64,000 bases of DNA. Origin: Anaerotruncus rubiinfantis. Lineage in GTDB: Bacteria; Bacillota; Clostridia; Oscillospirales; Ruminococcaceae. A program made the translations under genes and the position numbers. Shown here piece after piece: positions 1-64,000 of this stretch. Location: NCBI RefSeq assembly GCF_900078395.1, contig NZ_FKLA01000009.1:820614-884613 (forward strand), read 5' to 3'. Every line of letters starts with the position of its first letter. Position 1 is the stretch's first letter. Below the pieces are notes generated by a model that saw only the letters and a list, made by a program, of their open reading frames with translations, was not told where the DNA came from and did no database searches.

Positions 1-1
1 G

Positions 2-313
2 ACGGCGGATCTGCGGCCGGAACGGCCGCTCCTGCGCCGCTGGCTTGCGCGTATCGGCCCGGCGGATCTGCAAAAGCTGATCACGTTTCGCAGGGCGTAT
101 GGAGAAGCGCTCCTCAATGTGAGAAGGATGCTTGACGAGATCCTAGCGGATGGCGACTGCTTTTGCCTTGCCGGTCTCGCGGTCGATGGGAGCGACCTTG
201 CGGCGCGCGGTTACAGCGGCAGGGAGATTGGTAAAAGTTTGGATATGCTGCTTGATTGGGTGATCGACGGCAAACTGCCAAACGAAAAAGAGGCGCTGCT
301 CAAATCTCTTTGA
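2..313 (+). CDS. cca: CCA tRNA nucleotidyltransferase, C-terminal fragment
   Basis: Only the last 103 residues are in the window; the reading frame is open from base 2 to the TGA at 311-313. The visible tail has the layout of the C-terminal domain of bacterial CCA-adding enzymes: a helical stretch, then a segment reading LAVDGSDLAARGYSGREIG, then a helix and DGKLPNEKEALL at the very end. In that family the G-x-DL...G..G..IG motif closes the tRNA-binding body/tail. The enzyme adds or repairs the 3' CCA of tRNAs in the cytoplasm. The catalytic nucleotidyltransferase head lies upstream of the window, so activity cannot be judged. A hairpin overlaps its stop codon. Confidence 0.8.
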   Translation, partial: TADLRPERPLLRRWLARIGPADLQKLITFRRAYGEALLNVRRMLDEILADGDCFCLAGLAVDGSDLAARGYSGREIGKSLDMLLDWVIDGKLPNEKEALLKSL

Positions 314-322
314 GCAGCGCCT
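285..322 (-). terminator. Intrinsic terminator of the pdp operon, embedded in the cca 3' end
   Basis: Perfect 14-bp inverted repeat, arms 291-304 and 309-322 with a TCTC loop. Read on the minus strand it is followed by CTCTTTTTCG, a U-tract. It lies 63 bases past the stop of the leftward nucleoside phosphorylase gene and spans the last codons and stop of rightward cca. Confidence 0.75.
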
Positions 323-384
323 CCGTCCCTGAATCCCCCGCGATTTTTTGAAAAAATCGCGTAAAACTTTTGGAATTTTCGCCG

Positions 385-1707
385 TTACAGCAATTCCACG
401 CCGTCTCTGGTGACACGCGCATAGATAAGGCGATGCGGCGCGGGCGGCGCGTCCGCGATCTCGACTGCGCCGAGCAGCAGCCGTTCGGCCCGCGGCAGCG
501 CTTCGGGCCTGGCTGTGTGCAGCACCGCCAGCGTTTCGCCGGGCGCGACCGCGTCGCCGGTCTTTTTATATAGAATAAGGCCCGCACGCGGGTCGATCGG
601 ATCGTCCTTGTTTTCGCGGCCCGCGCCGAGCACAACCGAAACCTCGCCAATCTGTTCGGTCTGCATCCGGGTGATGCGGCCGCCGCGCGGCGCCTGTACG
701 GCGTGCACAGCCGGTGATTTTGCAAACTTTTCCGTGGACTCCAGCACCGAAATGTCGCCGCCCTGCGCCGCCGCCATCGCGCAAAGTTTCTGGAAGGCTT
801 CGCCGCCTGCGAGCGCCGCTTCCGCCGCCGCGCGGCAGGCGGCGATTTCTCCTTTCCCGGCGAGGAACAGCATATTGGAAGCAAGCTGCAGACAGACCTC
901 AGTGAGATCCGCCGGCCCGCGTCCACGCAGGGTTTTAACCGCCTCGATCACTTCGAGGGAGTTTCCAATGGCGTGACCGAGCGGAATATCCATATCGGTG
1001 ATGAGCGCCGCGGTGCGCCGGCCGTTGCGCTCCCCGATCGAGACCATTGCCTTTGCAAGCGCGATCGAATCATCCAGCGTTTTCATAAATGCGCCGGACC
1101 CGGTTTTGACGTCGAGCAGGATCGCGTCCGAACCTGCCGCCAGTTTTTTGCTCATGATCGACGAGGCGATCAGCGAAAGATTGTCCACGGTTGCGGTCAC
1201 ATCGCGCAGGGCATAGAGCTTTTTGTCCGCGGGCGCGATGTTGCCGGTTTGTCCGATGACCGCGAGGCCGGTTTCCCGGACGATCTCAAAGAACCGTTCA
1301 CGGCTGACCGAGGTGCAAAGCCCGGGGATCGATTCGAGCTTATCGATTGTGCCGCCGGTGTGCCCCAGTCCCCGGCCGCTCATCTTCGCGACCGGCACGC
1401 CGCAGGCCGCGACAATCGGTCCTACGATGAGGGTGGTCTTGTCGCCCACGCCGCCGGTGCTGTGTTTATCCACCTTCACGCCAGGAATGGCGGAAAGATC
1501 AACCATATCGCCTGAATGCGCCATCCGGTCGGTGAGCAGGGCGGTTTCATGTTCGTCCATGCCGCGAAACCAGATCGCCATCAGCAGGGCGGACGCCTGA
1601 TAGTCCGGAATGGAGCCGTTTGTGTAACCTTCGACGAACCAGCCGATCTCTTCATCGGAAAGCGGCTGTCCGCCGCGTTTTTTCAGGATGATATCATACA
1701 TGCGCAT
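385..1707 (-). CDS. pdp: Pyrimidine-nucleoside phosphorylase
   Basis: 440 residues, the usual length for Pdp/DeoA. The enzyme phosphorolyses uridine, deoxyuridine or thymidine to base plus (deoxy)ribose-1-phosphate in the cytoplasm. The family signature KHSTGGVGDKTTL is present near residue 82, followed by the conserved MSGRGLGHTGGTIDKLES segment that binds substrate and phosphate. The N-terminal start MRMYDIILKKRGG is typical, and GGGAGGGG sits 8 bases before the first ATG. It is the second gene of a leftward operon 18 bases after the DeoB-Cdd fusion, whose phosphopentomutase would take the pentose-1-phosphate onward. Pdp and thymidine phosphorylase (deoA) are close homologues; in Firmicutes the broad-specificity Pdp is usual, so the symbol is an inference. 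Confidence 0.9.
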   Translation of the reverse strand: MRMYDIILKKRGGQPLSDEEIGWFVEGYTNGSIPDYQASALLMAIWFRGMDEHETALLTDRMAHSGDMVDLSAIPGVKVDKHSTGGVGDKTTLIVGPIVAACGVPVAKMSGRGLGHTGGTIDKLESIPGLCTSVSRERFFEIVRETGLAVIGQTGNIAPADKKLYALRDVTATVDNLSLIASSIMSKKLAAGSDAILLDVKTGSGAFMKTLDDSIALAKAMVSIGERNGRRTAALITDMDIPLGHAIGNSLEVIEAVKTLRGRGPADLTEVCLQLASNMLFLAGKGEIAACRAAAEAALAGGEAFQKLCAMAAAQGGDISVLESTEKFAKSPAVHAVQAPRGGRITRMQTEQIGEVSVVLGAGRENKDDPIDPRAGLILYKKTGDAVAPGETLAVLHTARPEALPRAERLLLGAVEIADAPPAPHRLIYARVTRDGVELL

Positions 1708-1725
1708 TTCGCAGACCCCTCCCGG

Positions 1726-3318
1726 TCAAAATTTTCCGCCAGGCCCGAAGGCATGCGGCAGCAGTTCCTCCAACGTGTAAACGCGGTAATCCTCCGGGCT
1801 TTTTGCCACGATTACCGGGAAATCCGGCGGACAGAATTCGGCCAGCGCCTGCCGGCAGACCCCGCAGGGATAACAATATTCGGATTGTGCGCAGTCTGTT
1901 TTTCCGCCGGCGATAGCGATCGCGGAGAAGGAGCGTTCCCCTTCGCTGACCGCTTTGAAAAGAGCGGTGCGCTCGGCACAGCAGGTGACAGAATAGCTCG
2001 CGTTTTCCACATTGCAGCCGTGGAAGACCCGTCCATTTTTAGAAAGCAGCGCGGCGCCCACGGCAAAAGCGGAATGTGGGGAGTAGGATTTTTCCCGCGC
2101 GGCGAAGGCCTCCCTGACGAGGGTTTCCCATCCGGAGCGGAGATCCTGGGTGCCAGGCCGCAGGATGAGCCTGGCAAGCGGGGTTCCATCACAGTTTCCC
2201 GCCACGCCGAGCAGCGCGGCGGCGGTTTCACCCGCGTCCGCGAAGGTTGGCCGGGTGCCGAGGTTCACCGGCTCAATCCCACCGCCCCAGATGAGCAGCG
2301 GGACATATTCCCGGGAGTGGTCGGTCGAGGCGGTTCCGGGGTCACAGCCATGGTCGGCGGTAATCATAATGGCGTCGTCCGGGCCCATCAGGGCCATCAG
2401 TTCGCCAAGCTGCCCGTCGAAGCGGGAAAGCGCTTCTGCATAGCCGTCCGCGTTGTTGCGGTGGCCGTAGACCATATCGAAGTCGACCAGGTTTACGAAA
2501 CAGAGCCCGGAAAAATCCTCCTTTGCGTGGGCGATGGTCTGTGCCATGCCGTCGTCGTTGCCTTGGGTTCGGCTGGTCCTGCTGATGCCCCGCCCGGCAA
2601 AAATATCAAAAATTTTTCCCACGCCGATGGTTTCAAGCCCTGAAGCCTGGATCGCGTCAAGTACGGTTGGGCGCGGGGGCGCGAGCGAAAAGTCGTGACG
2701 GTTGGAGGTGCGCTTATAGTTCGGGTATTTGCCTGTGAACGGCCGCGCGATGACCCGCCCGACGGCATTTTCACCGGTGAGCAGGGCGCGGGCGATTTTG
2801 CAGTATTCATAAAGCTCCGAGACTGGGATGACCGACTCATGGGCCGCGATCTGGAAAACGCTGTCCGCGCTGGTGTAGACGATGAGCGCGCCGGTCTGTT
2901 CATGCTCCTGCCCGTAATCAAGGATCACCTGGGTGCCGGAGGCAGGCCTGTTGCAAAGCACACGGCGGCCTGTCCGCCGTTCAAACTCCTGGATGAGCTC
3001 CGTGGGAAAACCGTCCGGATAGGTGGGCATCCGCTTTTGGGAGATGATGCCCGCGATTTCCCAGTGGCCGCAGGTGGTGTCTTTGCCGGCTGAAGCCTCC
3101 CGCATCCGTCCGTAGGCGCCGCGCGGCCGGCTGGCCGGCTCCCCGCAGCAAATCCCGTCAATATTGAAAAGCCCCAGTTTTTGCAGGTTGGGCACCCGCA
3201 GCTTCCCGGTCTCAAAGCAGGAACGCAGGGTGTTGCTGCCGGCGTCGCCATATTCAGCGGCGTCGGGCGCTTCTCCGATGCCAAAACTGTCCAGTACGAT
3301 CAAAAAGACGCGTTTCAT
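1726..3318 (-). CDS. Phosphopentomutase-cytidine deaminase fusion protein
   Basis: One uninterrupted 530-residue frame carries two enzymes of nucleoside salvage. Residues 1 to about 390 are a phosphopentomutase (DeoB): VLDSFGIGEAPDA at the N-terminus, then ITADHGCDPGT...DHSREYVPLLIWG with alkaline-phosphatase-superfamily metal ligands. Residues about 392-530 are a cytidine deaminase (Cdd): YSPHSAFAVGAAL, then the zinc site CAER near residue 447 and PCGVCRQ. DeoB interconverts ribose-1- and ribose-5-phosphate; Cdd makes uridine from cytidine. I chose ATG 3318 (MKRVFLIVLD) because GGAAAGGAAG precedes it; the frame extends 19 codons further upstream without a good site. The pdp gene follows directly, so three consecutive steps of pyrimidine salvage are co-transcribed. 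There is no stop or frameshift at the junction. Confidence 0.9.
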   Translation of the reverse strand: MKRVFLIVLDSFGIGEAPDAAEYGDAGSNTLRSCFETGKLRVPNLQKLGLFNIDGICCGEPASRPRGAYGRMREASAGKDTTCGHWEIAGIISQKRMPTYPDGFPTELIQEFERRTGRRVLCNRPASGTQVILDYGQEHEQTGALIVYTSADSVFQIAAHESVIPVSELYEYCKIARALLTGENAVGRVIARPFTGKYPNYKRTSNRHDFSLAPPRPTVLDAIQASGLETIGVGKIFDIFAGRGISRTSRTQGNDDGMAQTIAHAKEDFSGLCFVNLVDFDMVYGHRNNADGYAEALSRFDGQLGELMALMGPDDAIMITADHGCDPGTASTDHSREYVPLLIWGGGIEPVNLGTRPTFADAGETAAALLGVAGNCDGTPLARLILRPGTQDLRSGWETLVREAFAAREKSYSPHSAFAVGAALLSKNGRVFHGCNVENASYSVTCCAERTALFKAVSEGERSFSAIAIAGGKTDCAQSEYCYPCGVCRQALAEFCPPDFPVIVAKSPEDYRVYTLEELLPHAFGPGGKF

Positions 3319-3382
3319 AGCTAGCTTCCTTTCCGGCCCGCACCCGGGCCTGGAGATATCATAAAAGTTCGGCAAATGCCAA

Positions 3383-3412
3383 GCGGCTTTGTGCCGTCAG
3401 ACGCAAAGCCGC
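3383..3412 (-). terminator. Hairpin downstream of mscL
   Basis: GCGGCTTTG (3383-3391) pairs with CAAAGCCGC (3404-3412). It lies 13 bases past the mscL stop and upstream of deoB-cdd. No strong U-tract follows, so it may be a weak terminator or a 3' stabiliser. Confidence 0.45.
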
Positions 3413-3424
3413 AGGGTGACAGAT

Positions 3425-3847
3425 TTACTTGTCCTTTTTAAGAAGGTCGCGGATTTCGGTGAGCAGGGCGATATCCGCCGGCGGCGCGGCTGGTTCCGCG
3501 GGCTTTTCCGTCTCTTTTTTGCGGTGCAGGGAATTGATTGCCTTGACCATCACGAATACAACAAATGCGATGATCAGGAAGTTGATGATCTGGTTGAGGA
3601 AGCTGCCGTAAAGGATTGCGACCTCGGGGGTTTCACCCACAGCGGGGGAAAGCACGATCTTGAAGTCGGAGAAGTTGATCCCGCCGATGAGCCACCCGAC
3701 AAACGGCATGATGACTTCCTTGACAAGCGAATTGACGATTGCGGTGAAGGCGGTGCCGATGATGACGCCGACCGCCATGTCCATGACGTTCCCACGCGAA
3801 ATGAATTGTTTGAATTCTCCCCAAAATCCTTTGGCTTTGTTCTCCAT
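3425..3847 (-). CDS. mscL: Large-conductance mechanosensitive channel
   Basis: 140 residues, normal for MscL. The channel opens under membrane tension to release solutes during hypo-osmotic shock. It begins with the amphipathic N-terminal helix (KGFWGEFKQFISRGNVMDMA), then TM1 with GVIIGTAFTAIVNSLV, a periplasmic loop containing the conserved F.....LS segment, TM2 (IINFLIIAFVVFVMVKAIN), and a C-terminal bundle helix ending in LLTEIRDLLKKD. A short Pro/Ala linker separates TM2 from the last helix. It is a single leftward gene with its own probable extended -10 promoter at 3982-3987. The ATG at 3847 follows AAGGATC at proper distance. Confidence 0.95.
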   Translation of the reverse strand: MENKAKGFWGEFKQFISRGNVMDMAVGVIIGTAFTAIVNSLVKEVIMPFVGWLIGGINFSDFKIVLSPAVGETPEVAILYGSFLNQIINFLIIAFVVFVMVKAINSLHRKKETEKPAEPAAPPADIALLTEIRDLLKKDK

Positions 3848-3981
3848 TTTCTAGATCCTTCCTTTGCGATGATGTAGCGGGCGGCCGCGAAACACCGGGG
3901 GCCACCGGCGCCGATGGAGTAAGTCCCGCGCCACCCCGGCAGAGGGCCCGCTCTGCGCGGGAAGGCGGCCGCTTTTGATTT

Positions 3982-3987
3982 ATTATA
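3982..3987 (-). promoter_or_regulatory. Extended -10 promoter of mscL
   Basis: On the minus strand the sequence reads TGTTATAAT, a TGn-TATAAT extended -10 box about 135 bases before the mscL ATG. No good -35 hexamer is visible. Confidence 0.5.
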
Positions 3988-4152
3988 ACATAAATCCGAC
4001 AAAAATCCATTGCAAGAATTCACAAATCATGGGATAATAAACGCAAAGCAAGCGGCAGCTGCCGCCTGCGCCCGCCACAGACAGGCTTGGCGCGGCTTGT
4101 AGTCTATGCCAGGCAGATCCGCCGGTGTTGCCGGTTTCCTGCCCAATGGCCC

Positions 4153-4188
4153 ATTATCCAACTGCGCGCTTCGCGCTTGTGGTATCAT
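4153..4188. repeat. Degenerate upstream copy of the fbp promoter palindrome
   Basis: ATTATCCAAC (4153-4162) and GTGGTATCAT (4179-4188) flank a GC-rich loop. The element is closely related to the perfect palindrome at 4263-4291 but carries arm mismatches and a 7-base duplication (CGCGCTT) in the loop. It also contains a TGG-TATCAT extended -10-like box. The stretch 3848-4359 has no convincing gene. Confidence 0.55.
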
Positions 4189-4262
4189 AGCCGCAAAGCG
4201 ACTACAATACCAGTTTATGCGCAGGACGATCCGCGCCAAGAGCGCTGCCGTCCCAATGCGCA

Positions 4263-4291
4263 ATTATACCACTGCGCGCTTGTGGTATAAT
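4263..4291 (+). promoter_or_regulatory. Perfect palindrome containing the probable fbp promoter
   Basis: ATTATACCAC (4263-4272) is the exact reverse complement of GTGGTATAAT (4282-4291), with the loop TGCGCGCTT between. The right arm is an extended -10 promoter (TGG-TATAAT) about 70 bases before the fbp ATG; by symmetry the left arm is the same box facing left. A palindrome that is itself the promoter suggests binding of a dimeric regulator there. Confidence 0.6.
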
Positions 4292-4359
4292 GACAAAGAA
4301 GGGAAAGCAGCCCCAATGTGGGCGGTATGTGTGAGCGATATAAAAGGAGTGTGGACAAC

Positions 4360-6345
4360 ATGAAACAGCCAATGCGCGCCGAGATCACCGAACACCGGTA
4401 TCTGCAGATGCTGGCGCGCCAATATCCAACGGTACAGGCGGCAAGCACGGAAATTATCAACCTGCAGGCGATCCTTAACCTGCCGAAGGGCACCGAGCAT
4501 TTCATGTCGGACCTGCACGGGGAATACGAGGCATTCCTGCATATCCTCAATAATGCCTCCGGCGCGGTGCGCGAAAAGGTGGATATCCTTTTTGAAAACA
4601 GCGTCCCCAAAGACGCGCGCGATCAGCTTGCGACCCTTATTTATTATCCCGAGGAAAAGCTGGAGGAGGTGCGGGGAACGGTCAGCGACCTGACCGAATG
4701 GTATAAAATTACCCTGAACCGGCTTTTGGAAATCTGCCGGCTGGTTTCCTCCAAATACACCCGTTCCAAAGTGCGTAAGGCGCTGCCGAAGGACTATGCC
4801 TATATCATCGACGAGCTCCTCAATACCAATTATGAAATCCATAACAAAAAGGATTATTACGAGAACATCATTTCGACCATGATCGATATCGATAAAGCCG
4901 AGGATTTTATCATTGCGGTCTGCAGCGTTATCAAGACCCTTGTAGTCGACCATCTGCACATTGTGGGCGATATCTTTGACCGCGGCCCGCGCGCCGATAT
5001 TGTGATGGATTCACTGATGACCCACCACTCGGTGGATATCCAGTGGGGCAACCATGATGTCTTATGGATGGGCGCCGCCACCGGCAGCCGCACCTGTATT
5101 GCGACCGTACTGGTCAATTCGATCACCTATAACAACCTCGCGGTCATCGAAACCGGCTATGGCATCAGCCTGCGGCCGCTCGCGCTCTTTGCAAACGAGG
5201 TCTACATGGATGTGGATACCGCCTGCTTTGCTACCCGCGTAACCGATTCCACCACCTACAACGCCAAGGACATTGAGCTCGGTGCGCGTATGCACAAAGC
5301 AATTTCAGTGATTCTCTTCAAGCTCGAGGGCCAAACAATCCTGCGCAATCCGGAATTCGGCATGGACGACCGGCTGCTGCTCGACAAGATCGATTATGAG
5401 AAAAAGACGGTGAAAATCGGCGGAAAGGATTACCCGCTCAGCGACACCGATTTCCCGACGGTCGACCCGGCGGACCCCTACAAGCTTTCGGATGAGGAAA
5501 CCGAACTCATGGCGCAGCTGAAGGACGCGTTCCTTCGCAGCGAGAAGCTCCAGCGGCATGTTAAATTCCTCTATTCAAAGGGCGGCCTTTACAAAACCTA
5601 TAACGGCAACCTCCTGTTCCATGGCTGCATCCCGATGAATCCGGACGGCACGGATATGAAGTTCAATATCGGCTGCAAGGGCCTTGGGGGCAAGGCGTTC
5701 CTCGACCACGCCGAAACGGTTGCCCGGCAGGGCTACTATGCCAAGCCGGATACCCTGGAAAAACAGTTCGGGAAGGATTTTCTGTGGTTTCTCTGGTGCG
5801 GCAGGCACTCGCCGCTCTTTGGCCGCGACCACATCACCACGTTTGAACGCAGACTGGTTCCGGATAAATCGGTTTGGGCGGAGGAGAAAAACCCGTATTA
5901 CACCTATTACGAGGACCCCGAGGTCTGTATCCGGCTGCTGCGGGAATTCGGGCTGGAAGGCCCGCATTGCCACATCATCAACGGCCACGTCCCGGTCAAA
6001 TCGAAGGACGGCGAGAACCCGGTCAAGGCCGGCGGCCGCCTCATCGTGATCGACGGGGGGTTCTGCCGCGCATACCAGCCTACGACCGGCATCGCGGGAT
6101 ATACGCTGATTTACAATTCCTGGGGTATCCGCATCGCTTCCCACGAGCCGTTCGGCGGCCGCAAGCAGGCGATCAAACAAAACACCGACATCATCTCGAC
6201 ATCGGTCGTGTTTGAGCGGATGGAATCCCGCATCAAGATCGCGGAGACCGATACCGGCGTGAAGCTGCAGCAGAATGTCGATGACCTCAGGCGTTTGCTG
6301 CGCGCTTTTAAAATGGGTGAAATCACCGAGGAACATGAAAAATAA
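4360..6345 (+). CDS. fbp: Fructose-1,6-bisphosphatase, class 3
   Basis: 661 residues, as expected for the Firmicutes class III FBPase, which is unrelated to classes I and II. It hydrolyses fructose-1,6-bisphosphate to fructose-6-phosphate, the committed step of gluconeogenesis. The calcineurin-like metallophosphatase motifs are visible: FMSDLHGEYEAFLH, then GDIFDRGPRADIVMD and QWGNHDVLWMG, then a distal NGHVPVK with the metal-binding histidine. The start ATG at 4360 (MKQPMRAEITEHRYLQ) follows AAAAGGAGTG by 8 bases; a longer frame begins at 4318 but has no ribosome site. It is transcribed alone from the palindromic promoter at 4263-4291 and ends in a strong bidirectional terminator. Confidence 0.95.
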   Translation: MKQPMRAEITEHRYLQMLARQYPTVQAASTEIINLQAILNLPKGTEHFMSDLHGEYEAFLHILNNASGAVREKVDILFENSVPKDARDQLATLIYYPEEKLEEVRGTVSDLTEWYKITLNRLLEICRLVSSKYTRSKVRKALPKDYAYIIDELLNTNYEIHNKKDYYENIISTMIDIDKAEDFIIAVCSVIKTLVVDHLHIVGDIFDRGPRADIVMDSLMTHHSVDIQWGNHDVLWMGAATGSRTCIATVLVNSITYNNLAVIETGYGISLRPLALFANEVYMDVDTACFATRVTDSTTYNAKDIELGARMHKAISVILFKLEGQTILRNPEFGMDDRLLLDKIDYEKKTVKIGGKDYPLSDTDFPTVDPADPYKLSDEETELMAQLKDAFLRSEKLQRHVKFLYSKGGLYKTYNGNLLFHGCIPMNPDGTDMKFNIGCKGLGGKAFLDHAETVARQGYYAKPDTLEKQFGKDFLWFLWCGRHSPLFGRDHITTFERRLVPDKSVWAEEKNPYYTYYEDPEVCIRLLREFGLEGPHCHIINGHVPVKSKDGENPVKAGGRLIVIDGGFCRAYQPTTGIAGYTLIYNSWGIRIASHEPFGGRKQAIKQNTDIISTSVVFERMESRIKIAETDTGVKLQQNVDDLRRLLRAFKMGEITEEHEK

Positions 6346-6353
6346 CCGAAAAT

Positions 6354-6388
6354 ACAAAAAAAGGGGCCGCCCGGGCGGCCCCTTTTTT
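6354..6388. terminator. Bidirectional terminator between fbp and the flavin reductase
   Basis: AAAAAAAGGGGCCGCC pairs with GGCGGCCCCTTTTTT. A-run and T-run flank a perfect GC-rich stem, so it can end both rightward fbp and the leftward reductase transcript. Confidence 0.85.
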
Positions 6389-6395
6389 GAACACA

Positions 6396-6947
6396 TCAGA
6401 ACTGTCCGGCGAGCGCTTCCACCTCGTCCATCCAGACGGTGCCCTTGACATCACCGGGATTGGTCACGCCGCAGGCCGAAACCACGCCGCAGTCCTCCCA
6501 CCCGGCATAGTCGCAGATCAGCTCGTAGGTGCGGATGGCGCCTTCAAAATCGTCCTCGTCCTCCGACGCGCCGCAAAGGAGCAGGACGCACTGCTTGCCG
6601 CCGAACGCGGGCAGCTTGTCATCTTTGGTGAGCGGGTAAAAGCGGTCGATGACTGCTTTTAGCTGAGCGGAAAGACCATAAAAATAAAGCGGCGACGCAA
6701 AGACGATGATGTCCGCAAGGTTGAGCTGCGGATAAAGCTTCTGCATATCGTCCTGCTGGATGCAGGGCTTGCCGCCGGTCCAGCATTTTTCACAGGCGCG
6801 GCAGCAGCCGACCCTGAGCTGCGCGGTCTTGACAAGTGTGGCCGCATGGCCATTTTTCTGTGCGGCTTTGGCGAATGCCTCCGCCATGATGAGGCTGTTG
6901 GCGCCCGGACGCGGGCTGCCGGCGAGGATGAGAATATTTTTGCCCAT
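6396..6947 (-). CDS. NADPH-dependent FMN reductase / flavodoxin-fold oxidoreductase
   Basis: 183 residues. The N-terminus MGKNILILAGSPRPGANS is the FMN phosphate-binding loop of the NADPH-dependent FMN reductase family, and DIIVFASPLYFYGLSAQLKAV is the second FMN contact. Between them is a cysteine cluster (GCCRACEKCWTGGKPC) typical of iron-sulfur flavoprotein-like members of this family, though here it is short and may bind no cluster. It probably reduces flavin, quinone or a small electrophile in the cytoplasm; the substrate is unknown. ATG 6947 follows AAAGGAGGCG. It lies 19 bases after degV in the same leftward unit. Confidence 0.85.
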   Translation of the reverse strand: MGKNILILAGSPRPGANSLIMAEAFAKAAQKNGHAATLVKTAQLRVGCCRACEKCWTGGKPCIQQDDMQKLYPQLNLADIIVFASPLYFYGLSAQLKAVIDRFYPLTKDDKLPAFGGKQCVLLLCGASEDEDDFEGAIRTYELICDYAGWEDCGVVSACGVTNPGDVKGTVWMDEVEALAGQF

Positions 6948-6966
6948 GGAGAAAACGCCTCCTTTG

Positions 6967-7803
6967 TCAGAATGCGATGACCACGCCGCCGTCGTCGGCA
7001 TACATGCTGGCCAGTCCCCGGGTGGGCATCACACAGATATCCTTAAAATTATAGAGCTTCTGCGCTTCGGCTTTGATGAAGCTGGCCTGCCGTTCGTTGT
7101 TGCAGTGGGTAATCACCAGCGTGCGGTCGGAGAAATCCTTGTGGCATTCCCCGATGAGTTCGACCAGACGGGTGAAGGCGCGCACCGAGCCGCGCGCTTT
7201 TTCAAAGAGCTTGATCTCGCCGCCCGGAGCGGTCATAATTGGGCGCAGGCTCATGGCGGACGCCACATAGCCGACAATTTTGTTCATGCGGCCGTTTTTG
7301 ATGAGGTTATCAAGGCTTTCGAGGATGAAGAAGGTACGCATCCCATTGCGGAATTCGGTGACCTTTTCAACAACAGCATCGTAATCCATATGCGCCTCGA
7401 TACATTCTTTAATCTTGATGCAGATCGCGATTTCTCCGGCGGTTGCCGACCAGGAGTCGAAAATATGGACCCGGTGTCCGCCCTCCTGTTCCACCATTTC
7501 CTTTGCGAGCATGGCGCTGTTGTAGCAGCCACTCAGATGGGAAGAAATCGTGGTGCAGAAAACATTTTTCGCTTTGCGGAATTTCTCCGCGAATGCCTCG
7601 GGAGACGGGCAGGCCGATTTCGGCACATGTTTGCTTTGTTTCATCGCTTTTACGAAATTTCTCACGTCGAGATGATCATCGTCAATATAGTTCACATTTT
7701 CGAGCATCATCGAAAACGGAACCGTCTCCGCGTCGAAAAATTTGATCAGGTCGTCGTCCAGTTCACAGGCGCTGTCGGTCACGAGTTTAAAATTATCCAT
7801 CAT
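6967..7803 (-). CDS. DegV family fatty-acid-binding protein
   Basis: 278 residues, normal for DegV/FakB proteins. The N-terminal fold starts with KLVTDSACELDDDLIKFF, followed by VPFSMMLENVNYIDDDHLD and the lipid-headgroup segment KSACPSPEAF, which in this family reads (T/S)SQPSP. FakB homologues deliver fatty acids to the kinase FakA for phosphorylation and phospholipid synthesis; no fakA is nearby, so the role is inferred from family only. The start is ATG 7803 with AAGGGA upstream; the next codon is also ATG. First gene of a two-gene leftward unit with the flavin reductase. Confidence 0.88.
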   Translation of the reverse strand: MMDNFKLVTDSACELDDDLIKFFDAETVPFSMMLENVNYIDDDHLDVRNFVKAMKQSKHVPKSACPSPEAFAEKFRKAKNVFCTTISSHLSGCYNSAMLAKEMVEQEGGHRVHIFDSWSATAGEIAICIKIKECIEAHMDYDAVVEKVTEFRNGMRTFFILESLDNLIKNGRMNKIVGYVASAMSLRPIMTAPGGEIKLFEKARGSVRAFTRLVELIGECHKDFSDRTLVITHCNNERQASFIKAEAQKLYNFKDICVMPTRGLASMYADDGGVVIAF

Positions 7804-7963
7804 TTCAATTCCCTTCATATGACGGCCGGGTGCCGCGGATGATATGTTTCAATAATAGCGCATTGCATTATAAAATGTCAATGTAAATCCATCTATTTGT
7901 GCAATCTTTCAATATTTATACAAAAGGATGCCGGAATACAGGCGTAGTCCCCGCCGGGCGATA

Positions 7964-7992
7964 TTGACAAAGATATTGAAAAAAGGTAATAT
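7964..7992 (+). promoter_or_regulatory. Sigma-A promoter of the feo operon
   Basis: TTGACA at 7964-7969, a 17-base spacer, and TAATAT at 7987-7992. The predicted transcript start is about 75 bases before feoA. Confidence 0.7.
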
Positions 7993-8036
7993 GTAAGCTG
8001 TGGCTAACAACGTGTTTTCGAATAAAATGAGCGTAG

Positions 8037-8052
8037 GTTAGTGGATGCTAAC
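8037..8052. promoter_or_regulatory. Inverted repeat in the feo leader, possible metal-regulator operator
   Basis: GTTAG (8037-8041) and CTAAC (8048-8052) flank six bases. The half-site TAGGTTAG resembles those of DtxR/IdeR-type iron repressors, although the spacing is wider than in the classical box. It lies between the feo promoter and the feoA ribosome site. Confidence 0.35.
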
Positions 8053-8073
8053 ATACATAAGGAGAGGACCAAA

Positions 8074-8307
8074 ATGACACTGGACCAGCTGAAGGTCGGG
8101 GGCAGCGCGGTGATCACCCGCGTCGGCGGCAGCGGCGCTTTGCGCAGGCGGCTTCTGGATATGGGGCTCACGCCCAAAACCCGGGTGATGGTGCGCAAGG
8201 TGGCGCCGATGGGAGACCCAATTGAACTGCATCTGCGCGGATATGAATTGACGCTGCGCCTGGAAGATGCGCGCGAAATCGATGTGGAGGAGGAATCTGT
8301 CCAATGA
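8074..8307 (+). CDS. feoA: Ferrous iron transport protein A
   Basis: 77 residues with the SH3-like FeoA fold: a start TLDQLKVGGSAVITRV, then GGSGALRRRLLDMGLTPKTRV and a C-terminal EIDVEE. FeoA is a small cytoplasmic partner that supports FeoB-mediated Fe2+ uptake. ATG 8074 follows AAGGAGAGGACC at a normal distance; an in-frame GTG at 8041 upstream has no such site. The stop overlaps the feoB start by four bases (ATGA), so translation is coupled. Confidence 0.93.
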   Translation: MTLDQLKVGGSAVITRVGGSGALRRRLLDMGLTPKTRVMVRKVAPMGDPIELHLRGYELTLRLEDAREIDVEEESVQ

Positions 8308-10394
8308 TTTTTGCGTTGGCGGGCAACCAGAATTGCGGCAAAACGACCCTATTTAATCAGCTGACCGGCAGTAACCAGCATGTCGGGAACTTTCCGGGCG
8401 TAACGGTCGAACGCAAGGTCGGCGCCATCCTGCGCCGGGAACACGGCCGGCAGCGCCCGGGCCATGGCTTGCGGCGGGCGCGGGAACGGATGCGGCAGGG
8501 TCACGAGTGGAAGTATAACGGCAAGCCTGTTGAAGTGGTCGATCTGCCGGGGATCTATTCGCTTTCTCCGTATACAAACGAGGAGATTGTCACCCGCGAT
8601 TTCCTCTTAAACGGGAATCCGGATGGGATCATCAATATTGTCGACGCGACCAATATCGAGCGCAACCTCTATCTGAGCATGCAGCTTATCGAGTTGGGTA
8701 TCCCCATGGTGATCGCTTTAAACATGATGGACGAGGTGCGCGCCAACGGCGGCACCATCAAAATCGCGGGGTTGGCGGAGGATCTTGGCGTGCCGGTCGT
8801 GCCGATTTCAGCGGTCAAGAACGAAGGCATCGGGGAACTCATTGACACGGCGATCGCTGTCGCGGCCGCCCGGCAGAAGCCGAAACGGATGGACTTCTGC
8901 TCCGGCGCGGTGCACCGTGCGATCCACGCGACCGCCCACCTGGTCGAAGACCATGCCGAGCGGGTCGGTGTGCCGTCACGTTTTGCAGCAACCAAGCTGG
9001 TCGAGGGCGATACGCCAATGATGGAGCTTTTGCAGCTTTCTGAGAATGAAAAAGAACTGCTGGAGCACAATGTGGCCGAGATGGAGCAGGAGACCGGCAC
9101 CGATCGGGAGGCCGCGCTCGCGGATATGCGCTACACCTTTATCGAATCGCTCTGCCATGACTGGGTGGTGAAATCCGGCGAGAGCAAAGAACATCTGCGC
9201 AGCCTAAAGATGGACGAGTGGCTCACTCACAAGTATTTTGCGCTGCCGATCTTTTTATGCATCATGATGCTGATCTTCTGGCTGACCTTTGGGGTGATCG
9301 GCAGTTTTCTGAGCGATCTGCTCGCGGCGGGCATCGACACGGTCACAGCGGCTGTATCCGCGGGGCTGACCGCATACGGCATCAATCCGGTGGTGCATTC
9401 GCTGGTGATCGACGGCGTGTTCGCGGGAGTAGGGAGCGTGCTTTCTTTCCTGCCGATCATCGTGGTGCTTTTTTTCTTCCTGTCGATCTTGGAGGACAGC
9501 GGCTATATGGCCCGCGTCGCCTTTGTAATGGATAAACTGCTGCGTAAAATCGGCCTTTCCGGCCGTTCGTTTGTACCGATGCTGATCGGATTCGGCTGTT
9601 CGGTGCCTGCCATTATGGCGACCCGGACGCTCGCCTCCGAACGGGACCGCCGGATGACCATCCTGCTCACGCCGTTCATGTCCTGCAGCGCAAAGCTGCC
9701 GATCTATGGCATGTTTACGGTGGCGTTCTTCCCGGAGCATCGCGCGCTGGTGATGATTGCGCTCTATATCCTTGGGATGCTGGTCGGCATATTAAGCGGG
9801 CTCATCCTGAAGAACACCGTCTTTCACGGGCAGCCGGTGCCGTTCGTCATGGAGCTGCCAAACTACCGGCTGCCGGGTGCGAAGAGCGTCTGCCTGCTTT
9901 TGTGGGACAAGGCAAAGGATTTTTTGACCCGTGCCTTCACGGTGATCTTCGTGGCGACCATTATTATTTGGTTCTTGCAGACCTTTGACACGCGGCTCAA
10001 TGTCGTGGCCGCGGGCGGGGAGGCGAGCATGCTCGCTTCGATCGGACGGTTCATCGCGCCGGTATTCGCGCCGCTCGGCTTCACCGACTGGCGCGCCTCA
10101 ACCGCGCTCATCACGGGATTCTCCGCCAAAGAAGCGGTGGTCAGTACGCTGGCCGTGCTCACCGGAACCAATCCCGCCTCCCTGCCGGTGGCGCTGCAGG
10201 GGATCTTCACGCCGCTCGCGGCCGGGGCGTTTCTGGTGTTCACCCTGCTTTACACCCCCTGCGTGGCCGCGATTGCTGCGGTGCGGCGGGAGCTCAACAC
10301 CCGTTCTGCCATTCTGATGGCCTTTTACCAGAGCGGCATCGCATGGCTGGCGGCATTTGTATTCTATCAGCTTGCAGGACTGTTCATCCACTGA
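8304..10394 (+). CDS. feoB: Ferrous iron transporter FeoB (GTPase-permease)
   Basis: 696 residues. The N-terminal G domain has G1 (GNQNCGKTTLFN), the switch region (VGNFPGVTVERK), G3 (DLPGIYSL) and G4-like NMMD. A helical GDI region follows, then a polytopic membrane domain from about residue 310 containing the two gate motifs: SGRSFVPMLIGFGCSVPAI and later a second Gate segment near TGFSAKEAVVSTLAVL. FeoB imports Fe2+ across the cytoplasmic membrane, the usual form of iron for anaerobes. One oddity: the G domain has an Arg-rich insertion around residues 43-70 (RREHGRQRPGHGLRRARERM) between G2 and G3. It sits between feoA and the small FeoB-associated protein in one operon. Confidence 0.95.
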   Translation: MIFALAGNQNCGKTTLFNQLTGSNQHVGNFPGVTVERKVGAILRREHGRQRPGHGLRRARERMRQGHEWKYNGKPVEVVDLPGIYSLSPYTNEEIVTRDFLLNGNPDGIINIVDATNIERNLYLSMQLIELGIPMVIALNMMDEVRANGGTIKIAGLAEDLGVPVVPISAVKNEGIGELIDTAIAVAAARQKPKRMDFCSGAVHRAIHATAHLVEDHAERVGVPSRFAATKLVEGDTPMMELLQLSENEKELLEHNVAEMEQETGTDREAALADMRYTFIESLCHDWVVKSGESKEHLRSLKMDEWLTHKYFALPIFLCIMMLIFWLTFGVIGSFLSDLLAAGIDTVTAAVSAGLTAYGINPVVHSLVIDGVFAGVGSVLSFLPIIVVLFFFLSILEDSGYMARVAFVMDKLLRKIGLSGRSFVPMLIGFGCSVPAIMATRTLASERDRRMTILLTPFMSCSAKLPIYGMFTVAFFPEHRALVMIALYILGMLVGILSGLILKNTVFHGQPVPFVMELPNYRLPGAKSVCLLLWDKAKDFLTRAFTVIFVATIIIWFLQTFDTRLNVVAAGGEASMLASIGRFIAPVFAPLGFTDWRASTALITGFSAKEAVVSTLAVLTGTNPASLPVALQGIFTPLAAGAFLVFTLLYTPCVAAIAAVRRELNTRSAILMAFYQSGIAWLAAFVFYQLAGLFIH

Positions 10395-10408
10395 GGAGGC
10401 GTTTTTTC

Positions 10409-10561
10409 TTGAGTATTGGAGACTGGCTGATTTTGGGCCTTCTGGCGGCGGCGCTTTTTTTCGCGGTGCGCTACAGTATCCGCAACAAAGGAAAGTGCGG
10501 CGGATGCGCTGGTTGCCCGCATGCGGAAGGATGTACAAAAAAAGAAAAGGAGGAGCCTTAA
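10409..10561 (+). CDS. FeoB-associated Cys-rich membrane protein
   Basis: 50 residues, beginning with TTG at 10409, placed 8 to 9 bases after GAGGAGGCG. One transmembrane helix (DWLILGLLAAALFFAVRYSI) is followed by a short basic stretch and a cysteine cluster CGGCAGCPHAEGC, then a Lys/Glu tail. This matches the FeoB-associated Cys-rich membrane protein family, found directly downstream of feoB in Firmicutes and suspected to handle Fe2+ at the membrane. Role is by family and position; it has no catalytic motif. Confidence 0.85.
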   Translation: MSIGDWLILGLLAAALFFAVRYSIRNKGKCGGCAGCPHAEGCTKKEKEEP

Positions 10562-10585
10562 GGCTCCTCCTTTTCTCTTTTATAG
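10546..10585. terminator. Terminator of the feo operon
   Basis: AAAAGGAGGAGCCTT is followed at once by its complement AAGGCTCCTCCTTTT, then CTCTTTT. The stem includes the last codons of the FeoB-associated gene. Confidence 0.8.
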
Positions 10586-10781
10586 CCAGCATGCCTGCGA
10601 GTGTCCCGTTTTTATAAGCGCCATAAAAATCGAGCGCGGCCATGGCTTGCGGATTGTTGAGATAGCCGCGAAAAGACGCGACCCCTTCCGGCGGGTACTC
10701 CGGCGCCTCAAATTCGAGAAAGACCTCCCAGGCCAACGCCAAAGCAGCGCGCCGGTTTGCGATGATTTTTTGGATTTTCAT
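10581..10781 (-). pseudogene. N-terminal remnant of a GNAT acetyltransferase
   Basis: A leftward frame starting at ATG 10781, with a good AAAGGGGGC site upstream, encodes about 67 residues resembling the N-terminal third of clostridial GNAT acetyltransferases (ALAWEVFLEFEAPEYPPEGV, then YGAYKNGTLAGMLAI). The acetyl-CoA binding part that should follow is absent: similarity stops at the feo terminator hairpin and the frame then runs antisense through feoB. This looks like a 3' deletion joined to the end of the feo operon. Family recognition is from memory of related proteins, so moderate. Confidence 0.6.
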
Positions 10782-10848
10782 AAGCGATGCCCCCTTTTGA
10801 TCTGTTTGTCCCAGTATAGACGTTCCATCGGCCGGATGCAAGCACCGA

Positions 10849-10888
10849 ACGGCAGGAGGCCCCGCCTTCCAGTGGGACCTCCTGCCGT
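10849..10888. repeat. Inverted repeat
   Basis: ACGGCAGGAGG (10849-10859) and CCTCCTGCCGT (10878-10888) form an 11-bp stem with an 18-base loop. It sits between the GNAT remnant and the amt terminator; T-rich bases follow on the plus strand (GTTGTGTTT). Possibly the terminator of a lost gene. Confidence 0.4.
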
Positions 10889-10920
10889 GTTGTGTTTATC
10901 AAAAATGAGGGGTCGATCGG

Positions 10921-10962
10921 AAAAAGGGAGCGGCTGCCGGGCATGGAATAGCGCGGCAGCCG
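10921..10962 (-). terminator. Terminator of the glnN-amt unit
   Basis: On the minus strand CGGCTGCCG and CGGCAGCCG (10954-10962, 10931-10939) form a stem followed by CTCCCTTTTT. It lies about 80 bases past the amt-PII stop. Confidence 0.7.
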
Positions 10963-11039
10963 CGGGTGGGAGAACCCGCCCAGGGGCTTTCATGGAATAT
11001 ATAGGAGGCAGATTGGGGCGCTGTATAGGAATTGATCGG

Positions 11040-12731
11040 TCAGTCCTCATCCTGCAGGGCGTCGTAGCCCTCTTCGCCGGTGCGGACCTTGACTACATTT
11101 TCAACGTCGTAAACAAAGATCTTGCCATCTCCGATGTGCCCCGTATAGAGCGCTTTTTTGGCGGCTTCGATGACTGTGCGGACCGGCACTTTGCAGACGA
11201 TGATCTCCACCTTCATTTTGGGCAGGAGATTCATCTCCATCGGGATGCCGCGGTAATATTCGGTGGAACCCTTCTGCATACCGCAGCCGATGACCTGGGT
11301 GACCGTCATGCCGGTCACGCCGATTTCGTTCATCGCGGCCTTGAGCGGTTCGAACCGGTTCTGCCGCGCCACGATCGCGATCTTGGTCATTTTTACATCG
11401 GAGGCGAGCTTCCCGGAGGAATCGGAAACCAGCTCGACCGGCACCGCCCGCGCGATGGGGATTTCGCCGGTCGGCGCGTCGGAATCGAAGTCGCGCAGAG
11501 AATCGATCGTGGGCATGAAGTCGGCATAGCTGCTGACCAGGCCGTGTTCCTCAATGTCGAGGCCGACGACCTCTTCGTGTTTTGTGACCCGCAGGCCGAC
11601 CGTATGTTTAATAATCTGGAACACAATGGTCATTGTGACCACGACCCAGGCGATGACCGAAACAACGCCGAGCGCCTGAATGCCTAGATAGTGGAAGCCG
11701 CCGCCGTAGGCAAGGCCGCCGTCCAGCGCGAAAACGCCGGTGAGGATGGTGCCGAGCGCGCCGCAGACGCCATGAACGCCGATCGCGCCAACCGGGTCGT
11801 CAATTTTGCAGGTCTTGTCGATGAATTCGATACCAAAGACCACCGCGATACCGGCACAGATACCGATGGCTGCGGCGCCCGCAGGTGAAACCGCGTCACA
11901 TCCGGCCGTGATCGCCACCAGGCCCGCGAGCGAACCATTCAGGGTCATCGAGACGTCCGGCTTTTTGTAACGGAGCCAGGTGAGGATCATGGTGGTGCAG
12001 GTCGCGACCGCTGCTGCAAGGTTAGTCGTGACAAAGATGTTGGAAGCGCTCATAAGCGTGTCGTCGCCGGTCATCGAAACGGTCGAGCAGCCGTTGAAGC
12101 CGAACCAGCAGAACCACAGGATGAACACGCCGAGCGCGCCAAGGGTGAGGCTGTGCCCGGGAATCGCCTTCGGGGTACCGTCCTTCGCATATTTGCCGAG
12201 GCGCGGCCCAAGGATCTTGGCTCCCACGAGCGCCGCGGCGCCGCCGACCATATGTACCGCCGTGGAACCGGCAAAATCATGGAACCCAAGCTGCGCAAGC
12301 CAGCCACTGCCCCAGATCCAATGGCCGGAGATGGGATAAATCACCGCGCTGATAATGGCGGAATAGATGCAGTAGGCGGAGAATTTGGTGCGTTCCGCCA
12401 TCGCGCCGGAAACGATGGTTGCGGCGGTGGCGCAGAAGACCGTCTGGAAGATAATGAACGCGGCGGTTGGGAAGCTTCCGCCAAGGTCGTAGTTCAGGAT
12501 GAAAGGGTCGAATCCTCCGATGAGAGGGCCGGAACCCGCAAACATCAGGCCAAATCCGACGATCCAGAAAATCGGGGTGCCGATCGAAAAATCCATCAGG
12601 TTTTTCATGATGATATTGCCTGCGTTCTTCGCGCGGGTGAATCCGGTTTCGACCATGGCGAAGCCCGCCTGCATGAAGAATACGAGCGCCGCGCCGAGTA
12701 GTACCCAAATGGTGTCAACAGATGAAAACAT
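11040..12731 (-). CDS. amt: Ammonium transporter fused to a PII signalling domain
   Basis: 563 residues. Residues 1 to about 415 are an Amt/MEP/Rh ammonium channel: WVLLGAALVFFMQAGFAMVETG, then GFHDFAGSTAVHMVGGAAAL, and later VGAIGVHGVCGALGTI, about eleven membrane helices. After a charged linker, residues about 446-563 form a GlnB/GlnK-type PII domain (KMTKIAIVARQNRFEPLKAA, a T-loop, then TGHIGDGKIFV). The T-loop reads YYRGIPMEMNLLPK where E. coli GlnB has YRGAEYMVDFLPK, so the uridylylated Tyr51 is replaced by Met. The ATP/2-oxoglutarate B-loop is intact. Fusion would tether the sensor to its channel. It follows glnN by 123 bases on the same strand, with a strong hairpin in the gap. Confidence 0.93.
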   Translation of the reverse strand: MFSSVDTIWVLLGAALVFFMQAGFAMVETGFTRAKNAGNIIMKNLMDFSIGTPIFWIVGFGLMFAGSGPLIGGFDPFILNYDLGGSFPTAAFIIFQTVFCATAATIVSGAMAERTKFSAYCIYSAIISAVIYPISGHWIWGSGWLAQLGFHDFAGSTAVHMVGGAAALVGAKILGPRLGKYAKDGTPKAIPGHSLTLGALGVFILWFCWFGFNGCSTVSMTGDDTLMSASNIFVTTNLAAAVATCTTMILTWLRYKKPDVSMTLNGSLAGLVAITAGCDAVSPAGAAAIGICAGIAVVFGIEFIDKTCKIDDPVGAIGVHGVCGALGTILTGVFALDGGLAYGGGFHYLGIQALGVVSVIAWVVVTMTIVFQIIKHTVGLRVTKHEEVVGLDIEEHGLVSSYADFMPTIDSLRDFDSDAPTGEIPIARAVPVELVSDSSGKLASDVKMTKIAIVARQNRFEPLKAAMNEIGVTGMTVTQVIGCGMQKGSTEYYRGIPMEMNLLPKMKVEIIVCKVPVRTVIEAAKKALYTGHIGDGKIFVYDVENVVKVRTGEEGYDALQDED

Positions 12732-12757
12732 AGAACTTCCTCCTCAAAACAGATCGG

Positions 12758-12795
12758 GCGCGCATCCCCGGGGACGAACCGGGGATACACGCCCT
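12758..12795 (-). promoter_or_regulatory. Leader hairpin before amt-PII
   Basis: In the 123-base glnN-amt gap the minus strand holds ATCCCCGG and CCGGGGAT around a 7-base loop, extended outward by GGGCG/CGCCC with mismatches. No U-tract follows; the amt ribosome site GAGGAGGAAG comes about 20 bases later. It could be a processing or attenuation site. Confidence 0.45.
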
Positions 12796-12854
12796 TGTGC
12801 ATTTTTCGGGATCTGTGCTTGTGATCTATAAAAAACAGTAAGGGGACAAAGGAA

Positions 12855-14945
12855 TCAGACGCTGAAGAGCAGCGCGCCGTAGGTTGGATACGGCCAGTAT
12901 TTTTCTCCGACCATGCCTTCGATCTCATCCGCGACCGCGCGCAGTTCCTGCATGGCCGCGAACACATACTGCCGGTAATAGCTGGCGGCCTCCGCTGGAT
13001 CAGCATAGGTTTTGGCGCCAATCACCGCTTTATCGAGGTTGTCGGCTTTGACATACAGGCAGTTGCAGAGCGAGGAGAGTTTTGAAACCATTTTAATCTC
13101 GCTTTCGCAGGTGAGGTCCGGACAGAGGCTGCGCGCCGAAACCGCGGTGTCGCTGAGCCGCTTGATATAGGAATAGGTCGCGGGGAGAATGTCCTTCTTG
13201 ACCATTTCCAGCATGGTGAGCGCTTCGATGGAAAGCACCTTACAGTAGTTTTCCAGCATGATTTCACACCGGGAGCGCACTTCCTGCCTGGTGAAAATAT
13301 GGTGCTTTTCGAAAAGCGTCAGATTCTTGTCGGCACAGAAGTAAGGCAGCGCGTCGGCGGTGGAATGCAGGTTCAGAAGGCCGCGGCTTTCCGCTTCTGT
13401 GATCCAGGCGTCGTCATATCCGTTGCCATTGAAGATGATCCGCTTATGCTCCTTGATGGTGCGTTTGATCAGACCGCCCAGGGCCGCCTTGAAGTCGGAG
13501 GCATTCTCAAGCTCGTCTGCGAACTGCCCGAGTTCCTCCGCGACGATCGTGTTGAGCACGATGTTCGGGCCGGAGATCGAAAGGGTCGAGCCGAGCATCC
13601 GGAATTCAAATTTGTTCCCGGTAAAGGCGAACGGGGAGGTTCGGTTGCGGTCGGTGGTGTCCTTGGGGAAGTGCGGCAGGACATCCACGCCGATTTCCAT
13701 CTCCTCCTTGACCGTCCCGTTATAGGCGCTGCCGCTTTCGATCGCTTTGAGGATTTCAGTCAGTTCGTCGCCCAGGAACATCGAAACAATGGCCGGAGGA
13801 GCTTCGTTTGCTCCGAGACGGTGGTCGTTTCCCGCGGTTGCGACCGACAGGCGCAGCAGATCCTGATATTCGTCAACCGCCTTGATGACCGCTGTGAGGA
13901 AAAGCAGGAACTGCGCGTTCTCATACGGGGTTTTGCCGGGGTCGAGCAGGTTGACGCCGGTGTTGGTGCTGATCGACCAGTTGTTGTGCTTACCCGAGCC
14001 GTTTACGCCGGCGAATGGCTTTTCATGGAGCAGACAGGCCAGCCCGTGGCGGTCGGCAACCTTTTTCATCAGCTCCATTGTGAGCTGGTTGTGGTCGGTG
14101 GCAATGTTGGTGTTTGTGAAGATGGGAGCCAGCTCGTGCTGGGCGGGCGCGACCTCGTTGTGCTCGGTCTTTGCAAGGATGCCGAGCTTCCAGAGTTCCT
14201 GGTCAAGATCAGCCATGAACTGCGCGACGCGCGGCTTGATCGATCCGAAATAATGGTCCTCCAGCTCCTGGCCCTTGGGCGGCTTCGCACCGAACAGGGT
14301 GCGTCCAGTGAAGCGCAGATCCTTGCGCTTCAGATAAAGCTCCTTGTCGATGAGGAAGTATTCCTGCTCCGGGCCGACGGTGGTGAGAACCCGGGTGGCG
14401 GTGGTGTTGCCGAAGAGCCTCAGGATGCGCAGCGCCTGGGTATTGATCGCTTCCATCGAACGCAGGAGCGGGGTCTTTTTGTCGAGCGCCTCGCCGCTGT
14501 AAGAACAGAAGGCGGTCGGAATGCAAAGAACGTTTTCCTTGATAAAGGCGTAGGAGGTGGGGTCCCAGGCGGTGTAGCCGCGGGCTTCGAAGGTGGCGCG
14601 AAGCCCTCCGGACGGAAAGGAGGATGCGTCCGGTTCGCCCTTGATGAGCTCCTTGCCGGAGAACTCCATGATGACATTGCCGTCATCGAGCGGGGAGATG
14701 AAGCTGTCGTGTTTTTCCGCCGTGATACCGGTCATCGGCTGGAACCAGTGGGTGAAATGGGTGACGCCCTTTTCGACGGCCCAATCCTTCATTGCGTTTG
14801 CGACCACATTTGCAACGGTGATGTCCAGGATCTTGCCTTCGCGGACGGTTTTTTTCAGCGCCCTGTAGGTCTCCTTGGGAAGGCGTTCCTTCATGGTCGC
14901 ATCGTTAAAAACCATGCTGCCAAAGATGTCCGGTACGGTGCTCAT
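12855..14945 (-). CDS. glnN: Glutamine synthetase type III
   Basis: 696 residues, the size of GSIII and far longer than GSI. It makes glutamine from glutamate, ammonia and ATP. The N-terminus [20 protein letters not shown] and the GSIII signature around [20 protein letters not shown] are present, as are the catalytic glutamates in [18 protein letters not shown] and the ATP/ammonia region [34 protein letters not shown] is the C-terminal active-site segment. First gene of the leftward glnN-amt unit, with a near-consensus promoter at 15024-15052 and a long hairpin in its leader. A second, type I enzyme is encoded at 20597-21916. Confidence 0.95.
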
Positions 14946-14970
14946 ATAAACACAACTCCTTTTTCAAATA

Positions 14971-15010
14971 GCAACGGCGCCTGCGGACCAAGGTCCACAA
15001 GCGCCGTTGC
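14971..15010 (-). promoter_or_regulatory. 5' leader hairpin of glnN
   Basis: GCAACGGCGC (14971-14980) pairs exactly with GCGCCGTTGC (15001-15010). Inside, GGAC and GTCC close a CTTG tetraloop after a symmetric internal loop. Predicted to begin within about ten bases of the transcript 5' end and to stop roughly 10 bases before the AAAGGAG ribosome site. No terminator U-run. Confidence 0.65.
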
Positions 15011-15023
15011 TTTGCATGCTCAC

Positions 15024-15052
15024 AGTATAGACGTGTAAAAAACAGATGTCAA
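15024..15052 (-). promoter_or_regulatory. Sigma-A promoter of glnN
   Basis: On the minus strand TTGACA (15052-15047), a 17-base spacer and TATACT (15029-15024). This is the best promoter match in the window. Confidence 0.8.
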
Positions 15053-15056
15053 GTAT

Positions 15057-15090
15057 ATTTTGCAAGATTTGTGAATGTGTCCTGCAAAAT
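15057..15090. promoter_or_regulatory. Palindrome between the divergent nitrogen promoters
   Basis: ATTTTGCA (15057-15064) and TGCAAAAT (15083-15090), 18 bases apart, just upstream of the glnN -35 box. A second inverted repeat, GAAATGTT...AACATTTC, occupies 15108-15133. Both lie between the glnN and glt promoters and are candidate operators. Confidence 0.45.
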
Positions 15091-15164
15091 TCGTTCTATA
15101 AAGGCTGGAAATGTTTGTTTTATACAACATTTCGGGGAAAGCTGCATTTTTTGATTCAAAATTC

Positions 15165-15194
15165 TTGACAGTGTGTCCACTTATAAGGTATCAT
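15165..15194 (+). promoter_or_regulatory. Probable promoter of the glt operon
   Basis: TTGACA at 15165-15170, an 18-base spacer, and TATCAT at 15189-15194, about 110 bases before the first glt gene. Confidence 0.6.
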
Positions 15195-15210
15195 TGCCAC
15201 ATTGGACAAA

Positions 15211-15264
15211 GACGTTCAGAAAATGGCGCCGCCCGCGCGGCCGCCGTTTTCTGAACGTCTTTTG
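15211..15264 (+). terminator. Terminator-like hairpin in the glt leader
   Basis: GACGTTCAGAAAA (15211-15223) pairs with TTTTCTGAACGTC (15247-15259), with more GC pairing inside, then TTTTGCG. It stands between the glt promoter and the first gene, so it is positioned as an attenuator. The operon ends with an ANTAR antiterminator gene. Confidence 0.6.
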
Positions 15265-15303
15265 CGTTAAGCTGTTTATCTGAAATGATGGAGGGACTTT
15301 ACT

Positions 15304-16422
15304 ATGTTGCAGGAGGATCTGAATCCGCGGCAGCGCGAAGGGGAAATCCGAATCCCTTCCGGCTGTGCCATCAGCGGCATCTTCCAAAAGGACGGCAAAC
15401 GCGTTTCGGGAGACGCGATCATCCGTTCAATCGCCACCATGCACGACCGTTCGAACGGCTTGGGCGGCGGTTTCGCGGGCTATGGCATCTATCCCGAATA
15501 TAAGGACGCGTACGCGTTCCATGTCTTTTATGACGACGCTGATGCAAAGGCGGCCTGTGAAAAATACCTGGAAGCGCATTTCGACGTGGTGAACCTTTCG
15601 AAAATCCCAGTGCGCAAATCCCGCAGGATTGTGAACGAGCCGCTCATCTGGCGGTATTTTGTCCTGCCGCAGCACAACCGCCTGGCGGACAGCCAGCTTG
15701 ACGAGGCGGAATACGTCAGCCGCTGCGTCATCCGCGTGAACACCCGGATCGCGGGCGCGTATATCTTTTCCTCCGGCAAGAATATGGGCGTGTTTAAGGC
15801 GGTTGGTTTCCCGGAGGACGTGGGCGAATACTACCGGCTTGACGAATACGCGGGCTACTGCTGGACCGCCCACGGACGTTATCCGACCAACACACCCGGC
15901 TGGTGGGGCGGGGCGCACCCGTTCGCCATGCTTTCCTATTCGATCGTGCATAACGGCGAGATAAGCTCCTACGACGCGAACCGCCGCTTTATCGAAATGT
16001 TTGGTTACAAATGCACCCTGCTCACCGACACCGAGGTCATCACCTATATCATCGACTATCTCGTGCGTAAGCAGGGACTGACACTGGAAGAAATGGCCAG
16101 CGTCATCGCCGCGCCCTTTTGGTCGACCATCGCGGGCTACCCGCCTGAAAAGCGGGAGAAATACACCTACCTGCGGAACGCCTTTTCAAGTCTTCTCATC
16201 ACCGGCCCGTTTTCCATCCTGCTCGGCTTCGACGGCGGCATGATGGCATTAAACGACCGCCTCAAGCTGCGTTCGATGGTCATTGGCGAAAAGGGACAGA
16301 CGGTCTATGTTGCGAGCGAGGAATGCGCTATCCGCGCACTGGAGCCGGAGCTTGATAAAATCTGGTCGCCGCGCGGCGGCGAACCGGTCATTGTACGGCT
16401 TAACGAAGGAGGCGCGCGGTAA
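15304..16422 (+). CDS. Glutamate synthase, glutamine amidotransferase subunit (split GltB domain 1)
   Basis: 372 residues covering only the class II glutaminase domain of glutamate synthase. The nucleophile is expected to be Cys21 (SGCAISGIF) after removal of a 20-residue propeptide. Other glutaminase landmarks follow: RYPTNTPGWWGGAHPF, then SIVHNGEISSYDANRRF and LTDTEVITYIIDYL. It releases ammonia from glutamine for the synthase subunit encoded next. In most bacteria this domain is part of one 1500-residue GltB; here the enzyme is split in the archaeal manner. The stop overlaps the next ATG by one base (TAATG). The ATG at 15304 follows GGAGGGAC. Confidence 0.9.
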   Translation: MLQEDLNPRQREGEIRIPSGCAISGIFQKDGKRVSGDAIIRSIATMHDRSNGLGGGFAGYGIYPEYKDAYAFHVFYDDADAKAACEKYLEAHFDVVNLSKIPVRKSRRIVNEPLIWRYFVLPQHNRLADSQLDEAEYVSRCVIRVNTRIAGAYIFSSGKNMGVFKAVGFPEDVGEYYRLDEYAGYCWTAHGRYPTNTPGWWGGAHPFAMLSYSIVHNGEISSYDANRRFIEMFGYKCTLLTDTEVITYIIDYLVRKQGLTLEEMASVIAAPFWSTIAGYPPEKREKYTYLRNAFSSLLITGPFSILLGFDGGMMALNDRLKLRSMVIGEKGQTVYVASEECAIRALEPELDKIWSPRGGEPVIVRLNEGGAR

Positions 16423-17927
16423 TGCCTGTGAATTTTCTCTATCCCGAATATGAACTCGTGCGCAATCACGACAAGTGTATCACCTGCCGCGTCTGCGAAC
16501 GCCAATGCGCGAACGAAGTGACGCGCTATGACGCCGAGCTGGGCCGTATGATCAGCGACGACGCGAAATGCGTCAACTGCCACCGCTGCGTTTCGCTCTG
16601 TCCAACCCACGCGATCAAGATTGTGAAGAGCGATCACACCTTCAAACAGAACGCCAACTGGACCGGCGCGGCCATTTCGGCAATTTACCGGCAGGCGGGC
16701 ACCGGCGGTGTGCTGCTCTCTTCGATGGGAAACCCCGAGCCGTTCCCGGTCTATTGGGACAAGATACTCATCAACGCTTCCCAGGTGACGAATCCGTCGA
16801 TTGATCCCCTGCGTGAGCCGATGGAAACCAAGACCTTTCTGGGCAAGAAGCCGGACCGTATCGAACGGGATGAGAGTGGGCGGATCGTAAACAACCTCAC
16901 TCCACAGCTCGAATTGTCGGTTCCGGTCATGTTTTCGGCCATGAGCTACGGTTCGATTTCCTATAACGCGCATGAGAGTCTCGCGCGCGCGGCCTGTGAA
17001 CTTGGCACCTACTATAATACCGGCGAAGGCGGCCTGCATGAGAATTTCTACCAGTACGGCCCACACACTGTCGTGCAGGTGGCGTCCGGACGGTTTGGCG
17101 TACACCGTGACTACCTTGAGGCGGGCGCTGCCATCGAGATCAAGATGGGACAGGGCGCGAAGCCGGGCATCGGCGGGCACCTGCCGGGCGAAAAGATCGT
17201 GGGTGACATCTCCTCTACCCGGATGATCCCCGAAGGTTCCGATGCGATTTCACCCGCGCCGCACCACGACATCTATTCGATCGAGGATCTGCGCCAGCTG
17301 GTCTATTCCTTAAAGGAAGCTACCGCCTACCAAAAGCCGGTCATCGTCAAGATCGCGGCGGTGCATAACGTCGCGGCCATTGCGAGCGGCGTGGCGCGTT
17401 CGGGCGCGGACATCATCGCGATCGATGGTTTTCGCGGGGGCACCGGCGCGGCCCCGACCCGCATCCGAGACAATGTTGGCATCCCGATCGAGCTCGCGCT
17501 CGCGGCGGTCGACTCCCGTCTGCGCGAGGAGGGCATCCGCGGAAACGTCTCGGTGGTGGTGGGCGGTTCGATCCGCTCCTCCGCCGATATCGTCAAAGCG
17601 GTCGCGCTCGGTGCGGACGCGGTCTACATCGCGACCTCGGCACTGCTCGCGCTCGGGTGCCACCTCTGCCGCAGCTGCCAGGCGGGCCGCTGCAACTGGG
17701 GCATCGCAACCCAGCGTCCGGAGCTGGTCAAACGTCTGAACCCGGACATCGGCTATAAGCGCTTGGTCAATCTTGTCACCGCCTGGGATCATGAGATCAA
17801 GGAGATGATGGGCGGAATGGGCATCAATTCGATTGAGGCGCTGCGGGGCAACCGGCTGATGCTGCGCGGCATTGGACTCACCCAGAAGGAGCTTGACATC
17901 CTCGGCATCAGACACGCCGGCGAATAA
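16422..17927 (+). CDS. Glutamate synthase, ferredoxin-FMN synthase subunit (split GltB domain 2)
   Basis: 501 residues. The first 75 form a 2x[4Fe-4S] ferredoxin module (CITCRVCERQC and CVNCHRCVSLCP). The rest is the FMN-binding synthase domain: EGGLHENFYQYGPHTVVQV, then GQGAKPGIGGHLPGEKI, the DGFRGGTGAAPTR phosphate loop, and VVVGGSIRSSADIVKA. A cysteine set CHLCRSCQAGRCNWGIATQ matches the 3Fe-4S site of glutamate synthase. It reduces 2-iminoglutarate formed from 2-oxoglutarate and ammonia. Translationally coupled to the amidotransferase gene. About 200 bases without a gene follow before the ferredoxin. Confidence 0.92.
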   Translation: MPVNFLYPEYELVRNHDKCITCRVCERQCANEVTRYDAELGRMISDDAKCVNCHRCVSLCPTHAIKIVKSDHTFKQNANWTGAAISAIYRQAGTGGVLLSSMGNPEPFPVYWDKILINASQVTNPSIDPLREPMETKTFLGKKPDRIERDESGRIVNNLTPQLELSVPVMFSAMSYGSISYNAHESLARAACELGTYYNTGEGGLHENFYQYGPHTVVQVASGRFGVHRDYLEAGAAIEIKMGQGAKPGIGGHLPGEKIVGDISSTRMIPEGSDAISPAPHHDIYSIEDLRQLVYSLKEATAYQKPVIVKIAAVHNVAAIASGVARSGADIIAIDGFRGGTGAAPTRIRDNVGIPIELALAAVDSRLREEGIRGNVSVVVGGSIRSSADIVKAVALGADAVYIATSALLALGCHLCRSCQAGRCNWGIATQRPELVKRLNPDIGYKRLVNLVTAWDHEIKEMMGGMGINSIEALRGNRLMLRGIGLTQKELDILGIRHAGE

Positions 17928-18060
17928 GCGCGTCTATGAAAGTTTCGAAAGCCTTCTCAAAGGCTGCGGGGCTCCGGAACGGAGCCCTGGTTGCACGACG
18001 TGGCGCGCGGAAGCCTTCTTGGGCCCGCAGGCCCCACTTTAAACACATTTTTTCTTTGGT

Positions 18061-18093
18061 TCTTTCTTTTTTGCGGGAGAAAAAAGAAAGAAA
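18061..18093. repeat. 13-bp T/A-rich inverted repeat inside the glt operon
   Basis: TTCTTTCTTTTTT (18061-18073) and AAAAAAGAAAGAA (18081-18093) are perfect complements around GCGGGAG. Upstream in the same gap is a GGGCTCC-GGAAC-GGAGCCC hairpin near 17970. The 17928-18129 gap has no gene and differs in composition from the coding DNA around it. Confidence 0.6.
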
Positions 18094-18129
18094 ATGGATT
18101 GAGAAAACCGAGGGGATAGGAGCTGGGTT

Positions 18130-18573
18130 ATGAAACGGATCTATGTCAACGAAAAGTGGTGCCTCGGGTGCCATCTGTGCGAATACTACTGCGCGTTCGC
18201 CAACTCCGGGCAGGACGATATGGTGAAGGCGCTCAAGGATATCACGATCAACCCGCGCATCCAGATCGAACAGCGTGGGAACATCAGCTTCGCGGTTTCC
18301 TGCCGCCACTGCGACGAACCGCTCTGCGTCAAGGGCTGTATCACCGGCGCGCTCACCATTGAGGGCGGAGTCATCACCATCGGGCAGGAAAAATGCGTGG
18401 GCTGTTACACCTGCATCATGTCCTGCCCGTATGGCGCCATTATGCCGTCAAGCGACCACCGCGCGATCCAGAAATGCGAGCTCTGCACCAAAAACAATGC
18501 GGGAGAGCCTGCCTGCGTCAAGGGATGCCCAAACAAGGCGATTGTGTATGAAGAGAGGGGCGCGCGTGGATGA
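18130..18573 (+). CDS. 4Fe-4S ferredoxin subunit (DmsB/HycB-like) of glutamate synthase
   Basis: 147 residues with four cysteine groups: CLGCHLCEYYC, CRHCDEPLCVKGC, CVGCYTCIMSCPYG and CELCTKNNAGEPACVKGCP. This is the arrangement of electron-transfer beta subunits of molybdopterin oxidoreductases and hydrogenases, holding up to four [4Fe-4S] clusters. In this operon it probably carries electrons between the flavoprotein encoded next and the synthase subunit. ATG 18130 follows GGATAGGAG. It overlaps the next gene by four bases (ATGA). Confidence 0.9.
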   Translation: MKRIYVNEKWCLGCHLCEYYCAFANSGQDDMVKALKDITINPRIQIEQRGNISFAVSCRHCDEPLCVKGCITGALTIEGGVITIGQEKCVGCYTCIMSCPYGAIMPSSDHRAIQKCELCTKNNAGEPACVKGCPNKAIVYEERGARG

Positions 18574-19799
18574 AATATGTCATCATCGGAAATTCGGCGG
18601 CGGCCGTCGGCGCGGTCGAAGCGATCCGTACCCGAGACCAGGACGGCCTGATCACAGTGGTCGCGAAGGAGCCGCACCACGTCTATTCCCGGCCGCTCAT
18701 CTCCTACCTGCTGCGAGGGGAAACCGACGGGGAGCGGATGAAATACCGCCCGGACGACTTCTATATAAAAAACGGCGTGCAGGCCCTTCTTGGCGAGTCC
18801 GCCTGCGCCATCGACCCGGATAAAAAGGAGGTGGCGCTCAAAAGCGGTGGGAAACTTCTTTATGATAAGCTCCTTGTTGCCGCTGGTTCGCAGCCGTTTG
18901 TGCCGCCGGTGCAGGGCGCGGCAAAGGTGAAACGGAAATTTACCTTCCTGTCGCTTGACGACGCGCGCGCCTTACATCAGGCGCTGTTCCCCGAGGCGCG
19001 GGTGCTGATTCTGGGCGCAGGGCTCATAGGCCTCAAGTGTGCCGAGGGTATTGCGGACAAGGCTGCTTCAGTCACAGTGGTTGACCTGGCCGACCGGGTA
19101 CTGCCGTCGATCCTCGACGAACGCGGTTCCGAGATCATGCGCCGCCACATCGAGGCACAGAATGTGGATTTTCGTCTTTCGGACAGCATCGCTTCGCTCA
19201 CCGGGGACACCGCGCTTTTAAAAAGCGGGGAGGTGATCCCGTTCGACATTCTCGTATTCGCGGTGGGCGTGCGCCCGAACACTGATTTGGTGCGCGCAGC
19301 GGGCGGCGCGGTGAACCGCGGTGTCGTCACCGACACCCGCTGCTGCACCACTCTGCCGGACGTCTACGCGGCAGGCGACTGCGCCGAAAGCCACGACATC
19401 ACCACCGGCATAGACCGGGTGCTGGCGCTTTGGCCAAATGCCTACATGCAGGGCGAATGCGCGGGACTCAATATGGCGGGCGGCGACAGGATATTCGACC
19501 GCGCCATGCCGATGAACGCGATTGGCTTCTTCGGCCTGCATATCATCACGGCGGGCAGTTGCGAAGGCGAAAGCTGTGTTTTCGAGCAGGACGGAAGTTA
19601 CAAACGGCTGGTCATCCGGGACGGAAAGCTGGTGGGCTATATCCTGATCGGCGCGGTGGAGCGCGCGGGTATCTACACCGCGCTTATCCGCGATCGCACG
19701 CCGCTCAACTCGATCGATTTTGAGCTGATTAAGGAAAAACCGCAGCTGATGGCCTTTTCGAAAATGGACCGCCTGCGCAAACTGGGGGGACTGGATTGA
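18570..19799 (+). CDS. NAD(P)/FAD-dependent oxidoreductase (NirB/rubredoxin-reductase-like)
   Basis: 409 residues. An N-terminal FAD dinucleotide fold (MKYVIIGNSAAAVGAVEAIR), YSRPLISYLL near the flavin, a second NAD(P) fold (RVLILGAGLIGLKCAEG), and the terminal FAD motif LPDVYAAGDCAE. Family members oxidise NAD(P)H and reduce small iron-sulfur proteins. The operon position, coupled to a multi-cluster ferredoxin and followed by the third glutamate synthase piece, suggests it replaces the usual GltD as electron entry. It lacks the long Fe-S N-terminal domain of GltD. Overlaps both neighbours. Confidence 0.88.
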   Translation: MKYVIIGNSAAAVGAVEAIRTRDQDGLITVVAKEPHHVYSRPLISYLLRGETDGERMKYRPDDFYIKNGVQALLGESACAIDPDKKEVALKSGGKLLYDKLLVAAGSQPFVPPVQGAAKVKRKFTFLSLDDARALHQALFPEARVLILGAGLIGLKCAEGIADKAASVTVVDLADRVLPSILDERGSEIMRRHIEAQNVDFRLSDSIASLTGDTALLKSGEVIPFDILVFAVGVRPNTDLVRAAGGAVNRGVVTDTRCCTTLPDVYAAGDCAESHDITTGIDRVLALWPNAYMQGECAGLNMAGGDRIFDRAMPMNAIGFFGLHIITAGSCEGESCVFEQDGSYKRLVIRDGKLVGYILIGAVERAGIYTALIRDRTPLNSIDFELIKEKPQLMAFSKMDRLRKLGGLD

Positions 19800-20524
19800 T
19801 GAAAATCACGGTTGGAAATATGAACTTTCAGGAGCTGAACGAAAAAATCCGAGCAAGCGCCGACCGGCAGATCCGGCTTGAAAACTGTATTGGGCAGCGG
19901 TATATTGCAAGCGGGCTTGCAGATCGGGAAATATACATCACCGGCGTGCCGGGCAATGCCCTGGGTGCGTATCTCAGCGGCGGATCGATCACGACCGCTG
20001 GAAACGCACAGGACGCGGCCGGCGACACAATGAACGGCGGCGAGATCGTCATCCATGGTTCTTGCGGCGACGGTAGCGGTTATGGAATGCGCGGCGGCAG
20101 AATCTATATCCATGGCAATGTTGGTTACCGGGCGGGCATCCATATGAAGGCCTATCGGGAAAAGCTGCCGGTCATGGTGATCGGCGGGGTAGCGGGAAGC
20201 TTTTTGGGGGAATATCAAGCAGGCGGACTGATTGTTGTGCTGGGGCTTGGGAGAAGCGCGGATACGCCGATTACCGGTTATTTCTGCGGCACCGGGATGC
20301 ACGGCGGAAAGATCTTTCTGCGGTGCGCCGCCCCGCCGGCCAGCCTGCCTGATCGGATTCTTGTGCGGGAAGCGGCCGCCCAGGATCTTGCGGAAATTGA
20401 ACCATACGTCACCGAATTCTGCAAAAAATTTGGTGAGGACCGCGCGGAGATTTTGGACAGCCGGTTTTATGTCCTGACCCCGGACAGCAAGAATCCATAT
20501 AAACAGCTTTATACCTATAATTAA
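19799..20524 (+). CDS. Glutamate synthase, GXGXG structural subunit (split GltB domain 3)
   Basis: 241 residues forming the beta-helical GXGXG domain that ends normal GltB: repeated turns such as GNALGAYLSGGSI, MNGGEIVIHGSCGDGSGYGM and RGGRIYIHGNVGYRAGIHM. The domain packs against the synthase domain and holds the ammonia tunnel; it has no catalytic residues. ATG 19799 overlaps the preceding stop (TGATG). The C-terminal 50 residues are helical and less conserved. With the two upstream pieces it reconstitutes a complete glutamate synthase large subunit. Confidence 0.88.
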   Translation: MKITVGNMNFQELNEKIRASADRQIRLENCIGQRYIASGLADREIYITGVPGNALGAYLSGGSITTAGNAQDAAGDTMNGGEIVIHGSCGDGSGYGMRGGRIYIHGNVGYRAGIHMKAYREKLPVMVIGGVAGSFLGEYQAGGLIVVLGLGRSADTPITGYFCGTGMHGGKIFLRCAAPPASLPDRILVREAAAQDLAEIEPYVTEFCKKFGEDRAEILDSRFYVLTPDSKNPYKQLYTYN

Positions 20525-20596
20525 ACGTGGTACAATAAAATTGCAGGAAACCGATTACAGAAAGAAAGCGGCGTATGGTTTGGAAGGGGTTTGGTT

Positions 20597-21916
20597 ATGG
20601 ATTATACAATGAACGAAGTGCTGCGGTTTGTTGAAGAAAATGATGTAAAGTTTGTGCGTCTGGCCTTCTGCGATATCTTTGGCACGCTTAAAAATATTTC
20701 GATCATGGCGAACGAATTGGAGCGCGCATTCCAGCAGGGAATCGGTTTCGACGCTTCGGCAGTCGAAGGGTTCATGAACGTGGAGGAAAGCGATCTGCTC
20801 CTCTTCCCGGATCCGGGCACATTGGCAGTGCTGCCATGGCGGCCCGCGCAGGGGCGGGTTGTGCGGTTTTACTGTGACATCCGGCATCCGGACGGCCGTC
20901 CGTTCGCAGGGGATGGCCGGAGTATCCTCAAAAACGCGGTGGCAAAAGCCGCCGCGGCCGGATATGAGGTGCGTGTCGGCGCGGAATGTGAATTCTATCT
21001 GTTCCAGATGGATGAACACGGCGAACCCACCAACATCCCGCACGATCAGGGCGGCTATCTCGATATTGCGCCGCTTGACCGCGGGGAGAATGTCCGGCGG
21101 GAAATCTGCCTGACGCTGGAGGAGATGGGGATCTATCCGGAAAGTTCCCACCATGAGCAGGGACCGGGCCAGAATGAGATCGATTTCCGCTATTCGGACG
21201 CGCTCTCCTGCGCGGACAATTTCATCACCTTCAAATCGGTGGTGCGCACCATCGCCGCGCGCGACGGGCTGTTCGCGTCGTTCATGCCCAAGCCGTTCCC
21301 GGACAAGAGCGGAAGCGGCATGCACATCAACCTGTCGCTTTTTAAAGATGGGATCAACCTGTTCACCAACCGGGGGAATTTCCACAGCCCGGTCGCACAT
21401 AGCTTTATTGCGGGCGTGATGCGCCGCATTCCGGAGATCACCCTGTTTCTCAATCCGACGGCCAACTCCTACCGCCGGCTCGGCGCCTTTGAGGCGCCCG
21501 CCTATGTGAGCTGGTCGCGGGAGAACCGCTCCCAACTCATCCGTATCCCGGCGGCGGACGGGGAATACGCCCGGTTCGAACTGCGTTCGCCCGATCCGCA
21601 GTGTAACCCGTACCATGCGTTCGCGCTGCTGATGGAAGCGGGTTTGGAGGGCGTGCGGGAAGGCCTGCCGCTGCCTGAACCGTTGAATCTGAACCTGTAT
21701 GCCGCGCCCGCCGCGCTGCTTGCGCAATGTGAAAAGTTGCCGGGTGATCTGGGGGAAGCGGTGGAAAAAGCGGCGTCCAGCGCTTTCGTGTCACGGGCGC
21801 TGCCTCAGGAGACGGTGGAGAAACTGGTCTGTGTGCGGAAGAAGGAATGGCGGGACTGTCAGGCCGCTGCCGACCGGGATGGTTTCGAGTGGAGGCATTC
21901 GTTTGACCGGCTGTAA
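20597..21916 (+). CDS. glnA: Glutamine synthetase type I
   Basis: 439 residues, GSI length (alpha-like, without the adenylylation-loop insertion). Motifs: VKFVRLAFCDIFGTLKN, then GAECEFYLFQ with metal-binding glutamates, EQGPGQNEIDF, GSGMHINLSLF and NPTANSYRRLGAFEAP for ATP and substrate. It makes glutamine from glutamate and ammonia. I start it at ATG 20597, which GGAAGGGG precedes by 7 bases; a TTG two codons earlier is also in frame. It follows the glt genes by 72 bases and precedes the ANTAR gene by 35, so it is probably co-transcribed. A small GS with no GlnR gene beside it suggests control through the ANTAR protein. Confidence 0.92.
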   Translation: MDYTMNEVLRFVEENDVKFVRLAFCDIFGTLKNISIMANELERAFQQGIGFDASAVEGFMNVEESDLLLFPDPGTLAVLPWRPAQGRVVRFYCDIRHPDGRPFAGDGRSILKNAVAKAAAAGYEVRVGAECEFYLFQMDEHGEPTNIPHDQGGYLDIAPLDRGENVRREICLTLEEMGIYPESSHHEQGPGQNEIDFRYSDALSCADNFITFKSVVRTIAARDGLFASFMPKPFPDKSGSGMHINLSLFKDGINLFTNRGNFHSPVAHSFIAGVMRRIPEITLFLNPTANSYRRLGAFEAPAYVSWSRENRSQLIRIPAADGEYARFELRSPDPQCNPYHAFALLMEAGLEGVREGLPLPEPLNLNLYAAPAALLAQCEKLPGDLGEAVEKAASSAFVSRALPQETVEKLVCVRKKEWRDCQAAADRDGFEWRHSFDRL

Positions 21917-21951
21917 AATAGGGGCGGATTGCTCTTTGGAGGGGTGACGGC

Positions 21952-22521
21952 ATGGAAAGCGTTTTTATCGTATCCAGTTCCCAGCAGGCGGCCGATCTGC
22001 TCAGCGGCCTGCTGGGGACAGCGGGATACCGCCAGACAGCTTATGCAAAGTCCGGCGCTGAAGCGCGCCGGATGCTGATCGATAACGATTTTGGCCTCAT
22101 CCTGGTAAATACGCCGCTGACGGATGAATTCGGGCATGAACTGGCCATTTCGGTTTCTCAGATGACCACGGCGGGGGTCATGCTGCTTGTGAAAAACGAA
22201 AATGCGGACGAAGTATCAGCCAGGGTGGAGGATTATGGTGTGCTGGTCGTGGCAAAACCGGTCATCCGGCCGCTCTTCTTTCAGGCGCTCAAGCTGGTGA
22301 GCGCGGCGCGCAACCGGATCGTGGGTCTGCAGAGCGAAAACGTCAGACTGCAGAGCAAGATTGAAGAGATCCGCTTGGTCGACCGCGCGAAGTGCGCGCT
22401 CATCCAATACCTCAATATGACCGAACCGCAGGCTCACCGATACATCGAAAAGCAGGCAATGGATATGCGCACCACCCGCCGCGAAATCGCGCAGAACATT
22501 TTAAAAACCTACGAGGTGTAA
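21952..22521 (+). CDS. ANTAR-domain RNA-binding response regulator (NasT-like)
   Basis: 189 residues. An N-terminal receiver-like domain (about 1-115) keeps the alpha/beta fold but has IDNDFGLILVNTPL where receivers carry the phosphorylated Asp, so it is probably a degenerate receiver. A coiled-coil of about 25 residues leads to an ANTAR domain at about 130-185 (AKCALIQYLNMTEPQAHRYIEKQAMD...REIAQNIL). ANTAR proteins bind paired hexaloop hairpins in leader RNAs and prevent termination of nitrogen genes. Being last in the glt-glnA unit suggests it acts on the glt leader or on glnN/amt. GGAGGGGTG precedes ATG 21952. Confidence 0.9.
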   Translation: MESVFIVSSSQQAADLLSGLLGTAGYRQTAYAKSGAEARRMLIDNDFGLILVNTPLTDEFGHELAISVSQMTTAGVMLLVKNENADEVSARVEDYGVLVVAKPVIRPLFFQALKLVSAARNRIVGLQSENVRLQSKIEEIRLVDRAKCALIQYLNMTEPQAHRYIEKQAMDMRTTRREIAQNILKTYEV

Positions 22522-22530
22522 AAGAACAAT

Positions 22531-22564
22531 ATAAGGGGCGCCGGCTAAAGCCGGCGCCCCTTAT
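22531..22564. terminator. Bidirectional terminator after the ANTAR gene
   Basis: ATAAGGGGCGCCGGC, TAAA loop, GCCGGCGCCCCTTAT: a perfect 15-bp stem 10 bases past the ANTAR stop and 14 bases from the convergent peptidase stop. Confidence 0.75.
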
Positions 22565-22577
22565 ACATTGCGAAAAA

Positions 22578-23744
22578 TCAGAATATCATGTCTTTTGCAA
22601 GCTGGAACAGCACCTGCTGGACTTCAAGGATCGGCTCGCAGTCAACAAATTCATTTGGCTTGTGGCAGACCCCCAGGTCGCCCGGTCCGAAGGACATCGT
22701 ATTCGGATTCGAGAGCGAACCCGCGATGACCGCGGCGTCGGTATAGCAGGAGAAGAAATTGATGACCGGCTCCTCACCCAGCACCTTCCGATAAGCATCT
22801 ATGGCCGCGTTGTAGAGTTTTGCATCCGGATCGCGCTCGATCGGGGGCCGCTGAGCAATGATGTCATAAGTGACTTTTACGCCCTTGACAACCGCCTCGG
22901 CGTCCGCGATCGCCTCATCGAGGATGCGGATGGCATCCTGTGGGGTGGTCGGCGGGGAGAGACGCACATCAATGCACAGATCTACCTGATCGGAAACGAC
23001 GTTCGTGTTGATGCCGCCCGCTATGGTGCCGAACGCAACCGTGGAATCACCCAGCTCCGGATGGCTCGGGAACCGTTCGATTCGCTCGCGGAATCCGTGG
23101 ATCACTTCGCCCATTGCCGCGATGGCATCGATTCCCTGCCACGGGGTGGAAGCGTGAGCGGCGCGGCCCTGCGCGTGGATTTTAAACCAGATCTTGCCCT
23201 TGTGGGCGACAATAATTTCCTTTTTGGTGGGTTCCTGGTCGGCGACCCAGCTGTCCGCCCGGACCCATCCGCTGGTCATCGACTGTTCCGCGCCGGTCAT
23301 GACGTTGCCCTCCTCGTCGAACGAGGCAATGAACACAAAGGAGTGCTTCGGCTTTTTACCCATCTCGGCGAGCGATTTGAGGGTCATCATGGCGCAGGCC
23401 ATGCCCGATTTCATGTCGCATGCACCGCGGCCGTAAATTTTCCCGTCGATGATCTGGGCGGCGTAGGGATCACAGTTCCAGCCTTCGCCCTCGGGGACGA
23501 CATCCATGTGCGAGATGTAGACGAGATTCGGATGCTCGATTTCACCCGGGAGATGGGCGATGACGTTGAATCGCTTGGGATCCGCCGGATACGGATCGCG
23601 AAAGACTTCCACACCCGGCAGTTTGGAGCACCAATCGTAGATGAAATTTCCAACTTCGGTTTCATAAACGCCAGGGTTTGTGCTCTTGTGGCGCACCAGC
23701 TGTTGGGTCAGCTGGATGACCTCATAGTCCGCGTAATTTTTCAT
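22578..23744 (-). CDS. M20 family metallopeptidase / amidohydrolase
   Basis: 388 residues with the dinuclear zinc signature of M20 enzymes: YISHMDVVPEGEGWNCDPY (His, Asp), IYGRGACDMKSGMA, the catalytic DEEGN, and HAS in the dimerisation domain. The family includes ArgE, DapE and the YgeY-type hydrolases. The lid-domain sequence and length fit the YgeY/DapE-like group, but the substrate (acylated amino acid, dipeptide or carbamoyl compound) cannot be named from sequence. It is a leftward single gene, convergent with the nitrogen operon, and has an AAGGAAGGTGTC site before ATG 23744. Confidence 0.85.
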   Translation of the reverse strand: MKNYADYEVIQLTQQLVRHKSTNPGVYETEVGNFIYDWCSKLPGVEVFRDPYPADPKRFNVIAHLPGEIEHPNLVYISHMDVVPEGEGWNCDPYAAQIIDGKIYGRGACDMKSGMACAMMTLKSLAEMGKKPKHSFVFIASFDEEGNVMTGAEQSMTSGWVRADSWVADQEPTKKEIIVAHKGKIWFKIHAQGRAAHASTPWQGIDAIAAMGEVIHGFRERIERFPSHPELGDSTVAFGTIAGGINTNVVSDQVDLCIDVRLSPPTTPQDAIRILDEAIADAEAVVKGVKVTYDIIAQRPPIERDPDAKLYNAAIDAYRKVLGEEPVINFFSCYTDAAVIAGSLSNPNTMSFGPGDLGVCHKPNEFVDCEPILEVQQVLFQLAKDMIF

Positions 23745-23916
23745 AGTCAGACACCTTCCTTACAAAAAATATCTCCGAAAATATCCACCTCTATGATACA
23801 ACTCTTTGTCTGCAAGGTCAATTTTTTCGGGTGTTTTCTACGAAAAATTGGTATATAGGACGATTGGAGTTGGTACAGATGTGCAATAGCCTGATCGGAT
23901 TTTTTGAAAGTGCGGC

Positions 23917-23959
23917 TTGACAGAAAATTTTTAAAGTGATATATTTATCTCATAAGATA
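23917..23959 (+). promoter_or_regulatory. Promoter and putative operator of the membrane protein-HTH pair
   Basis: TTGACA (23917-23922), 17 bases, TATATT (23940-23945). Immediately after, TATCT-CATA-AGATA (23946-23959) is a perfect short palindrome at the transcript start, a suitable site for the small HTH regulator encoded in the same unit. Nothing else is recognisable in 23745-23916. Confidence 0.6.
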
Positions 23960-23986
23960 CAAATAAATCACATTGGAGGAATCTGT

Positions 23987-24382
23987 ATGAAGCTTCCGCG
24001 CCTTTCCATCGTCCGTTCCAAACAGGTGGAGCTCATCTGCACCGGCACGATCGGCGCTCTGCTGCTCTACGCCGGGCTGCCGATTGAAAAACCCGCATGG
24101 ACCATGCTGTTCGTCATGCTGTTTGCGCTGCTCGCCGGACTGGGAATCGTCCTGGAGGTCCTCATTCCGAAGGAGAAATCGGACGAACGGGCCAGGAAAA
24201 ACGAAGCGCAGGCGGATGCCCTGGTATTTAACCTGGTCTATATTGCCGCTGCCGTGGTTACGCTGCTCACGCTTGGCGAGGTCAGCCTCTCAATCACCTC
24301 CACCGAAGTGATCTACTGCTTTGTGGCCATGGGGATCCTGCGCAGCGGTGTCTTTCTCTACTATGAGCGGTTCGGGGAGTAA
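23987..24382 (+). CDS. Small integral membrane protein, unknown function
   Basis: 131 residues with four predicted membrane helices (about 16-33, 38-56, 80-100, 104-122) and a short charged cytoplasmic loop EKSDERARKNEAQAD between the second and third. ATG 23987 (MKLPRLSIVRSK) follows GGAGGAATCT; the frame is open upstream but lacks a site. I do not recognise the family. It is three bases from a small Cro/CI-type regulator. Such membrane protein plus HTH pairs are common in Firmicutes, where the regulator usually controls the pair; that is inference here. Confidence 0.75.
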   Translation: MKLPRLSIVRSKQVELICTGTIGALLLYAGLPIEKPAWTMLFVMLFALLAGLGIVLEVLIPKEKSDERARKNEAQADALVFNLVYIAAAVVTLLTLGEVSLSITSTEVIYCFVAMGILRSGVFLYYERFGE

Positions 24383-24385
24383 GGC

Positions 24386-24595
24386 ATGCTGAAGACGAAG
24401 ATACGCGAACTGCGGGCACGCGCCGGGATGGAACAGGGGGAGCTTGCGCGGCTGGTACAGGTGCGCAGGGAAACGATCGGCCGGCTGGAAAAAGGACAGT
24501 ACAACCCCTCCCTCAAGCTTGCGATGGATATTGCGCGGGTGTTCGGCAAGACGGTGGAGGAGATTTTTACCTTCACCGAAGGACCGGAAAAATAA
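24386..24595 (+). CDS. Small XRE/Cro-type HTH regulator (YozG-like)
   Basis: 69 residues, almost entirely one helix-turn-helix domain: MLKTKIRELRARAGMEQGEL, ARLVQVRRETIGRLEKGQYN (recognition helix), SLKLAMDIARVFGKTVEEIF. This is the minimal HTH_3 family that binds DNA as a dimer. It starts three bases after the membrane protein's stop, so the two are co-translated. Likely target: the TATCT-CATA-AGATA palindrome at the promoter of the pair (inference). Confidence 0.88.
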   Translation: MLKTKIRELRARAGMEQGELARLVQVRRETIGRLEKGQYNPSLKLAMDIARVFGKTVEEIFTFTEGPEK

Positions 24596-24596
24596 T

Positions 24597-24628
24597 TCCC
24601 CGGCGGGACAGAAGTCCCGCCGGGGAGA
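24597..24628. terminator. Terminator between the HTH gene and rubrerythrin
   Basis: CCCCGGCGGGAC, AGAA, GTCCCGCCGGGG (24598-24625). On the minus strand AATTATTTTT follows, so it best ends the rubrerythrin transcript. Confidence 0.7.
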
Positions 24629-24651
24629 AGAGGGGGAATAGAAAGGGGATA

Positions 24652-25191
24652 TCAATAATTTTGAGCGCGCACCTGGAACCATGCCTGTGGTTTCTCGCAG
24701 ACCGGACACATCTTGGGCGCTTCGGGTCCCTCGAAGATATGGCCGCAGTTGAGGCAGATCCAGGTGACCTGCTGCGGCTTTTTGAATACCATCTGGTTCT
24801 TGACATTCTGGAGCAGCGTTTCATAGCGTTCCATATGCTCTTTTTCCACTTGGCCAACCAGTGAGAACAGCGCGGCGATCTTGTCGAAGCCTTCGGCTTT
24901 GGCTTCCTCGGCAAAGGTTTTGTACATCTCTTCCCATTCGTAACGCTCGCCGTTGGCGGCGTCCTGCAGGTTCACATCGGTGGCGGGCATGCTTTCATGC
25001 ACCAGCTTGAACCAGATTTCAGCGTGTTCCTTTTCATTATTCGCGGTCTCCTCGAAAATGCGGCCGATCTGTTCAAAACCATCCTGTTTGGCTTTGGCAG
25101 CATAGAAGGTGTATTTGTTGCGGGCCTGGCTTTCGCCGGCAAACGCGGCAAGCAGATTGGCTTCGGTTTTGGAACCTTTGAGAACTTTCAT
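24652..25191 (-). CDS. rbr: Rubrerythrin
   Basis: 179 residues. The N-terminal four-helix domain carries the diiron ligands (AAFAGESQARNKYTFYA, then EETANNEKEHAEIWF, later GQVEKEHMERYE); the C-terminal rubredoxin-like domain has CLNCGH and CPVCEKPQAWF for one iron. Rubrerythrin reduces hydrogen peroxide in anaerobes. Two ATGs are possible: 25197, only 3 bases from GGAG, and 25191, 9 bases away; I prefer 25191 because it gives the usual start MKVLKGSKTE. Single leftward gene beyond the mrp terminator. Confidence 0.93.
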   Translation of the reverse strand: MKVLKGSKTEANLLAAFAGESQARNKYTFYAAKAKQDGFEQIGRIFEETANNEKEHAEIWFKLVHESMPATDVNLQDAANGERYEWEEMYKTFAEEAKAEGFDKIAALFSLVGQVEKEHMERYETLLQNVKNQMVFKKPQQVTWICLNCGHIFEGPEAPKMCPVCEKPQAWFQVRAQNY

Positions 25192-25236
25192 ATCCATAAA
25201 ACTCCTTTGTCAGAATCTTTATGGATAGTTTCGCCC

Positions 25237-25274
25237 AAAAAAACCCGCTTCATACAATGAAGCGGGTTTTTTTT
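25237..25274. terminator. Terminator of mrp
   Basis: AAACCCGCTTCAT, ACA, ATGAAGCGGGTTT with seven A on one side and eight T on the other. It starts five bases past the mrp stop on the minus strand and precedes rubrerythrin. Confidence 0.88.
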
Positions 25275-25278
25275 ACCG

Positions 25279-26112
25279 TTATTCCTGCAAATTTTCCACA
25301 GCGTCGGCGGCTCCGTCCATCCAGTCGCCTTCAAACAGCTCGACAACGCCTTTATCCACGACCTGTGCGATGTCGGGATTGATCGGCAGCTTCGCAAGCA
25401 CCTTGAGCCCATGCTGCGCGGCGATTGCATCGATGTGGCTCTCGCCGAAAATCTGAATCTTTTTGCCGCAGTCGGGACACTCGACATAGCTCATATTTTC
25501 CACAATACCGAGAATCGGGATTTTCATCATGTCGGCCATCTTGACCGCCTTTTCCACGATCATCGAAACCAGTTCCTGCGGGGAGGCCACCACAATGATC
25601 CCATCGAGCGGGATCGACTGGAAAACGGTGAGCGGCACATCTCCGGTTCCGGGCGGCATATCAACAAACAGGTAATCCACATCGTTCCAGATCACATCGG
25701 TCCAGAACTGTTTGACCACGCCGGCAATGGCCGGACCGCGCCAGATGACAGGATCGCTCTCGTTCTCAAGCAGCAGATTGATCGAGATAACGTCGATGCC
25801 GGTTTTGCTCTTGACCGGGTAGATCCCCTCCGGACCGCCTTCGGCGCGTTCATGCAGGCCGAACGCCTTGGGGATCGACGGGCCGGTGATATCCGCGTCC
25901 ATGATTGCGGTGTTGTAGCCGCGGCGGTTGAGGAGCACCGCGAGCATCGAGGTGACAAGGGACTTGCCGACGCCGCCCTTACCGCTCACCACGCCAATTA
26001 CCTTGCGGATACAGCTCAGTTCATGGGGCTTTTCGAGGAAATCCTCCGGCTTCATCTGCCGCTCGCTGCAGTTTTGGCTGCAGGATTCACAATTGTGGTT
26101 ACATTCGCTCAT
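25279..26112 (-). CDS. mrp: Mrp/NBP35-type iron-sulfur carrier ATPase
   Basis: 277 residues. The deviant Walker A VVSGKGGVGKSLVTSML, DADITGPSIPKAFG, and VDMPPGTGDVPLTVFQ mark the Mrp/ApbC/NBP35 ATPase family, which loads iron-sulfur clusters on apoproteins. The N-terminus has a cysteine-rich extension (CNHNCESCSQNC) and the C-terminal half a CPDC pair for the bridging cluster. Many relatives start with a DUF59 domain; this one does not. Leftward single gene. The window's many Fe-S proteins give it plausible clients. Confidence 0.92.
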   Translation of the reverse strand: MSECNHNCESCSQNCSERQMKPEDFLEKPHELSCIRKVIGVVSGKGGVGKSLVTSMLAVLLNRRGYNTAIMDADITGPSIPKAFGLHERAEGGPEGIYPVKSKTGIDVISINLLLENESDPVIWRGPAIAGVVKQFWTDVIWNDVDYLFVDMPPGTGDVPLTVFQSIPLDGIIVVASPQELVSMIVEKAVKMADMMKIPILGIVENMSYVECPDCGKKIQIFGESHIDAIAAQHGLKVLAKLPINPDIAQVVDKGVVELFEGDWMDGAADAVENLQE

Positions 26113-26180
26113 TTAACAGTACATCTCCTTTTGGAGTATTATCCACACGAATATTAGTATATTGCGCCCTGGACGGTTTG

Positions 26181-26768
26181 TCAAATCGAAAATCGGCCTT
26201 CACAATGCGGTTGCAGGATTGCTTCCAGCGTTTCGCGCGGGAGCTCCCGGATGGGGCGGATGGGTTCAGGCTGTGGTTCATATGGCGCGATCTGCTTTTC
26301 AAACCAGACAACGTCGCGCCATGCACCGCACTTGAAGCCCGTGTTCCGGAAAAAACCAGCCCGGGTAAAGCCCATCGAGAGATGCAGCTTTTCGCTTTTC
26401 AGGTTTGGCTGGGTGACCACACCGTAAACCGTTTTGATATTCTGCAGCTTCAAAACTTCCATTAAAACCCCATATAATTTCCGACCGAGTCCTTTTGATG
26501 TGACGGACGGGTCAAGGTAGATCGAAAGTTCGGCGTTCCACTGGTATGCTTCCCGCTCCATCTGCCGGTGGGCGTAAGCATATCCGACGGCCCGCCCGCC
26601 TTCCTCGCAGACCAGGTAAGGATATACGCTGGAAATGGATGCAATCCGCTCGGAAAACGCCTGCTCGGTGGGGAGGGTGTATTCAAAGGTGATTGTGGTT
26701 TCGATATACTGCGCATAGATGCGCAGCAATGCCGCGGCGTCATCGGGGGCGGCAAACCGGATTTTCAT
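26181..26768 (-). CDS. GNAT N-acetyltransferase, phosphinothricin acetyltransferase-like
   Basis: 195 residues. The start MKIRFAAPDDAAALLRIYAQYIE, then TITFEYTLPTEQAF, and ELSIYLDPSVTSKGLGRKLYG (acetyl-CoA pyrophosphate loop, here SKGLGRK) followed by SEKLHLSMGFTRAGFF are characteristic of the Pat/YwnH branch. Members acetylate amino-acid-like compounds such as methionine sulfoximine. The C-terminal 25 residues (REL...LEAILQPHCEGRFSI) extend beyond the family core. ATG 26768 follows CAGGAGGAATTCTC. The natural substrate is unknown. Confidence 0.87.
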   Translation of the reverse strand: MKIRFAAPDDAAALLRIYAQYIETTITFEYTLPTEQAFSERIASISSVYPYLVCEEGGRAVGYAYAHRQMEREAYQWNAELSIYLDPSVTSKGLGRKLYGVLMEVLKLQNIKTVYGVVTQPNLKSEKLHLSMGFTRAGFFRNTGFKCGAWRDVVWFEKQIAPYEPQPEPIRPIRELPRETLEAILQPHCEGRFSI

Positions 26769-26844
26769 GAGAATTCCTCCTGGAGATTTCTGGCTTTTAT
26801 CTTAACACGAAGCGGCGGTCTTGACAAGGCGCGCATGGGAAAAG

Positions 26845-26878
26845 AGAAGGCGTGAAATGATTGCACATTTCACGCCGT
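26845..26878 (-). terminator. Terminator of the YczE-like gene
   Basis: GGCGTGAAATG (26849-26859) and CATTTCACGCC (26866-26876); on the minus strand it is followed by TTCTCTTTTCCC. It lies 25 bases past the gene's stop. Confidence 0.65.
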
Positions 26879-26901
26879 ACTGATAAAATAGAAGGGAACG
26901 C

Positions 26902-27585
26902 TCAGGAAGGATCGGGCTGTGCCGCCGGGGCGGCCGGAAAGAGCCGCCAGCGTTCACAGCACAGACAGATGAGATGCTTTTTGAACCAGCCCGCACAGGT
27001 CCCCACTGTCAGAGCGGCGACCAGCGTGCCTTCCCGCACGCCCGAAATATGATGCATCGCCAGAAGCGAAATGAGGATCGCCAGGATCACAAGCGTGACA
27101 TCGCAGCCGGTTTTCGCCTTGCCGAACGCGACGCCCCACTTTTGAGAAATCGCCTTGGCCATCCCGTCCGCCGGGAGGATGAGCGCGTCCGCGACCACCT
27201 CAACCGCCACACCGAACCCCAGCGCCGCACATCCGAGCAGAAGCATTGCGATTTGGGACAGATAATTTGGCAGAGGGACTGCGCGCAGAAAATACATATT
27301 CAGATCGATCCCGGCGCTGAATACGAGCGTCGCGGGAAGCTGCAGCAGCTGGGTCAGCTCGAAATCCCGCCGGAGGATCGCCGCCTGCACGCCAAGCATC
27401 ACGATGTTGGTGAGCAGGGTGAAGGTGCCAAGCGACAGCGGGAAGAGAAAGGTGAGCACATAGGCGAGCGAGGAAATCGGGGAGGTGCCGAGCCCCGCGC
27501 GGGTGACCAGCGCGACGCCGGCCGCGCAGAAATAAAGCCCGGCGAAAAAGACGGCATAACGACGGAAAAGCTGGGAACGAAGCAT
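26902..27585 (-). CDS. YczE/YitT-like integral membrane protein
   Basis: 227 residues, five to six membrane helices. The signature of the YczE (YyaS/YitT-like) family is near the N-terminus: GVALVTRAGLGTSPISSLAYVL, then TFTLLTNIVML; a later loop reads VADALILPADGMAKAIS, similar to the conserved PGDG region. The function of the family is not known; some members affect secretion of lipopeptides or are linked to transporters. The tail is Pro/Ala-rich after a CLCCERW segment. It is divergent from dinB, whose start is 170 bases to the right. Confidence 0.8.
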   Translation of the reverse strand: MLRSQLFRRYAVFFAGLYFCAAGVALVTRAGLGTSPISSLAYVLTFLFPLSLGTFTLLTNIVMLGVQAAILRRDFELTQLLQLPATLVFSAGIDLNMYFLRAVPLPNYLSQIAMLLLGCAALGFGVAVEVVADALILPADGMAKAISQKWGVAFGKAKTGCDVTLVILAILISLLAMHHISGVREGTLVAALTVGTCAGWFKKHLICLCCERWRLFPAAPAAQPDPS

Positions 27586-27754
27586 TTCAACACCACTAAC
27601 TAATGTTTTTTATCTCTAAAAAATATTTTTATTAAACTTGTCCGTCTTTATTTTACCACGCCAAAGCAGAAAATAGCAACGAAATAATGACCAAAAAAAC
27701 CGAAAAAATTTTAATGAAATTGCGAATGTCAAACGGATGGAAAGGAGGCGCGGG

Positions 27755-28999
27755 ATGGATCGGACCATTTTGCACTGCGACTGCAACGGCTTTTACGCAT
27801 CGGTGGAATGTATCCTGCGTCCCGAATTGCGCGAGACCCCGATGGCGGTCTGCGGAGACCCGGAAAGCCGCCATGGGATCATCCTGGCCAAAAACGAGCT
27901 GGCCAAGCGTTATCAGATTCAAACCGCCGAAACGGTCTGGCAGGCCAGGCGCAAATGTCCAGGCCTTACGCTGGTGGCGCCTCATCGGGATCAGTATCAG
28001 AAATATTCACGGCTGGTCAACGCGATCTATGCGCGCTATACCGATCAGATCGAGCCGTTCGGCATTGATGAGAGCTGGCTGGATGTGACCGGCAGCCGCG
28101 GGCTTTTCGGGGACGGCAAAACCATCGCGGATGAGATCCGGCGGGTGGTGCGCGCCGAACTTGGTCTCACGGTGTCGGTCGGGGTCAGCTTCAATAAGAT
28201 ATTCGCCAAACTCGGCAGCGATTACAAAAAGCCGGACGCCACCACCATTATCAGCCGGGAGAATTTCCGGGAGATCGTTTGGCCGCTGCCAGTGACCGAT
28301 CTGCTCTATGTGGGAAAAGCTGCGGCGCAGATCCTCCGGCAGGTTGGCATCACCACAATTGGGGAACTGGCGAAAGCCGACCGGGAGGCGCTTTCAAAAC
28401 GCCTTGGGAAGATGGGTGAGACACTGCACGACTATGCCTGTGGGTTGGAGGACAGCCCGGTGCGCCCGGCGGATGAAGCGCGGGAGATGAAATCGGTCGG
28501 AAACGGCATGACTTATAAGCGCAACCTGCACGGGATGGCAGATATCCGGCTTGGCGTACTCACGCTGGCAGATGAGGTTGCCGCCCGGCTGCGGCGCCAC
28601 GGCATGAAATGCAGGACGGTGGTGGTGACCATCCGCGACCCGGATTTTAAAACAATCACCCGGCAGCGTCCGCTTGAAAAGGCAAGTCATCTGGGCAAAG
28701 AACTGTCCGACGCGGCGCTTGCGATTGTCCGGGAGTCGTGGGATCTGCGCAGACCGATCCGGATGCTGACCATCACCGCCGCAAATCTGGTGGAGGATGG
28801 GTTGGAAACCGAACAGCTGAGCTTTTTCACTCCGCAGCAGGATGAGCAGGCACGCGAAAAGCAGGAAAAGCTGGAGAACGCGGTGGATGGTATCCGTGAC
28901 AAATTCGGTAAGAGCGCGATCAGCCGGGCCGGGGTACTCGGCAACGATCTGGGGATCGACCGGCACCGGGAGCTGCCGGAGGGATACAAGGGCCCCTGA
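27755..28999 (+). CDS. dinB: DNA polymerase IV (Y-family)
   Basis: 414 residues. The palm starts with MDRTILHCDCNGFYASVE, which contains the first metal-binding aspartate; IEPFGIDESWLDVTG has the second catalytic Asp-Glu pair. SVGVSFNKIFAKLGSDYKKP is typical of DinB. Near residue 362 the sequence TEQLSFF matches the beta-clamp-binding QL(S/D)LF motif, and the little-finger domain precedes it. The enzyme extends past damaged bases with low fidelity. ATG 27755 follows AAAGGAGGCG by 4 to 5 bases. No LexA box is obvious upstream, and the gene stands alone before a strong terminator. Confidence 0.93.
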   Translation: MDRTILHCDCNGFYASVECILRPELRETPMAVCGDPESRHGIILAKNELAKRYQIQTAETVWQARRKCPGLTLVAPHRDQYQKYSRLVNAIYARYTDQIEPFGIDESWLDVTGSRGLFGDGKTIADEIRRVVRAELGLTVSVGVSFNKIFAKLGSDYKKPDATTIISRENFREIVWPLPVTDLLYVGKAAAQILRQVGITTIGELAKADREALSKRLGKMGETLHDYACGLEDSPVRPADEAREMKSVGNGMTYKRNLHGMADIRLGVLTLADEVAARLRRHGMKCRTVVVTIRDPDFKTITRQRPLEKASHLGKELSDAALAIVRESWDLRRPIRMLTITAANLVEDGLETEQLSFFTPQQDEQAREKQEKLENAVDGIRDKFGKSAISRAGVLGNDLGIDRHRELPEGYKGP

Positions 29000-29020
29000 C
29001 CGCGGGATCGATGGGCCGAA

Positions 29021-29066
29021 AAAGCGTCTTGGGAAACGGCGGGACAGCCGTTTCCCAAGACGCTTT
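29021..29066. terminator. Bidirectional terminator between dinB and the Fe-S membrane protein
   Basis: A perfect 20-bp stem: arms 29021-29040 and 29047-29066, loop GGGACA, flanked by AAA and TTT. Confidence 0.8.
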
Positions 29067-29090
29067 GCAGGTTGCGGTTATTCAGCCGCT

Positions 29091-29660
29091 TCAGTGTCTT
29101 TTCAGCTTGCAGATGGCCTGCGTCATCGTGCCCATCGGACACCAGACGCACCAGGAGCGCGGTTTCCAGAGCAGCATGCTTACCATCCCGAGGATGGTGG
29201 AGGTGAGCATCAAGCTGTAAAAACCAAAAGCGAACTGCGCCACCCACGGTGTGACCGCAGTTCCCTGGTAGGCAAAATGCCAGGGCAGCCGGAAGGTCCA
29301 GAGCAGGGTGACCGTTTCATGCAGGTTCCGGCTGCCTGAAAATACCAGCCAGGTGGAAAAAAGCATGTTGATAAACATCAAAAGGAAAAAAGTCAAAAAG
29401 CCGTAGCGCCACCATTTGGCTCCGATCCAGCCGGGGGTGGGGCGGTTGCGGGACAGGCGGCTGCCAAGCAGTTCGAAGAGCTGGCCGCGCCCGCAGTAAC
29501 GATTGCAGTACCCTTTTGAACCGCCGAAAACCGCGAAGCCAAGCGGCACCAGAAAACAGATCATTCCCAGCCACGCGAACAGGATGTTGAAAAACCCGAG
29601 CGCCAGATAAACGGCAGATGCGACCCAGAGAAAATCGTACCATTTTTTGGATTTTTTCAC
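29091..29660 (-). CDS. NapH/NosR-like 4Fe-4S membrane protein
   Basis: 189 residues, GTG start at 29660 after AAGGAGGTGG. Four membrane helices surround two cysteine motifs: GYCNRYCGRGQLFELLG and WCVWCPMGTMTQA, which resemble the CxxxCP-type clusters of the NapH/NosR/YccM quinol-side electron-transfer proteins but sit in a much shorter chain. It probably moves electrons from the membrane pool to the small ferredoxin encoded directly upstream, whose stop overlaps this start (GTGA). The final acceptor is not encoded here. Leftward two-gene operon. Confidence 0.8.
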   Translation of the reverse strand: MKKSKKWYDFLWVASAVYLALGFFNILFAWLGMICFLVPLGFAVFGGSKGYCNRYCGRGQLFELLGSRLSRNRPTPGWIGAKWWRYGFLTFFLLMFINMLFSTWLVFSGSRNLHETVTLLWTFRLPWHFAYQGTAVTPWVAQFAFGFYSLMLTSTILGMVSMLLWKPRSWCVWCPMGTMTQAICKLKRH

Positions 29661-29857
29661 GCGGTTTCCACCTCCTTGACAGCGATTGCCCCGGCAGGAC
29701 AGATTTTGGCGCACCTGCCGCACCCGATACAGAGCGCTTCACTGATTGTGGCGACGATGCCGCGCGGAACCGAAAGGGACGCGCACGGGCAGATTTTGAT
29801 GCAGGCGCCGCAGGCTACGCACCGATCCGGATTGATATTGGCCAGCCGTTTTGCCAT
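29657..29857 (-). CDS. 2x[4Fe-4S] ferredoxin
   Basis: 66 residues. Two classical cluster motifs: CVACGACIKICPC and CIGCGRCAKICPAG. A low-potential electron carrier in the cytoplasm. ATG 29857 follows AAGGGGAG; the frame runs 14 codons further without a site. The stop overlaps the GTG of the NapH-like gene, so both are made together. Fifty bases upstream lies the 31-bp palindrome at 29910-29940. Confidence 0.9.
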   Translation of the reverse strand: MAKRLANINPDRCVACGACIKICPCASLSVPRGIVATISEALCIGCGRCAKICPAGAIAVKEVETA

Positions 29858-29909
29858 GAGATGACTCCCCTTTTCTTTATGCTGAAACCAGCATACCACA
29901 GCCTATGCC

Positions 29910-29940
29910 CTCATTTCTGTGACCAGGTCACAGAAATGAG
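29910..29940. promoter_or_regulatory. 31-bp perfect palindrome upstream of the ferredoxin operon
   Basis: CTCATTTCTGTGACC, a central A, then GGTCACAGAAATGAG. The core TGTGACC-A-GGTCACA resembles a Crp/Fnr-family operator (TGTGA...TCACA) with a spacer one base shorter than usual. It lies about 50 bases before the ferredoxin ATG, where an operator would be expected. Confidence 0.6.
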
Positions 29941-29941
29941 G

Positions 29942-29985
29942 AGCGGCCCGCTTCGGAGATCTAATCTGAAGCGGGCCGCTTTTTA
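29942..29985 (+). terminator. Rightward terminator with no upstream rightward gene
   Basis: AGCGGCCCGCTTC (29942-29954) pairs with GAAGCGGGCCGCT (29968-29980), followed by TTTTTAT. No gene reads rightward into it for over 900 bases, so it may end a short RNA or antisense transcript. The remainder of 29986-30370 shows no convincing gene. Confidence 0.6.
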
Positions 29986-30379
29986 TAGAAAGCGCGTGTA
30001 ATCCGCGCCGTTGACTTTTTGGCCTGTCCAACCCGCCGGACCGGTATTCCGACCATCCGGCGGATGAACAGTGATAATCATAAATCCATGGCTTTTGCGG
30101 ACAGCCAAGGATTGTATCCGCATGTTTGGCGGCAAATGATGGTTGTGATGAGAGGGATAAAATGGTATCACGCTTAAAAAAGAGAGTTTTCAGGGTTATT
30201 GCTGCATCGGCATCACCGGCCCTTTCCTTTGGTGTGATTACAGTATAGCGGGACTCTATGAAGCCCGTTTGAAGAATTTTTGACTTTTAACGGGGAAAAA
30301 TCTGACTAAACTGTTTCGTAAAATTGAACGTTGGACGGATTGCCCAAATATAAAGAGAAATATTCATCGCTTTGACGAA

Positions 30380-30434
30380 TTTTACGTGGATTTTACAGAG
30401 CTGAGCTTGTGACTTTACAATGTAAAACTATAAT
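30380..30434 (+). promoter_or_regulatory. Pho boxes and promoter of the pst operon
   Basis: TTTTAC at 30380 and 30391 and CTTTAC at 30413 are spaced 11 and 22 bases, i.e. on one helical period, as in Firmicutes PhoP sites (TTTACA-type repeats). TTGTGA (30407-30412), 16 bases and TATAAT (30429-30434) form the promoter. The response regulator PhoP is encoded in the operon. Confidence 0.7.
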
Positions 30435-30508
30435 AGCACTCGTACAAAAGAGAATCTGTACGACAAAACAGCAATGAATTTTACATGAAATAAGAAAGGT
30501 GAAAAACT

Positions 30509-31441
30509 ATGAAAAGAATTCTTGGCATAACACTTGCGGCAATGATGTCCCTTTCGCTGCTCGCCGGATGCGGCGGCTCCGATGAGCCTTCTTCGAGCAC
30601 CGCCCCCGCGGCGCCCGCTTCCTCCGCAGCCCCGGCTTCTTCCGAAGCGCCCAAAGGTATGGAAGGCCCGATCACCGTTGTCTCCCGGGAACCCGGTTCC
30701 GGTACCCGCGGCGCGTTTATCGAATTGATGGGCATTGAGGAGAAGGGCGCGGACGGTACAAAGACCGACCACACCACTCAGGATGCGGTTATTGCCAGCC
30801 AGACCAACGTGGTTATGACCAACGTCGCGGGCGACCCGAACGCGATCGGTTACATCTCCCTCGGTTCGCTCAATGACACCGTGAAAGCGGTCAATGTTGA
30901 CGGCGTGGAAGCGAACGCCGAAAATGTCAAAGCCGGCACCTATAAGGTCGCGCGTCCCTTTAACATCGCCACCAAAGGCGAGCCCACTGGCCTTGCGAAG
31001 GATTTCATCGACTTCATCATGTCAAAAGAAGGCCAGCAGATCGTAGTTGACGCCGGCTACATCGCGGTTGCGGATGACGCCGCCGCCTATGCGGGTGACA
31101 AGCCCCAGGGCCGTCTGGTCATCGCTGGATCCTCCTCGGTTTCCCCGGTTATGGAAAAGCTGGCCGAAGCCTACAAAGCGGTCAATGCCGGCGCTGAGAT
31201 CGAACTGCAGACCAGTGACTCCACTGCGGGCATGACCGCCGCGATCGACGGCACCTGCGACATCGGCATGGCTTCCCGCGGGCTCAAAGATACCGAATCC
31301 GCCGAGCTTGTCGGCCTGGCGATTGCAAACGATGGCATCGCGGTTGTGGTTTCTCCGGAAAATCCGGTTGAGAACCTGACCAGTGAGCAGATCAAAGGCA
31401 TCTTCACCGGCGAAATCATCGACTGGGCCGACGCCCAGTAA
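30509..31441 (+). CDS. pstS: Phosphate ABC transporter substrate-binding lipoprotein, circularly permuted
   Basis: 310 residues. A signal peptide ends in a lipobox (SLLAGC, Cys21), followed by a Ser/Ala/Pro linker to about residue 48. The phosphate-binding fold is in an unusual order. Residues 53-187 match the C-terminal part of ordinary PstS (ITVVSREPGSGTRGAFIEL, later NAIGYISLG, FIDFIMSKEGQQIV). Residues 201-310 match its N-terminal part (GRLVIAGSSSVSPVMEKLAE, DSTAGMTAAIDGTCDIGMASR, then SEQIKGIFTGEIIDWADAQ at the C-terminus). Ordinary PstS has these halves the other way round, joined by W..VGG. Phosphate-binding loops SSSV, ASR and GSGTR are all retained. It is followed by pstC, pstA and pstB. 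Confidence 0.92.
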   Translation: MKRILGITLAAMMSLSLLAGCGGSDEPSSSTAPAAPASSAAPASSEAPKGMEGPITVVSREPGSGTRGAFIELMGIEEKGADGTKTDHTTQDAVIASQTNVVMTNVAGDPNAIGYISLGSLNDTVKAVNVDGVEANAENVKAGTYKVARPFNIATKGEPTGLAKDFIDFIMSKEGQQIVVDAGYIAVADDAAAYAGDKPQGRLVIAGSSSVSPVMEKLAEAYKAVNAGAEIELQTSDSTAGMTAAIDGTCDIGMASRGLKDTESAELVGLAIANDGIAVVVSPENPVENLTSEQIKGIFTGEIIDWADAQ

Positions 31442-31457
31442 ACAGGACCAACCTCCT

Positions 31458-31494
31458 GTGTCCGGCCGCCGTGGGAGCGACGGCGGCCGGACAC
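31458..31494 (+). terminator. Hairpin between pstS and pstC
   Basis: A 15-bp perfect stem (31458-31472 with 31480-31494, 7-base loop) without a U-tract, followed by a second stem at 31547-31578 (GAAAAGGGGCGGA / TCCGCCCCTTTTC). They probably protect the pstS message or reduce read-through, giving more binding protein than permease. Confidence 0.6.
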
Positions 31495-31614
31495 CCTCGA
31501 AAGAATTCCTCTGAAAGCGAGCGCTTTTTTTCTTTTCTTTCCTTCCGAAAAGGGGCGGACAAAAATCCGCCCCTTTTCCCAAAGCGGCGGCCAAAATCCG
31601 GAAAGGGTGTTACA

Positions 31615-32502
31615 ATGAACAAATTCAAAGAAAAAGCGATGGAGATCCTCTTTTTGATCTGTGCACTGGCTTCGATCATCGCGGTGCTGCTGATCTGTCT
31701 GTTCCTTTTTGCGAACGGCCTGCCCGCGATGGCAAAGATCGGCGTGTTCGACTTCCTGCTCGGAGAAAAATGGGCGCCGTCCGATGTGCCCGCATCTTTT
31801 GGGATCTTCCCAATGATCCTGGGCAGCATCTATGTGACCGCCGGAGCAATCCTGATCGGCGTGCCGGTTGGAATCCTCACAGCCATCTATCTCGCATATT
31901 TCTGTCCCAAAAAGCTGCATGCGGTTTTAAAACCCGCGGTGGAACTGATGGCGGGCATCCCTTCGATCGTCTACGGCTTCTTTGGAATGGTCGTACTGGT
32001 GCCGGAAATCCGCACCATTGGACGGGCGCTCCAGCAGGCGGGCGTCTTTCGGAAGGTGGATAACGGAGGCAGCATCCTGACCGCTTCGATCCTGCTGGGT
32101 ATCATGATCCTGCCCACCATCATCGGCGTGTCAGAATCCGCCCTGCGCGCTGTGCCGGGCAGTTATTATGAAGGCGCGCTGGCGCTTGGCGCGACCCATG
32201 AGCGCGCCGCTTTCTTCGCGGTTCTTCCAGCGGCAAAATCCGGTATCCTGGCGGGTATCGTGCTGGGCATCGGCCGGGCGATTGGCGAAACGATGGCGGT
32301 CGTGATGATCGCGGGCAACCAGCCGCGCATACCGCAGAATATTTTTCAGGGGGTGCGCACTCTGACGGCGAACATCGTGCTGGAGATGGGCTACGCCGCC
32401 GAGCTGCACCGGGAAGCGCTGATTGCGACCGGCGTAGTGCTGTTTGTATTCATCCTGCTCATCAATCTGACTTTCTCGGTGCTCAAAAGGAGGATGGGAT
32501 AA
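31615..32502 (+). CDS. pstC: Phosphate ABC transporter permease PstC
   Basis: 295 residues with six membrane helices. The N-terminal helix is followed by the extracytoplasmic GVFDFLLGEKWAPSD region typical of PstC; the cytoplasmic coupling loop reads YYEGALALGATHERAAFFAVLPAAKSGILAG, and AIGETMAVVMIAGN follows. With PstA it forms the inner-membrane pore for phosphate. ATG 31615 follows GGAAAGGGTG; the frame extends 48 codons upstream through the intergenic hairpin without a site. It abuts pstA (TAAATG). Confidence 0.95.
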   Translation: MNKFKEKAMEILFLICALASIIAVLLICLFLFANGLPAMAKIGVFDFLLGEKWAPSDVPASFGIFPMILGSIYVTAGAILIGVPVGILTAIYLAYFCPKKLHAVLKPAVELMAGIPSIVYGFFGMVVLVPEIRTIGRALQQAGVFRKVDNGGSILTASILLGIMILPTIIGVSESALRAVPGSYYEGALALGATHERAAFFAVLPAAKSGILAGIVLGIGRAIGETMAVVMIAGNQPRIPQNIFQGVRTLTANIVLEMGYAAELHREALIATGVVLFVFILLINLTFSVLKRRMG

Positions 32503-33390
32503 ATGGCGGGACAGAAAGACGCGGTCCGGGGGATCAACCGGGTCGGCATTGCCCGAAAATGCAAGGACTATCTGGCGCATCCGCTCTCGCTGCTCCTCTT
32601 TTTGCTGGTGACGCTTGCGGCGGTCATCACGGTATTCGTCCTCTTTTACATCATCGTTTATATCCTGGCCAAGGGCGTCCCTTACCTAACGCCCTCCCTT
32701 TTTGAGCTCACCTACACCTCGGAGAACGTTTCACTCTTTCCTGCGATCGTCACAACGGTGCAGATGACCTTTCTTTCGCTGCTCATTGCCGCGCCGCTTG
32801 GGATCTTCACGGCCGTTTACCTGGTGGAATATGCCAAACGCGGCAACAAGGTGGTCGAACTGGTGCGGATCACCTCCGAAACCCTCTCCGGAATCCCTTC
32901 GATCGTCTATGGGCTTTTTGGCATGCTCTTTTTCGTCACAGCGCTGCACTGGAGTTTCTCGCTCATCGCGGGCGCCTGCACGCTGGCAATCATGATCCTG
33001 CCGCTCATCATGCGCACCACCGAGGAAGCGCTCAAATCGGTGCCCGATTCCTTCCGCGAGGCCAGCTTCGGGCTTGGCGCGGGGAAACTTCGCACGGTCT
33101 TTAAAATTGTACTGCCGTCCGCAGTGCCGGGTATCCTGGCGGGTATCATCTTGGCTATCGGGCGCATTGTCGGCGAGACCGCCGCGCTCATCTACACAGC
33201 CGGCACGGTGGCGCAGATCCCCGGATCGCTGATGGCGTCCGGACGCACGCTGGCCATCCATATGTACGTGCTCTCAAGCGAAGGGCTCCACACAAACGAG
33301 GCTTACGCCACGGCGGTCGTTCTGCTGGTGACCGTCCTGCTGATCAACACGCTGTCCGCGGTAATCGCGAAACGACTGACAAAGGGGTAA
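32503..33390 (+). CDS. pstA: Phosphate ABC transporter permease PstA
   Basis: 295 residues, six membrane helices. The motif [14 protein letters not shown] and the coupling loop [22 protein letters not shown]...AVPGILAG are those of PstA, and the C-terminal [19 protein letters not shown] is the last helix. It starts immediately after the pstC stop and ends five bases before pstB, so the three are translated as one unit. A 26-residue cytoplasmic N-terminal extension precedes the first helix. Confidence 0.95.
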
Positions 33391-33395
33391 TATCC

Positions 33396-34151
33396 ATGAA
33401 CGGTATCAAATTTGCAATCGAGGATCTCGACCTTTATTACGGCGATTTTAAGGCGCTCAAGGATATCAACCTGCGGCTTCGGGAAAAGACGATCACCGCT
33501 TTTATCGGGCCTTCCGGCTGCGGGAAGTCCACCCTGCTCAAATCCCTTAACCGGATGAACGATCTGGTGGAGGGCTGCCGGATCACCGGGAAGGTGACGC
33601 TTGACGGGGAGGATATCTATGGAGATATGGACATCAATACGCTGCGCAAGCGGGTCGGCATGGTCTTTCAGAAGCCAAACCCGTTCCCGATGAGCGTCTA
33701 CGACAATATCGCATATGGCCCGCGCACCCATGGAATCCGCTCAAAGGGCAAGCTCGACGAGATCGTCGAACAGAGCCTGCGTTCCGCCGCGATTTGGGAC
33801 GAACTCAAGGACCGGCTCAAAAAATCGGCGCTCGGGCTTTCGGGCGGCCAGCAGCAGCGGCTTTGCATCGCCCGCGCGCTGGCGGTCGACCCGGAGGTTC
33901 TTTTGATGGACGAACCGACCAGCGCGCTCGATCCGATTTCCACTTCTAAAATCGAGGACCTTGTGTTAGAATTGAAGCAGAAATACACGATCATTATCGT
34001 GACCCACAATATGCAGCAGGCCACGCGCATCTCGGACGAGACGGCGTTCTTCCTGCTCGGCGAGGTGGTTGAGTTCTGCGACACCGAGCGGATGTTCTCG
34101 ATGCCGGGAGACAAGCGAACCGAAGATTACATCACCGGCCGGTTCGGATGA
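33396..34151 (+). CDS. pstB: Phosphate ABC transporter ATPase PstB
   Basis: 251 residues. Walker [21 protein letters not shown] (the long RMND tail is specific to PstB), the ABC signature [17 protein letters not shown], Walker [14 protein letters not shown], and the H-loop [13 protein letters not shown]. It powers phosphate import by the PstCA pore. The C-terminus [10 protein letters not shown] is normal. GGGGTAATATCC leads to ATG 33396; phoU follows after 24 bases. Confidence 0.97.
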
Positions 34152-34175
34152 GAAAACTGGAAAAGGGGAAAAGCC

Positions 34176-34835
34176 ATGAGAAACCGTTTTGACAAGGAAC
34201 TGGAACTTTTAAATACCGAACTGATTAAGATGGGCCAGCTTGTGGAAAGCGCCATCCGTGACGCGGTCAAAGCGCTTCTGGAAAAGGATCTCGCGCTTGC
34301 GAAAAAAGCGATTCAGTTCGATTCCGAAGTGGATGAAAAGGAAAAGGAGATTGAACACCGCTGCATGAAACTGCTTTTGCAGCAGCAGCCGGTCGCCGCC
34401 GACCTGCGGCTCATCTCCACCGCGCTCAAAATGATCACCGATATGGAACGCATCGGTGACCAGGCGCAGGATATCTCGGAAATCACCATCCGGCTCATCA
34501 ATGAGGAATATATCGACTCGCTCGAGCACATCCCGCAGATGGCCGAGGCGACCATCAAAATGGTCACAGAAGCGATCGACGCCTTCGTCAGCCGCGACAT
34601 GGCGCTCGCACAGGCGGTCATCGAATATGACGATGTGGTGGATAATCTCTTCATCGAGGTGAAGGACGACCTGATCCGCCTCATCCGCCAGGACCCGGCG
34701 AATGGCGAACAGGCGATCGACCTCATCATGGTGGCGAAATATTTTGAGCGGATCGGCGATCATGCGACGAATATTGCCGAATGGGTGGTCTTTTCGATCA
34801 CCGGCGAGCATGTCGGGGACCATCCGGTCGATTAA
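34176..34835 (+). CDS. phoU: Phosphate signalling protein PhoU
   Basis: 219 residues made of two three-helix repeats. The E/DxxxD iron-binding motifs appear as FDSEVDEKEKEIEHRC in the first repeat and YDDVVDNLFIEVKDD in the second; KYFERIGDHATNIAEWVVF is the family's C-terminal signature. PhoU links the Pst transporter to the PhoR kinase and dampens the Pho response when phosphate is plentiful. AAAAGGGGAAAAGCC precedes the ATG. It is the last transport-linked gene before the two-component pair. Confidence 0.95.
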   Translation: MRNRFDKELELLNTELIKMGQLVESAIRDAVKALLEKDLALAKKAIQFDSEVDEKEKEIEHRCMKLLLQQQPVAADLRLISTALKMITDMERIGDQAQDISEITIRLINEEYIDSLEHIPQMAEATIKMVTEAIDAFVSRDMALAQAVIEYDDVVDNLFIEVKDDLIRLIRQDPANGEQAIDLIMVAKYFERIGDHATNIAEWVVFSITGEHVGDHPVD

Positions 34836-34918
34836 ACCCGGATGGCCGCCTTTGGCGGCAGATGGCGCTGGAAGCCCGCGGAGCGGGCGGATCACATGAG
34901 CAAAGGAGTTTATGCGGT

Positions 34919-35599
34919 ATGGCAGGGACACGCATTTATCTGGTGGAAGACGACGAGAGCATCCGGGAACTGATCCTGTACGCCCTCACGAGCAGCGGGT
35001 TTGAAGCGCAGGGCTTTGACTGTGCCGAACCCTTTTGGGTGGCGGTGAAACAGCGCTCCCCGGGACTGGTGCTGCTGGACATCATGTTGCCGGGCGATGA
35101 CGGCCTTGCCATCCTGCGCCGCTTGAAGGAGTCCGGCGGCACGTCGCAGGTGCCAGTGATCATGCTGACCGCAAAGGCCACCGAATACGACAAGGTGAAG
35201 GGGCTTGACCTCGGTGCGGACGATTACATAACCAAACCGTTCGGGGTTATGGAACTGATCTCACGCATTCGGGCGGTGCTGCGCCGCGTGAAACCCGAGG
35301 AGAATATCGCGCTTGTTTCCTGCGGGGGGATCACCCTCGATGAGGAGCGGCGCACCGTCACCTCACAGGGGGAGCCGGTTACGCTGACCTATAAGGAATT
35401 TGAGCTGCTCAGTTACCTTCTGCGCAATGAGGGGATTGTGCTCACCCGGGAAAAGATCATGGAACGGGTGTGGGGATTTGATTATGAAGGCGAAAGCCGC
35501 ACGGTGGATATGCATATCAAATCGCTGCGGCAGAAGCTCGGCGCATGCGGCGCGCTGATCCAAACCGTGCGCGGCGTGGGTTATAAGGTTTCGGTTTAA
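34919..35599 (+). CDS. phoP: PhoB/PhoP-type response regulator
   Basis: 226 residues: a receiver domain (MAGTRIYLVEDDESIRELIL, phosphoacceptor Asp54 in VLLDIMLPGDDG, ADDYITKPFG) and an OmpR-type winged helix (TYKEFELLSYLLRNEGIVLTREKIMERVWG, then RTVDMHIKSLRQKLG, and TVRGVGYKV). I start it at ATG 34919, after AAAGGAG with a 10-base spacing; the open frame begins far upstream inside the phoU end. It probably binds the 11-bp-spaced Pho boxes before pstS. Confidence 0.93.
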   Translation: MAGTRIYLVEDDESIRELILYALTSSGFEAQGFDCAEPFWVAVKQRSPGLVLLDIMLPGDDGLAILRRLKESGGTSQVPVIMLTAKATEYDKVKGLDLGADDYITKPFGVMELISRIRAVLRRVKPEENIALVSCGGITLDEERRTVTSQGEPVTLTYKEFELLSYLLRNEGIVLTREKIMERVWGFDYEGESRTVDMHIKSLRQKLGACGALIQTVRGVGYKVSV

Positions 35600-35619
35600 G
35601 AAAGACAGGGGGATCACCC

Positions 35620-37302
35620 GTGAAAAGAAGAATGTATTGGAGTCTGTGCGCCACCTCGATTTTGCTTGTGCTGCTCACCATGGCGCTGACCCTCTGGTCG
35701 GTCTATGGGCTGCTTGTCCGGCAGGCAAAGACCGATCTGCGGCAGGAATATAACCTGATTGCAAGATCTATCACCTATGCCGCGCCAAACGCAGCTGATT
35801 ACCTGGACAGTCTGGATCTGCGTCTTGAGAGCTTCCGCGTCACAATGATCGCGCCGGACGGCACGGTGCTCTTTGACACCGACAACAATTCCAATAAGAT
35901 GGAAAACCACCTGTCCCGTCCGGAGATTGCCTCGGCGCTTGAAACCGGAAAGGGTGAAGACATCCGCCGGTCCGAAACGATGGGGCTGGATTCGTTCTAC
36001 TATGCGGAAAAGCTTCCGGACGGCAGCGTGCTGCGCGTCTCGAACCAGACGCGCAGCATCGGCGCCGTATTTGTGAGCATCATCCCGCTGATTGCGGGGA
36101 TCGTGCTGGTTATCCTGGTGGCGGGTATGGCGATTGCGTCGCGGCTGACCCGGCGGATGCTCCGCCCGATCGAAGAGCTCGCGAAGAACATCGGGAACAC
36201 CGATACCCTCGAAGGCTATGAGGAACTCGAGCCGTTTTTCGTAAAAATCCGGGAACAAAACCGGTTGATCAGCCAGCAGATGGAGCATCTGCGCGAGGAG
36301 CGGGACACCATCCGGACGATTACCTCAAACATGAAGGAGGGACTGGTGCTTCTGGACAGAGGCCGTTCGATCCTTTCGGTCAACCGCAGCGCAATCTCCC
36401 TGCTTGGGGCCAAAAGCGCAGATTACACCGGAAAGAACCTGCTCAATCTTTCGCGCGGCGTGGAAATGGACGAATGTGTCGGAAGGGCGCTTGCCGGGGC
36501 CAGCGCCGATGTGGTTGTCGACTGCGACGGGCGCGCCTGCCACATTTTTGCAAGCCCTGTGCTGAACGCCGGGGAGGTCTGCGGCGCGATCGTGCTCATC
36601 ATGGACGTGACCGAGCAGCAGAAGGCGGAGAAGATACGCCGCGATTTTACCGCGAACGTTTCCCATGAGCTCAAAACCCCGCTCACCTCGATATCTGGCT
36701 TTGCGGAGATGATCGAAAACGGCATGGTGGGGCAGGAGGCGGACGTGAAAAAATTTGCCGGCCGCATCTATCGCGAGGCAAGCCGTCTGATCACCCTCAC
36801 CGACGACATCATCCGTCTCGCACGGATCGAGGAGGACGGCCGGGCGGATATGGAGCCGGTCGATCTCAAAGCGGTGGCGGACAGTGTGGTAAATACCCTC
36901 GCTTTTACCGCGGAGCAAAAACAGGTGGCGATTGCCGCCGGAGGCGGGCCGCTTACCGTGCAGGGCAATGCGCGCATGCTTGAGGAGCTCGTTTATAACC
37001 TCGCGGAAAATGCCGTCAAATATAATCGGCCGGGCGGCCGGGTGGATATCGGCGTGCGCCGGGAGGGGGACTGTGCGGTGCTCACCGTGTCGGACACCGG
37101 AATCGGAATTCCGAAGGAACATCAGGAGCGGATTTTTGAGCGTTTCTACCGGGTGGATAAATCCCGCTCGAAACAGACCGGCGGCACCGGGTTGGGGCTT
37201 TCGATCGTGAAGCATATCGTAGAGCGGCACGGCGGGACCATTTCGCTCGTGAGCGCGCAGGACGCGGGCACCACGGTTACGGCGCGCATCCCGCTGCAAT
37301 AG
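35620..37302 (+). CDS. phoR: PhoR-type sensor histidine kinase
   Basis: 560 residues, GTG start after AGGGGG. Two membrane helices (about 9-32 and 153-174) enclose a 120-residue extracellular sensor with DGTVLFDTDN; a HAMP helix (SRLTRRMLRPIEELAKNI) and a PAS domain follow. His349 in NVSHELKTPLTS is the phosphoacceptor; ATP-binding boxes are NLAENAVKY (N), VSDTGIGIP (G1), RFYRVDKSRS (F) and GTGLGLSIVKHIVE (G2). It phosphorylates PhoP under phosphate limitation. It is the last gene of the operon, and a 20-bp stem terminator follows. Confidence 0.93.
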   Translation: MKRRMYWSLCATSILLVLLTMALTLWSVYGLLVRQAKTDLRQEYNLIARSITYAAPNAADYLDSLDLRLESFRVTMIAPDGTVLFDTDNNSNKMENHLSRPEIASALETGKGEDIRRSETMGLDSFYYAEKLPDGSVLRVSNQTRSIGAVFVSIIPLIAGIVLVILVAGMAIASRLTRRMLRPIEELAKNIGNTDTLEGYEELEPFFVKIREQNRLISQQMEHLREERDTIRTITSNMKEGLVLLDRGRSILSVNRSAISLLGAKSADYTGKNLLNLSRGVEMDECVGRALAGASADVVVDCDGRACHIFASPVLNAGEVCGAIVLIMDVTEQQKAEKIRRDFTANVSHELKTPLTSISGFAEMIENGMVGQEADVKKFAGRIYREASRLITLTDDIIRLARIEEDGRADMEPVDLKAVADSVVNTLAFTAEQKQVAIAAGGGPLTVQGNARMLEELVYNLAENAVKYNRPGGRVDIGVRREGDCAVLTVSDTGIGIPKEHQERIFERFYRVDKSRSKQTGGTGLGLSIVKHIVERHGGTISLVSAQDAGTTVTARIPLQ

Positions 37303-37310
37303 ACAGGTAA

Positions 37311-37353
37311 AAGTAAAAAGGCGGCTTCCCAAAGGGAAGCCGCCTTTTTACTT
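37311..37353. terminator. Bidirectional terminator after phoR
   Basis: A perfect 20-bp stem: arms 37311-37330 and 37334-37353, loop AAA, with A- and T-runs at the ends. It ends phoR from the left and the GAP-family gene from the right, overlapping the latter's stop. Confidence 0.88.
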
Positions 37354-38066
37354 CATACCAGCATGCCGGTGATTGCATGGGAGATGAGGAATACCCCGGC
37401 GCCGCCAGTGACGAGCGGCGTGAGGATTTTCAGAAGGCGGTTGGTTTTGCAGGTGAACCACCGGTAAAGACTGTCAAAACGGTCCTGGCACCGGACATAG
37501 AGCAGATACATGAGCATGAGCGGCGCGGAATAGATGAGGTTATAGACCACAAGGATCGTCACGATCAGCCAGATGGGGAGGGCGTGGGTGAGCAGCACGG
37601 CCAGAAAAGCAAAGTAGGGAAGCGCCGAAGGCAGTTCGCAGAGGGTGGCCACGCTGCCGAGCACAAACAGGGACGCCGGCCCGACATGATGTTCCCGGTT
37701 CTGCTTTTCAGGGGGTGGGGAACCTTTAAGCGCGGCCAGATCGTCCTCGAGCGCGCGAATTTTTTCGCTGGTGAAGATATGGCTGGTGGCGACAATGAGG
37801 ACGATGCCCAAAAGCAGCTCCGCCGTAAGCAGAAGCGCGAGATGCCGGGTGAAGAAGTCGGCGAGGAAGCTTCTCAGCAGCGCCGCGGCGCCGAAATAGA
37901 CGAGCAGGCCTCCCAGAAGATTTGTAAAGAAGGTGGCGCTGATGTAAAACCAGATATGCTGCCGGCGGCGGGCCAGTCCCTGCAGCACAAACTGTTGTGC
38001 GATCGCCACCGGGTTCAGGCTGTCCACGACGGCGGCCGCAATTGCGATTGCAAAAATCGAATACAT
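37353..38066 (-). CDS. GAP-family (LysE/CcdA-like superfamily) membrane protein
   Basis: 237 residues, six predicted membrane helices in two groups separated by a charged cytoplasmic loop (about 95-125, rich in Glu, Lys and Pro). The first helix contains DSLNPVAIAQQFV, a variant of the D-x-(L/I)NP motif of GAP/Sap-type and CcdA-type transporters, and the second group has ELPSALPYFAFLAVL with a paired proline. This points to an exporter or redox carrier, but no substrate can be named. ATG 38066 follows GGAG. The leader (38067-38300) carries a promoter and an attenuator-like structure. Confidence 0.75.
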   Translation of the reverse strand: MYSIFAIAIAAAVVDSLNPVAIAQQFVLQGLARRRQHIWFYISATFFTNLLGGLLVYFGAAALLRSFLADFFTRHLALLLTAELLLGIVLIVATSHIFTSEKIRALEDDLAALKGSPPPEKQNREHHVGPASLFVLGSVATLCELPSALPYFAFLAVLLTHALPIWLIVTILVVYNLIYSAPLMLMYLLYVRCQDRFDSLYRWFTCKTNRLLKILTPLVTGGAGVFLISHAITGMLV

Positions 38067-38149
38067 AGGTACGGCTCCTTTACTACGAAAATCCACCTCA
38101 AACCAGACTATGGCGGTTTGGCTTTTTTGGTGCGGGCCGGATCGCCGGG

Positions 38150-38300
38150 GAAAAGAAAAATCGTCAGGCCTGTCATATCCACAGGCCTGACGATATGTTT
38201 CAAAAGTTTTCCGGGTTTTGTATCGCGCGGCCCGGCGGCCGCGGCGATCCGGCTGATTCAGTTCCCTGCCATCTTAGCAAACCCGGACGGCTTTGTCAAG
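38150..38300 (-). promoter_or_regulatory. Attenuator or riboswitch-like leader of the GAP-family gene
   Basis: On the minus strand TTGACA, 17 bases and TAAGAT (38299-38271) make a promoter. About 80 bases later a 13-bp stem (38193-38181 with 38173-38161) is followed by TTTTTCTTTT, an intrinsic terminator upstream of the gene. An alternative helix pairs GGCC..CGATA (38232-38221) with TATCG..GGCC (38195-38184), which would occupy the first terminator arm. I do not recognise the class. Confidence 0.6.
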
Positions 38301-38419
38301 GGGGAAACGCAGAGCTCCCTATTTATCTTGGGACTGATGATTTTCAACTCCGTTAATTTCACTACGTGTTGAATAAAGCAGAAAAAGATGATAGAGTAAA
38401 TAAAAGGAGTTGAACTGAT

Positions 38420-38827
38420 ATAAAAAAGAAAATCATCATATTGCTATCTGTTGTAGTAATTTTTTTGACTGGCATTATTGTGTGGTTTAATATCCCACTC
38501 AACTTGATGGATTTAGACCCTAATGAGGTCTTGGAAATCGTTGTTTTCAATGGTAACAGCGGAAATGCAACACATATTACCGACAAAGAGCAGATTCAAC
38601 ATATTGTCGAAAATTTGAATGATGTTGAAGTAAAGAGGTCAAAACCATCTATTGGATATTCTGGGTATAGTTTCAAAGTAACTATTTATCTGTCTGATGG
38701 AAATGAAGCAGACGATTGGAACAATTTTATTATCAATTCAGATGATACAATTAGAAAAGACCCGTTTTTCTATTCGGTCACAAAGGGAAACATTGATTAC
38801 AGTTATATTGAAAGAATTGTAAAATAA
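38420..38827 (+). CDS. Small membrane-anchored protein, unknown, apparently starting at ATA
   Basis: 135 residues if read from ATA at 38420, which lies 10 bases after AAAGGAGTTG. That reading gives MKKKIIILLSVVVIFLTGIIVWF, an ideal signal anchor. No ATG or GTG lies nearby; TTG at 38441 is the first ordinary alternative but would remove the basic start. The outer part is a small alpha/beta region (VLEIVVFNGNSGNATHITDKEQI, later SFKVTIYLSDG) reminiscent of DUF5301-like or similar clostridial lipoprotein domains, though I do not identify a family with confidence. The DNA is clearly AT-richer than all neighbours, suggesting recent transfer. Confidence 0.6.
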   Translation: MKKKIIILLSVVVIFLTGIIVWFNIPLNLMDLDPNEVLEIVVFNGNSGNATHITDKEQIQHIVENLNDVEVKRSKPSIGYSGYSFKVTIYLSDGNEADDWNNFIINSDDTIRKDPFFYSVTKGNIDYSYIERIVK

Positions 38828-38862
38828 TGGGGATTTCAACTTGTTTGTCAAGCAGTTATCTT

Positions 38863-38907
38863 CTAAATAACCTCCCTTCGTCGAAATGACGAAGGGAGGT
38901 TATTTAG
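38863..38907. repeat. 20-bp inverted repeat
   Basis: CTAAATAACCTCCCTTCGTC and its exact complement flank the loop GAAAT. It lies just downstream of the AT-rich small gene and 50 bases from the convergent helicase stop. It may terminate both, but it lacks a clean U-tract and looks like a dispersed repeat. Confidence 0.6.
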
Positions 38908-38957
38908 ATCCCGAATCAGTCCAAAGGGTAATTGGGAGACGCAGGGGCTTTGGGCTG

Positions 38958-41513
38958 CTATCCCAGCATCTCCAAAAACCGGCTTGGCTTTGCGGGGGAA
39001 TTGCCCAACCCATAACGGGCATAGGAGAGGAACAGCTTCCTTTTTGCGCGGGTGATCGAGACGTAGAACACCCGCTTTTCCTCGGTTACATCGCCCGAAC
39101 GCACTGCCTGGAAGGTGGGGAATACCCCTTCCTGCAGCACTGGCAAAAAGACGTAGTCAAATTCGCAGCCCTTCGACTGATGTGCGGTGATGACCGGAAC
39201 CTTGTTTCCGGTGCGGGAACGCTGACTCAGCTCCCCGGCGGTGAGCGCCGACAGTTCCAGCAGGTTTGCGATCTGCTGCGGCAGCGGTACGCCGGGTTGA
39301 ACACAGTCGGCGGCGTAGTCAGCGAGCAGTTCGAGGCTCGATCGTTTTTCTGGGTCGTCGGCATAGGCTTTGTCAAGACCGAAACGTTCCCGCACCAGGA
39401 AAAAAAGCCCGGGCAGGTCCAGGCCGTCCAGTTTTTCCGCTACCTCCCGGAAGATGGCGAAAGCCTGTGCGAAGCGGCCGATGTACTGCGCGTAGCAGGC
39501 GCGGCGGGCCTCAGTGCGCGGGATGAGATAACGCAATATAAGCGCGGTCAGCACATCGGCGGTGGCGAGAATGTCATCCATCGCATCGTGCGTGGGGTCG
39601 TGCGCCGCGCCGAGCGCCGCCGACACGGTTGCGAGCTTATGGTCGGGCAGATCCTTGAGAAACCGCCGCGAAAGGTCGAGGGTATCGTACCAGACGTTTG
39701 CGAACGGCCGTCTTACCGCGCGGCGGCGCAGGTTATTTTGGGTGATCGCCATGTCGAAACCTACGTTATGCCCGACGATCACACAGCCGTCGGTAAAGTC
39801 GAGAAAGGCCCCAAGCGCGTCGGCGGGGTCGTCGCCGCGTTCTGCCAGAAAGGCGTCCGAGAAGCCGTGCACCCGTTCGGATTCCCCCACCGGCCGGGAG
39901 GGGCGCAGGTAGCGCTCGAACCGCGCCGCGACCGCACCGTCCGGCGCGAGGCGCACCGCCGCCATCTGGACGATATCATCCGCATACACGTCGGTGCCGG
40001 TCGACTCCACGTCGAATACGACGACCTTCCCTGCGTCGAGCGCTTCGATGAGCGGCGCGAAGAAATCCCCGGTGCGCTGGGTGCGCGGATCGACGAAATC
40101 GGCCAGCGCCACGCCGAGCCCCTCCTTGTAGCGGGAGATAACCGCGTTTACCGTTGCGGCGCCGACGCCCGGCAGCAGACGGACAAGTATCCGCTTGAGG
40201 CTTTCGCTGTCACGCGGGTTCGCAATGACCGACAGGCAGGCGAGCGCGTCTTTGCTTTCGGCGCGCTTAAAAAGGCGGAATTCGTCCGCCAGCATGAACG
40301 GGACCGGTTTGCCTTCGCCAGGCCGGCCGGTTTTGAGAAGGTTGCAGACCTCGTTGCAGGCTTTGTTGGTGCGGGTGATGATCGCGGCACGGGAATAGTC
40401 GGTCAAATCGAGCTTTTGCAGTTCCCTGTAGATCCAGTCGACCTCTTCGGGCAGCGTGTCGAACGACCGGACCGTCACATCGGTGCAGGTGGGGGAGGAA
40501 ATCCCCGGCCCGCCGGGAATCCCTTTGCCGAAGGCGGTGTAGAGGAAATTCTGCGCGACGGCGAGCAGCTGCCCGCTGCTGCGGTAGTTGACGGTAAATT
40601 CGATCACAAGCGGGTGATATTCAGCGGTGAAGCGGTTCAGGAGCGCGTCGGGATTCGAGCCGCGCCATTGATAGATCGTCTGGTTGAAGTCTCCCGCAAG
40701 CAGGATAACGGCATTGCCGCAGAGCTTCTGGAGCAGCTCATATTCCGCAATACTCACATCCTGCACTTCGTCGATATGGATGTACCGATAACGCCCGCGC
40801 CAAAGAACCTTCGTCTGTGGATCAGAAAGGGTCAGGCTGGCGCGGATAAGCAGGTCGGAAAAGTCGAGGGTGTTGTTTTGCAGGAGCTTTTCATTATAAA
40901 GCCGAACAATCGATGCCCCATATTTGGCGAGAAAAGCATAAAATTTCGGGTCGAACTGGTACTGCGCGTCGACGCAGATGCGCTCTGTTTCGGCGCGCCG
41001 CACGGTGAGCGCCTCGACCGCCGCGCCGGAAATCCCGCCCGCCGGATGCGCGAGCTGGCAGTCCTTCACAAGCCCGATGAAGTTTTGCAGGATCGTTGCG
41101 GGCCGGTCGGCCAGTTCCCGACCGGTCACGGTGTAGACCACCTCCCGGATCACCTCGCGCGCGTCGTCGGTGTCGCAAACGGTGAAATCGCAGCCAATAT
41201 CGGTGAAGCTTCCCGGCGTCTGGCGCAGCAGCCAGGCGCAGAAGCTGTGGATGGTGCGCACCGTGACCGCGCGCGCAGGGGCGCCCGCGATCTTTTCGAT
41301 CCTTTCGACCATCTCCTTGCAGGCGCGGTTGGTGAAGGTGAGACAGAGGATCTCTTCCGGCTTTGCGGCGTTTGCGGTGAGCAGGTTTGCCACTCTCCAG
41401 GCGAGAGTGGAGGTTTTGCCGGTGCCCGCGCCCGCGAGCAGCAGGATGTGGTCGGTTTTGTTTTCGGCGGCGAGCGACTGTTGGGCGTTCAGCACTCCGG
41501 CGGTCGCGCTCAT
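38958..41513 (-). CDS. UvrD/Rep-like helicase with an inserted DnaQ-type exonuclease domain
   Basis: 851 residues. Helicase motifs: Walker A AGAGTGKT (about 28-34), TFTNRACKEMVERI (Ia), IDEVQD (II, about 247-252), LLAGDFNQTIYQWRGS (III), VNYRSS (IV), ITAHQSKGCEFDYVFLPVL (V) and RVFYVSITRAKRKL (VI). Between motifs IV and V, at about 496-665, lies a complete DEDDh exonuclease: VVFDVESTGTD (Exo I), VGHNVGFDMAI (Exo II) and PTHDAMDDILATADVL (Exo III). It should unwind DNA 3' to 5' and trim a 3' strand. The start overlaps the DUF523 stop (ATGA-type), so the two are coupled. Confidence 0.9.
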   Translation of the reverse strand: MSATAGVLNAQQSLAAENKTDHILLLAGAGTGKTSTLAWRVANLLTANAAKPEEILCLTFTNRACKEMVERIEKIAGAPARAVTVRTIHSFCAWLLRQTPGSFTDIGCDFTVCDTDDAREVIREVVYTVTGRELADRPATILQNFIGLVKDCQLAHPAGGISGAAVEALTVRRAETERICVDAQYQFDPKFYAFLAKYGASIVRLYNEKLLQNNTLDFSDLLIRASLTLSDPQTKVLWRGRYRYIHIDEVQDVSIAEYELLQKLCGNAVILLAGDFNQTIYQWRGSNPDALLNRFTAEYHPLVIEFTVNYRSSGQLLAVAQNFLYTAFGKGIPGGPGISSPTCTDVTVRSFDTLPEEVDWIYRELQKLDLTDYSRAAIITRTNKACNEVCNLLKTGRPGEGKPVPFMLADEFRLFKRAESKDALACLSVIANPRDSESLKRILVRLLPGVGAATVNAVISRYKEGLGVALADFVDPRTQRTGDFFAPLIEALDAGKVVVFDVESTGTDVYADDIVQMAAVRLAPDGAVAARFERYLRPSRPVGESERVHGFSDAFLAERGDDPADALGAFLDFTDGCVIVGHNVGFDMAITQNNLRRRAVRRPFANVWYDTLDLSRRFLKDLPDHKLATVSAALGAAHDPTHDAMDDILATADVLTALILRYLIPRTEARRACYAQYIGRFAQAFAIFREVAEKLDGLDLPGLFFLVRERFGLDKAYADDPEKRSSLELLADYAADCVQPGVPLPQQIANLLELSALTAGELSQRSRTGNKVPVITAHQSKGCEFDYVFLPVLQEGVFPTFQAVRSGDVTEEKRVFYVSITRAKRKLFLSYARYGLGNSPAKPSRFLEMLG

Positions 41514-42232
41514 CGGAAATCCTCCTCGGTTTGTATTTCCACGGCCGCTTCGCGCAGCAACGCGGCCGTAAGGCCCTCGCCGGGGATCACTTTTCCGGAG
41601 AAGGTTCCGTCATAAACCAGATGGGAGCCGCAGGAGGGGCTTTTTTCCTTGAGGATTGCCCGGTGGACATCGAAAATCCGTACGGTTTTCAGGGCAAGTT
41701 TCGCGCCGCGCGCGAAAGCCTTGGTCAGGTCGTCGCCGTCGTGGGAAAGGACCGCCCCTCCGCGCCGCTCGCAGGGGGTGCGCGGCGTGGGAAGCCCGGC
41801 CTGCGCTTCGGGGCAGATGGGGACCGCTTCTCCGGCTTCGACAAGCTTTTGAACGGCGGCCACAAGGTTTGCTCCGCCGTCGTAGCGGCAGCATTCTCCG
41901 GCGAGGCAGCCGCTCACCGCGACCGATGGCTGCGGCAGGCCGCAGAGCTCCCGGTAGGCTTTTGTGAGCGCCGCGTCGAGATAGTCGCAGCGCGGGCGCA
42001 GGCCGGCCGCGTCGACGCTGCGCTGCATCAGCGCGACCGTGCCGGCGAAACGCGCGTCCTCACCGTCGGTTTCGGCAAGCTCGAGCGAGCTGTGGTTGAC
42101 CGGGGTGCCGTCGATGAGGTGCAGCGCGGCGTTATAGACGATTGTGCCGCAGTAATCGACTGGAACGACGGCCGGGCGGTAGACGAATCCGTTCACGGTC
42201 ACAGCGTTGTTTTGGATATAGTCAAGATTCAT
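41510..42232 (-). CDS. DUF523 protein with an N-terminal extension
   Basis: 240 residues. The C-terminal 140 residues are a DUF523 domain: VSGCLAGECCRYDGGAN, then AVPICPEAQAGLPTPRTPCE, then KEKSPSCGSHLVYDG; its cysteines (CL..CC, CPE, SCG) suggest metal or Fe-S binding. The first 95 residues (MNLDYIQNNAVTVNGFVYRP...) are not part of the usual domain and I do not recognise them. I chose ATG 42232, six bases after GAGGTG; GTG 42241 lies inside that site. It overlaps the helicase gene by four bases. Confidence 0.8.
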   Translation of the reverse strand: MNLDYIQNNAVTVNGFVYRPAVVPVDYCGTIVYNAALHLIDGTPVNHSSLELAETDGEDARFAGTVALMQRSVDAAGLRPRCDYLDAALTKAYRELCGLPQPSVAVSGCLAGECCRYDGGANLVAAVQKLVEAGEAVPICPEAQAGLPTPRTPCERRGGAVLSHDGDDLTKAFARGAKLALKTVRIFDVHRAILKEKSPSCGSHLVYDGTFSGKVIPGEGLTAALLREAAVEIQTEEDFR

Positions 42233-42252
42233 TTGTTTCACCTCGTAAAATC

Positions 42253-42277
42253 AGCCCGCCCGGATTGCGGGCGGGCT
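42253..42277 (-). terminator. Terminator of the nucleoside transporter operon
   Basis: AGCCCGCCCG and CGGGCGGGCT around GATTG; on the minus strand GATTTTACG follows. It separates the last permease from the DUF523 gene. Confidence 0.7.
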
Positions 42278-42359
42278 AATTGGAATTTGTGAAAATGGAG
42301 GGCCGCTTTTTGCGGAAAGCAGCCATTGAAAACCGCACCCTTCGATTCGGGCGCCGCCG

Positions 42360-43316
42360 CTACCTTTCTTCGCGGTAGTAGTTGTTGCCGAGGTAGGCCG
42401 GGATATTGACACCCTTCGATTTGTTCATCGAAGAAACGATCAGCACCAGCGCGGTGATAATAAACGGGAGCATGTCATAGAAGGCGACCGGGATGTCAAT
42501 GACGCTCTTGGGCATATAATACTTGAGCACCCGAAGCGCGCCGAATACAAATGACCCGCCGATCGCATAGGCCGGTTTCCAACCCGCGAAGATGACCAGC
42601 GCGACCGAAATCCAGCCAAGCCCGCCGACATTGTCGCTGATCCAGACGCCGCCGTTGATGATCATCGAGCAGTACGCGCCGCCGATGCCGCAGATACCGC
42701 CGCCCAGCAGGATGTTCAGGTATTTCCATTGGATGACCTTGATGCCTGCCGCGTCGGCCGCGGCAGGATTTTCCCCGATGGCCGAAACATTGAGGCCGGT
42801 TTTGGTGCGTGAAAGGTAAAAGCCCATAATGAGCGCAATGACGATGCCGAGATAGACGAACGGGTTATACGAGAAGAACAGCTCGCCCACAACCGGCAGA
42901 TCGCTGAGTCCCGGGATATGGACGCTGCGCATGTTTGCCGTGATCCCATCGGGGAGCTTGAGGGTGCCGGTTTCGGAGAAACCAAGGGCATAGAGCCCCA
43001 AAAAGTTTGCAAGCCCCACGCCAAAGATGGTGAGCGTAAGCCCGGTGACGTTCTGATTGGCCATAAAGGTGACTGTCAGAACGGCATAGATGAGGGCCGA
43101 AAGCACGCCGGCGGCAAAAGCGGCAAGCAGCGCGACCGTGAAGCTGTCGCTGTAATAACCGGCCATGAAGCCCGCGCAGGCGCCGATCGACATCATGCCT
43201 TCGACGCCGAGATTCAGATGGCCGACCTTTTCGGAAACGATCTCGCCGACCGTGCCAAAGAGGAGCGGCGTCCCGGCGAGCACCGCCGCGACCAGAAATT
43301 TGATGAACAGATCCAT
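42360..43316 (-). CDS. Nucleoside ABC transporter permease (NupQ/YufQ-like)
   Basis: 318 residues, about eight membrane helices. The sequence LLFGTVGEIVSEKVGHLNLGVEGMMSIGA is the conserved start of the second permease of BMP-type nucleoside or basic-membrane-protein transporters, and AAAADAAGIKVIQWKYLNILLGGG type loops follow. Together with the larger permease it forms the pore for purine or pyrimidine nucleosides. Its ATG overlaps the stop of the preceding permease by one base. Last gene of the transporter. Confidence 0.9.
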   Translation of the reverse strand: MDLFIKFLVAAVLAGTPLLFGTVGEIVSEKVGHLNLGVEGMMSIGACAGFMAGYYSDSFTVALLAAFAAGVLSALIYAVLTVTFMANQNVTGLTLTIFGVGLANFLGLYALGFSETGTLKLPDGITANMRSVHIPGLSDLPVVGELFFSYNPFVYLGIVIALIMGFYLSRTKTGLNVSAIGENPAAADAAGIKVIQWKYLNILLGGGICGIGGAYCSMIINGGVWISDNVGGLGWISVALVIFAGWKPAYAIGGSFVFGALRVLKYYMPKSVIDIPVAFYDMLPFIITALVLIVSSMNKSKGVNIPAYLGNNYYREER

Positions 43317-44407
43317 TAAGACGCCCCTCCTTTTTTGCGCATCACAAAGTTATACCGGATAAAGAATTCACATCCGAGCACGAAAAACAGGATGACCGCC
43401 TGCAGCACATCGGCGCAGTCGATCGAAAGCCCATAGGTGGACTGGATGACGCTGCTGCCTTTTTCGAGCACCGAGAAAAGAAACGAGATGATGGTGATTG
43501 AAATGGGGTTGAGCTGTCCGAGCCAGGCCACGATGATCGCGGTGAAGCCGACCCCGCCCGCCACCGCGTTGGTCAGGGTGATGTCGCTGCCGGTGGCCTG
43601 TACCATGCCGGCGACGCCCGCGACTGCGCCCGAAAGGAACATCGTGCGCAGCATGATCGTTTTAACCTTCATCCCAGCGTACTGGGCGGTGTGGTTGCTT
43701 TCCCCAACGACGCTGATCTCATAGCCCTGCTTGGTATACTTTAGATAGATGTAAACCAGCGCAACCAGCACCAGCGCGATGATCCAGCCGAACTGCACGC
43801 CCAGCACCTTGTCGAGCGCGGCGTTCGCGTCGAACCGCGCGATCTTTGGGAAGCCCTGCGAGCCGGGGTCCTTCCACGGACCGTCGCGCAGGAAGTTGAC
43901 CATATGTAATGCGATATAGTTGAGCATCAGGGTAAACAGGGTTTCGTTGGTGCCCCACTTCACCTTGAAGATCGCGGGAATGAGTCCCCAGAGCCCGCCG
44001 CCGATGACACCGGCCGCGAACATCACAAGGATCAGCACCCAATGGTTCCAGCCGCTGTGGAAGAGGGCGAAATAGGACGCGCAGATCGCGCCGGCGATGA
44101 TCTGCCCCTCGGCGCCGATATTCCAAAAGCGCATTTTGAACGCCAGCGTTACGCCAAGCGACGAGATGAGCAGCGGGATCATGATCTTGACGGTGGCCTG
44201 AATGGCCATCTTGGAACGGAAGGCCCCCGAAAGGATGGTTCCGTAGATTTCAAACGGATTGTGGCCGAGCATCAGGATGAACACGCCGCCCGCGATGATT
44301 GACAGCACCAGCGCTTCGGCGCGCAGCAGCATGACCTGCCGCGGAGAACGTTCAGCGCGCTTGACCACCCGCAGAAATGGCTCGCGGATCGTTTTTTCCT
44401 GGTTCAT
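43316..44407 (-). CDS. Nucleoside ABC transporter permease (NupP/YufP-like)
   Basis: 363 residues, ten or so membrane helices after a 30-residue cytoplasmic N-terminus with basic residues. NIGAEGQIIAGAICASYFAL is the NxGxEG permease signature of this family, and GYEISVVGESNHTAQYAGMKV is the coupling loop. It is the larger of the two permeases and overlaps the ATPase gene by four bases and the other permease by one, so the three are translated together. Confidence 0.92.
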   Translation of the reverse strand: MNQEKTIREPFLRVVKRAERSPRQVMLLRAEALVLSIIAGGVFILMLGHNPFEIYGTILSGAFRSKMAIQATVKIMIPLLISSLGVTLAFKMRFWNIGAEGQIIAGAICASYFALFHSGWNHWVLILVMFAAGVIGGGLWGLIPAIFKVKWGTNETLFTLMLNYIALHMVNFLRDGPWKDPGSQGFPKIARFDANAALDKVLGVQFGWIIALVLVALVYIYLKYTKQGYEISVVGESNHTAQYAGMKVKTIMLRTMFLSGAVAGVAGMVQATGSDITLTNAVAGGVGFTAIIVAWLGQLNPISITIISFLFSVLEKGSSVIQSTYGLSIDCADVLQAVILFFVLGCEFFIRYNFVMRKKGGAS

Positions 44408-45939
44408 GCGCTCACCTCCCCAGAATCGGTGTGGGAATCGGTCATCAAAAGGCCGATCTGTTCCTTGGTCGCGGTGCGCGCGTCCACAAGCCCAGTGATC
44501 CGGCCATGGCAGAGCACCAGGATCCGGTCGGAAAGCTCGAGCAGCACGTCGAGGTCTTCGCCCACGAACACCACAGCCACGCCGTTTTTCTTCTGCTCGT
44601 TGAGCAGGTCATAAATCGTGTAGCTCGAGTTGATATCAAGCCCGCGCACCGGGTAGGCGGTGACCAGCATGGCGGGGTTCGATTCGATCTCGCGGCCGAT
44701 CAACACCTTCTGGACGTTTCCACCGGAAAGCAGGCGCACAGGCGTATCCACGCCCGGCGTAACGATCTCGAGATCCTCCACCAGTTTTTCGGCGAGCGCC
44801 CGGGCGGGCCCCCGGTCGACAAACGGGCCGGAGCTGTTCTGATAGGATTTTAAGAGCATGTTGTCCACCATGCCCATCGAGGCGACCAGCCCCATCCCAA
44901 GCCGGTCCTCCGGAACAAAGCCCATGCGGATGCCAAGCTTGATGATTTCGGCCGGTGTTTTACCGAGAATCTCCTCACCTTTGAAGGTGATGTGCCCGCT
45001 CTCGGCGCTGATGAGCCCGGCGATCGTCTCGCAAAGCTCTTTCTGTCCGCTGCCTGCCACGCCTGCCACGCCGAGAATTTCCCCGGTGCGCACCGCAAAG
45101 GAGATCTTGTCGATGGCGCGGGAGCCGTCCGGCTTTTTAACCTGCAGATCCTTGATTTCCATGACCGTCTGGGGGTCAACGGGGTCCGGCCGGCTGATCG
45201 AAAGGCTGATCGGGCGCCCGACCATCAGCTCAGTGAGCTTTCGGGCGTCGGTTTCAGCGGTATTCACCGTGTCCATGCTTTTTCCCTTCCAGAGGATGGT
45301 CACCCGGTCGCTAAGCTCCAGCACCTCCTGGAGCTTATGGGTGATGATGATGATCGCACAGCCCTGTTCACGCATCCTGCGCAGGATGGCGAAAAGTTTT
45401 TCGGTCTCCTGCGGGGTGAGCACGGCCGTGGGTTCGTCCAGAATCAGGATCTGGGCGTTGCGGTAGAGCACCTTGAGGATCTCGACCGTCTGCTTTTCAC
45501 TGACGCTCATCTCATAGACCCGCTTCTCCGGATCGATCTCCAGCCCAACCGAACGGCTGATTTCAAGAATCCGCTCTTTCAGGACCTTGGGCGGGATCTT
45601 CTTTTCCTTGGTGCCGAGCACGATGTTGTCCATCGCGGAAAAGACATCCACCAGCTTAAAATGCTGATGAATCATGCCGATGCCGAGATTCATGGCGTCG
45701 ACCGGCGAATTGATCGCCACCTCGCGCCCCGCGATTGCGATCGACCCGCTGTCCGGATGGTAAATACCGGACAGCATATTCATGAGGGTCGTTTTGCCCG
45801 AGCCGTTTTCCCCAAGCAGGGCAAGGATCTCCCCATAACGGACCTTCAGGTCGATTTTGTCATTGGCCACCACGCTGCCGAAGGTTTTCGTGATCTGCTT
45901 GCATTCGATCGCGTAGGTTTCATTTGCAGTCTGTGACAC
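44404..45939 (-). CDS. Nucleoside ABC transporter ATPase (NupO/YufO-like, two ABC domains)
   Basis: 511 residues with tandem ABC domains, as in sugar and nucleoside importers. Domain 1: LGENGSGKTTLMNMLSG, VSEKQTVEILKVL, and LILDEPTAVLTPQE. Domain 2 (about 265-500): GVAGSGQKELCETIAG, a degenerate Walker A, and RLLSGGNVQKVLIGREI with AYPVRGLD in place of the usual DEPT. The second site is therefore likely non-hydrolytic, as is common here. It lies downstream of bmpA beyond a terminator and is coupled to the permeases. Confidence 0.93.
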   Translation of the reverse strand: MSQTANETYAIECKQITKTFGSVVANDKIDLKVRYGEILALLGENGSGKTTLMNMLSGIYHPDSGSIAIAGREVAINSPVDAMNLGIGMIHQHFKLVDVFSAMDNIVLGTKEKKIPPKVLKERILEISRSVGLEIDPEKRVYEMSVSEKQTVEILKVLYRNAQILILDEPTAVLTPQETEKLFAILRRMREQGCAIIIITHKLQEVLELSDRVTILWKGKSMDTVNTAETDARKLTELMVGRPISLSISRPDPVDPQTVMEIKDLQVKKPDGSRAIDKISFAVRTGEILGVAGVAGSGQKELCETIAGLISAESGHITFKGEEILGKTPAEIIKLGIRMGFVPEDRLGMGLVASMGMVDNMLLKSYQNSSGPFVDRGPARALAEKLVEDLEIVTPGVDTPVRLLSGGNVQKVLIGREIESNPAMLVTAYPVRGLDINSSYTIYDLLNEQKKNGVAVVFVGEDLDVLLELSDRILVLCHGRITGLVDARTATKEQIGLLMTDSHTDSGEVSA

Positions 45940-46040
45940 GTTATCACCCCAAACTTTGTTTTCCAGGTGGGTTTGCTCCGCAAAAGACGCGCCTATTCCG
46001 TATGCTTTGCGCAGAAAACCCGCCGGTGTATAAATTTTGA

Positions 46041-46074
46041 AAAAGGGCGGCCTTTTTTGAAAGACCGCCCTTTT
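46041..46074 (-). terminator. Terminator between bmpA-like gene and ATPase
   Basis: AAAAGGGCGG (46041-46050) and CCGCCCTTTT (46065-46074) form a stem extended by CTTT/AAAG; on the minus strand TTTTTCAAAA follows. It lies 22 bases past the binding-protein stop, so the ATPase and permeases need read-through. Confidence 0.75.
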
Positions 46075-46095
46075 GTCAAACGCTTATCGATCCGG

Positions 46096-47316
46096 TTATT
46101 TCAGGACGACGTTCTTGTAGTACCAGTGGATTCCGCCGGTGATATCGGCGTCGGAAAGCTTCTCGCCTTCCGCGCAGACGACGTTGCCTTCGTTGTCCTC
46201 GATCGGGCCGGTGAAGACGTCCCATTCGCCGGACAGGATCTTGGCTTCGGCTTCGTCAACCTTCTCCTGGGTGCCTTCCTCACAGAGGTCGGAAAGCGGA
46301 GCCATGGTGACAAGGCCGTCCGCCATGCCACCGAAGTAGTTGCTGCCGTCCCAGGTGCCGTTGATGACATCTTCGACAGCCTTGGTGTAGTAAGCCGACC
46401 AATCCCACATGGTGGAGGTCAGGACCGCTTTCGGGGCGTCCTTACTCATATCGGAGTTATAGCCGACCGCCCAAACGCCTTTTTCTTCAGCGGCAAGCGC
46501 CGGGTTCGGAGTGTCGCAGTGCTGGCCGATGACGTCGCAGCCTTCGGCGATCAGCGCTTCAGCAGCCTGTTTTTCGCCTTCCGGATCAAACCAGCTGCCG
46601 GTGACCTTCACGTAAACTTCCGCGTCCGGGTTGACCGAGGCAACGCCCATCGCGAACGCATCGCATCCTCCGGTGACTTCCGCGTTTTCCTTGTTCTGCG
46701 CGGCGACGTAGCCGATCTTGTTGGTCTTGGTCTTGAGGCCCGCCGCGATGCCGGTCAGGTAACGGGACTGATAGATGCGGCCGAAGTAGTTGTTGAAATT
46801 CGCGCCGTTCGACTTGTAGCCGGTGCCGTGCGAGATGATGACCTCCGGATACTCGGCGGCAATCGCTTCGCAGGTGTCCATGTAGCCCCAGCTGGTCGCA
46901 AAGATGACCTGGCAGCCTTCCTCAATGCACTCGAGGATCGCGGTTTCGATCGCGGAGGCATCCTGGTCGTTGACATTGTTCTTGCGGACGATCTGGTCGT
47001 CGGAAAGGCCGAGCTTCTGCTGCATGCCGACAATGCCCTGGTCATGGGTGTAAGTGTAGCCGGAACCTTCCGCCGGGTCGGTGATGTGGATGACGCCGAC
47101 CTTCAGGTCCTCTTTGGCGACGGGCGGGTAAAGACCCTGGGCCGGCGCTTCAGCAGCTTCGGATGACGCGGGTTCGGAAGCATCGGCCGGAGCGGACGAT
47201 GCCGGGGCGGCGGAAGACGCCGGAGCAGCGCTGCTCGCGGGGGCGGTGGAGCTGCCGCAGGCGGTCGCGAAGATCATCGCGAATGCCATCAGCAGAGCCA
47301 AAATCTTTTTGTTCAT
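46096..47316 (-). CDS. BMP-family nucleoside-binding lipoprotein
   Basis: 406 residues. A signal peptide with lipobox (FATAC) and an Ala/Ser/Pro linker lead to a BMP/Med domain: VGVIHITDPAEGSGYTYTHDQG, then EGCQVIFATSWGYMD, HGTGYKSNGANFNNYFGRIYQSRYLTGIAAG, and IGQHCDTPNP. Such proteins (BmpA, NupN, PnrA) bind purine nucleosides and hand them to the NupOPQ permease encoded after it. WYKN-like WHYYKNVVL closes the protein. xpt, the next gene upstream on the same strand, supports a purine substrate. GGGAGG precedes ATG 47316. Confidence 0.92.
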   Translation of the reverse strand: MNKKILALLMAFAMIFATACGSSTAPASSAAPASSAAPASSAPADASEPASSEAAEAPAQGLYPPVAKEDLKVGVIHITDPAEGSGYTYTHDQGIVGMQQKLGLSDDQIVRKNNVNDQDASAIETAILECIEEGCQVIFATSWGYMDTCEAIAAEYPEVIISHGTGYKSNGANFNNYFGRIYQSRYLTGIAAGLKTKTNKIGYVAAQNKENAEVTGGCDAFAMGVASVNPDAEVYVKVTGSWFDPEGEKQAAEALIAEGCDVIGQHCDTPNPALAAEEKGVWAVGYNSDMSKDAPKAVLTSTMWDWSAYYTKAVEDVINGTWDGSNYFGGMADGLVTMAPLSDLCEEGTQEKVDEAEAKILSGEWDVFTGPIEDNEGNVVCAEGEKLSDADITGGIHWYYKNVVLK

Positions 47317-47335
47317 TTTTCATTTCCTCCCAATT

Positions 47336-47405
47336 TTCGTAAAAAATACGAATTTATCTTGCAAACATCCGGGCGGCGGGTTTGGCCGGCCGGATGCTGA
47401 CAACA
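47336..47405 (-). terminator. Hairpins between xpt and the nucleoside-binding protein
   Basis: CATCCGG...CCGGATG (47369-47399) forms a GC-rich stem followed on the minus strand by TTTGC. Next to the ribosome site TTCGTA-AAAAA-TACGAA (47336-47352) forms a small second stem. Together they partly separate xpt from the transporter. Confidence 0.5.
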
Positions 47406-47411
47406 TCAAAA

Positions 47412-47990
47412 TCAGTTGCGGAAAAGGATTTTGCCGGTCTGATCGTCCATCCCGTCGACAATGGCGAGCGATTCAACCCGCACGCCCTGTGAACGGATCA
47501 ACTTTCCGCCCTCCTGGAAGCCCTTTTCGATCACGATGCCCGCGCCGACGAGCGCGGCGCCGGAATCGATCACCAGTTTGCAGAGTCCCTGCAGGGCGCT
47601 GCCCTTGGCGAGAAAATCGTCGATAATGAGAACCCGGTCGCTGGGGGTGAGGAATTTTTTTGAGACGATGATGTCGTAAACCCGCCCATGGGTGAAGGAT
47701 TCAACGCGGGAGGTGAAGACTTCACCGTCGATGTTTTTGCTCTGGGATTTCTTCGCGAAAACCACGGGCACGTCAAAAAACTGCGCTGTTACACACGCAA
47801 TCCCGATCCCAGATGCTTCTATGGTTAGGATTTTGGTCACACCGCAGTCGCCGAATAGCCTTTTAAATTCTTTGCCGATCTCCATAAACAGGGAAATATC
47901 CATCTGATGATTCAGGAAACTGTCCACCTTGAGGACATTCCCGGCCTTGACATGCCCGTCTTTGAGGATCCGTTGTTTCAGCAGTTCCAT
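47412..47990 (-). CDS. xpt: Xanthine phosphoribosyltransferase
   Basis: 192 residues, the size of Xpt. Conserved parts: MELLKQRILKDGHVKAGNVLKVDSF at the start, ILTIEASGIGIA, the PRPP-binding RVLIIDDFLAKGSAL and IEKGFQEGG. It converts xanthine to XMP with PRPP. ATG 47990 follows GGAGGGAG; the frame is open 16 codons upstream with no site. Transcribed toward the nucleoside transporter, so import and salvage are linked. No purine riboswitch is apparent upstream. Confidence 0.93.
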   Translation of the reverse strand: MELLKQRILKDGHVKAGNVLKVDSFLNHQMDISLFMEIGKEFKRLFGDCGVTKILTIEASGIGIACVTAQFFDVPVVFAKKSQSKNIDGEVFTSRVESFTHGRVYDIIVSKKFLTPSDRVLIIDDFLAKGSALQGLCKLVIDSGAALVGAGIVIEKGFQEGGKLIRSQGVRVESLAIVDGMDDQTGKILFRN

Positions 47991-48271
47991 TGAGAGTCTC
48001 CCTCCGTTTTGGCATATGCTTGTCCGGACCCCGGCCACGCATTGTTGCTATAGGAACAGTTTAACGTAAATTTACAATTTCTTCAATGGGGCAATATGCA
48101 AAAAAACCGGAGAAAGTAAAGGAAGGGGTTTGTCCATATTAACAAAAAACAAACTAAAAAATTGTAAGGTATGTAAAAATAAATTTAGAAACATGTCCTC
48201 CAAGGCCATGTTTTGCGGCAACTTCGACAATTTAGATCCCTGAAAAAAAGGAAAGTTCCACAAATCGGCGC

Positions 48272-48300
48272 TTGTAATTTAGCCCGTTAAATTGTAAAAT
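48272..48300 (+). promoter_or_regulatory. Promoter and palindromic operator of the HTH-cupin regulator
   Basis: TTGTAA (48272-48277), 17 bases, TAAAAT (48295-48300). Inside the spacer is AATTTA-GCCCGT-TAAATT (48276-48293), a perfect palindrome suited to autoregulation. The rest of 47991-48271 is AT-rich and holds no gene I can support. Confidence 0.55.
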
Positions 48301-48350
48301 AAAGACTACCCCTTGAAGGGGAGATAAAACTTGGAAAAAGGAGGAGCAGT

Positions 48351-48899
48351 ATGAACGACCAGATTAAACAGATTGCCGAACGAATCAAAGAGCTGCGCAG
48401 CATCCTTGAAGTGGATGTAGCGACGCTTGCCAAGCAGGTGAACGTATCTGTAGAAGAGTATGAAAAATACGAAAACGCCGAAGCCGACATTCCCATAGGA
48501 GTCATTTATGGTGTAGCGGACGTACTGAACGTCGATCCTACCGTGCTCCTCACGGGCGAAGCGCCCCGTATGGAGGATTATACCATTGTGCGCGCCGGCA
48601 AGGGCATTTCGGTCGAGCGCTACAAGGGCTACAAATTTGCTTCGCTTGCATTCAACTATATCGGACGCACCTTCGACCCGATGCTCGTCGACCTTCTGCC
48701 GATGGAGAAGGGCCCGGAGCTGGTCGTCCACGGCGGACAGGAATTCAACTATGTATTGGAAGGCACCGTACAGCTCGTCATCGGCAGCAAGGAGTTTCTC
48801 CTTGGTCCTGGCGACAGCGCGTTCTTCAACCCCATGACCCCGCACGGACAGCGCGCGGTAGGCGGCCCTGTAAAGTTCCTCACCATCATCAACGAGTGA
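48351..48899 (+). CDS. XRE-family HTH regulator with a C-terminal cupin domain
   Basis: 182 residues. HTH at about 8-65 (IAERIKELRSILEVDVATLAKQVN...YEKYENAEADIPIGVIYGVADVL), then a cupin at about 105-180 (PELVVHGGQEFNYVLEGTVQLVIG, GPGDSAFFNP, PHGQRAVGG). Such proteins bind a small metabolite in the cupin and control nearby metabolic genes. Here the next gene is an acyl-CoA synthetase 69 bases downstream, so an acyl or carboxylate effector is plausible (inference). GGAGGAGCAGT precedes the ATG. Confidence 0.92.
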   Translation: MNDQIKQIAERIKELRSILEVDVATLAKQVNVSVEEYEKYENAEADIPIGVIYGVADVLNVDPTVLLTGEAPRMEDYTIVRAGKGISVERYKGYKFASLAFNYIGRTFDPMLVDLLPMEKGPELVVHGGQEFNYVLEGTVQLVIGSKEFLLGPGDSAFFNPMTPHGQRAVGGPVKFLTIINE

Positions 48900-48968
48900 G
48901 AGACTGAACTTTCCGTCCCGTGCCGCGCCATAATTAACGAATGAGAAGAAAGAACGGTGTAATATCCA

Positions 48969-50639
48969 ATGATTGAAAAGTTTCTGCCCCGTACGGAATT
49001 TGATTCGTACGAGGATTTTAAAGCGAACTATAAACTGAACATCCCGGAGGATTTCAACTTCGGGTTCGACATCATCGACGAGTGGGCCCGCCAGGACCCG
49101 GAAAAGCCCGCGCTCGTCTGGATCAACGACAATTTCGACGAGGAACGCCTTACCTTCACCGACATCAAGGAACGTTCCAACCAGGCCGCCAATTTCTTTA
49201 AGGCCAAGGGGATTAAAAAGGGCGATTTTGTCCTGCTCATCCTCAAGCAGAGGATCGAAACCTGGGTCTGCATGGTCGCGCTGCATAAAATTGGCGCTAT
49301 CGTCATCCCCGGCACCTTCCAGCTGATGCCGCACGACATCGAATACCGGTGCAACAAAGCGGACATCAAGATGATCTGCACCGTCGACGAGCCGGAGCTG
49401 CTCGCGAACATCGAATCGGTGCGTCCCCAGTGCCGCGCGCTGCGGCATGTGGCGGTTGTGGGGGAACATATCCCGGAAGGTTTTCTCGATTTCCGCGGGG
49501 AAGTCAAAGCCTATCCGAAGCAGTTCCCGCGTCCGTCCGGCGCGGAGGGCACCAACGTCCACGATCTGATGCTCGGCTATTTCACCTCCGGCACCACCGG
49601 TATGCCCAAGCTGATTGTACATAATTACGCCTATCCGCTCGGCCATATCACCACCGCCAATTACTGGCATCAGGTGCGCGACGGCGGACTGCACCTGGTC
49701 GCGTCAGATTCCGGCTGGGCCAAGTTCGGCTGGGGCAAAATTTACGGGCAGTGGATCTGCGGCGCGGTCATCGTGGCCTACGACACCGAGGGCAAGTTCG
49801 ACGCGCACCATATGCTCACCACCATCGAAAAGCTGCGGCCGGTCACTTTCTGCGCGCCGCCGACCGTTTACCGGTTCCTCATCAAGGAGGACCTGTCCGG
49901 CTACGACCTTTCCTCGATCAAAAAGGCGACCATCGCGGGCGAACCTTTGAACCCTGAGGTCTATAATAAATTTAAAGCTGCGACCGGCCTCGAATTGACC
50001 GAAGGCTTTGGACAGTCGGAAACGACGGTCATCATTGCGAACTTCCCGTGGTTCCCGATCAAACCGGGCTCCACCGGCAAGTTCTCGCCGCTTTACGATT
50101 TGGATATTGTGGACGAGGAGGGGCATTCCTGCGAGGACGGCATCGTGGGCACCATCGTGGTCAAAAACCTTGATAAAAACCGCCCGGCAGGCCTTCTGGT
50201 GGAATATTACCGCGAAGCGAAGGCAAATGCCGAAAGTTTCTTTGACAATATGTATTCGACCGGTGATACCGCGTGGCGGGACAGCGATGGCTACATCTGG
50301 TTTGTGGGGCGCAATGACGACGTGATCAAGTGTTCCGGCTACCGCATCGGGCCGTTTGAAGTTGAAAGCGCGCTCATGACCCATCCATCGGTGCTCGAAT
50401 GCGCCATTACCGCGGCGCCCGACCCGGTGCGCGGGCAGGTGGTCAAGGCGACCATCGTGCTGGCGAAGGGCTACGAGCCGTCCGACGCGCTCAAAAAGGA
50501 ATTGCAGAACCATGTGAAAAAGGAGACTGCGCCTTATAAATACCCGCGCATCGTCGAGTTCGTGGAGGAGCTGCCCAAAACGATCAGCGGAAAGATCAAA
50601 CGCAAACAGATCCGCATTGATGATCAGAATAAGGCGTGA
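48969..50639 (+). CDS. Acyl-CoA synthetase (AMP-forming, medium-chain/acetate-like)
   Basis: 556 residues. The ANL adenylating-enzyme motifs are complete: YFTSGTTGMPKLIVHNYAY (A3, P-loop), EGFGQSETTV (A5), STGDTAWRDSDGYIWFVGRNDDVIKCSGYRIGPFEVE (A7-A8 hinge) and the catalytic lysine in PKTISGKIKRKQIR. It activates a carboxylate with ATP and transfers it to CoA. The family includes acetyl-, propionyl- and medium-chain acyl-CoA synthetases; the substrate is not decided. Coupled by position to the HTH-cupin regulator. A hairpin at 50661-50686 follows. Confidence 0.9.
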   Translation: MIEKFLPRTEFDSYEDFKANYKLNIPEDFNFGFDIIDEWARQDPEKPALVWINDNFDEERLTFTDIKERSNQAANFFKAKGIKKGDFVLLILKQRIETWVCMVALHKIGAIVIPGTFQLMPHDIEYRCNKADIKMICTVDEPELLANIESVRPQCRALRHVAVVGEHIPEGFLDFRGEVKAYPKQFPRPSGAEGTNVHDLMLGYFTSGTTGMPKLIVHNYAYPLGHITTANYWHQVRDGGLHLVASDSGWAKFGWGKIYGQWICGAVIVAYDTEGKFDAHHMLTTIEKLRPVTFCAPPTVYRFLIKEDLSGYDLSSIKKATIAGEPLNPEVYNKFKAATGLELTEGFGQSETTVIIANFPWFPIKPGSTGKFSPLYDLDIVDEEGHSCEDGIVGTIVVKNLDKNRPAGLLVEYYREAKANAESFFDNMYSTGDTAWRDSDGYIWFVGRNDDVIKCSGYRIGPFEVESALMTHPSVLECAITAAPDPVRGQVVKATIVLAKGYEPSDALKKELQNHVKKETAPYKYPRIVEFVEELPKTISGKIKRKQIRIDDQNKA

Positions 50640-50655
50640 CAGAAAAGATTCGCAA

Positions 50656-50700
50656 AATGAGCGGACGGTATGAAAATGCCGTCCGCATTTCTTGTGTTTT
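50656..50700 (+). terminator. Terminator of the acyl-CoA synthetase operon
   Basis: GCGGACGG (50661-50668) and CCGTCCGC (50679-50686), then ATTTCTTGTGTTTT. Confidence 0.65.
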
Positions 50701-50722
50701 GCACAATCTCCCACAAAAAAGG

Positions 50723-50751
50723 TTGAAACTTCGGGGAATTGGATGTAGAAT
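50723..50751 (+). promoter_or_regulatory. Promoter of the CstA-like gene
   Basis: TTGAAA (50723-50728), 17 bases, TAGAAT (50746-50751), about 70 bases before the start codon. Confidence 0.55.
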
Positions 50752-50823
50752 GAGGGACAGTATCTTTGGAAAGCGGTAATTGGGAGGCTTTCGGGATGCG
50801 AATTGGGAAGGGAGAGAGACACG

Positions 50824-52287
50824 TTGGTGACATTCTTGATTGGCCTCGCTGTTCTGGCGGCCGGAGGGTTTTGGTACGGGCGTGTATGTGAGCGGGAATT
50901 CGGGCCGGACGACCGGCCGACGCCTGCGGTGACGCTGGATGACGGCGTGGATTATGTGCCGATGAACAAATGGAAAAACAGCCTGATCGAGCTGCTAAAC
51001 ATCGCGGGGATCGGGCCGATCCTGGGACCGATCCAGGGTATCCTGTTCGGGCCGGTAGCTTTTTTGCTGATCCCTGTCGGGTGCATTTTCGGCGGCGCGC
51101 TGCACGACTATTTCACCGGTATGATCGCCATGCGCGAGGGCGGCGAGCAGATGCCGCTTCTGGTACGCAAATATCTGGGGCGCGGAGTTTACGGTATCTA
51201 CAACGTCTTTTTGGGCCTTTTGATGCTGCTGGTGGCGGCGCTCTACATCTATACGCCGGGCGAGCTGCTGGTCACGCAGGTGATGCGCCGGCCGGCCGAT
51301 GCGGACACCCCGCTCATCTGGATCGTGTTCGGCGTGATCTTCGTCTATTATGTTTTTGCGACGCTGGTGCCGATTGACAAGCTCATCGGAAAAATCTATC
51401 CAATATTCGGCGGGGTCATGCTGATTTCAACGGTCGGAATCTTTTTTGGGCTTTTCAGCAGCGGATATGAACTGCAGAACCTCACCTGGGGCGGGCTGCT
51501 TGGCAGCCACTCTGGCGGGCAGCCGCTCGTACCGGCATTCTTCGTGACGGTGGCCTGCGGGCTTGTTTCCGGATTCCATTCCACCCAGAGCACCATGCTT
51601 TCCCGGACGGTGCGGGAGGAAAGGGAGGGCAAAACCACCTTTTATAATATGATGATCTGTGAAGGGGCCATCGCTATGGTTTGGGCGGCTGCCGCGATGG
51701 GGCTCTATAACAAGGGGATCGACGCGTCTGTCGTCGGCACGCCTTCGGTGATCGGGCTGGTCGCGAACGATCTGCTCGGCCCAATCGGCGGACTGATCGC
51801 CATCCTCGGCGTGATCATTCTGCCGCTCACCTCGGGCGACACTGCGCTGCGTTCGGCGCGCGTGATGCTTGCGGACTTTCTGCAGATCGACCAGAAGCCG
51901 ATGAAAAAGCGCCTGATGCTGACGGCGGCGACCTTCCTGCCGGTGGCGGCGATCCTGGTGCCCACCAAACTGGCGGGAGATGGATTCAATACCCTGTGGC
52001 GGTATTTCGCGTGGAGCAACCAGACGATCGCGCTGTTTGCCTTTTCGGTGGTCGCGGTTTATCTGATGGTGCGCGGAAAGAACTATCTGATGGCCATGTG
52101 TCCCGGAACTTTTTATGCCTTTGTGATTTTCAGCTATATTCTGAACGCCCACATCGGATTCAATCTGCCGCTGAGCATTGCGTATGTGATTGCCGGCGCT
52201 CTGACGGTGGCTTATGTGACCATGACCCTCGCCTGCGGGCACAGGATGATACGGCTTTATCACGCGGACCTCATCCAGTGCACCTGA
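50824..52287 (+). CDS. CstA-family carbon starvation transporter
   Basis: 487 residues with about 13 membrane helices. CstA landmarks are present: NIAGIGPILGPIQGILFGPVAFLLIPVGCIFGGALHDY (here in parts), GFHSTQSTMLSRTVREE and LTSGDTALRSARVMLAD. The C-terminal hydrophilic domain of E. coli CstA is missing, as in shorter Gram-positive members. CstA proteins import peptides or pyruvate. I start at TTG 50824 after GGAAGGGAGAG; an in-frame TTG at 50803 is less well placed. Its own promoter separates it from the synthetase operon. Confidence 0.88.
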   Translation: MVTFLIGLAVLAAGGFWYGRVCEREFGPDDRPTPAVTLDDGVDYVPMNKWKNSLIELLNIAGIGPILGPIQGILFGPVAFLLIPVGCIFGGALHDYFTGMIAMREGGEQMPLLVRKYLGRGVYGIYNVFLGLLMLLVAALYIYTPGELLVTQVMRRPADADTPLIWIVFGVIFVYYVFATLVPIDKLIGKIYPIFGGVMLISTVGIFFGLFSSGYELQNLTWGGLLGSHSGGQPLVPAFFVTVACGLVSGFHSTQSTMLSRTVREEREGKTTFYNMMICEGAIAMVWAAAAMGLYNKGIDASVVGTPSVIGLVANDLLGPIGGLIAILGVIILPLTSGDTALRSARVMLADFLQIDQKPMKKRLMLTAATFLPVAAILVPTKLAGDGFNTLWRYFAWSNQTIALFAFSVVAVYLMVRGKNYLMAMCPGTFYAFVIFSYILNAHIGFNLPLSIAYVIAGALTVAYVTMTLACGHRMIRLYHADLIQCT

Positions 52288-52324
52288 TTTTGCGCTTTTT
52301 TGGCGGGCGCGGCGGGATAAAGGC

Positions 52325-52409
52325 TTGCATTCGGCATAAAATTATGGTACAATACCTTAAAGTAAGAATAGAAACGAATGTGAAAGAGTGAGGTTGACCT
52401 CACTCTTTC
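52325..52409 (+). promoter_or_regulatory. Promoter and leader hairpin of the rimP-nusA-infB operon
   Basis: TTGCAT (52325-52330), 17 bases, TACAAT (52348-52353) with an extended TGG. GAAAGAGTGAGGT (52382-52394) and ACCTCACTCTTTC (52397-52409) form a 13-bp hairpin 20 bases before the first start codon, followed by CTTTG. A leader hairpin before nusA operons often serves autoregulation by NusA. Confidence 0.65.
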
Positions 52410-52431
52410 CTTTGTGTATGGAGGGATTTGG

Positions 52432-52920
52432 TTGGCCCAGCAGAAGGGGAAAAGGCCGAACACCGCAGCGGTCTGCGCCGAACTGGCGGCGCCTGTGGCG
52501 GAAGAATTGGGCGTTTACCTGTGGGACGTGGCGTTTGAAAAAGAAGGCGCCGGATGGTACCTGCGCTACTTTATCGACAAAGATCAGGAGGGCGGCGTGG
52601 ACATCGATACCTGCGAGGAGTTCTCCCGCCGGATGAGCGACCTGCTTGACGAAGCGGACCCGATCCCGCAGAGCTACACGCTGGAGGTCGGCTCGCCGGG
52701 CGTGGAGCGCAAACTCACAAAGGACTGGCATTTCCAGAAGTATCTGGGCGAACCGGTTCTGGTGCGCCTGATCCGGCCGGTGGAAGGGGTCCGGGACTTT
52801 GTAGGGGAACTGGCGGCCTACCATGAGGATGGCACGATCGACCTTGCGCTCGACGAAGAGAGTGAAATGTCTTTCACGCTTGACGAGACGGCCTATGTGC
52901 GGCTTTATGAAGAATTTTGA
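52432..52920 (+). CDS. rimP: Ribosome maturation factor RimP
   Basis: 162 residues. The N-terminal domain runs AELAAPVAEELGVYLWDVAFEKEG...YLRYFIDKD, then CEEFSRRMSDLLDEADPIPQSYTLEVGSPGVERKL, the family signature; a C-terminal SH3-like domain ends in VRLYEEF. RimP assists 30S subunit assembly. I start at TTG 52432, 7 bases after GGAGGG; the ATG at 52414 overlaps that site. First gene of the operon. Confidence 0.92.
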   Translation: MAQQKGKRPNTAAVCAELAAPVAEELGVYLWDVAFEKEGAGWYLRYFIDKDQEGGVDIDTCEEFSRRMSDLLDEADPIPQSYTLEVGSPGVERKLTKDWHFQKYLGEPVLVRLIRPVEGVRDFVGELAAYHEDGTIDLALDEESEMSFTLDETAYVRLYEEF

Positions 52921-52966
52921 CGTAAACGCGGATGCGGCAATGAATGATAATGGAGGAGTCCGGAAA

Positions 52967-54031
52967 ATGATTACAACCAGCAACAGCGAATTTTTTGAAG
53001 CTCTGGCGCTTCTGGAAAAGGAGAAGGGAATCCCGAAGGAGCTGCTCGCGGAAAAGATCGCCACCGCCATCGGCAATGCGATCCGGCGCGACATGGGCGC
53101 TTCGGAGGACAGCGTCGTGGATATCAACCCGGAGACCGGCCGTTTTTATGTGGCGATGCGCAAGACGGTCGTCGACGAGGTCTATGACCCGGCGCAGGAA
53201 ATCCTGCCGGAGGAGGCGGTCAAGTATAACAGCGCCGCCATCCTGGGCGACGTGGTTGAGATTCCGCTGGACACCAAGCAGTTTGGACGCATCGCGGCCC
53301 AGACCGCCAAGCACGTCATCCGCCAGGGCATCCGGGAGGTGGAACGCGGACAGCTGTTCGCGGAGTATTCCTCCAGACAGCATGACATCGTGACCGCCAC
53401 GGTCATCAAGACCGATCCCCGCAAGGGCAACGTCACGCTGGAAATCGGCAAGAGCGAAGCCATCCTTCCCAAAAGCGAACAGGTTCCGGGCGAGGAGTTT
53501 GCGGATAATTCCCGCGTGAAGGTTTACGTCGTCGACGTGATCAACGGCGAAAAAGGCCCGCGCATCATGATTTCGCGCACCCATCCGGGGTTGGTCAAAC
53601 GGCTCTTCGAGATGGAGGTCCCGGAGATTTTTGACGGCACCATCGAGGTCAAATCGATCTCCCGCGAGGCGGGCAGCCGCACCAAGATCGCGGTCTGGTC
53701 GAATGACGAGAACGTCGACCCGGTTGGCGCCTGCATCGGCCCGAAAGGCCAGCGCGTTTCGGCCATTGTGGACGAACTGGGCGGGGAAAAGATCGACGTG
53801 GTCAAGTATTCCGCCGACCCGGCCGCGTTTATCGCGGCGGCGCTTTCGCCGGCCGACGTGCTTTCGGTAGAGATCGAGTCGGAAAACCCCAAGGCCTGCA
53901 AGGTCACCGTCCCGGACCATCAGCTTTCTCTCGCGATCGGCAACAAGGGACAGAACGCCCGCCTCGCCGCCAAGCTCACCGGATGGAAGATCGACATCAA
54001 GCCGGAATCCGGTTTCTACGGGGAAGAATAA
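52967..54031 (+). CDS. nusA: Transcription termination/antitermination protein NusA
   Basis: 354 residues: an N-terminal RNA polymerase-binding domain (SEFFEALALLEKEKGIPKELL), an S1 domain (GQLFAEYSSRQHDIVTATVIK, ...EIGKSEAILPKSEQ), and two KH domains (VGACIGPKGQRVSAIVDELGGEKIDVV and LAIGNKGQNARLAAKLTGWKIDI). It ends there, without the acidic repeats found in enterobacteria. NusA modulates pausing and intrinsic termination. ATG 52967 follows GGAGGAG. Confidence 0.96.
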   Translation: MITTSNSEFFEALALLEKEKGIPKELLAEKIATAIGNAIRRDMGASEDSVVDINPETGRFYVAMRKTVVDEVYDPAQEILPEEAVKYNSAAILGDVVEIPLDTKQFGRIAAQTAKHVIRQGIREVERGQLFAEYSSRQHDIVTATVIKTDPRKGNVTLEIGKSEAILPKSEQVPGEEFADNSRVKVYVVDVINGEKGPRIMISRTHPGLVKRLFEMEVPEIFDGTIEVKSISREAGSRTKIAVWSNDENVDPVGACIGPKGQRVSAIVDELGGEKIDVVKYSADPAAFIAAALSPADVLSVEIESENPKACKVTVPDHQLSLAIGNKGQNARLAAKLTGWKIDIKPESGFYGEE

Positions 54032-54123
54032 CGCCTGTCGCCGGATGGTGCGGCTGCGGCTTGCCCGCGGCCCGGATTCGGATCAGATAGCCGCGGGGCG
54101 GCAACAGAAATGAGGGTGAGAAG

Positions 54124-54399
54124 ATGCCACAAAAAAAGATCCCGCTGCGTATGTGCGCGGGCTGTTCGGAACATAAGCCGAAAAAGGAACTGGTGCGGGT
54201 GGTGCGTACGCCGGAAGGTGAAATCCTGCTCGACCTGACCGGAAAGAAATCCGGGCGCGGGGCATATGTCTGCCCGAACGAAACCTGCCTCAAAAAAGCC
54301 CGCAAGGCGCGGCGGATCGAACGCGCGCTCGACTGTGCGATCCCGGACGAGGTTTACGAGCGGATGGAAGCCGAGATGCGGGAGGCCCCGCATGAATGA
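54124..54399 (+). CDS. ylxR: YlxR family RNA-binding protein (RnpM)
   Basis: 91 residues with the YlxR pattern: KKIPLRMCAGCSEHKPKKELVRVVR, then KKSGRGAYVCPNETCLKKA. In Bacillus this protein binds RNase P RNA and modulates it. The two cysteine pairs (CAGC and CPNETC) do not form a standard zinc finger. It lies between nusA and ylxQ as in other Firmicutes and overlaps ylxQ by eight bases. Confidence 0.93.
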   Translation: MPQKKIPLRMCAGCSEHKPKKELVRVVRTPEGEILLDLTGKKSGRGAYVCPNETCLKKARKARRIERALDCAIPDEVYERMEAEMREAPHE

Positions 54400-54694
54400 C
54401 AAGCTCTTTTCTGCGATTTCGCTCTGCCGCAAGGCCGGAAAGCTCTGCATGGGGATGGACGTGGTGAAGGAGAAGGCCTTTTCGGGCGAAGCAAAGCTGG
54501 TGCTGCTCGCCTCGGACGTTTCCGAACGCAGTGAACGGCAGGCGCGCTTTGCCTGCGGGGACTGCGGAGTGCGGGTGGCGAAGCTCCCCTACACGATGGA
54601 GGAACTCTCACGCGTCACGGGAAAAGCTTATGGGATTCTTGCAATCTGCGACGGGAGCTTTTCCCGAATGATCGAAAAGCTGCTCGGCAGTTGA
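54392..54694 (+). CDS. ylxQ: L7Ae-family ribosomal-like protein YlxQ
   Basis: 100 residues: MNDKLFSAISLCRKAGKLCMGMDVVKE, AKLVLLASDVSERSERQARFACGDCGVRV, and a C-terminal GILAICDGSFSRMIEKLL. This is the L7Ae/L30e/S12e fold that binds kink-turn RNA. Its function in bacteria is not settled; it always accompanies nusA and infB. ATG 54392 lies inside the end of ylxR. Confidence 0.92.
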   Translation: MNDKLFSAISLCRKAGKLCMGMDVVKEKAFSGEAKLVLLASDVSERSERQARFACGDCGVRVAKLPYTMEELSRVTGKAYGILAICDGSFSRMIEKLLGS

Positions 54695-54811
54695 TACGGA
54701 AATCATGTTTGATTTTAAGATAGAGAATACGTTCTGACTCCTGCGGTTCGACTGTGGTTGTTGGACGTTACGGCAATCACGTACGACAGGAAAATAGGAG
54801 GTAATGTAAAT

Positions 54812-57436
54812 ATGCTGGAGAAATACCGGGTACATGAGGTCGCCAAGGACCTCGGCGTTCCGACCAAAGAGGTGGTTGACCTGCTGGGCAGCCGCGTCCC
54901 CGGCGAACGCAAGAGCATGACAGCTCTGAACGAAACAGAACTGAGCGTGGTGCTCAACCATTATACGAACCAGAATCAGGTCGAAAATTTTGAGGAATAT
55001 TTTTCCGCCGGGCATGCGAAGAAGGAAGCCGCCGCTGCCGCGGCAAAAGCTGCCTCCGAACAGGCCAAGGCCCAGCAGCAGGCGGCATTTGCCGCGCAGC
55101 AGCGCGCCGCGCGTCCCGCCGCGCCGGCTGGACAGCCGCAGGCGCAGCAAAACGGCGGCCGTCCGGCCTTCAACGGGCAGCAGGGCAGCCGTCCGCAGAA
55201 TGGCAACCGCCCTGCCTTTAATGGGCAGCAGGGCAGCCGCCCGCAGCAGAACGGAAACCGTCCGCCCTTTAACGGGCAGCAGGGAAACCGTCCGCAAAAC
55301 GGCAACCGACCGGCCTTTAACAACCAGAATGGCAACCGTCCGCAGCAGGGCCAGCAGAACCGCCCGCCGCAGCAGAACCGGCCCGCGCCGCAGCAAACCC
55401 AGCCGCAAAACGGTACCCAGCCCGCGGCGCCTCAGAAGCCGCGCACCCGCGGCCCGGCGATGACGGTGGATACCCGCGCCGGTTCGGTGCAGATCAACAT
55501 CGATAAATATAACGAGAAGTACGATAACCTTGCGCAATCTAAACTCGGAAACAAGGACACCGCCGCGCAGAAACAGAAGCTCAACCAGCGTTCGGCGCAG
55601 CGCCGCCAGGGCAAGCCCGCTATGAGCCGCAAGGAGAAGGAAGACGCGAAGATGCGCCGCCTGGAGCTGGAGCGCCAGCGCCGCAAAAACCTGGAGATCA
55701 CCCTTCCGGAGGAAATCACGGTCGGCGATCTGGCCGCGCGGCTGCATATTACGGCCGCTGAGATCATCAAGCGCCTGATGGGGCTTGGCGTCATGGCGAC
55801 CGTCAACGAGACGCTCGATTTCGACACCGCTTCGATGGTTGCGATGGAGATCGGCGCGAAGGTCGAGAAAGAAGTCGTCCTCACGATTGAGGACCGCCTG
55901 TTCGAGGTCGAGGACGAGAATGACGAAGGTATGGTCGAACGTCCGCCGATCGTTGTGGTCATGGGACACGTCGACCACGGCAAGACCTCCCTGCTTGACG
56001 CCATCCGCCACGCCAATGTCACCGAAGGCGAGGCCGGCGGCATCACCCAGCATATTGGCGCTTATCAGGTCCTGGTGAACGACCGCCCGATCACCTTCCT
56101 CGACACGCCCGGACACGCGGCGTTCACCTCGATGCGCGCGCGCGGTGCGCAGGTCACCGATATCGCGGTGCTGGTGGTCGCGGCCGACGACGGCATCATG
56201 CCGCAGACGGTCGAAGCGATCAACCATGCCAAAGCGGCGGGCGTTTCGATCATCGTCGCAATCAACAAGATGGATAAACCTGCTGCAAACCCGGATAAGG
56301 TGAAGCAGGAACTCACAGAATATGAACTGGTGCCCGAAGAATGGGGCGGCGACGTGCCGTGCATCCCGGTCTCCGCAAAGAGCAGGGAGGGCATCTCCGA
56401 CCTGCTGGAAATGATCCAGCTGGTCGCGGACACCAGCGAGCTGAAAGCCAATCCGGATAAGATGGCGAAAGGCTCGGTCATTGAGGCGAAGCTCGACAAG
56501 GGCCGCGGGCCGGTCGCGACGGTGCTTGTCCAGAACGGCACCCTGCACACCGGAGACGTGGTCATCGCCGGTACGGCGGTCGGCCGCGTACGCGTGATGT
56601 TAAACGACAAGGGCGAGAAGGTCGATGAGGCCGGACCGTCGACGCCGGTTGAGATCACCGGCCTTGACTCGGTGCCGGAGGCAGGCGACATGTTCAACGC
56701 GGTTGAGGATGAACGGCTTGCCAAGGAGCTGGTCGACCAGCGCAAATTTGAGAATAAGCAGGAGCAGTTCTCCTCCTACGAAAAGGTCACGCTGGATAAC
56801 CTCTTTAGCCACATTTCGCAGGGCGACATCAAGGAACTGCCGATCATTGTCAAGGCGGACGTACAGGGATCAGTCGAGGCGGTCAAACAGTCGCTTGAGA
56901 AGATTTCAAACGATGAAGTGCGCGTCAAGGTCATCCACGGCGCGGTCGGCGCGGTCAGCGAAAGTGACGTCATGCTCGCGAACGCTTCGAACGCGATCAT
57001 CGTCGGCTTCAATGTGCGCCCCGATCCGGTCGCCAAGGAGAACGCTGAACGTGACGGAGTGGAGCTGCGGCTCTATCGGATCATCTACGACGCGATCAAC
57101 GACGTGGAAACCGCCATGAAGGGCATGCTCGCACCGAAATACCGCGACGTTGACCTCGGGCGCGCGGAAGTGCGTCAGGTCTACAAGATCACGAGCGTCG
57201 GGACAGTCGCGGGCTGCTATGTGCTCGAGGGCAAGATCACCCGCTCGGCAAATATCCGCATCGTGCGTGACGGCATCATCGTGGCGGACGATAAGCTCGA
57301 CAGCCTCAAACGCTTCAAGGACGACGTCAAAGAGGTCGCCAAGGGCTATGAGTGCGGCATGAGCCTCGTGAAATTCAACGACATCAAGGAAGGCGACGTA
57401 TTTGAAGCCTATGAAGTCGAGGAATACCGGGAATAA
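54812..57436 (+). CDS. infB: Translation initiation factor IF-2
   Basis: 874 residues. An N-terminal IF2_N module ([24 protein letters not shown]), a Lys/Ala segment, then a low-complexity region (about 112-205) built of repeats such as [17 protein letters not shown] second IF2_N module ([23 protein letters not shown]) precedes the G domain: [12 protein letters not shown] (G1), GGITQHIG (G2), DTPGHAAF (G3), NKMD (G4) and SAKS (G5). Domains II-IV complete the protein. It places initiator tRNA on the 30S subunit. ATG 54812 follows AGGAGGT. Confidence 0.96.
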
Positions 57437-57450
57437 TAAAGGAGTAAATC

Positions 57451-57789
57451 ATGGGATCTTATAGAGCATCCAGAACCGAGGAGGATATGAAGCGGGAACT
57501 GAGCGACATCATGCGTTCGCTCAAGGATCCGCGGATCACCGGCCTCATTTCGATTGTGAAGATGGACCTCGCGTCCGACCTTTCGCACTGCAGGGTGTAT
57601 GTTTCCTCCATGGACGGCCTTGACGCGGCAAAAAGCGCCGTGAAGGGCCTTGAGAGCGCGTCCGGCTTCATCAAGCGGGAACTGAATTCCCGGATGAAGC
57701 TGCGGCGGCTGCCGGACTTTAAGTTTATCGCGGACGATTCGATCGCCCACAGCGCGGATATCACCCGCATGCTGGAAGACCTGAAGTAA
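57451..57789 (+). CDS. rbfA: Ribosome-binding factor A
   Basis: 112 residues with a KH-like fold: the start SRTEEDMKRELSDIMRSLKDPRI, then VYVSSMDGLDAAKSAVKGLESASGFIKREL, and LPDFKFIADDSIAHSADITRML. RbfA binds the 30S subunit during 16S rRNA maturation. It follows infB after 14 bases, within the operon. Confidence 0.94.
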   Translation: MGSYRASRTEEDMKRELSDIMRSLKDPRITGLISIVKMDLASDLSHCRVYVSSMDGLDAAKSAVKGLESASGFIKRELNSRMKLRRLPDFKFIADDSIAHSADITRMLEDLK

Positions 57790-57808
57790 AGGGACAGGAG
57801 GAATCTGC

Positions 57809-58813
57809 ATGGAAGAATGCCGGGATGTCACAGCCGGGGAGGCCGCGAAACTGCTTGCAGAAAGCGACCATATCCTGATCCTGACCCATATGAAGCCGGA
57901 TGGCGACACGCTGGGCAGCGGCTTTGCCATGTTCTACGCCCTGCAAATGCTTGGGAAAACGGTACGGATTGAAAATTCGGACGGTTTTCCCGCGCGTTAT
58001 TCGTTCCTGTTCGAGGGGTTCGACCCGGAATCGCAGCCGCAGTTCCCCCCTGAGTTCATTCTTGCGGTGGACATCGCGGATACTCAGCTGTTGGGGGAGA
58101 AAACCGAATCCTACAAAGACCGGATCGACCTGTGCATCGACCATCATCCGTCCAACAGCCGGTATGCCAGGCGTCTGCTGCTTGACCCGCGCGCCTGCGC
58201 GACGGTACAGCGGGTCTATGACGTGATCGGGGCGCTTGGCGTCGCGCCGGACAAGCGGATCGCAACCTGCATCTACACCGGTCTTTCGACCGACACGGGC
58301 TGCTTTCGTTATTCGAACACCACGGCCGGGGCGCATCTGCTTGCGGCGAAGATGATTGAAGCCGGCGCCGACCACTACAGGATCGACAAGCTCATGTTCG
58401 AGACCAAATCGGTGGCGCGCATGGAGCTTGAGCGGATGGTCATGGATACGCTCGAATATTACTACGGCAATAAATTTGCGGTGATCGTCATCTCCCAGGA
58501 CGCGGTCGAACGCACCGGTGTGCCGGAGGAGGATCTGGAAGGGATCTCTTCGGTGCCGCGTCAGATTGAAGGGGTGGAAGCTTCGGCGACCCTGCGCCAG
58601 AAGGGACCGGAAAAATACCGGGTTTCGATGCGCTCGGGCGAGAAGATCAACTCCTCGAAGGTCTGCGGGCGGCTCGGCGGCGGTGGACATGCCCGCGCAG
58701 CGGGCTGTATGCTGGAAGGGGATCTCGAAAGCGTGAAAAAACAGCTTGTTGAGGCGATCCGGGAGGATATCGAACCGCTTTGCAAAGGAAGGGGTTCAGC
58801 TTGCAGGAGTTAA
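57809..58813 (+). CDS. nrnA: DHH-DHHA1 phosphoesterase NrnA (oligoribonuclease/pAp phosphatase)
   Basis: 334 residues. DHH motifs: LTHMKPDGDTLGSG, LAVDIADTQLLG, CIDHHPSNSRYA and GLSTDTGCFRYSNT; the DHHA1 domain ends with GGGHARAAGC for substrate binding. The enzyme degrades nanoRNAs to mononucleotides and dephosphorylates pAp. GGACAGGAGG precedes the ATG. Its end overlaps truB by 13 bases. Confidence 0.93.
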   Translation: MEECRDVTAGEAAKLLAESDHILILTHMKPDGDTLGSGFAMFYALQMLGKTVRIENSDGFPARYSFLFEGFDPESQPQFPPEFILAVDIADTQLLGEKTESYKDRIDLCIDHHPSNSRYARRLLLDPRACATVQRVYDVIGALGVAPDKRIATCIYTGLSTDTGCFRYSNTTAGAHLLAAKMIEAGADHYRIDKLMFETKSVARMELERMVMDTLEYYYGNKFAVIVISQDAVERTGVPEEDLEGISSVPRQIEGVEASATLRQKGPEKYRVSMRSGEKINSSKVCGRLGGGGHARAAGCMLEGDLESVKKQLVEAIREDIEPLCKGRGSACRS

Positions 58814-59712
58814 ACGGCATCCTCTGCATCGACAAGCCTCAGGGGTTCACTTCGTTCGATGTGGTGGCAAAGATGCGGGGCATCGCGGCCACGCGCAGGA
58901 TCGGTCATGCGGGTACGCTCGACCCGATGGCGACCGGCGTGCTGCCGCTTTTTTTCGGGCGCGCCACCAAAGCCTGCGACCTGCTGCCGGATCAGGACAA
59001 GCGCTACACGGCTATATTCCGGCTGGGGATCACGACCGACACGCTCGACATCACCGGCAAGGTGCTTTCCGAACAGCCGGTCAACGCCGCCGAAGCGCAG
59101 GTGCGCGCGGCGGCGGAAAAATTTACAGGGGAATTTATGCAGGTACCGCCGATGTATTCGGCGGTGCAGGTGAACGGCCGGCGGCTTTACGACCTCGCGC
59201 GGGAAGGAAAAGAAATCGAACGCGCGGCGCGGAAGGTCTGCGTCAAAAAACTTGTGTTTCTCGCGGCCGATGAGGCCGCGCATACTTATACGATCGACGT
59301 TCGCTGTTCGAAAGGCACCTATATCCGCTCGCTTGCCGCCGATATCGGCGAGGCACTCGGCTGCGGCGCGGTGCTCACCGCGCTGCGGCGTACCGAAGCG
59401 GCGGGCTTTACAGAAGCGCAGTGCGTCACGCTCGATGAGGCGCAGCGGCTCGCCCAGGCGGGGGAGCTTTCGCGCCGCTGTCTGCCGGTGGCCGAGGCGT
59501 TTGGCGGGCTGCCGCAGGCAGAACTCAGTGAAAAGCAGGCGCGGATGTTTCAAAACGGCGTCCGGCTTGACCGCGCGCGGGTGAACTGTCCGGACACGGA
59601 CGGGATGCTCGCGGTATACGGCCCGGGAAAGGTTTTTCTGGGGCTGGCCCAGACTGAAGGCGGAGAATTCCGAATGAAAAAGCTTTTCATCCTGCCGGAG
59701 AGCGCCGGTTAG
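58801..59712 (+). CDS. truB: tRNA pseudouridine(55) synthase TruB
   Basis: 303 residues. LNGILCIDKPQGFTSFDVV, then the catalytic segment RIGHAGTLDPMATGVLP with the essential Asp, and QVPPMYSAVQVNGRRLYDLAREG. It converts U55 of the T loop to pseudouridine. I start it at TTG 58801 (6 bases after AGGAAGGGG); in-frame TTG 58780 lies before the site. It overlaps nrnA in a different frame. Confidence 0.94.
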   Translation: MQELNGILCIDKPQGFTSFDVVAKMRGIAATRRIGHAGTLDPMATGVLPLFFGRATKACDLLPDQDKRYTAIFRLGITTDTLDITGKVLSEQPVNAAEAQVRAAAEKFTGEFMQVPPMYSAVQVNGRRLYDLAREGKEIERAARKVCVKKLVFLAADEAAHTYTIDVRCSKGTYIRSLAADIGEALGCGAVLTALRRTEAAGFTEAQCVTLDEAQRLAQAGELSRRCLPVAEAFGGLPQAELSEKQARMFQNGVRLDRARVNCPDTDGMLAVYGPGKVFLGLAQTEGGEFRMKKLFILPESAG

Positions 59713-59740
59713 ACTATGAACGAGAGGGGAGGCGTGCCGT

Positions 59741-60676
59741 TTGAAGCGATATGCGACCATCCGGGAAACCAGCCCGGCCTGCGCTTCGGCCGCGGTCGCG
59801 CTGGGGTATTTTGATGGACTGCACATCGGCCATGCCGCGGTCATCGGACGGGCGATCGCCCGTGCGAAGGAAGGCATGTGCGCGTGCGTATTCACCTTCA
59901 CGATGCATACGGCGCATCCGCAGGCAAAACAGGAGGGAAGCGACCTTGTCACCGAGGAAGAGAAGTACCGCATCCTGGAGCAGTGGGGCGTGAGCCTGGT
60001 GCTGGCGCCGGACTTTTCTGAATTCAGGGATATGAGCCCCGAGGAATATGTGGACGAGGTGCTGGTGAAGCGGCTGCATGCGAAAGCGATCTGCTGCGGG
60101 CACGATTTCCGGTTCGGGCGCCATGCGAGCGCGGGCGTCATTGAACTGGCGGCGCTGTGCGACGCGCGCGGCATCGAAATCGACATTGTCCCGGCGGTAA
60201 AATATGAGGGCAAACGGATCAGTTCGACCTGGATTCGCGAATTGATCGGCCGCGGCGAGGTGGACACCGCCGCGAAGCTTTTGGGCAGGGCGTTCGGCTA
60301 TGACTTCACGGTCGTGCCCGGCAAAAAACTGGGGCGCACGATCGATTCCCCGACCATCAACCAGCGGCTGCCAAACGGGTTTGTCGCGATGCGTCACGGC
60401 GTCTACGCTTCGGCTTCGATGGCTGAGGGCAAATGGTACCCATCGGTGACCAACGTCGGAGTGCGCCCCACGGTGGAGGACAGCCGGGCGGTCAACTCGG
60501 AAACCTACCTGTACGGCTTTTCGGGCGACCTTTACGGGAAAAAGGTACAGGTGCGGCTCTTGAAGTTCCTGCGCGATGAGCAGCGGTTTGCTTCGGTGGA
60601 CCAGCTCAAGGAGCAGATCCAGCGGGACACGCAGGATGCGCTGCCCTACGCGCGCACTTATATTACGGCGCTGTAG
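59741..60676 (+). CDS. ribF: Bifunctional riboflavin kinase/FAD synthetase
   Basis: 311 residues. N-terminal nucleotidyltransferase: ALGYFDGLHIGHAAVIGRA, later CCGHDFRFGRHASAG and ISSTWIRELI (STxxR). C-terminal flavokinase: GRTIDSPTINQRLP, where most members have G-x-PTAN, and YASASMAEGKWYPSVTNVGVRPTV. It makes FMN and FAD from riboflavin. TTG start at 59741 after GGAGGCG. Last gene before the rpsO promoter. Confidence 0.93.
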   Translation: MKRYATIRETSPACASAAVALGYFDGLHIGHAAVIGRAIARAKEGMCACVFTFTMHTAHPQAKQEGSDLVTEEEKYRILEQWGVSLVLAPDFSEFRDMSPEEYVDEVLVKRLHAKAICCGHDFRFGRHASAGVIELAALCDARGIEIDIVPAVKYEGKRISSTWIRELIGRGEVDTAAKLLGRAFGYDFTVVPGKKLGRTIDSPTINQRLPNGFVAMRHGVYASASMAEGKWYPSVTNVGVRPTVEDSRAVNSETYLYGFSGDLYGKKVQVRLLKFLRDEQRFASVDQLKEQIQRDTQDALPYARTYITAL

Positions 60677-60716
60677 CATTTTTTCGCAAAAAGTTTTTTG
60701 ATCCCGGTATGGAGCC

Positions 60717-60840
60717 TTTACAAACCGCCCATACTATGCTATAATTTCAATTCAAGCGGCCTTTTTCCCGGAGACAGGGATTCACGCCCGTTTTACACGG
60801 GGGTTATCACCCGCCTGTCCCTGAGATTCAGGACGGAAAA
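60717..60840 (+). promoter_or_regulatory. rpsO promoter and structured leader
   Basis: TTTACA (60717-60722), 17 bases, TATAAT (60740-60745) with an extended TG. The 90-base leader has nested helices: GGGACAGG-type outer pairs, CCCGT-TTTAC-ACGGG, GGGTTATCACCC and CCTGAGATTCAGG. This is the architecture of S15-binding autoregulatory leaders in Firmicutes; which class it belongs to is undecided. Confidence 0.65.
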
Positions 60841-60860
60841 TTTTATGAGGTGATTTTATC

Positions 60861-61127
60861 ATGATGCGCAAAGAAGAGAAACAGGAAATCATTCAGCAGA
60901 ACAAAACCCACGAGGGAGACACCGGTTCCCCGGAGGTGCAGATCGCAATCCTTTCCAAACGGATCAACGACCTGACCGAGCACCTGAAGGTCCACAAGAA
61001 GGATCATCATTCCCGCCGTGGCCTGCTGCAAATGGTTGGTAAGAGAAGAAACATGCTCAACTACCTGGCCAAGAAAGACATCAACCGCTACCGCGAGCTG
61101 ATCGCCAAACTGGGCCTGCGCAAGTAA
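60861..61127 (+). CDS. rpsO: Ribosomal protein S15
   Basis: 88 residues, the exact usual length. [28 protein letters not shown] and [29 protein letters not shown] are the conserved rRNA-binding parts. S15 binds 16S rRNA early in 30S assembly. GAGGTG precedes two successive ATG codons; either could start. A terminator follows at 61142. Confidence 0.97.
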
Positions 61128-61141
61128 GCAGCCTGCTGTGG

Positions 61142-61170
61142 AGGCAGACGGCGGATATGCCGTCTGCCTT
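61142..61170 (+). terminator. Terminator of rpsO
   Basis: AGGCAGACGGC, GGATAT, GCCGTCTGCCT, then TCAC. A strong stem 14 bases past the stop with only a short U-run, so it probably lets some transcripts through to pnp. Confidence 0.65.
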
Positions 61171-61197
61171 CACCTGCGTATTCCAGTGGTTCGCCAT

Positions 61198-61286
61198 GGG
61201 GCCGTGAGCGCACTTTTAGCAGTTACCGGAGCGCCCGAAACGACCGTTTCGGAGGCTGCGATACTTGCTAAAAAGGACACGGCTCC
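61198..61286 (+). promoter_or_regulatory. Long imperfect hairpin in the pnp leader
   Basis: GGGGCCGTG (61198-61206) pairs with CACGGCTCC (61278-61286), CTTTTAGC with GCTAAAAAG further in, and CCGAAACG-AC-CGTTTCGG at the apex. Long leader hairpins before pnp are RNase III targets through which PNPase limits its own message in other bacteria. Confidence 0.6.
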
Positions 61287-61329
61287 GTGAAAATAAACGC
61301 TTTATTTTCTTTGAAACGGAGGAACAACA

Positions 61330-63450
61330 ATGTTCGAAAATTACAAGGTATTCGAAACCGAATTCGGCGGCCGCAAGATGACCTTCGAAACCGGGAAAAT
61401 GTGCTGCCTGTCGAACGGCTCGGTGCTGGTGCGCTGGGGCGAGACGGTGGTGCTCTGCAACGTAACAGCTTCCCAGAAACCCCGCGAGGGCATCGACTTT
61501 TTCCCGCTGTCGGTCGACTTTGAGGAAAAACTTTACTCGGTCGGCAAGATCCCCGGCTCGTTCATCAAGCGCGAAAGCCGCCCGAGCGATAAGGCGATTC
61601 TGGCTTCCCGTCTGGTGGACCGCCCGATCCGCCCGCTTTTCCCGAAGGATATGCGCAACGACTGTTCGGTTGTCATGACCGTTATGTCGGTCGATCCCGA
61701 CTGCCTGCCGGAAATCGCCGGCATGATCGGAACCTCCTTCGCGCTGTCCATCTCGGACATCCCGTGGAAAGGCCCCATCGCGGGCGCGAACATCGGCCTG
61801 GTCGACGGCGAAGTCGTCGTTTGCCCGAATGCCGAGCAGCGTGAGAAGAGTGATCTCAACCTCACCGTCGCCGCCAACGAGGACGTCATCTGCATGATCG
61901 AGGCCGGCGCGAATGAGGTCAGCAACGAAGTCATGCTCGACGCGATTATCAAGGGCCACACTGAAATTAAAAAGATGGTTCGCTTTATCAAGGAAGTGCA
62001 GGCTGAAATCGGCAAGCCGAAGTTCTCCTTTGAGTCGATGGAAGTCCCGCACGACCTGTTCGACGCTGTGGAATCCTTCTGCGCCGAAGATGTGAAGGTT
62101 GCGCTCGACACCGACAACAAGGTGGTCCGCGACGAACGGCTCGCGCCGATCGTCGACCGTGTGCATGAAAAATTCGACGACGGCCTGGAAAACCCGGCCA
62201 TTCTCGACGAAGTGATGTATAAGCTCCAGAAAAAGATCGTCCGCCGCTGGCTGCTCGATGAGCAGAAGCGGGTCGACGGCCGCAAGATGGACGAGATCCG
62301 CCCGCTGGCTGCCGAAGTCAGCCTGCTGCCCCGCGTCCACGGTTCCGGCATGTTCACCCGCGGCCAGACCCAGGTGCTGACCGTCTGCACCCTCGGAACG
62401 GTCAGCGAAGCGCAGAAGCTCGACGGCATCGACGACCAGGAGCAGAAACGCTACATCCACCACTACAACTTCCCCTCCTACTCGGTCGGTGAGACCCGTC
62501 CGAGCCGCGGCCCCGGTCGCCGCGAGATCGGCCACGGCGCGCTCGCGGAGCGTGCGCTTGAGCCGGTGATCCCGTCGGTGGAGGAGTTCCCGTACACCAT
62601 CCGCCTGGTTTCCGAGGTGCTCTCCTCGAACGGTTCCACCTCCCAGGGCTCGATCTGCGGCTCTACGCTCGCCCTGATGGACGCGGGCGTGCCGATCAAA
62701 CGGCCGGTCGCGGGCATCTCCTGCGGACTCATCACCGAAGGCGACCGCTGGATGACCATGGTCGATATCCAGGGGCTTGAGGACTTCTTCGGCGACATGG
62801 ACTTTAAGGTCGGCGGCACCGAAAAGGGTATCACCGCGATCCAGATGGACCTCAAAATCGACGGCCTGACCTACGACATCATCAAGGAGGCCTTCGAAAA
62901 GACCTATAAGGCCCGGATGTATATCCTCAACGACATCATGCTGCCGGTCATCCCCGCGCCGCGCGAGGAGCTTTCCAAATACGCGCCCAAGGTAAAATCG
63001 ATCCACATCCATCCGGACAAGATCCGTGAGGTCATCGGTTCGGGCGGAAAGGTGATCCAGAAGATCACCGCCGACTGCGGCGTCAAGATCGACATCGACG
63101 ATGACGGTACTGTGGTTGTTGCCTCGACCGACGCGGACGGCATCCGCCGCGCCATCTCGATCATCGAAACGATCGTCAACGACCCGGAGGTCGGCGCGAT
63201 CTACAAGGGCAAGGTCACCCGCCTGATGAACTTCGGCGCGTTTGTCGAGCTCGCCCCCGGCAAGGAGGGCCTTGTGCACATCTCGAAACTCGATATGGGC
63301 CGCGTCGAGAAGGTGGAGGATGTTGTCGCCGTGGGCGACGAAGTGATTGTCAAGGTCACCGAGATCGATCAGCAGGGCCGCATCAACCTCTCCCGCCGCG
63401 ACGCGCTCATCGCGATGGAGGCGAAGAAGAACGCCGCCAAAGGAAACTAA
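61330..63450 (+). CDS. pnp: Polyribonucleotide nucleotidyltransferase (PNPase)
   Basis: 706 residues. Two RNase PH-like domains: GSVLVRWGETVVLCNVTAS and RPSDKAILASRLVDRPIRPLFP in the first; PRVHGSGMFTRGQTQVL, SRGPGRREIGHGALAERAL and SSNGSTSQGSICGSTLALM in the second with active-site residues. KH (IREVIGSGGKVIQKI) and S1 (YKGKVTRLMNFGAFVELAPGKEGLVHIS) domains end the protein. It degrades RNA from the 3' end by phosphorolysis. ATG 61330 follows GGAGGAAC. Confidence 0.97.
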   Translation: MFENYKVFETEFGGRKMTFETGKMCCLSNGSVLVRWGETVVLCNVTASQKPREGIDFFPLSVDFEEKLYSVGKIPGSFIKRESRPSDKAILASRLVDRPIRPLFPKDMRNDCSVVMTVMSVDPDCLPEIAGMIGTSFALSISDIPWKGPIAGANIGLVDGEVVVCPNAEQREKSDLNLTVAANEDVICMIEAGANEVSNEVMLDAIIKGHTEIKKMVRFIKEVQAEIGKPKFSFESMEVPHDLFDAVESFCAEDVKVALDTDNKVVRDERLAPIVDRVHEKFDDGLENPAILDEVMYKLQKKIVRRWLLDEQKRVDGRKMDEIRPLAAEVSLLPRVHGSGMFTRGQTQVLTVCTLGTVSEAQKLDGIDDQEQKRYIHHYNFPSYSVGETRPSRGPGRREIGHGALAERALEPVIPSVEEFPYTIRLVSEVLSSNGSTSQGSICGSTLALMDAGVPIKRPVAGISCGLITEGDRWMTMVDIQGLEDFFGDMDFKVGGTEKGITAIQMDLKIDGLTYDIIKEAFEKTYKARMYILNDIMLPVIPAPREELSKYAPKVKSIHIHPDKIREVIGSGGKVIQKITADCGVKIDIDDDGTVVVASTDADGIRRAISIIETIVNDPEVGAIYKGKVTRLMNFGAFVELAPGKEGLVHISKLDMGRVEKVEDVVAVGDEVIVKVTEIDQQGRINLSRRDALIAMEAKKNAAKGN

Positions 63451-63470
63451 AAGCTGCTTCATCAGATAAC

Positions 63471-63505
63471 AAAACGCCCCCGGCCACTGGCCGGGGGCGT
63501 TTTTG
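63471..63505. terminator. Terminator of pnp
   Basis: AAAACGCCCCCGGCC, ACT, GGCCGGGGGCGTTTT with a further T. Strong in the + direction, 20 bases past the pnp stop; it ends the rpsO-pnp unit. Confidence 0.88.
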
Positions 63506-63609
63506 GTTTCTCTTTTGTGCTGCCGAAGGCTGCTCCTCTCAATGATTCGTCAGGATAGACAAGAGCAGGCAGCCGCTTGAAAGATAGCGGCTGTCCGGCA
63601 AACGAAAAT

Positions 63610-64000
63610 TTATAAAAAAGCATGATTCATGATCTTGTTTTGTAAATGAGCATAAAAGGCATCGTATTCCGCTTGTGAAATCGGCCTAGGGCTGCTCATG
63701 ACAACAAGTTCATGTCCCTTGTCTCCTTTATGGTAAGGAGGGTGAATATGGAAATACGGATTCTCAACAAATTCACATCGTTCATAGAATCCTTTTCTTC
63801 TTATAGATACTGCATCGATGGGAGGATCAATTTCAAGTATAAGAGTTTTCTTCTGTTTCTGCAAAAGGGAAAGTACTCTCTTTCCATATTGCTTGTTTCG
63901 CATCTCCGGCAAAATACAAAAATGTTCTATATAGATGTCATTTAAATTTTTCCAATATAAAACAAGCCCTACGAAAACGCCCACATCGTAAATCAATTCG
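63610..64000 (-). CDS. GNAT family acetyltransferase, 5' end outside the window
   Basis: The leftward frame is open to the window edge; 130 C-terminal residues are visible. YIEHFCILPEMRNKQYGKRVLSLL is the GNAT acetyl-CoA binding motif A (R-x-x-x-x-G-x/R), and EIDPPIDAVSIRRKGFYERCEF is motif B, with FYERCGF-like ending. The substrate is unknown. The DNA is AT-richer than the neighbouring pnp. The gap 63506-63609 shows no gene. Confidence 0.8.
   Translation of the reverse strand, partial: ELIYDVGVFVGLVLYWKNLNDIYIEHFCILPEMRNKQYGKRVLSLLQKQKKTLILEIDPPIDAVSIRRKGFYERCEFVENPYFHIHPPYHKGDKGHELVVMSSPRPISQAEYDAFYAHLQNKIMNHAFL

Follow-up and report, generated by a model that had tools for sequence, protein, structure and literature searches.

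The window, the whole 64-kb stretch of DNA that was analysed, carries a phosphate-import cluster whose first gene encodes a phosphate-binding protein PstS with its two halves in swapped order. Its features, all on the forward strand, are the following:

30380..30396, + strand: direct repeat TTTTAC-N5-TTTTAC, Pho-box-like, its end 112 bp upstream of the pstS start codon
30509..31441, + strand: circularly permuted pstS (P0001, 310 aa), with ATG at 30509 and stop codon at 31439-31441
30509..30571, + strand: lipoprotein signal peptide up to Cys21 (LAGC), read from the sequence
30656..31069, + strand: residues 50-187 of P0001, the conventional C-terminal half, with VSREPGSGTRGAF (positions 114-240 of a 241-position profile fall on residues 50-185)
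31070..31108, + strand: residues 188-200, the 13-residue linker between the old C- and N-termini
31109..31438, + strand: residues 201-310, the conventional N-terminal half, with GSSSV and DIGMASR, ending at the W loop (profile positions 3-111 fall on residues 200-308)
31615..32502, + strand: pstC (TIGR02138, 309.8 bits; cut-off 196.45)
32503..33390, + strand: pstA (TIGR00974, 275.3 bits; cut-off 193.45)
33396..34151, + strand: pstB (TIGR00972, 417.4 bits; cut-off 343.2)
34176..34835, + strand: phoU (TIGR02135, 219.2 bits; cut-off 130.25)
34781..35599, + strand: PhoB-like response regulator (best model TIGR02154, 233.3 bits, below its cut-off of 296.2)
35620..37302, + strand: PnpS/PhoR-like sensor histidine kinase (best model NF046044, 328 bits, below its cut-off of 400)

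The reading frame of P0001 is intact and begins with a lipobox, LAGC with Cys21, as expected of a membrane-tethered lipoprotein, followed by a low-complexity linker and then by the folded part. Cys21 is invariant across a 44-row alignment, and the lipobox pattern was found in 200 of 219 permuted proteins versus 79 of 127 conventional ones; the latter being a mixed set with cut N-termini, we give this comparison no weight. The lipoprotein signal that an initial annotation of this DNA had described as intact is present, and the pstCAB genes that it had placed downstream do follow, each scoring above its TIGR cut-off. With phoU, which also exceeds its cut-off, they make P0001 the first gene of a pstCAB-phoU series, and no second PstS was found in the 64-kb window. 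Because the TIGR02154 match of the PhoB-like frame starts only at residue 50, the start of that frame has probably been set too far upstream.

The same arrangement recurs at related loci. Among the best 80 loci that we analysed (see below), PstC lies within 1.2 kb downstream of the permuted pstS in 66 of the 75 with at least 1.2 kb of downstream sequence, and the order PstC-PstA-PstB-PhoU is found at 53 of the 80, plus two with a short flank. As for the upstream repeat, TTTTAC-N5-TTTTAC has its sole exact match in the 64 kb at this site, 0.14 matches being expected with up to one mismatch, the pattern having been chosen after it was sighted in the window and at one related locus (L049). Of the 80 loci, 78 have enough upstream sequence, and there the repeat occurs exactly in 13 (L049 included) and with one mismatch in 31, compared with 0 and 0.5 in shuffled sequences. 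From its form, we infer that the repeat may be a Pho box.

Several comparisons show the swapped order. Pfam PF12849 (2.5e-36) and NCBIfam TIGR02136 (7e-57) each match P0001 in two stretches, the best of which aligns residues 193-308 with the opening part of the profile, and the conventional PstS proteins of the PDB (4q8r, 4gd5, 1twy and 4exl) likewise align in two swapped stretches. Against a profile of length 241 that was built from 128 conventional PstS, P0001 in its native order gives 156.0 bits for residues 50-185 (on profile positions 114-240) and 125.7 bits for residues 200-308 (on positions 3-111), whereas the same protein rotated at residue 190 or 195 matches in a single stretch with 298.6 bits. 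Residue 190 was the best of 24 cut points taken in steps of 10 residues, 195, which was tried separately, was equal to it, and the maximum over 20 shuffled controls was 2.0 bits. The limits agree closely with those first proposed by eye (residues 53-187 for the C-terminal part and 201-310 for the N-terminal part), and the joint of about 13 residues proposed between the old ends corresponds to the 13 residues 188-200; over 219 permuted proteins this linker measures 12-19 residues, with a median of 13. The proposed cut at the W-x-x-V-G-G loop is in agreement with both the rotation optimum and a conventional relative, L118, in which the loop is uncut.

In the PDB sequence search, 4h1x is collinear with P0001 (residues 50-307, E 2.1e-61), and the predicted model of P0001 superposes on it over 257 residues at 1.5 A. 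The outcome that the initial annotation had named as speaking against a permutation, halves that fail to form one cleft, did not appear. In both sequence and predicted fold, P0001 is accordingly of the type of Streptococcus pneumoniae PstS2 (SP_2084, PDB 4H1X, 2012), whose permuted order it shares; the pneumococcus has a conventional PstS1 (4EXL) as well. By contrast, the conventional Clostridium perfringens PBP-1 (4Q8R/4GD5) has a C-terminal half 45-48% identical to that of P0001 and most site residues in common with it, but runs from N- to C-terminal half, keeps the W-x-x-V-G-G loop uncut and would carry its anchor on the other lobe. These data confirm that the frame at 30509-31441 encodes a PstS with its C-terminal half first, circularly permuted at the W-x-x-V-G-G loop.

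How does this form fare in profile searches and annotation? P0001 is homologous to TIGR02136 over both halves, but its 192.9 bits are divided between two swapped stretches and the collinear cut-off of 206.6 is not reached. Ten out of ten other permuted proteins scored below that cut-off (177.3-199.9) and ten out of ten conventional ones above it (234.7-266.6), although one further conventional PstS, from genome G006, also falls below (188.2 bits). Since all 11 permuted proteins that were scored individually lie under the cut-off, surveys based on TIGR02136 can miss permuted PstS; of 44 permuted rows, however, the highest-scoring one (E 4.9e-64) probably does exceed it. The relatives named by NCBI are called substrate-binding domain-containing protein, and two carry the JGI name phosphate transport system substrate-binding protein. 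The entry 4H1X itself was deposited as phosphate-binding protein PstS 2, with a title silent on permutation.

A collapsed tandem duplicate of an ordinary pstS would yield the identical order in an assembly, and genuine tandem-fused PstS proteins do exist. This reading of the locus as a misassembly is already refuted by independent genomes, and its probability is practically nil. A homologue search returned at least 7,995 proteins, and in the best 120 listed, in which the order was read, the C-terminal half always comes first (119 C-N and one C-N-N). A scan of genome contigs gave at least 589 confirmed relatives, and at the best 80 loci, which were fetched, the permuted order stands in a single reading frame at all 80. 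Both sets were drawn with permuted queries and are therefore uninformative on frequency; they do show other assemblies with the same order. The complete chromosome of A. colihominis carries the permuted gene, as do complete plasmid sequences from Treponema saccharophilum and Monoglobus pectinilyticus, where pstC, pstA, pstB and phoU follow it, and 4H1X was crystallised in the permuted order. The single C-N-N protein, P0007, is a permuted PstS with a local in-frame repeat of about 33 residues inside its N-terminal half.

Permuted PstS is thus a real and widespread variant. Matches to P0001 over both halves in one stretch were found in at least 14 of 398 genomes of the A. colihominis phylum (at least 13 of 397 without the chosen centre), at least 4 of 149 of the Adlercreutzia phylum (at least 3 of 148 without the centre) and at least 6 of 149 of the phylum of a Spirochaetia genome (at least 5 of 148), with E up to 1e-20 in the last two; all these frequencies are lower bounds because split matches were uncounted. 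Two further genomes of the A. colihominis phylum set (G319 and G362) have the tandem-fused form. One Synergistaceae MAG and one Anaerolineaceae MAG carry permuted PstS. In a plasmid search, 2 of 36 matching records cover at least 80% of the query. A phage search gave 21 matches, five of which reach this coverage (MT837530, MT837962, MT838544, MT838145 and MT837061); these small, unannotated faecal 'Bacteriophage sp.' records with permuted pstS are probably bacterial DNA.

The residues that we take, by analogy with E. coli PstS, to form the phosphate site are drawn from both halves. R60, S64, G65, T66, S208, S238, G241 and S256 do not vary in any of the 42 permuted tree rows, R257 is present in 40 of them, and the equivalent residues are kept in 51-55 of 55 conventional rows; R60, S64, G65, T66, S208, S238, S256 and R257 are conserved in both orders. 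The claim of intact phosphate-binding loops holds for most site residues, but not for two neighbours: position 209 is Ser in 39 of 42 permuted rows and Thr in 51 of 55 conventional ones, and position 237, beside the conserved Ser238, is Asp in 39 of 42 permuted rows and Gly in 55 of 55 conventional ones. Because Ser209 and Asp237 differ near the site, affinity or selectivity may differ in permuted PstS.

This Asp in place of Gly, together with the unspecific name given to the NCBI-named relatives, could be taken to indicate that permuted PstS has a different anion as its ligand, or that it now serves as a sensor instead of a transport receptor. We consider this very improbable, given that most site residues are the same as in conventional PstS, that the permuted pstS is the first gene of pstCAB-phoU with a Pho-box-like repeat upstream, and that the JGI name of two listed relatives refers to phosphate transport. 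In passages of PMC4913102, the pneumococcal Pst2 is moreover studied as a Pi importer, and an encapsulated pneumococcal strain needs Pst1 or Pst2; these passages do not carry the name SP_2084, and the link between Pst2 and 4H1X is made by the PDB names. Genome content also argues against it: in 7 of 9 chosen relatives' genomes with permuted PstS, no other PstS was found by TIGR02136, and hence a number of anaerobes seem to depend on the permuted form for phosphate. The other two (G002 and G006) have a conventional PstS besides, and outside this nine-genome test permuted and conventional PstS occur together in G409 and G038. G038 has two permuted PstS and one conventional (contigs C42, C35 and C36). 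Directly upstream of one permuted pstS lies P0125 (L054:2782-3591), another PstS-like lipoprotein in permuted order, which has diverged and scores below the PF12849 cut-off.

Computation shows the order of the halves, the 4H1X-like predicted fold, the site residues contributed by two halves, the pst-pho cluster and the Pho-box-like repeat. The best explanation of the whole, origin included, is that P0001 is a predicted lipid-anchored phosphate receptor of a Pst importer in circularly permuted form, and we hold it with high confidence. P0001 would close on phosphate as any PstS and would hand it to PstC/PstA. What is expected to change is the place of the anchor. With the lobes of P0001 assigned by the domain boundaries of E. 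coli PstS, the old ends would belong to lobe 1 and the new ones to lobe 2, and the lipid tether would therefore now be on lobe 2. The initial annotation had judged a permutation plausible from the course of the chain between the lobes; the permutation is borne out, but by these limits the W-x-x-V-G-G loop is placed within lobe 2 and not between the lobes. Any functional effect of the moved anchor is conjecture. Nevertheless, conventional and permuted PstS offer a natural pair, with the same operon type, a near-identical site and the anchor probably on the other lobe, for testing what tether and chain order do in ligand capture and hand-over.

That question was raised in 2016 for TpMglB-2 (Tp0684), which passages of PMC4990184 describe as a circularly permuted glucose-binding lipoprotein. 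They propose the class Type Ic / Cluster Bc for it, report that treponemes and Gram-positives have relatives of it, and put forward a tethering hypothesis. By that account, TpMglB-2 and P0001 are both natural permutations of an ABC solute-binding lipoprotein, but TpMglB-2 has the Type I / Cluster B sugar-binder fold and another ligand. No member of its class is among the 50 listed structure matches of our model, an absence that is uninformative. Glycine-betaine-binding proteins (a set with B. subtilis OpuAC, 2B4L, and 1R9L) include circular permutants of two-lobed binders, according to passages of PMC2395249. OpuAC is collinear with the P0001 model over 210-218 residues, longer than any conventional PstS among the 50 listed matches, but these proteins bind betaines, share 12-13% identity with P0001 and are not PstS. 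What is known already is therefore a solved permuted PstS fold (4H1X, 2012) and, from the parts of those two papers cited here, permutation in other solute-binding proteins. As the initial annotation had stated that no description was known to it, so our search found no description of permuted PstS in the literature covered, most subscription journals being outside its scope; a term search for words beginning with 'permut' had no hit in the main text of either PMC5439949 or PMC12421899, both on PstS structures, and passages of PMC12667903 and PMC10087775 offered nothing relevant.

Did the permutation arise once? In a 119-row tree, one starred group takes in 39 of the 42 permuted rows along with four chimera rows, with 4h1x and L117/L163 nearby in unsupported placement. 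A more careful 62-row tree, which omitted L089, L167, chimeras, doubles, 11 permuted rows and most conventional rows, joins 4h1x to the main permuted clade (98/89, starred) and has all 31 permuted rows, L117/L163 included, on one side of a weak branch (42/78). That weakness, and the fact that the order changes twice in the 119-row tree (chimeras uncounted), would be expected if the permutation had arisen more than once, in the main clade with PstS2 and separately in L117/L163. We regard this as unlikely, because the halves are divided at the identical place in all and the PstC partners point the other way. In a 40-row PstC tree, the partners of 23 permuted rows, L117/L163 included, form a starred clade (100/99) with that of the conventional-order L167; they are monophyletic only together with it, although the 23 as a clade without L167 are not rejected (p-AU 0.406). 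This tree omitted L043, whose extracted partner resembles PstA, as well as L089, L139, L141, L157 and others; a quick 72-row PstC tree with L043 shows three changes of the permuted label. A 51-row PstS tree (the 62-row set minus 13 rows, plus two odd-loop rows) sets the permuted rows with L167 and L172 against 25 conventional rows (93/89, not starred), leaves the placement of 4h1x unsupported, and does not reject all permuted rows as one clade (p-AU 0.384). The trees fit a single origin of permuted PstS, without proving one. Most likely, the permutation arose once, within an operon lineage that had a PstC of its own, and the permuted pstS would afterwards have moved between phyla.

The odd-loop rows are spirochaete PstS, L167/L173 (G703:C90) and L172:4519-5355 (G610), with the halves in normal order and without the W-x-x-V-G-G loop, and in the L167 and L172 operons PstC is fused to PstA (frames of 614 and 594 aa). 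In the 51-row tree, L167 and L172 stand next to L117/L163 (65/67). They would be either back-permuted PstS or the nearest unpermuted sister. As L167/L173 and L172 fall with the permuted proteins, and L167 has a PstC placed within the clade of permuted partners, a bolder reading may be entertained, doubtful as it is: a single ancient permutation would have shifted the anchor to lobe 2, away from lobe 1. Together with its own PstC lineage, it would have reached Bacillota, Actinomycetota and Spirochaetota (and, by single MAGs each, Synergistota and Chloroflexota), and it would have been undone at least once. If true, one transporter family would contain both the forward and the reverse permutation, and the tethering hypothesis would be directly testable.

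As for the route, a tandem duplication whose copies fused in frame (N-C-N-C) and which then lost its outer halves appears the most likely. Tandem-fused, triple-fused and permuted forms of this one receptor are found side by side: a set of 245 proteins includes 27 N-C-N-C and 2 N-C-N-C-N-C, the number of distinct N-C-N-C proteins being below 27 because two of them were translated from L115 and L116, and the L115 translation and P0126 are 100% identical. P0126, from a Clostridium sp., is encoded on a 3.83 Mb contig. The middle C1-N2 part of such proteins is collinear with the window protein (in L115 it matches P0001 in one stretch, residues 50-308, with 48% identity), but unlike P0001 they keep both outer halves and belong to other PstS branches. 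In the 119-row tree, the two copies of a tandem protein pair up and sit among further conventional PstS, outside the permuted clade, a placement that covers 9 of the 24 tandem proteins with full halves. As direct ancestors, tandem-fused PstS are rejected for the placed rows; standing apart in the tree, they are parallel cases showing that the intermediate can exist.

That no direct ancestor was found would also suit another route, in which pstS was split into two half-genes and these were later joined again with their order reversed. Half-length frames do exist: L174:996-1879 (G288) has two overlapping ones, for an N-half and a C-half, that differ in reading frame, and G068 shows a 95-aa frame with stops. 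The L174 frames, however, are in conventional order and resemble a single frame-shifted gene, whereas N-C-N-C and N-C-N-C-N-C proteins and one C-N-C lipoprotein are observed, and the permuted linker is matched in length by those that join tandem copies (median 12.5). Re-fusion of half-genes thus seems quite improbable, and we favour tandem duplication and fusion. The C-N-C lipoprotein, P0137 (on a 2,694-base contig), may be a metagenome chimera, as may the N-C-N proteins P0155 (2,928 bases) and P0166 (1,702 bases), and all three were excluded from the careful trees.

Other unusual arrangements were seen in the course of the analysis. P0129 and P0131 (836-837 aa) are the triple tandem-fused PstS, N-C-N-C-N-C. 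P0153 (794 aa) joins halves in the order C(part)-N-C-N to a transporter permease domain, PF00528 (residues 589-792). At G098:C20:33452-34840, a 649-aa frame with a PstS C-half match adjoins another pstS and is possibly a further fused form.
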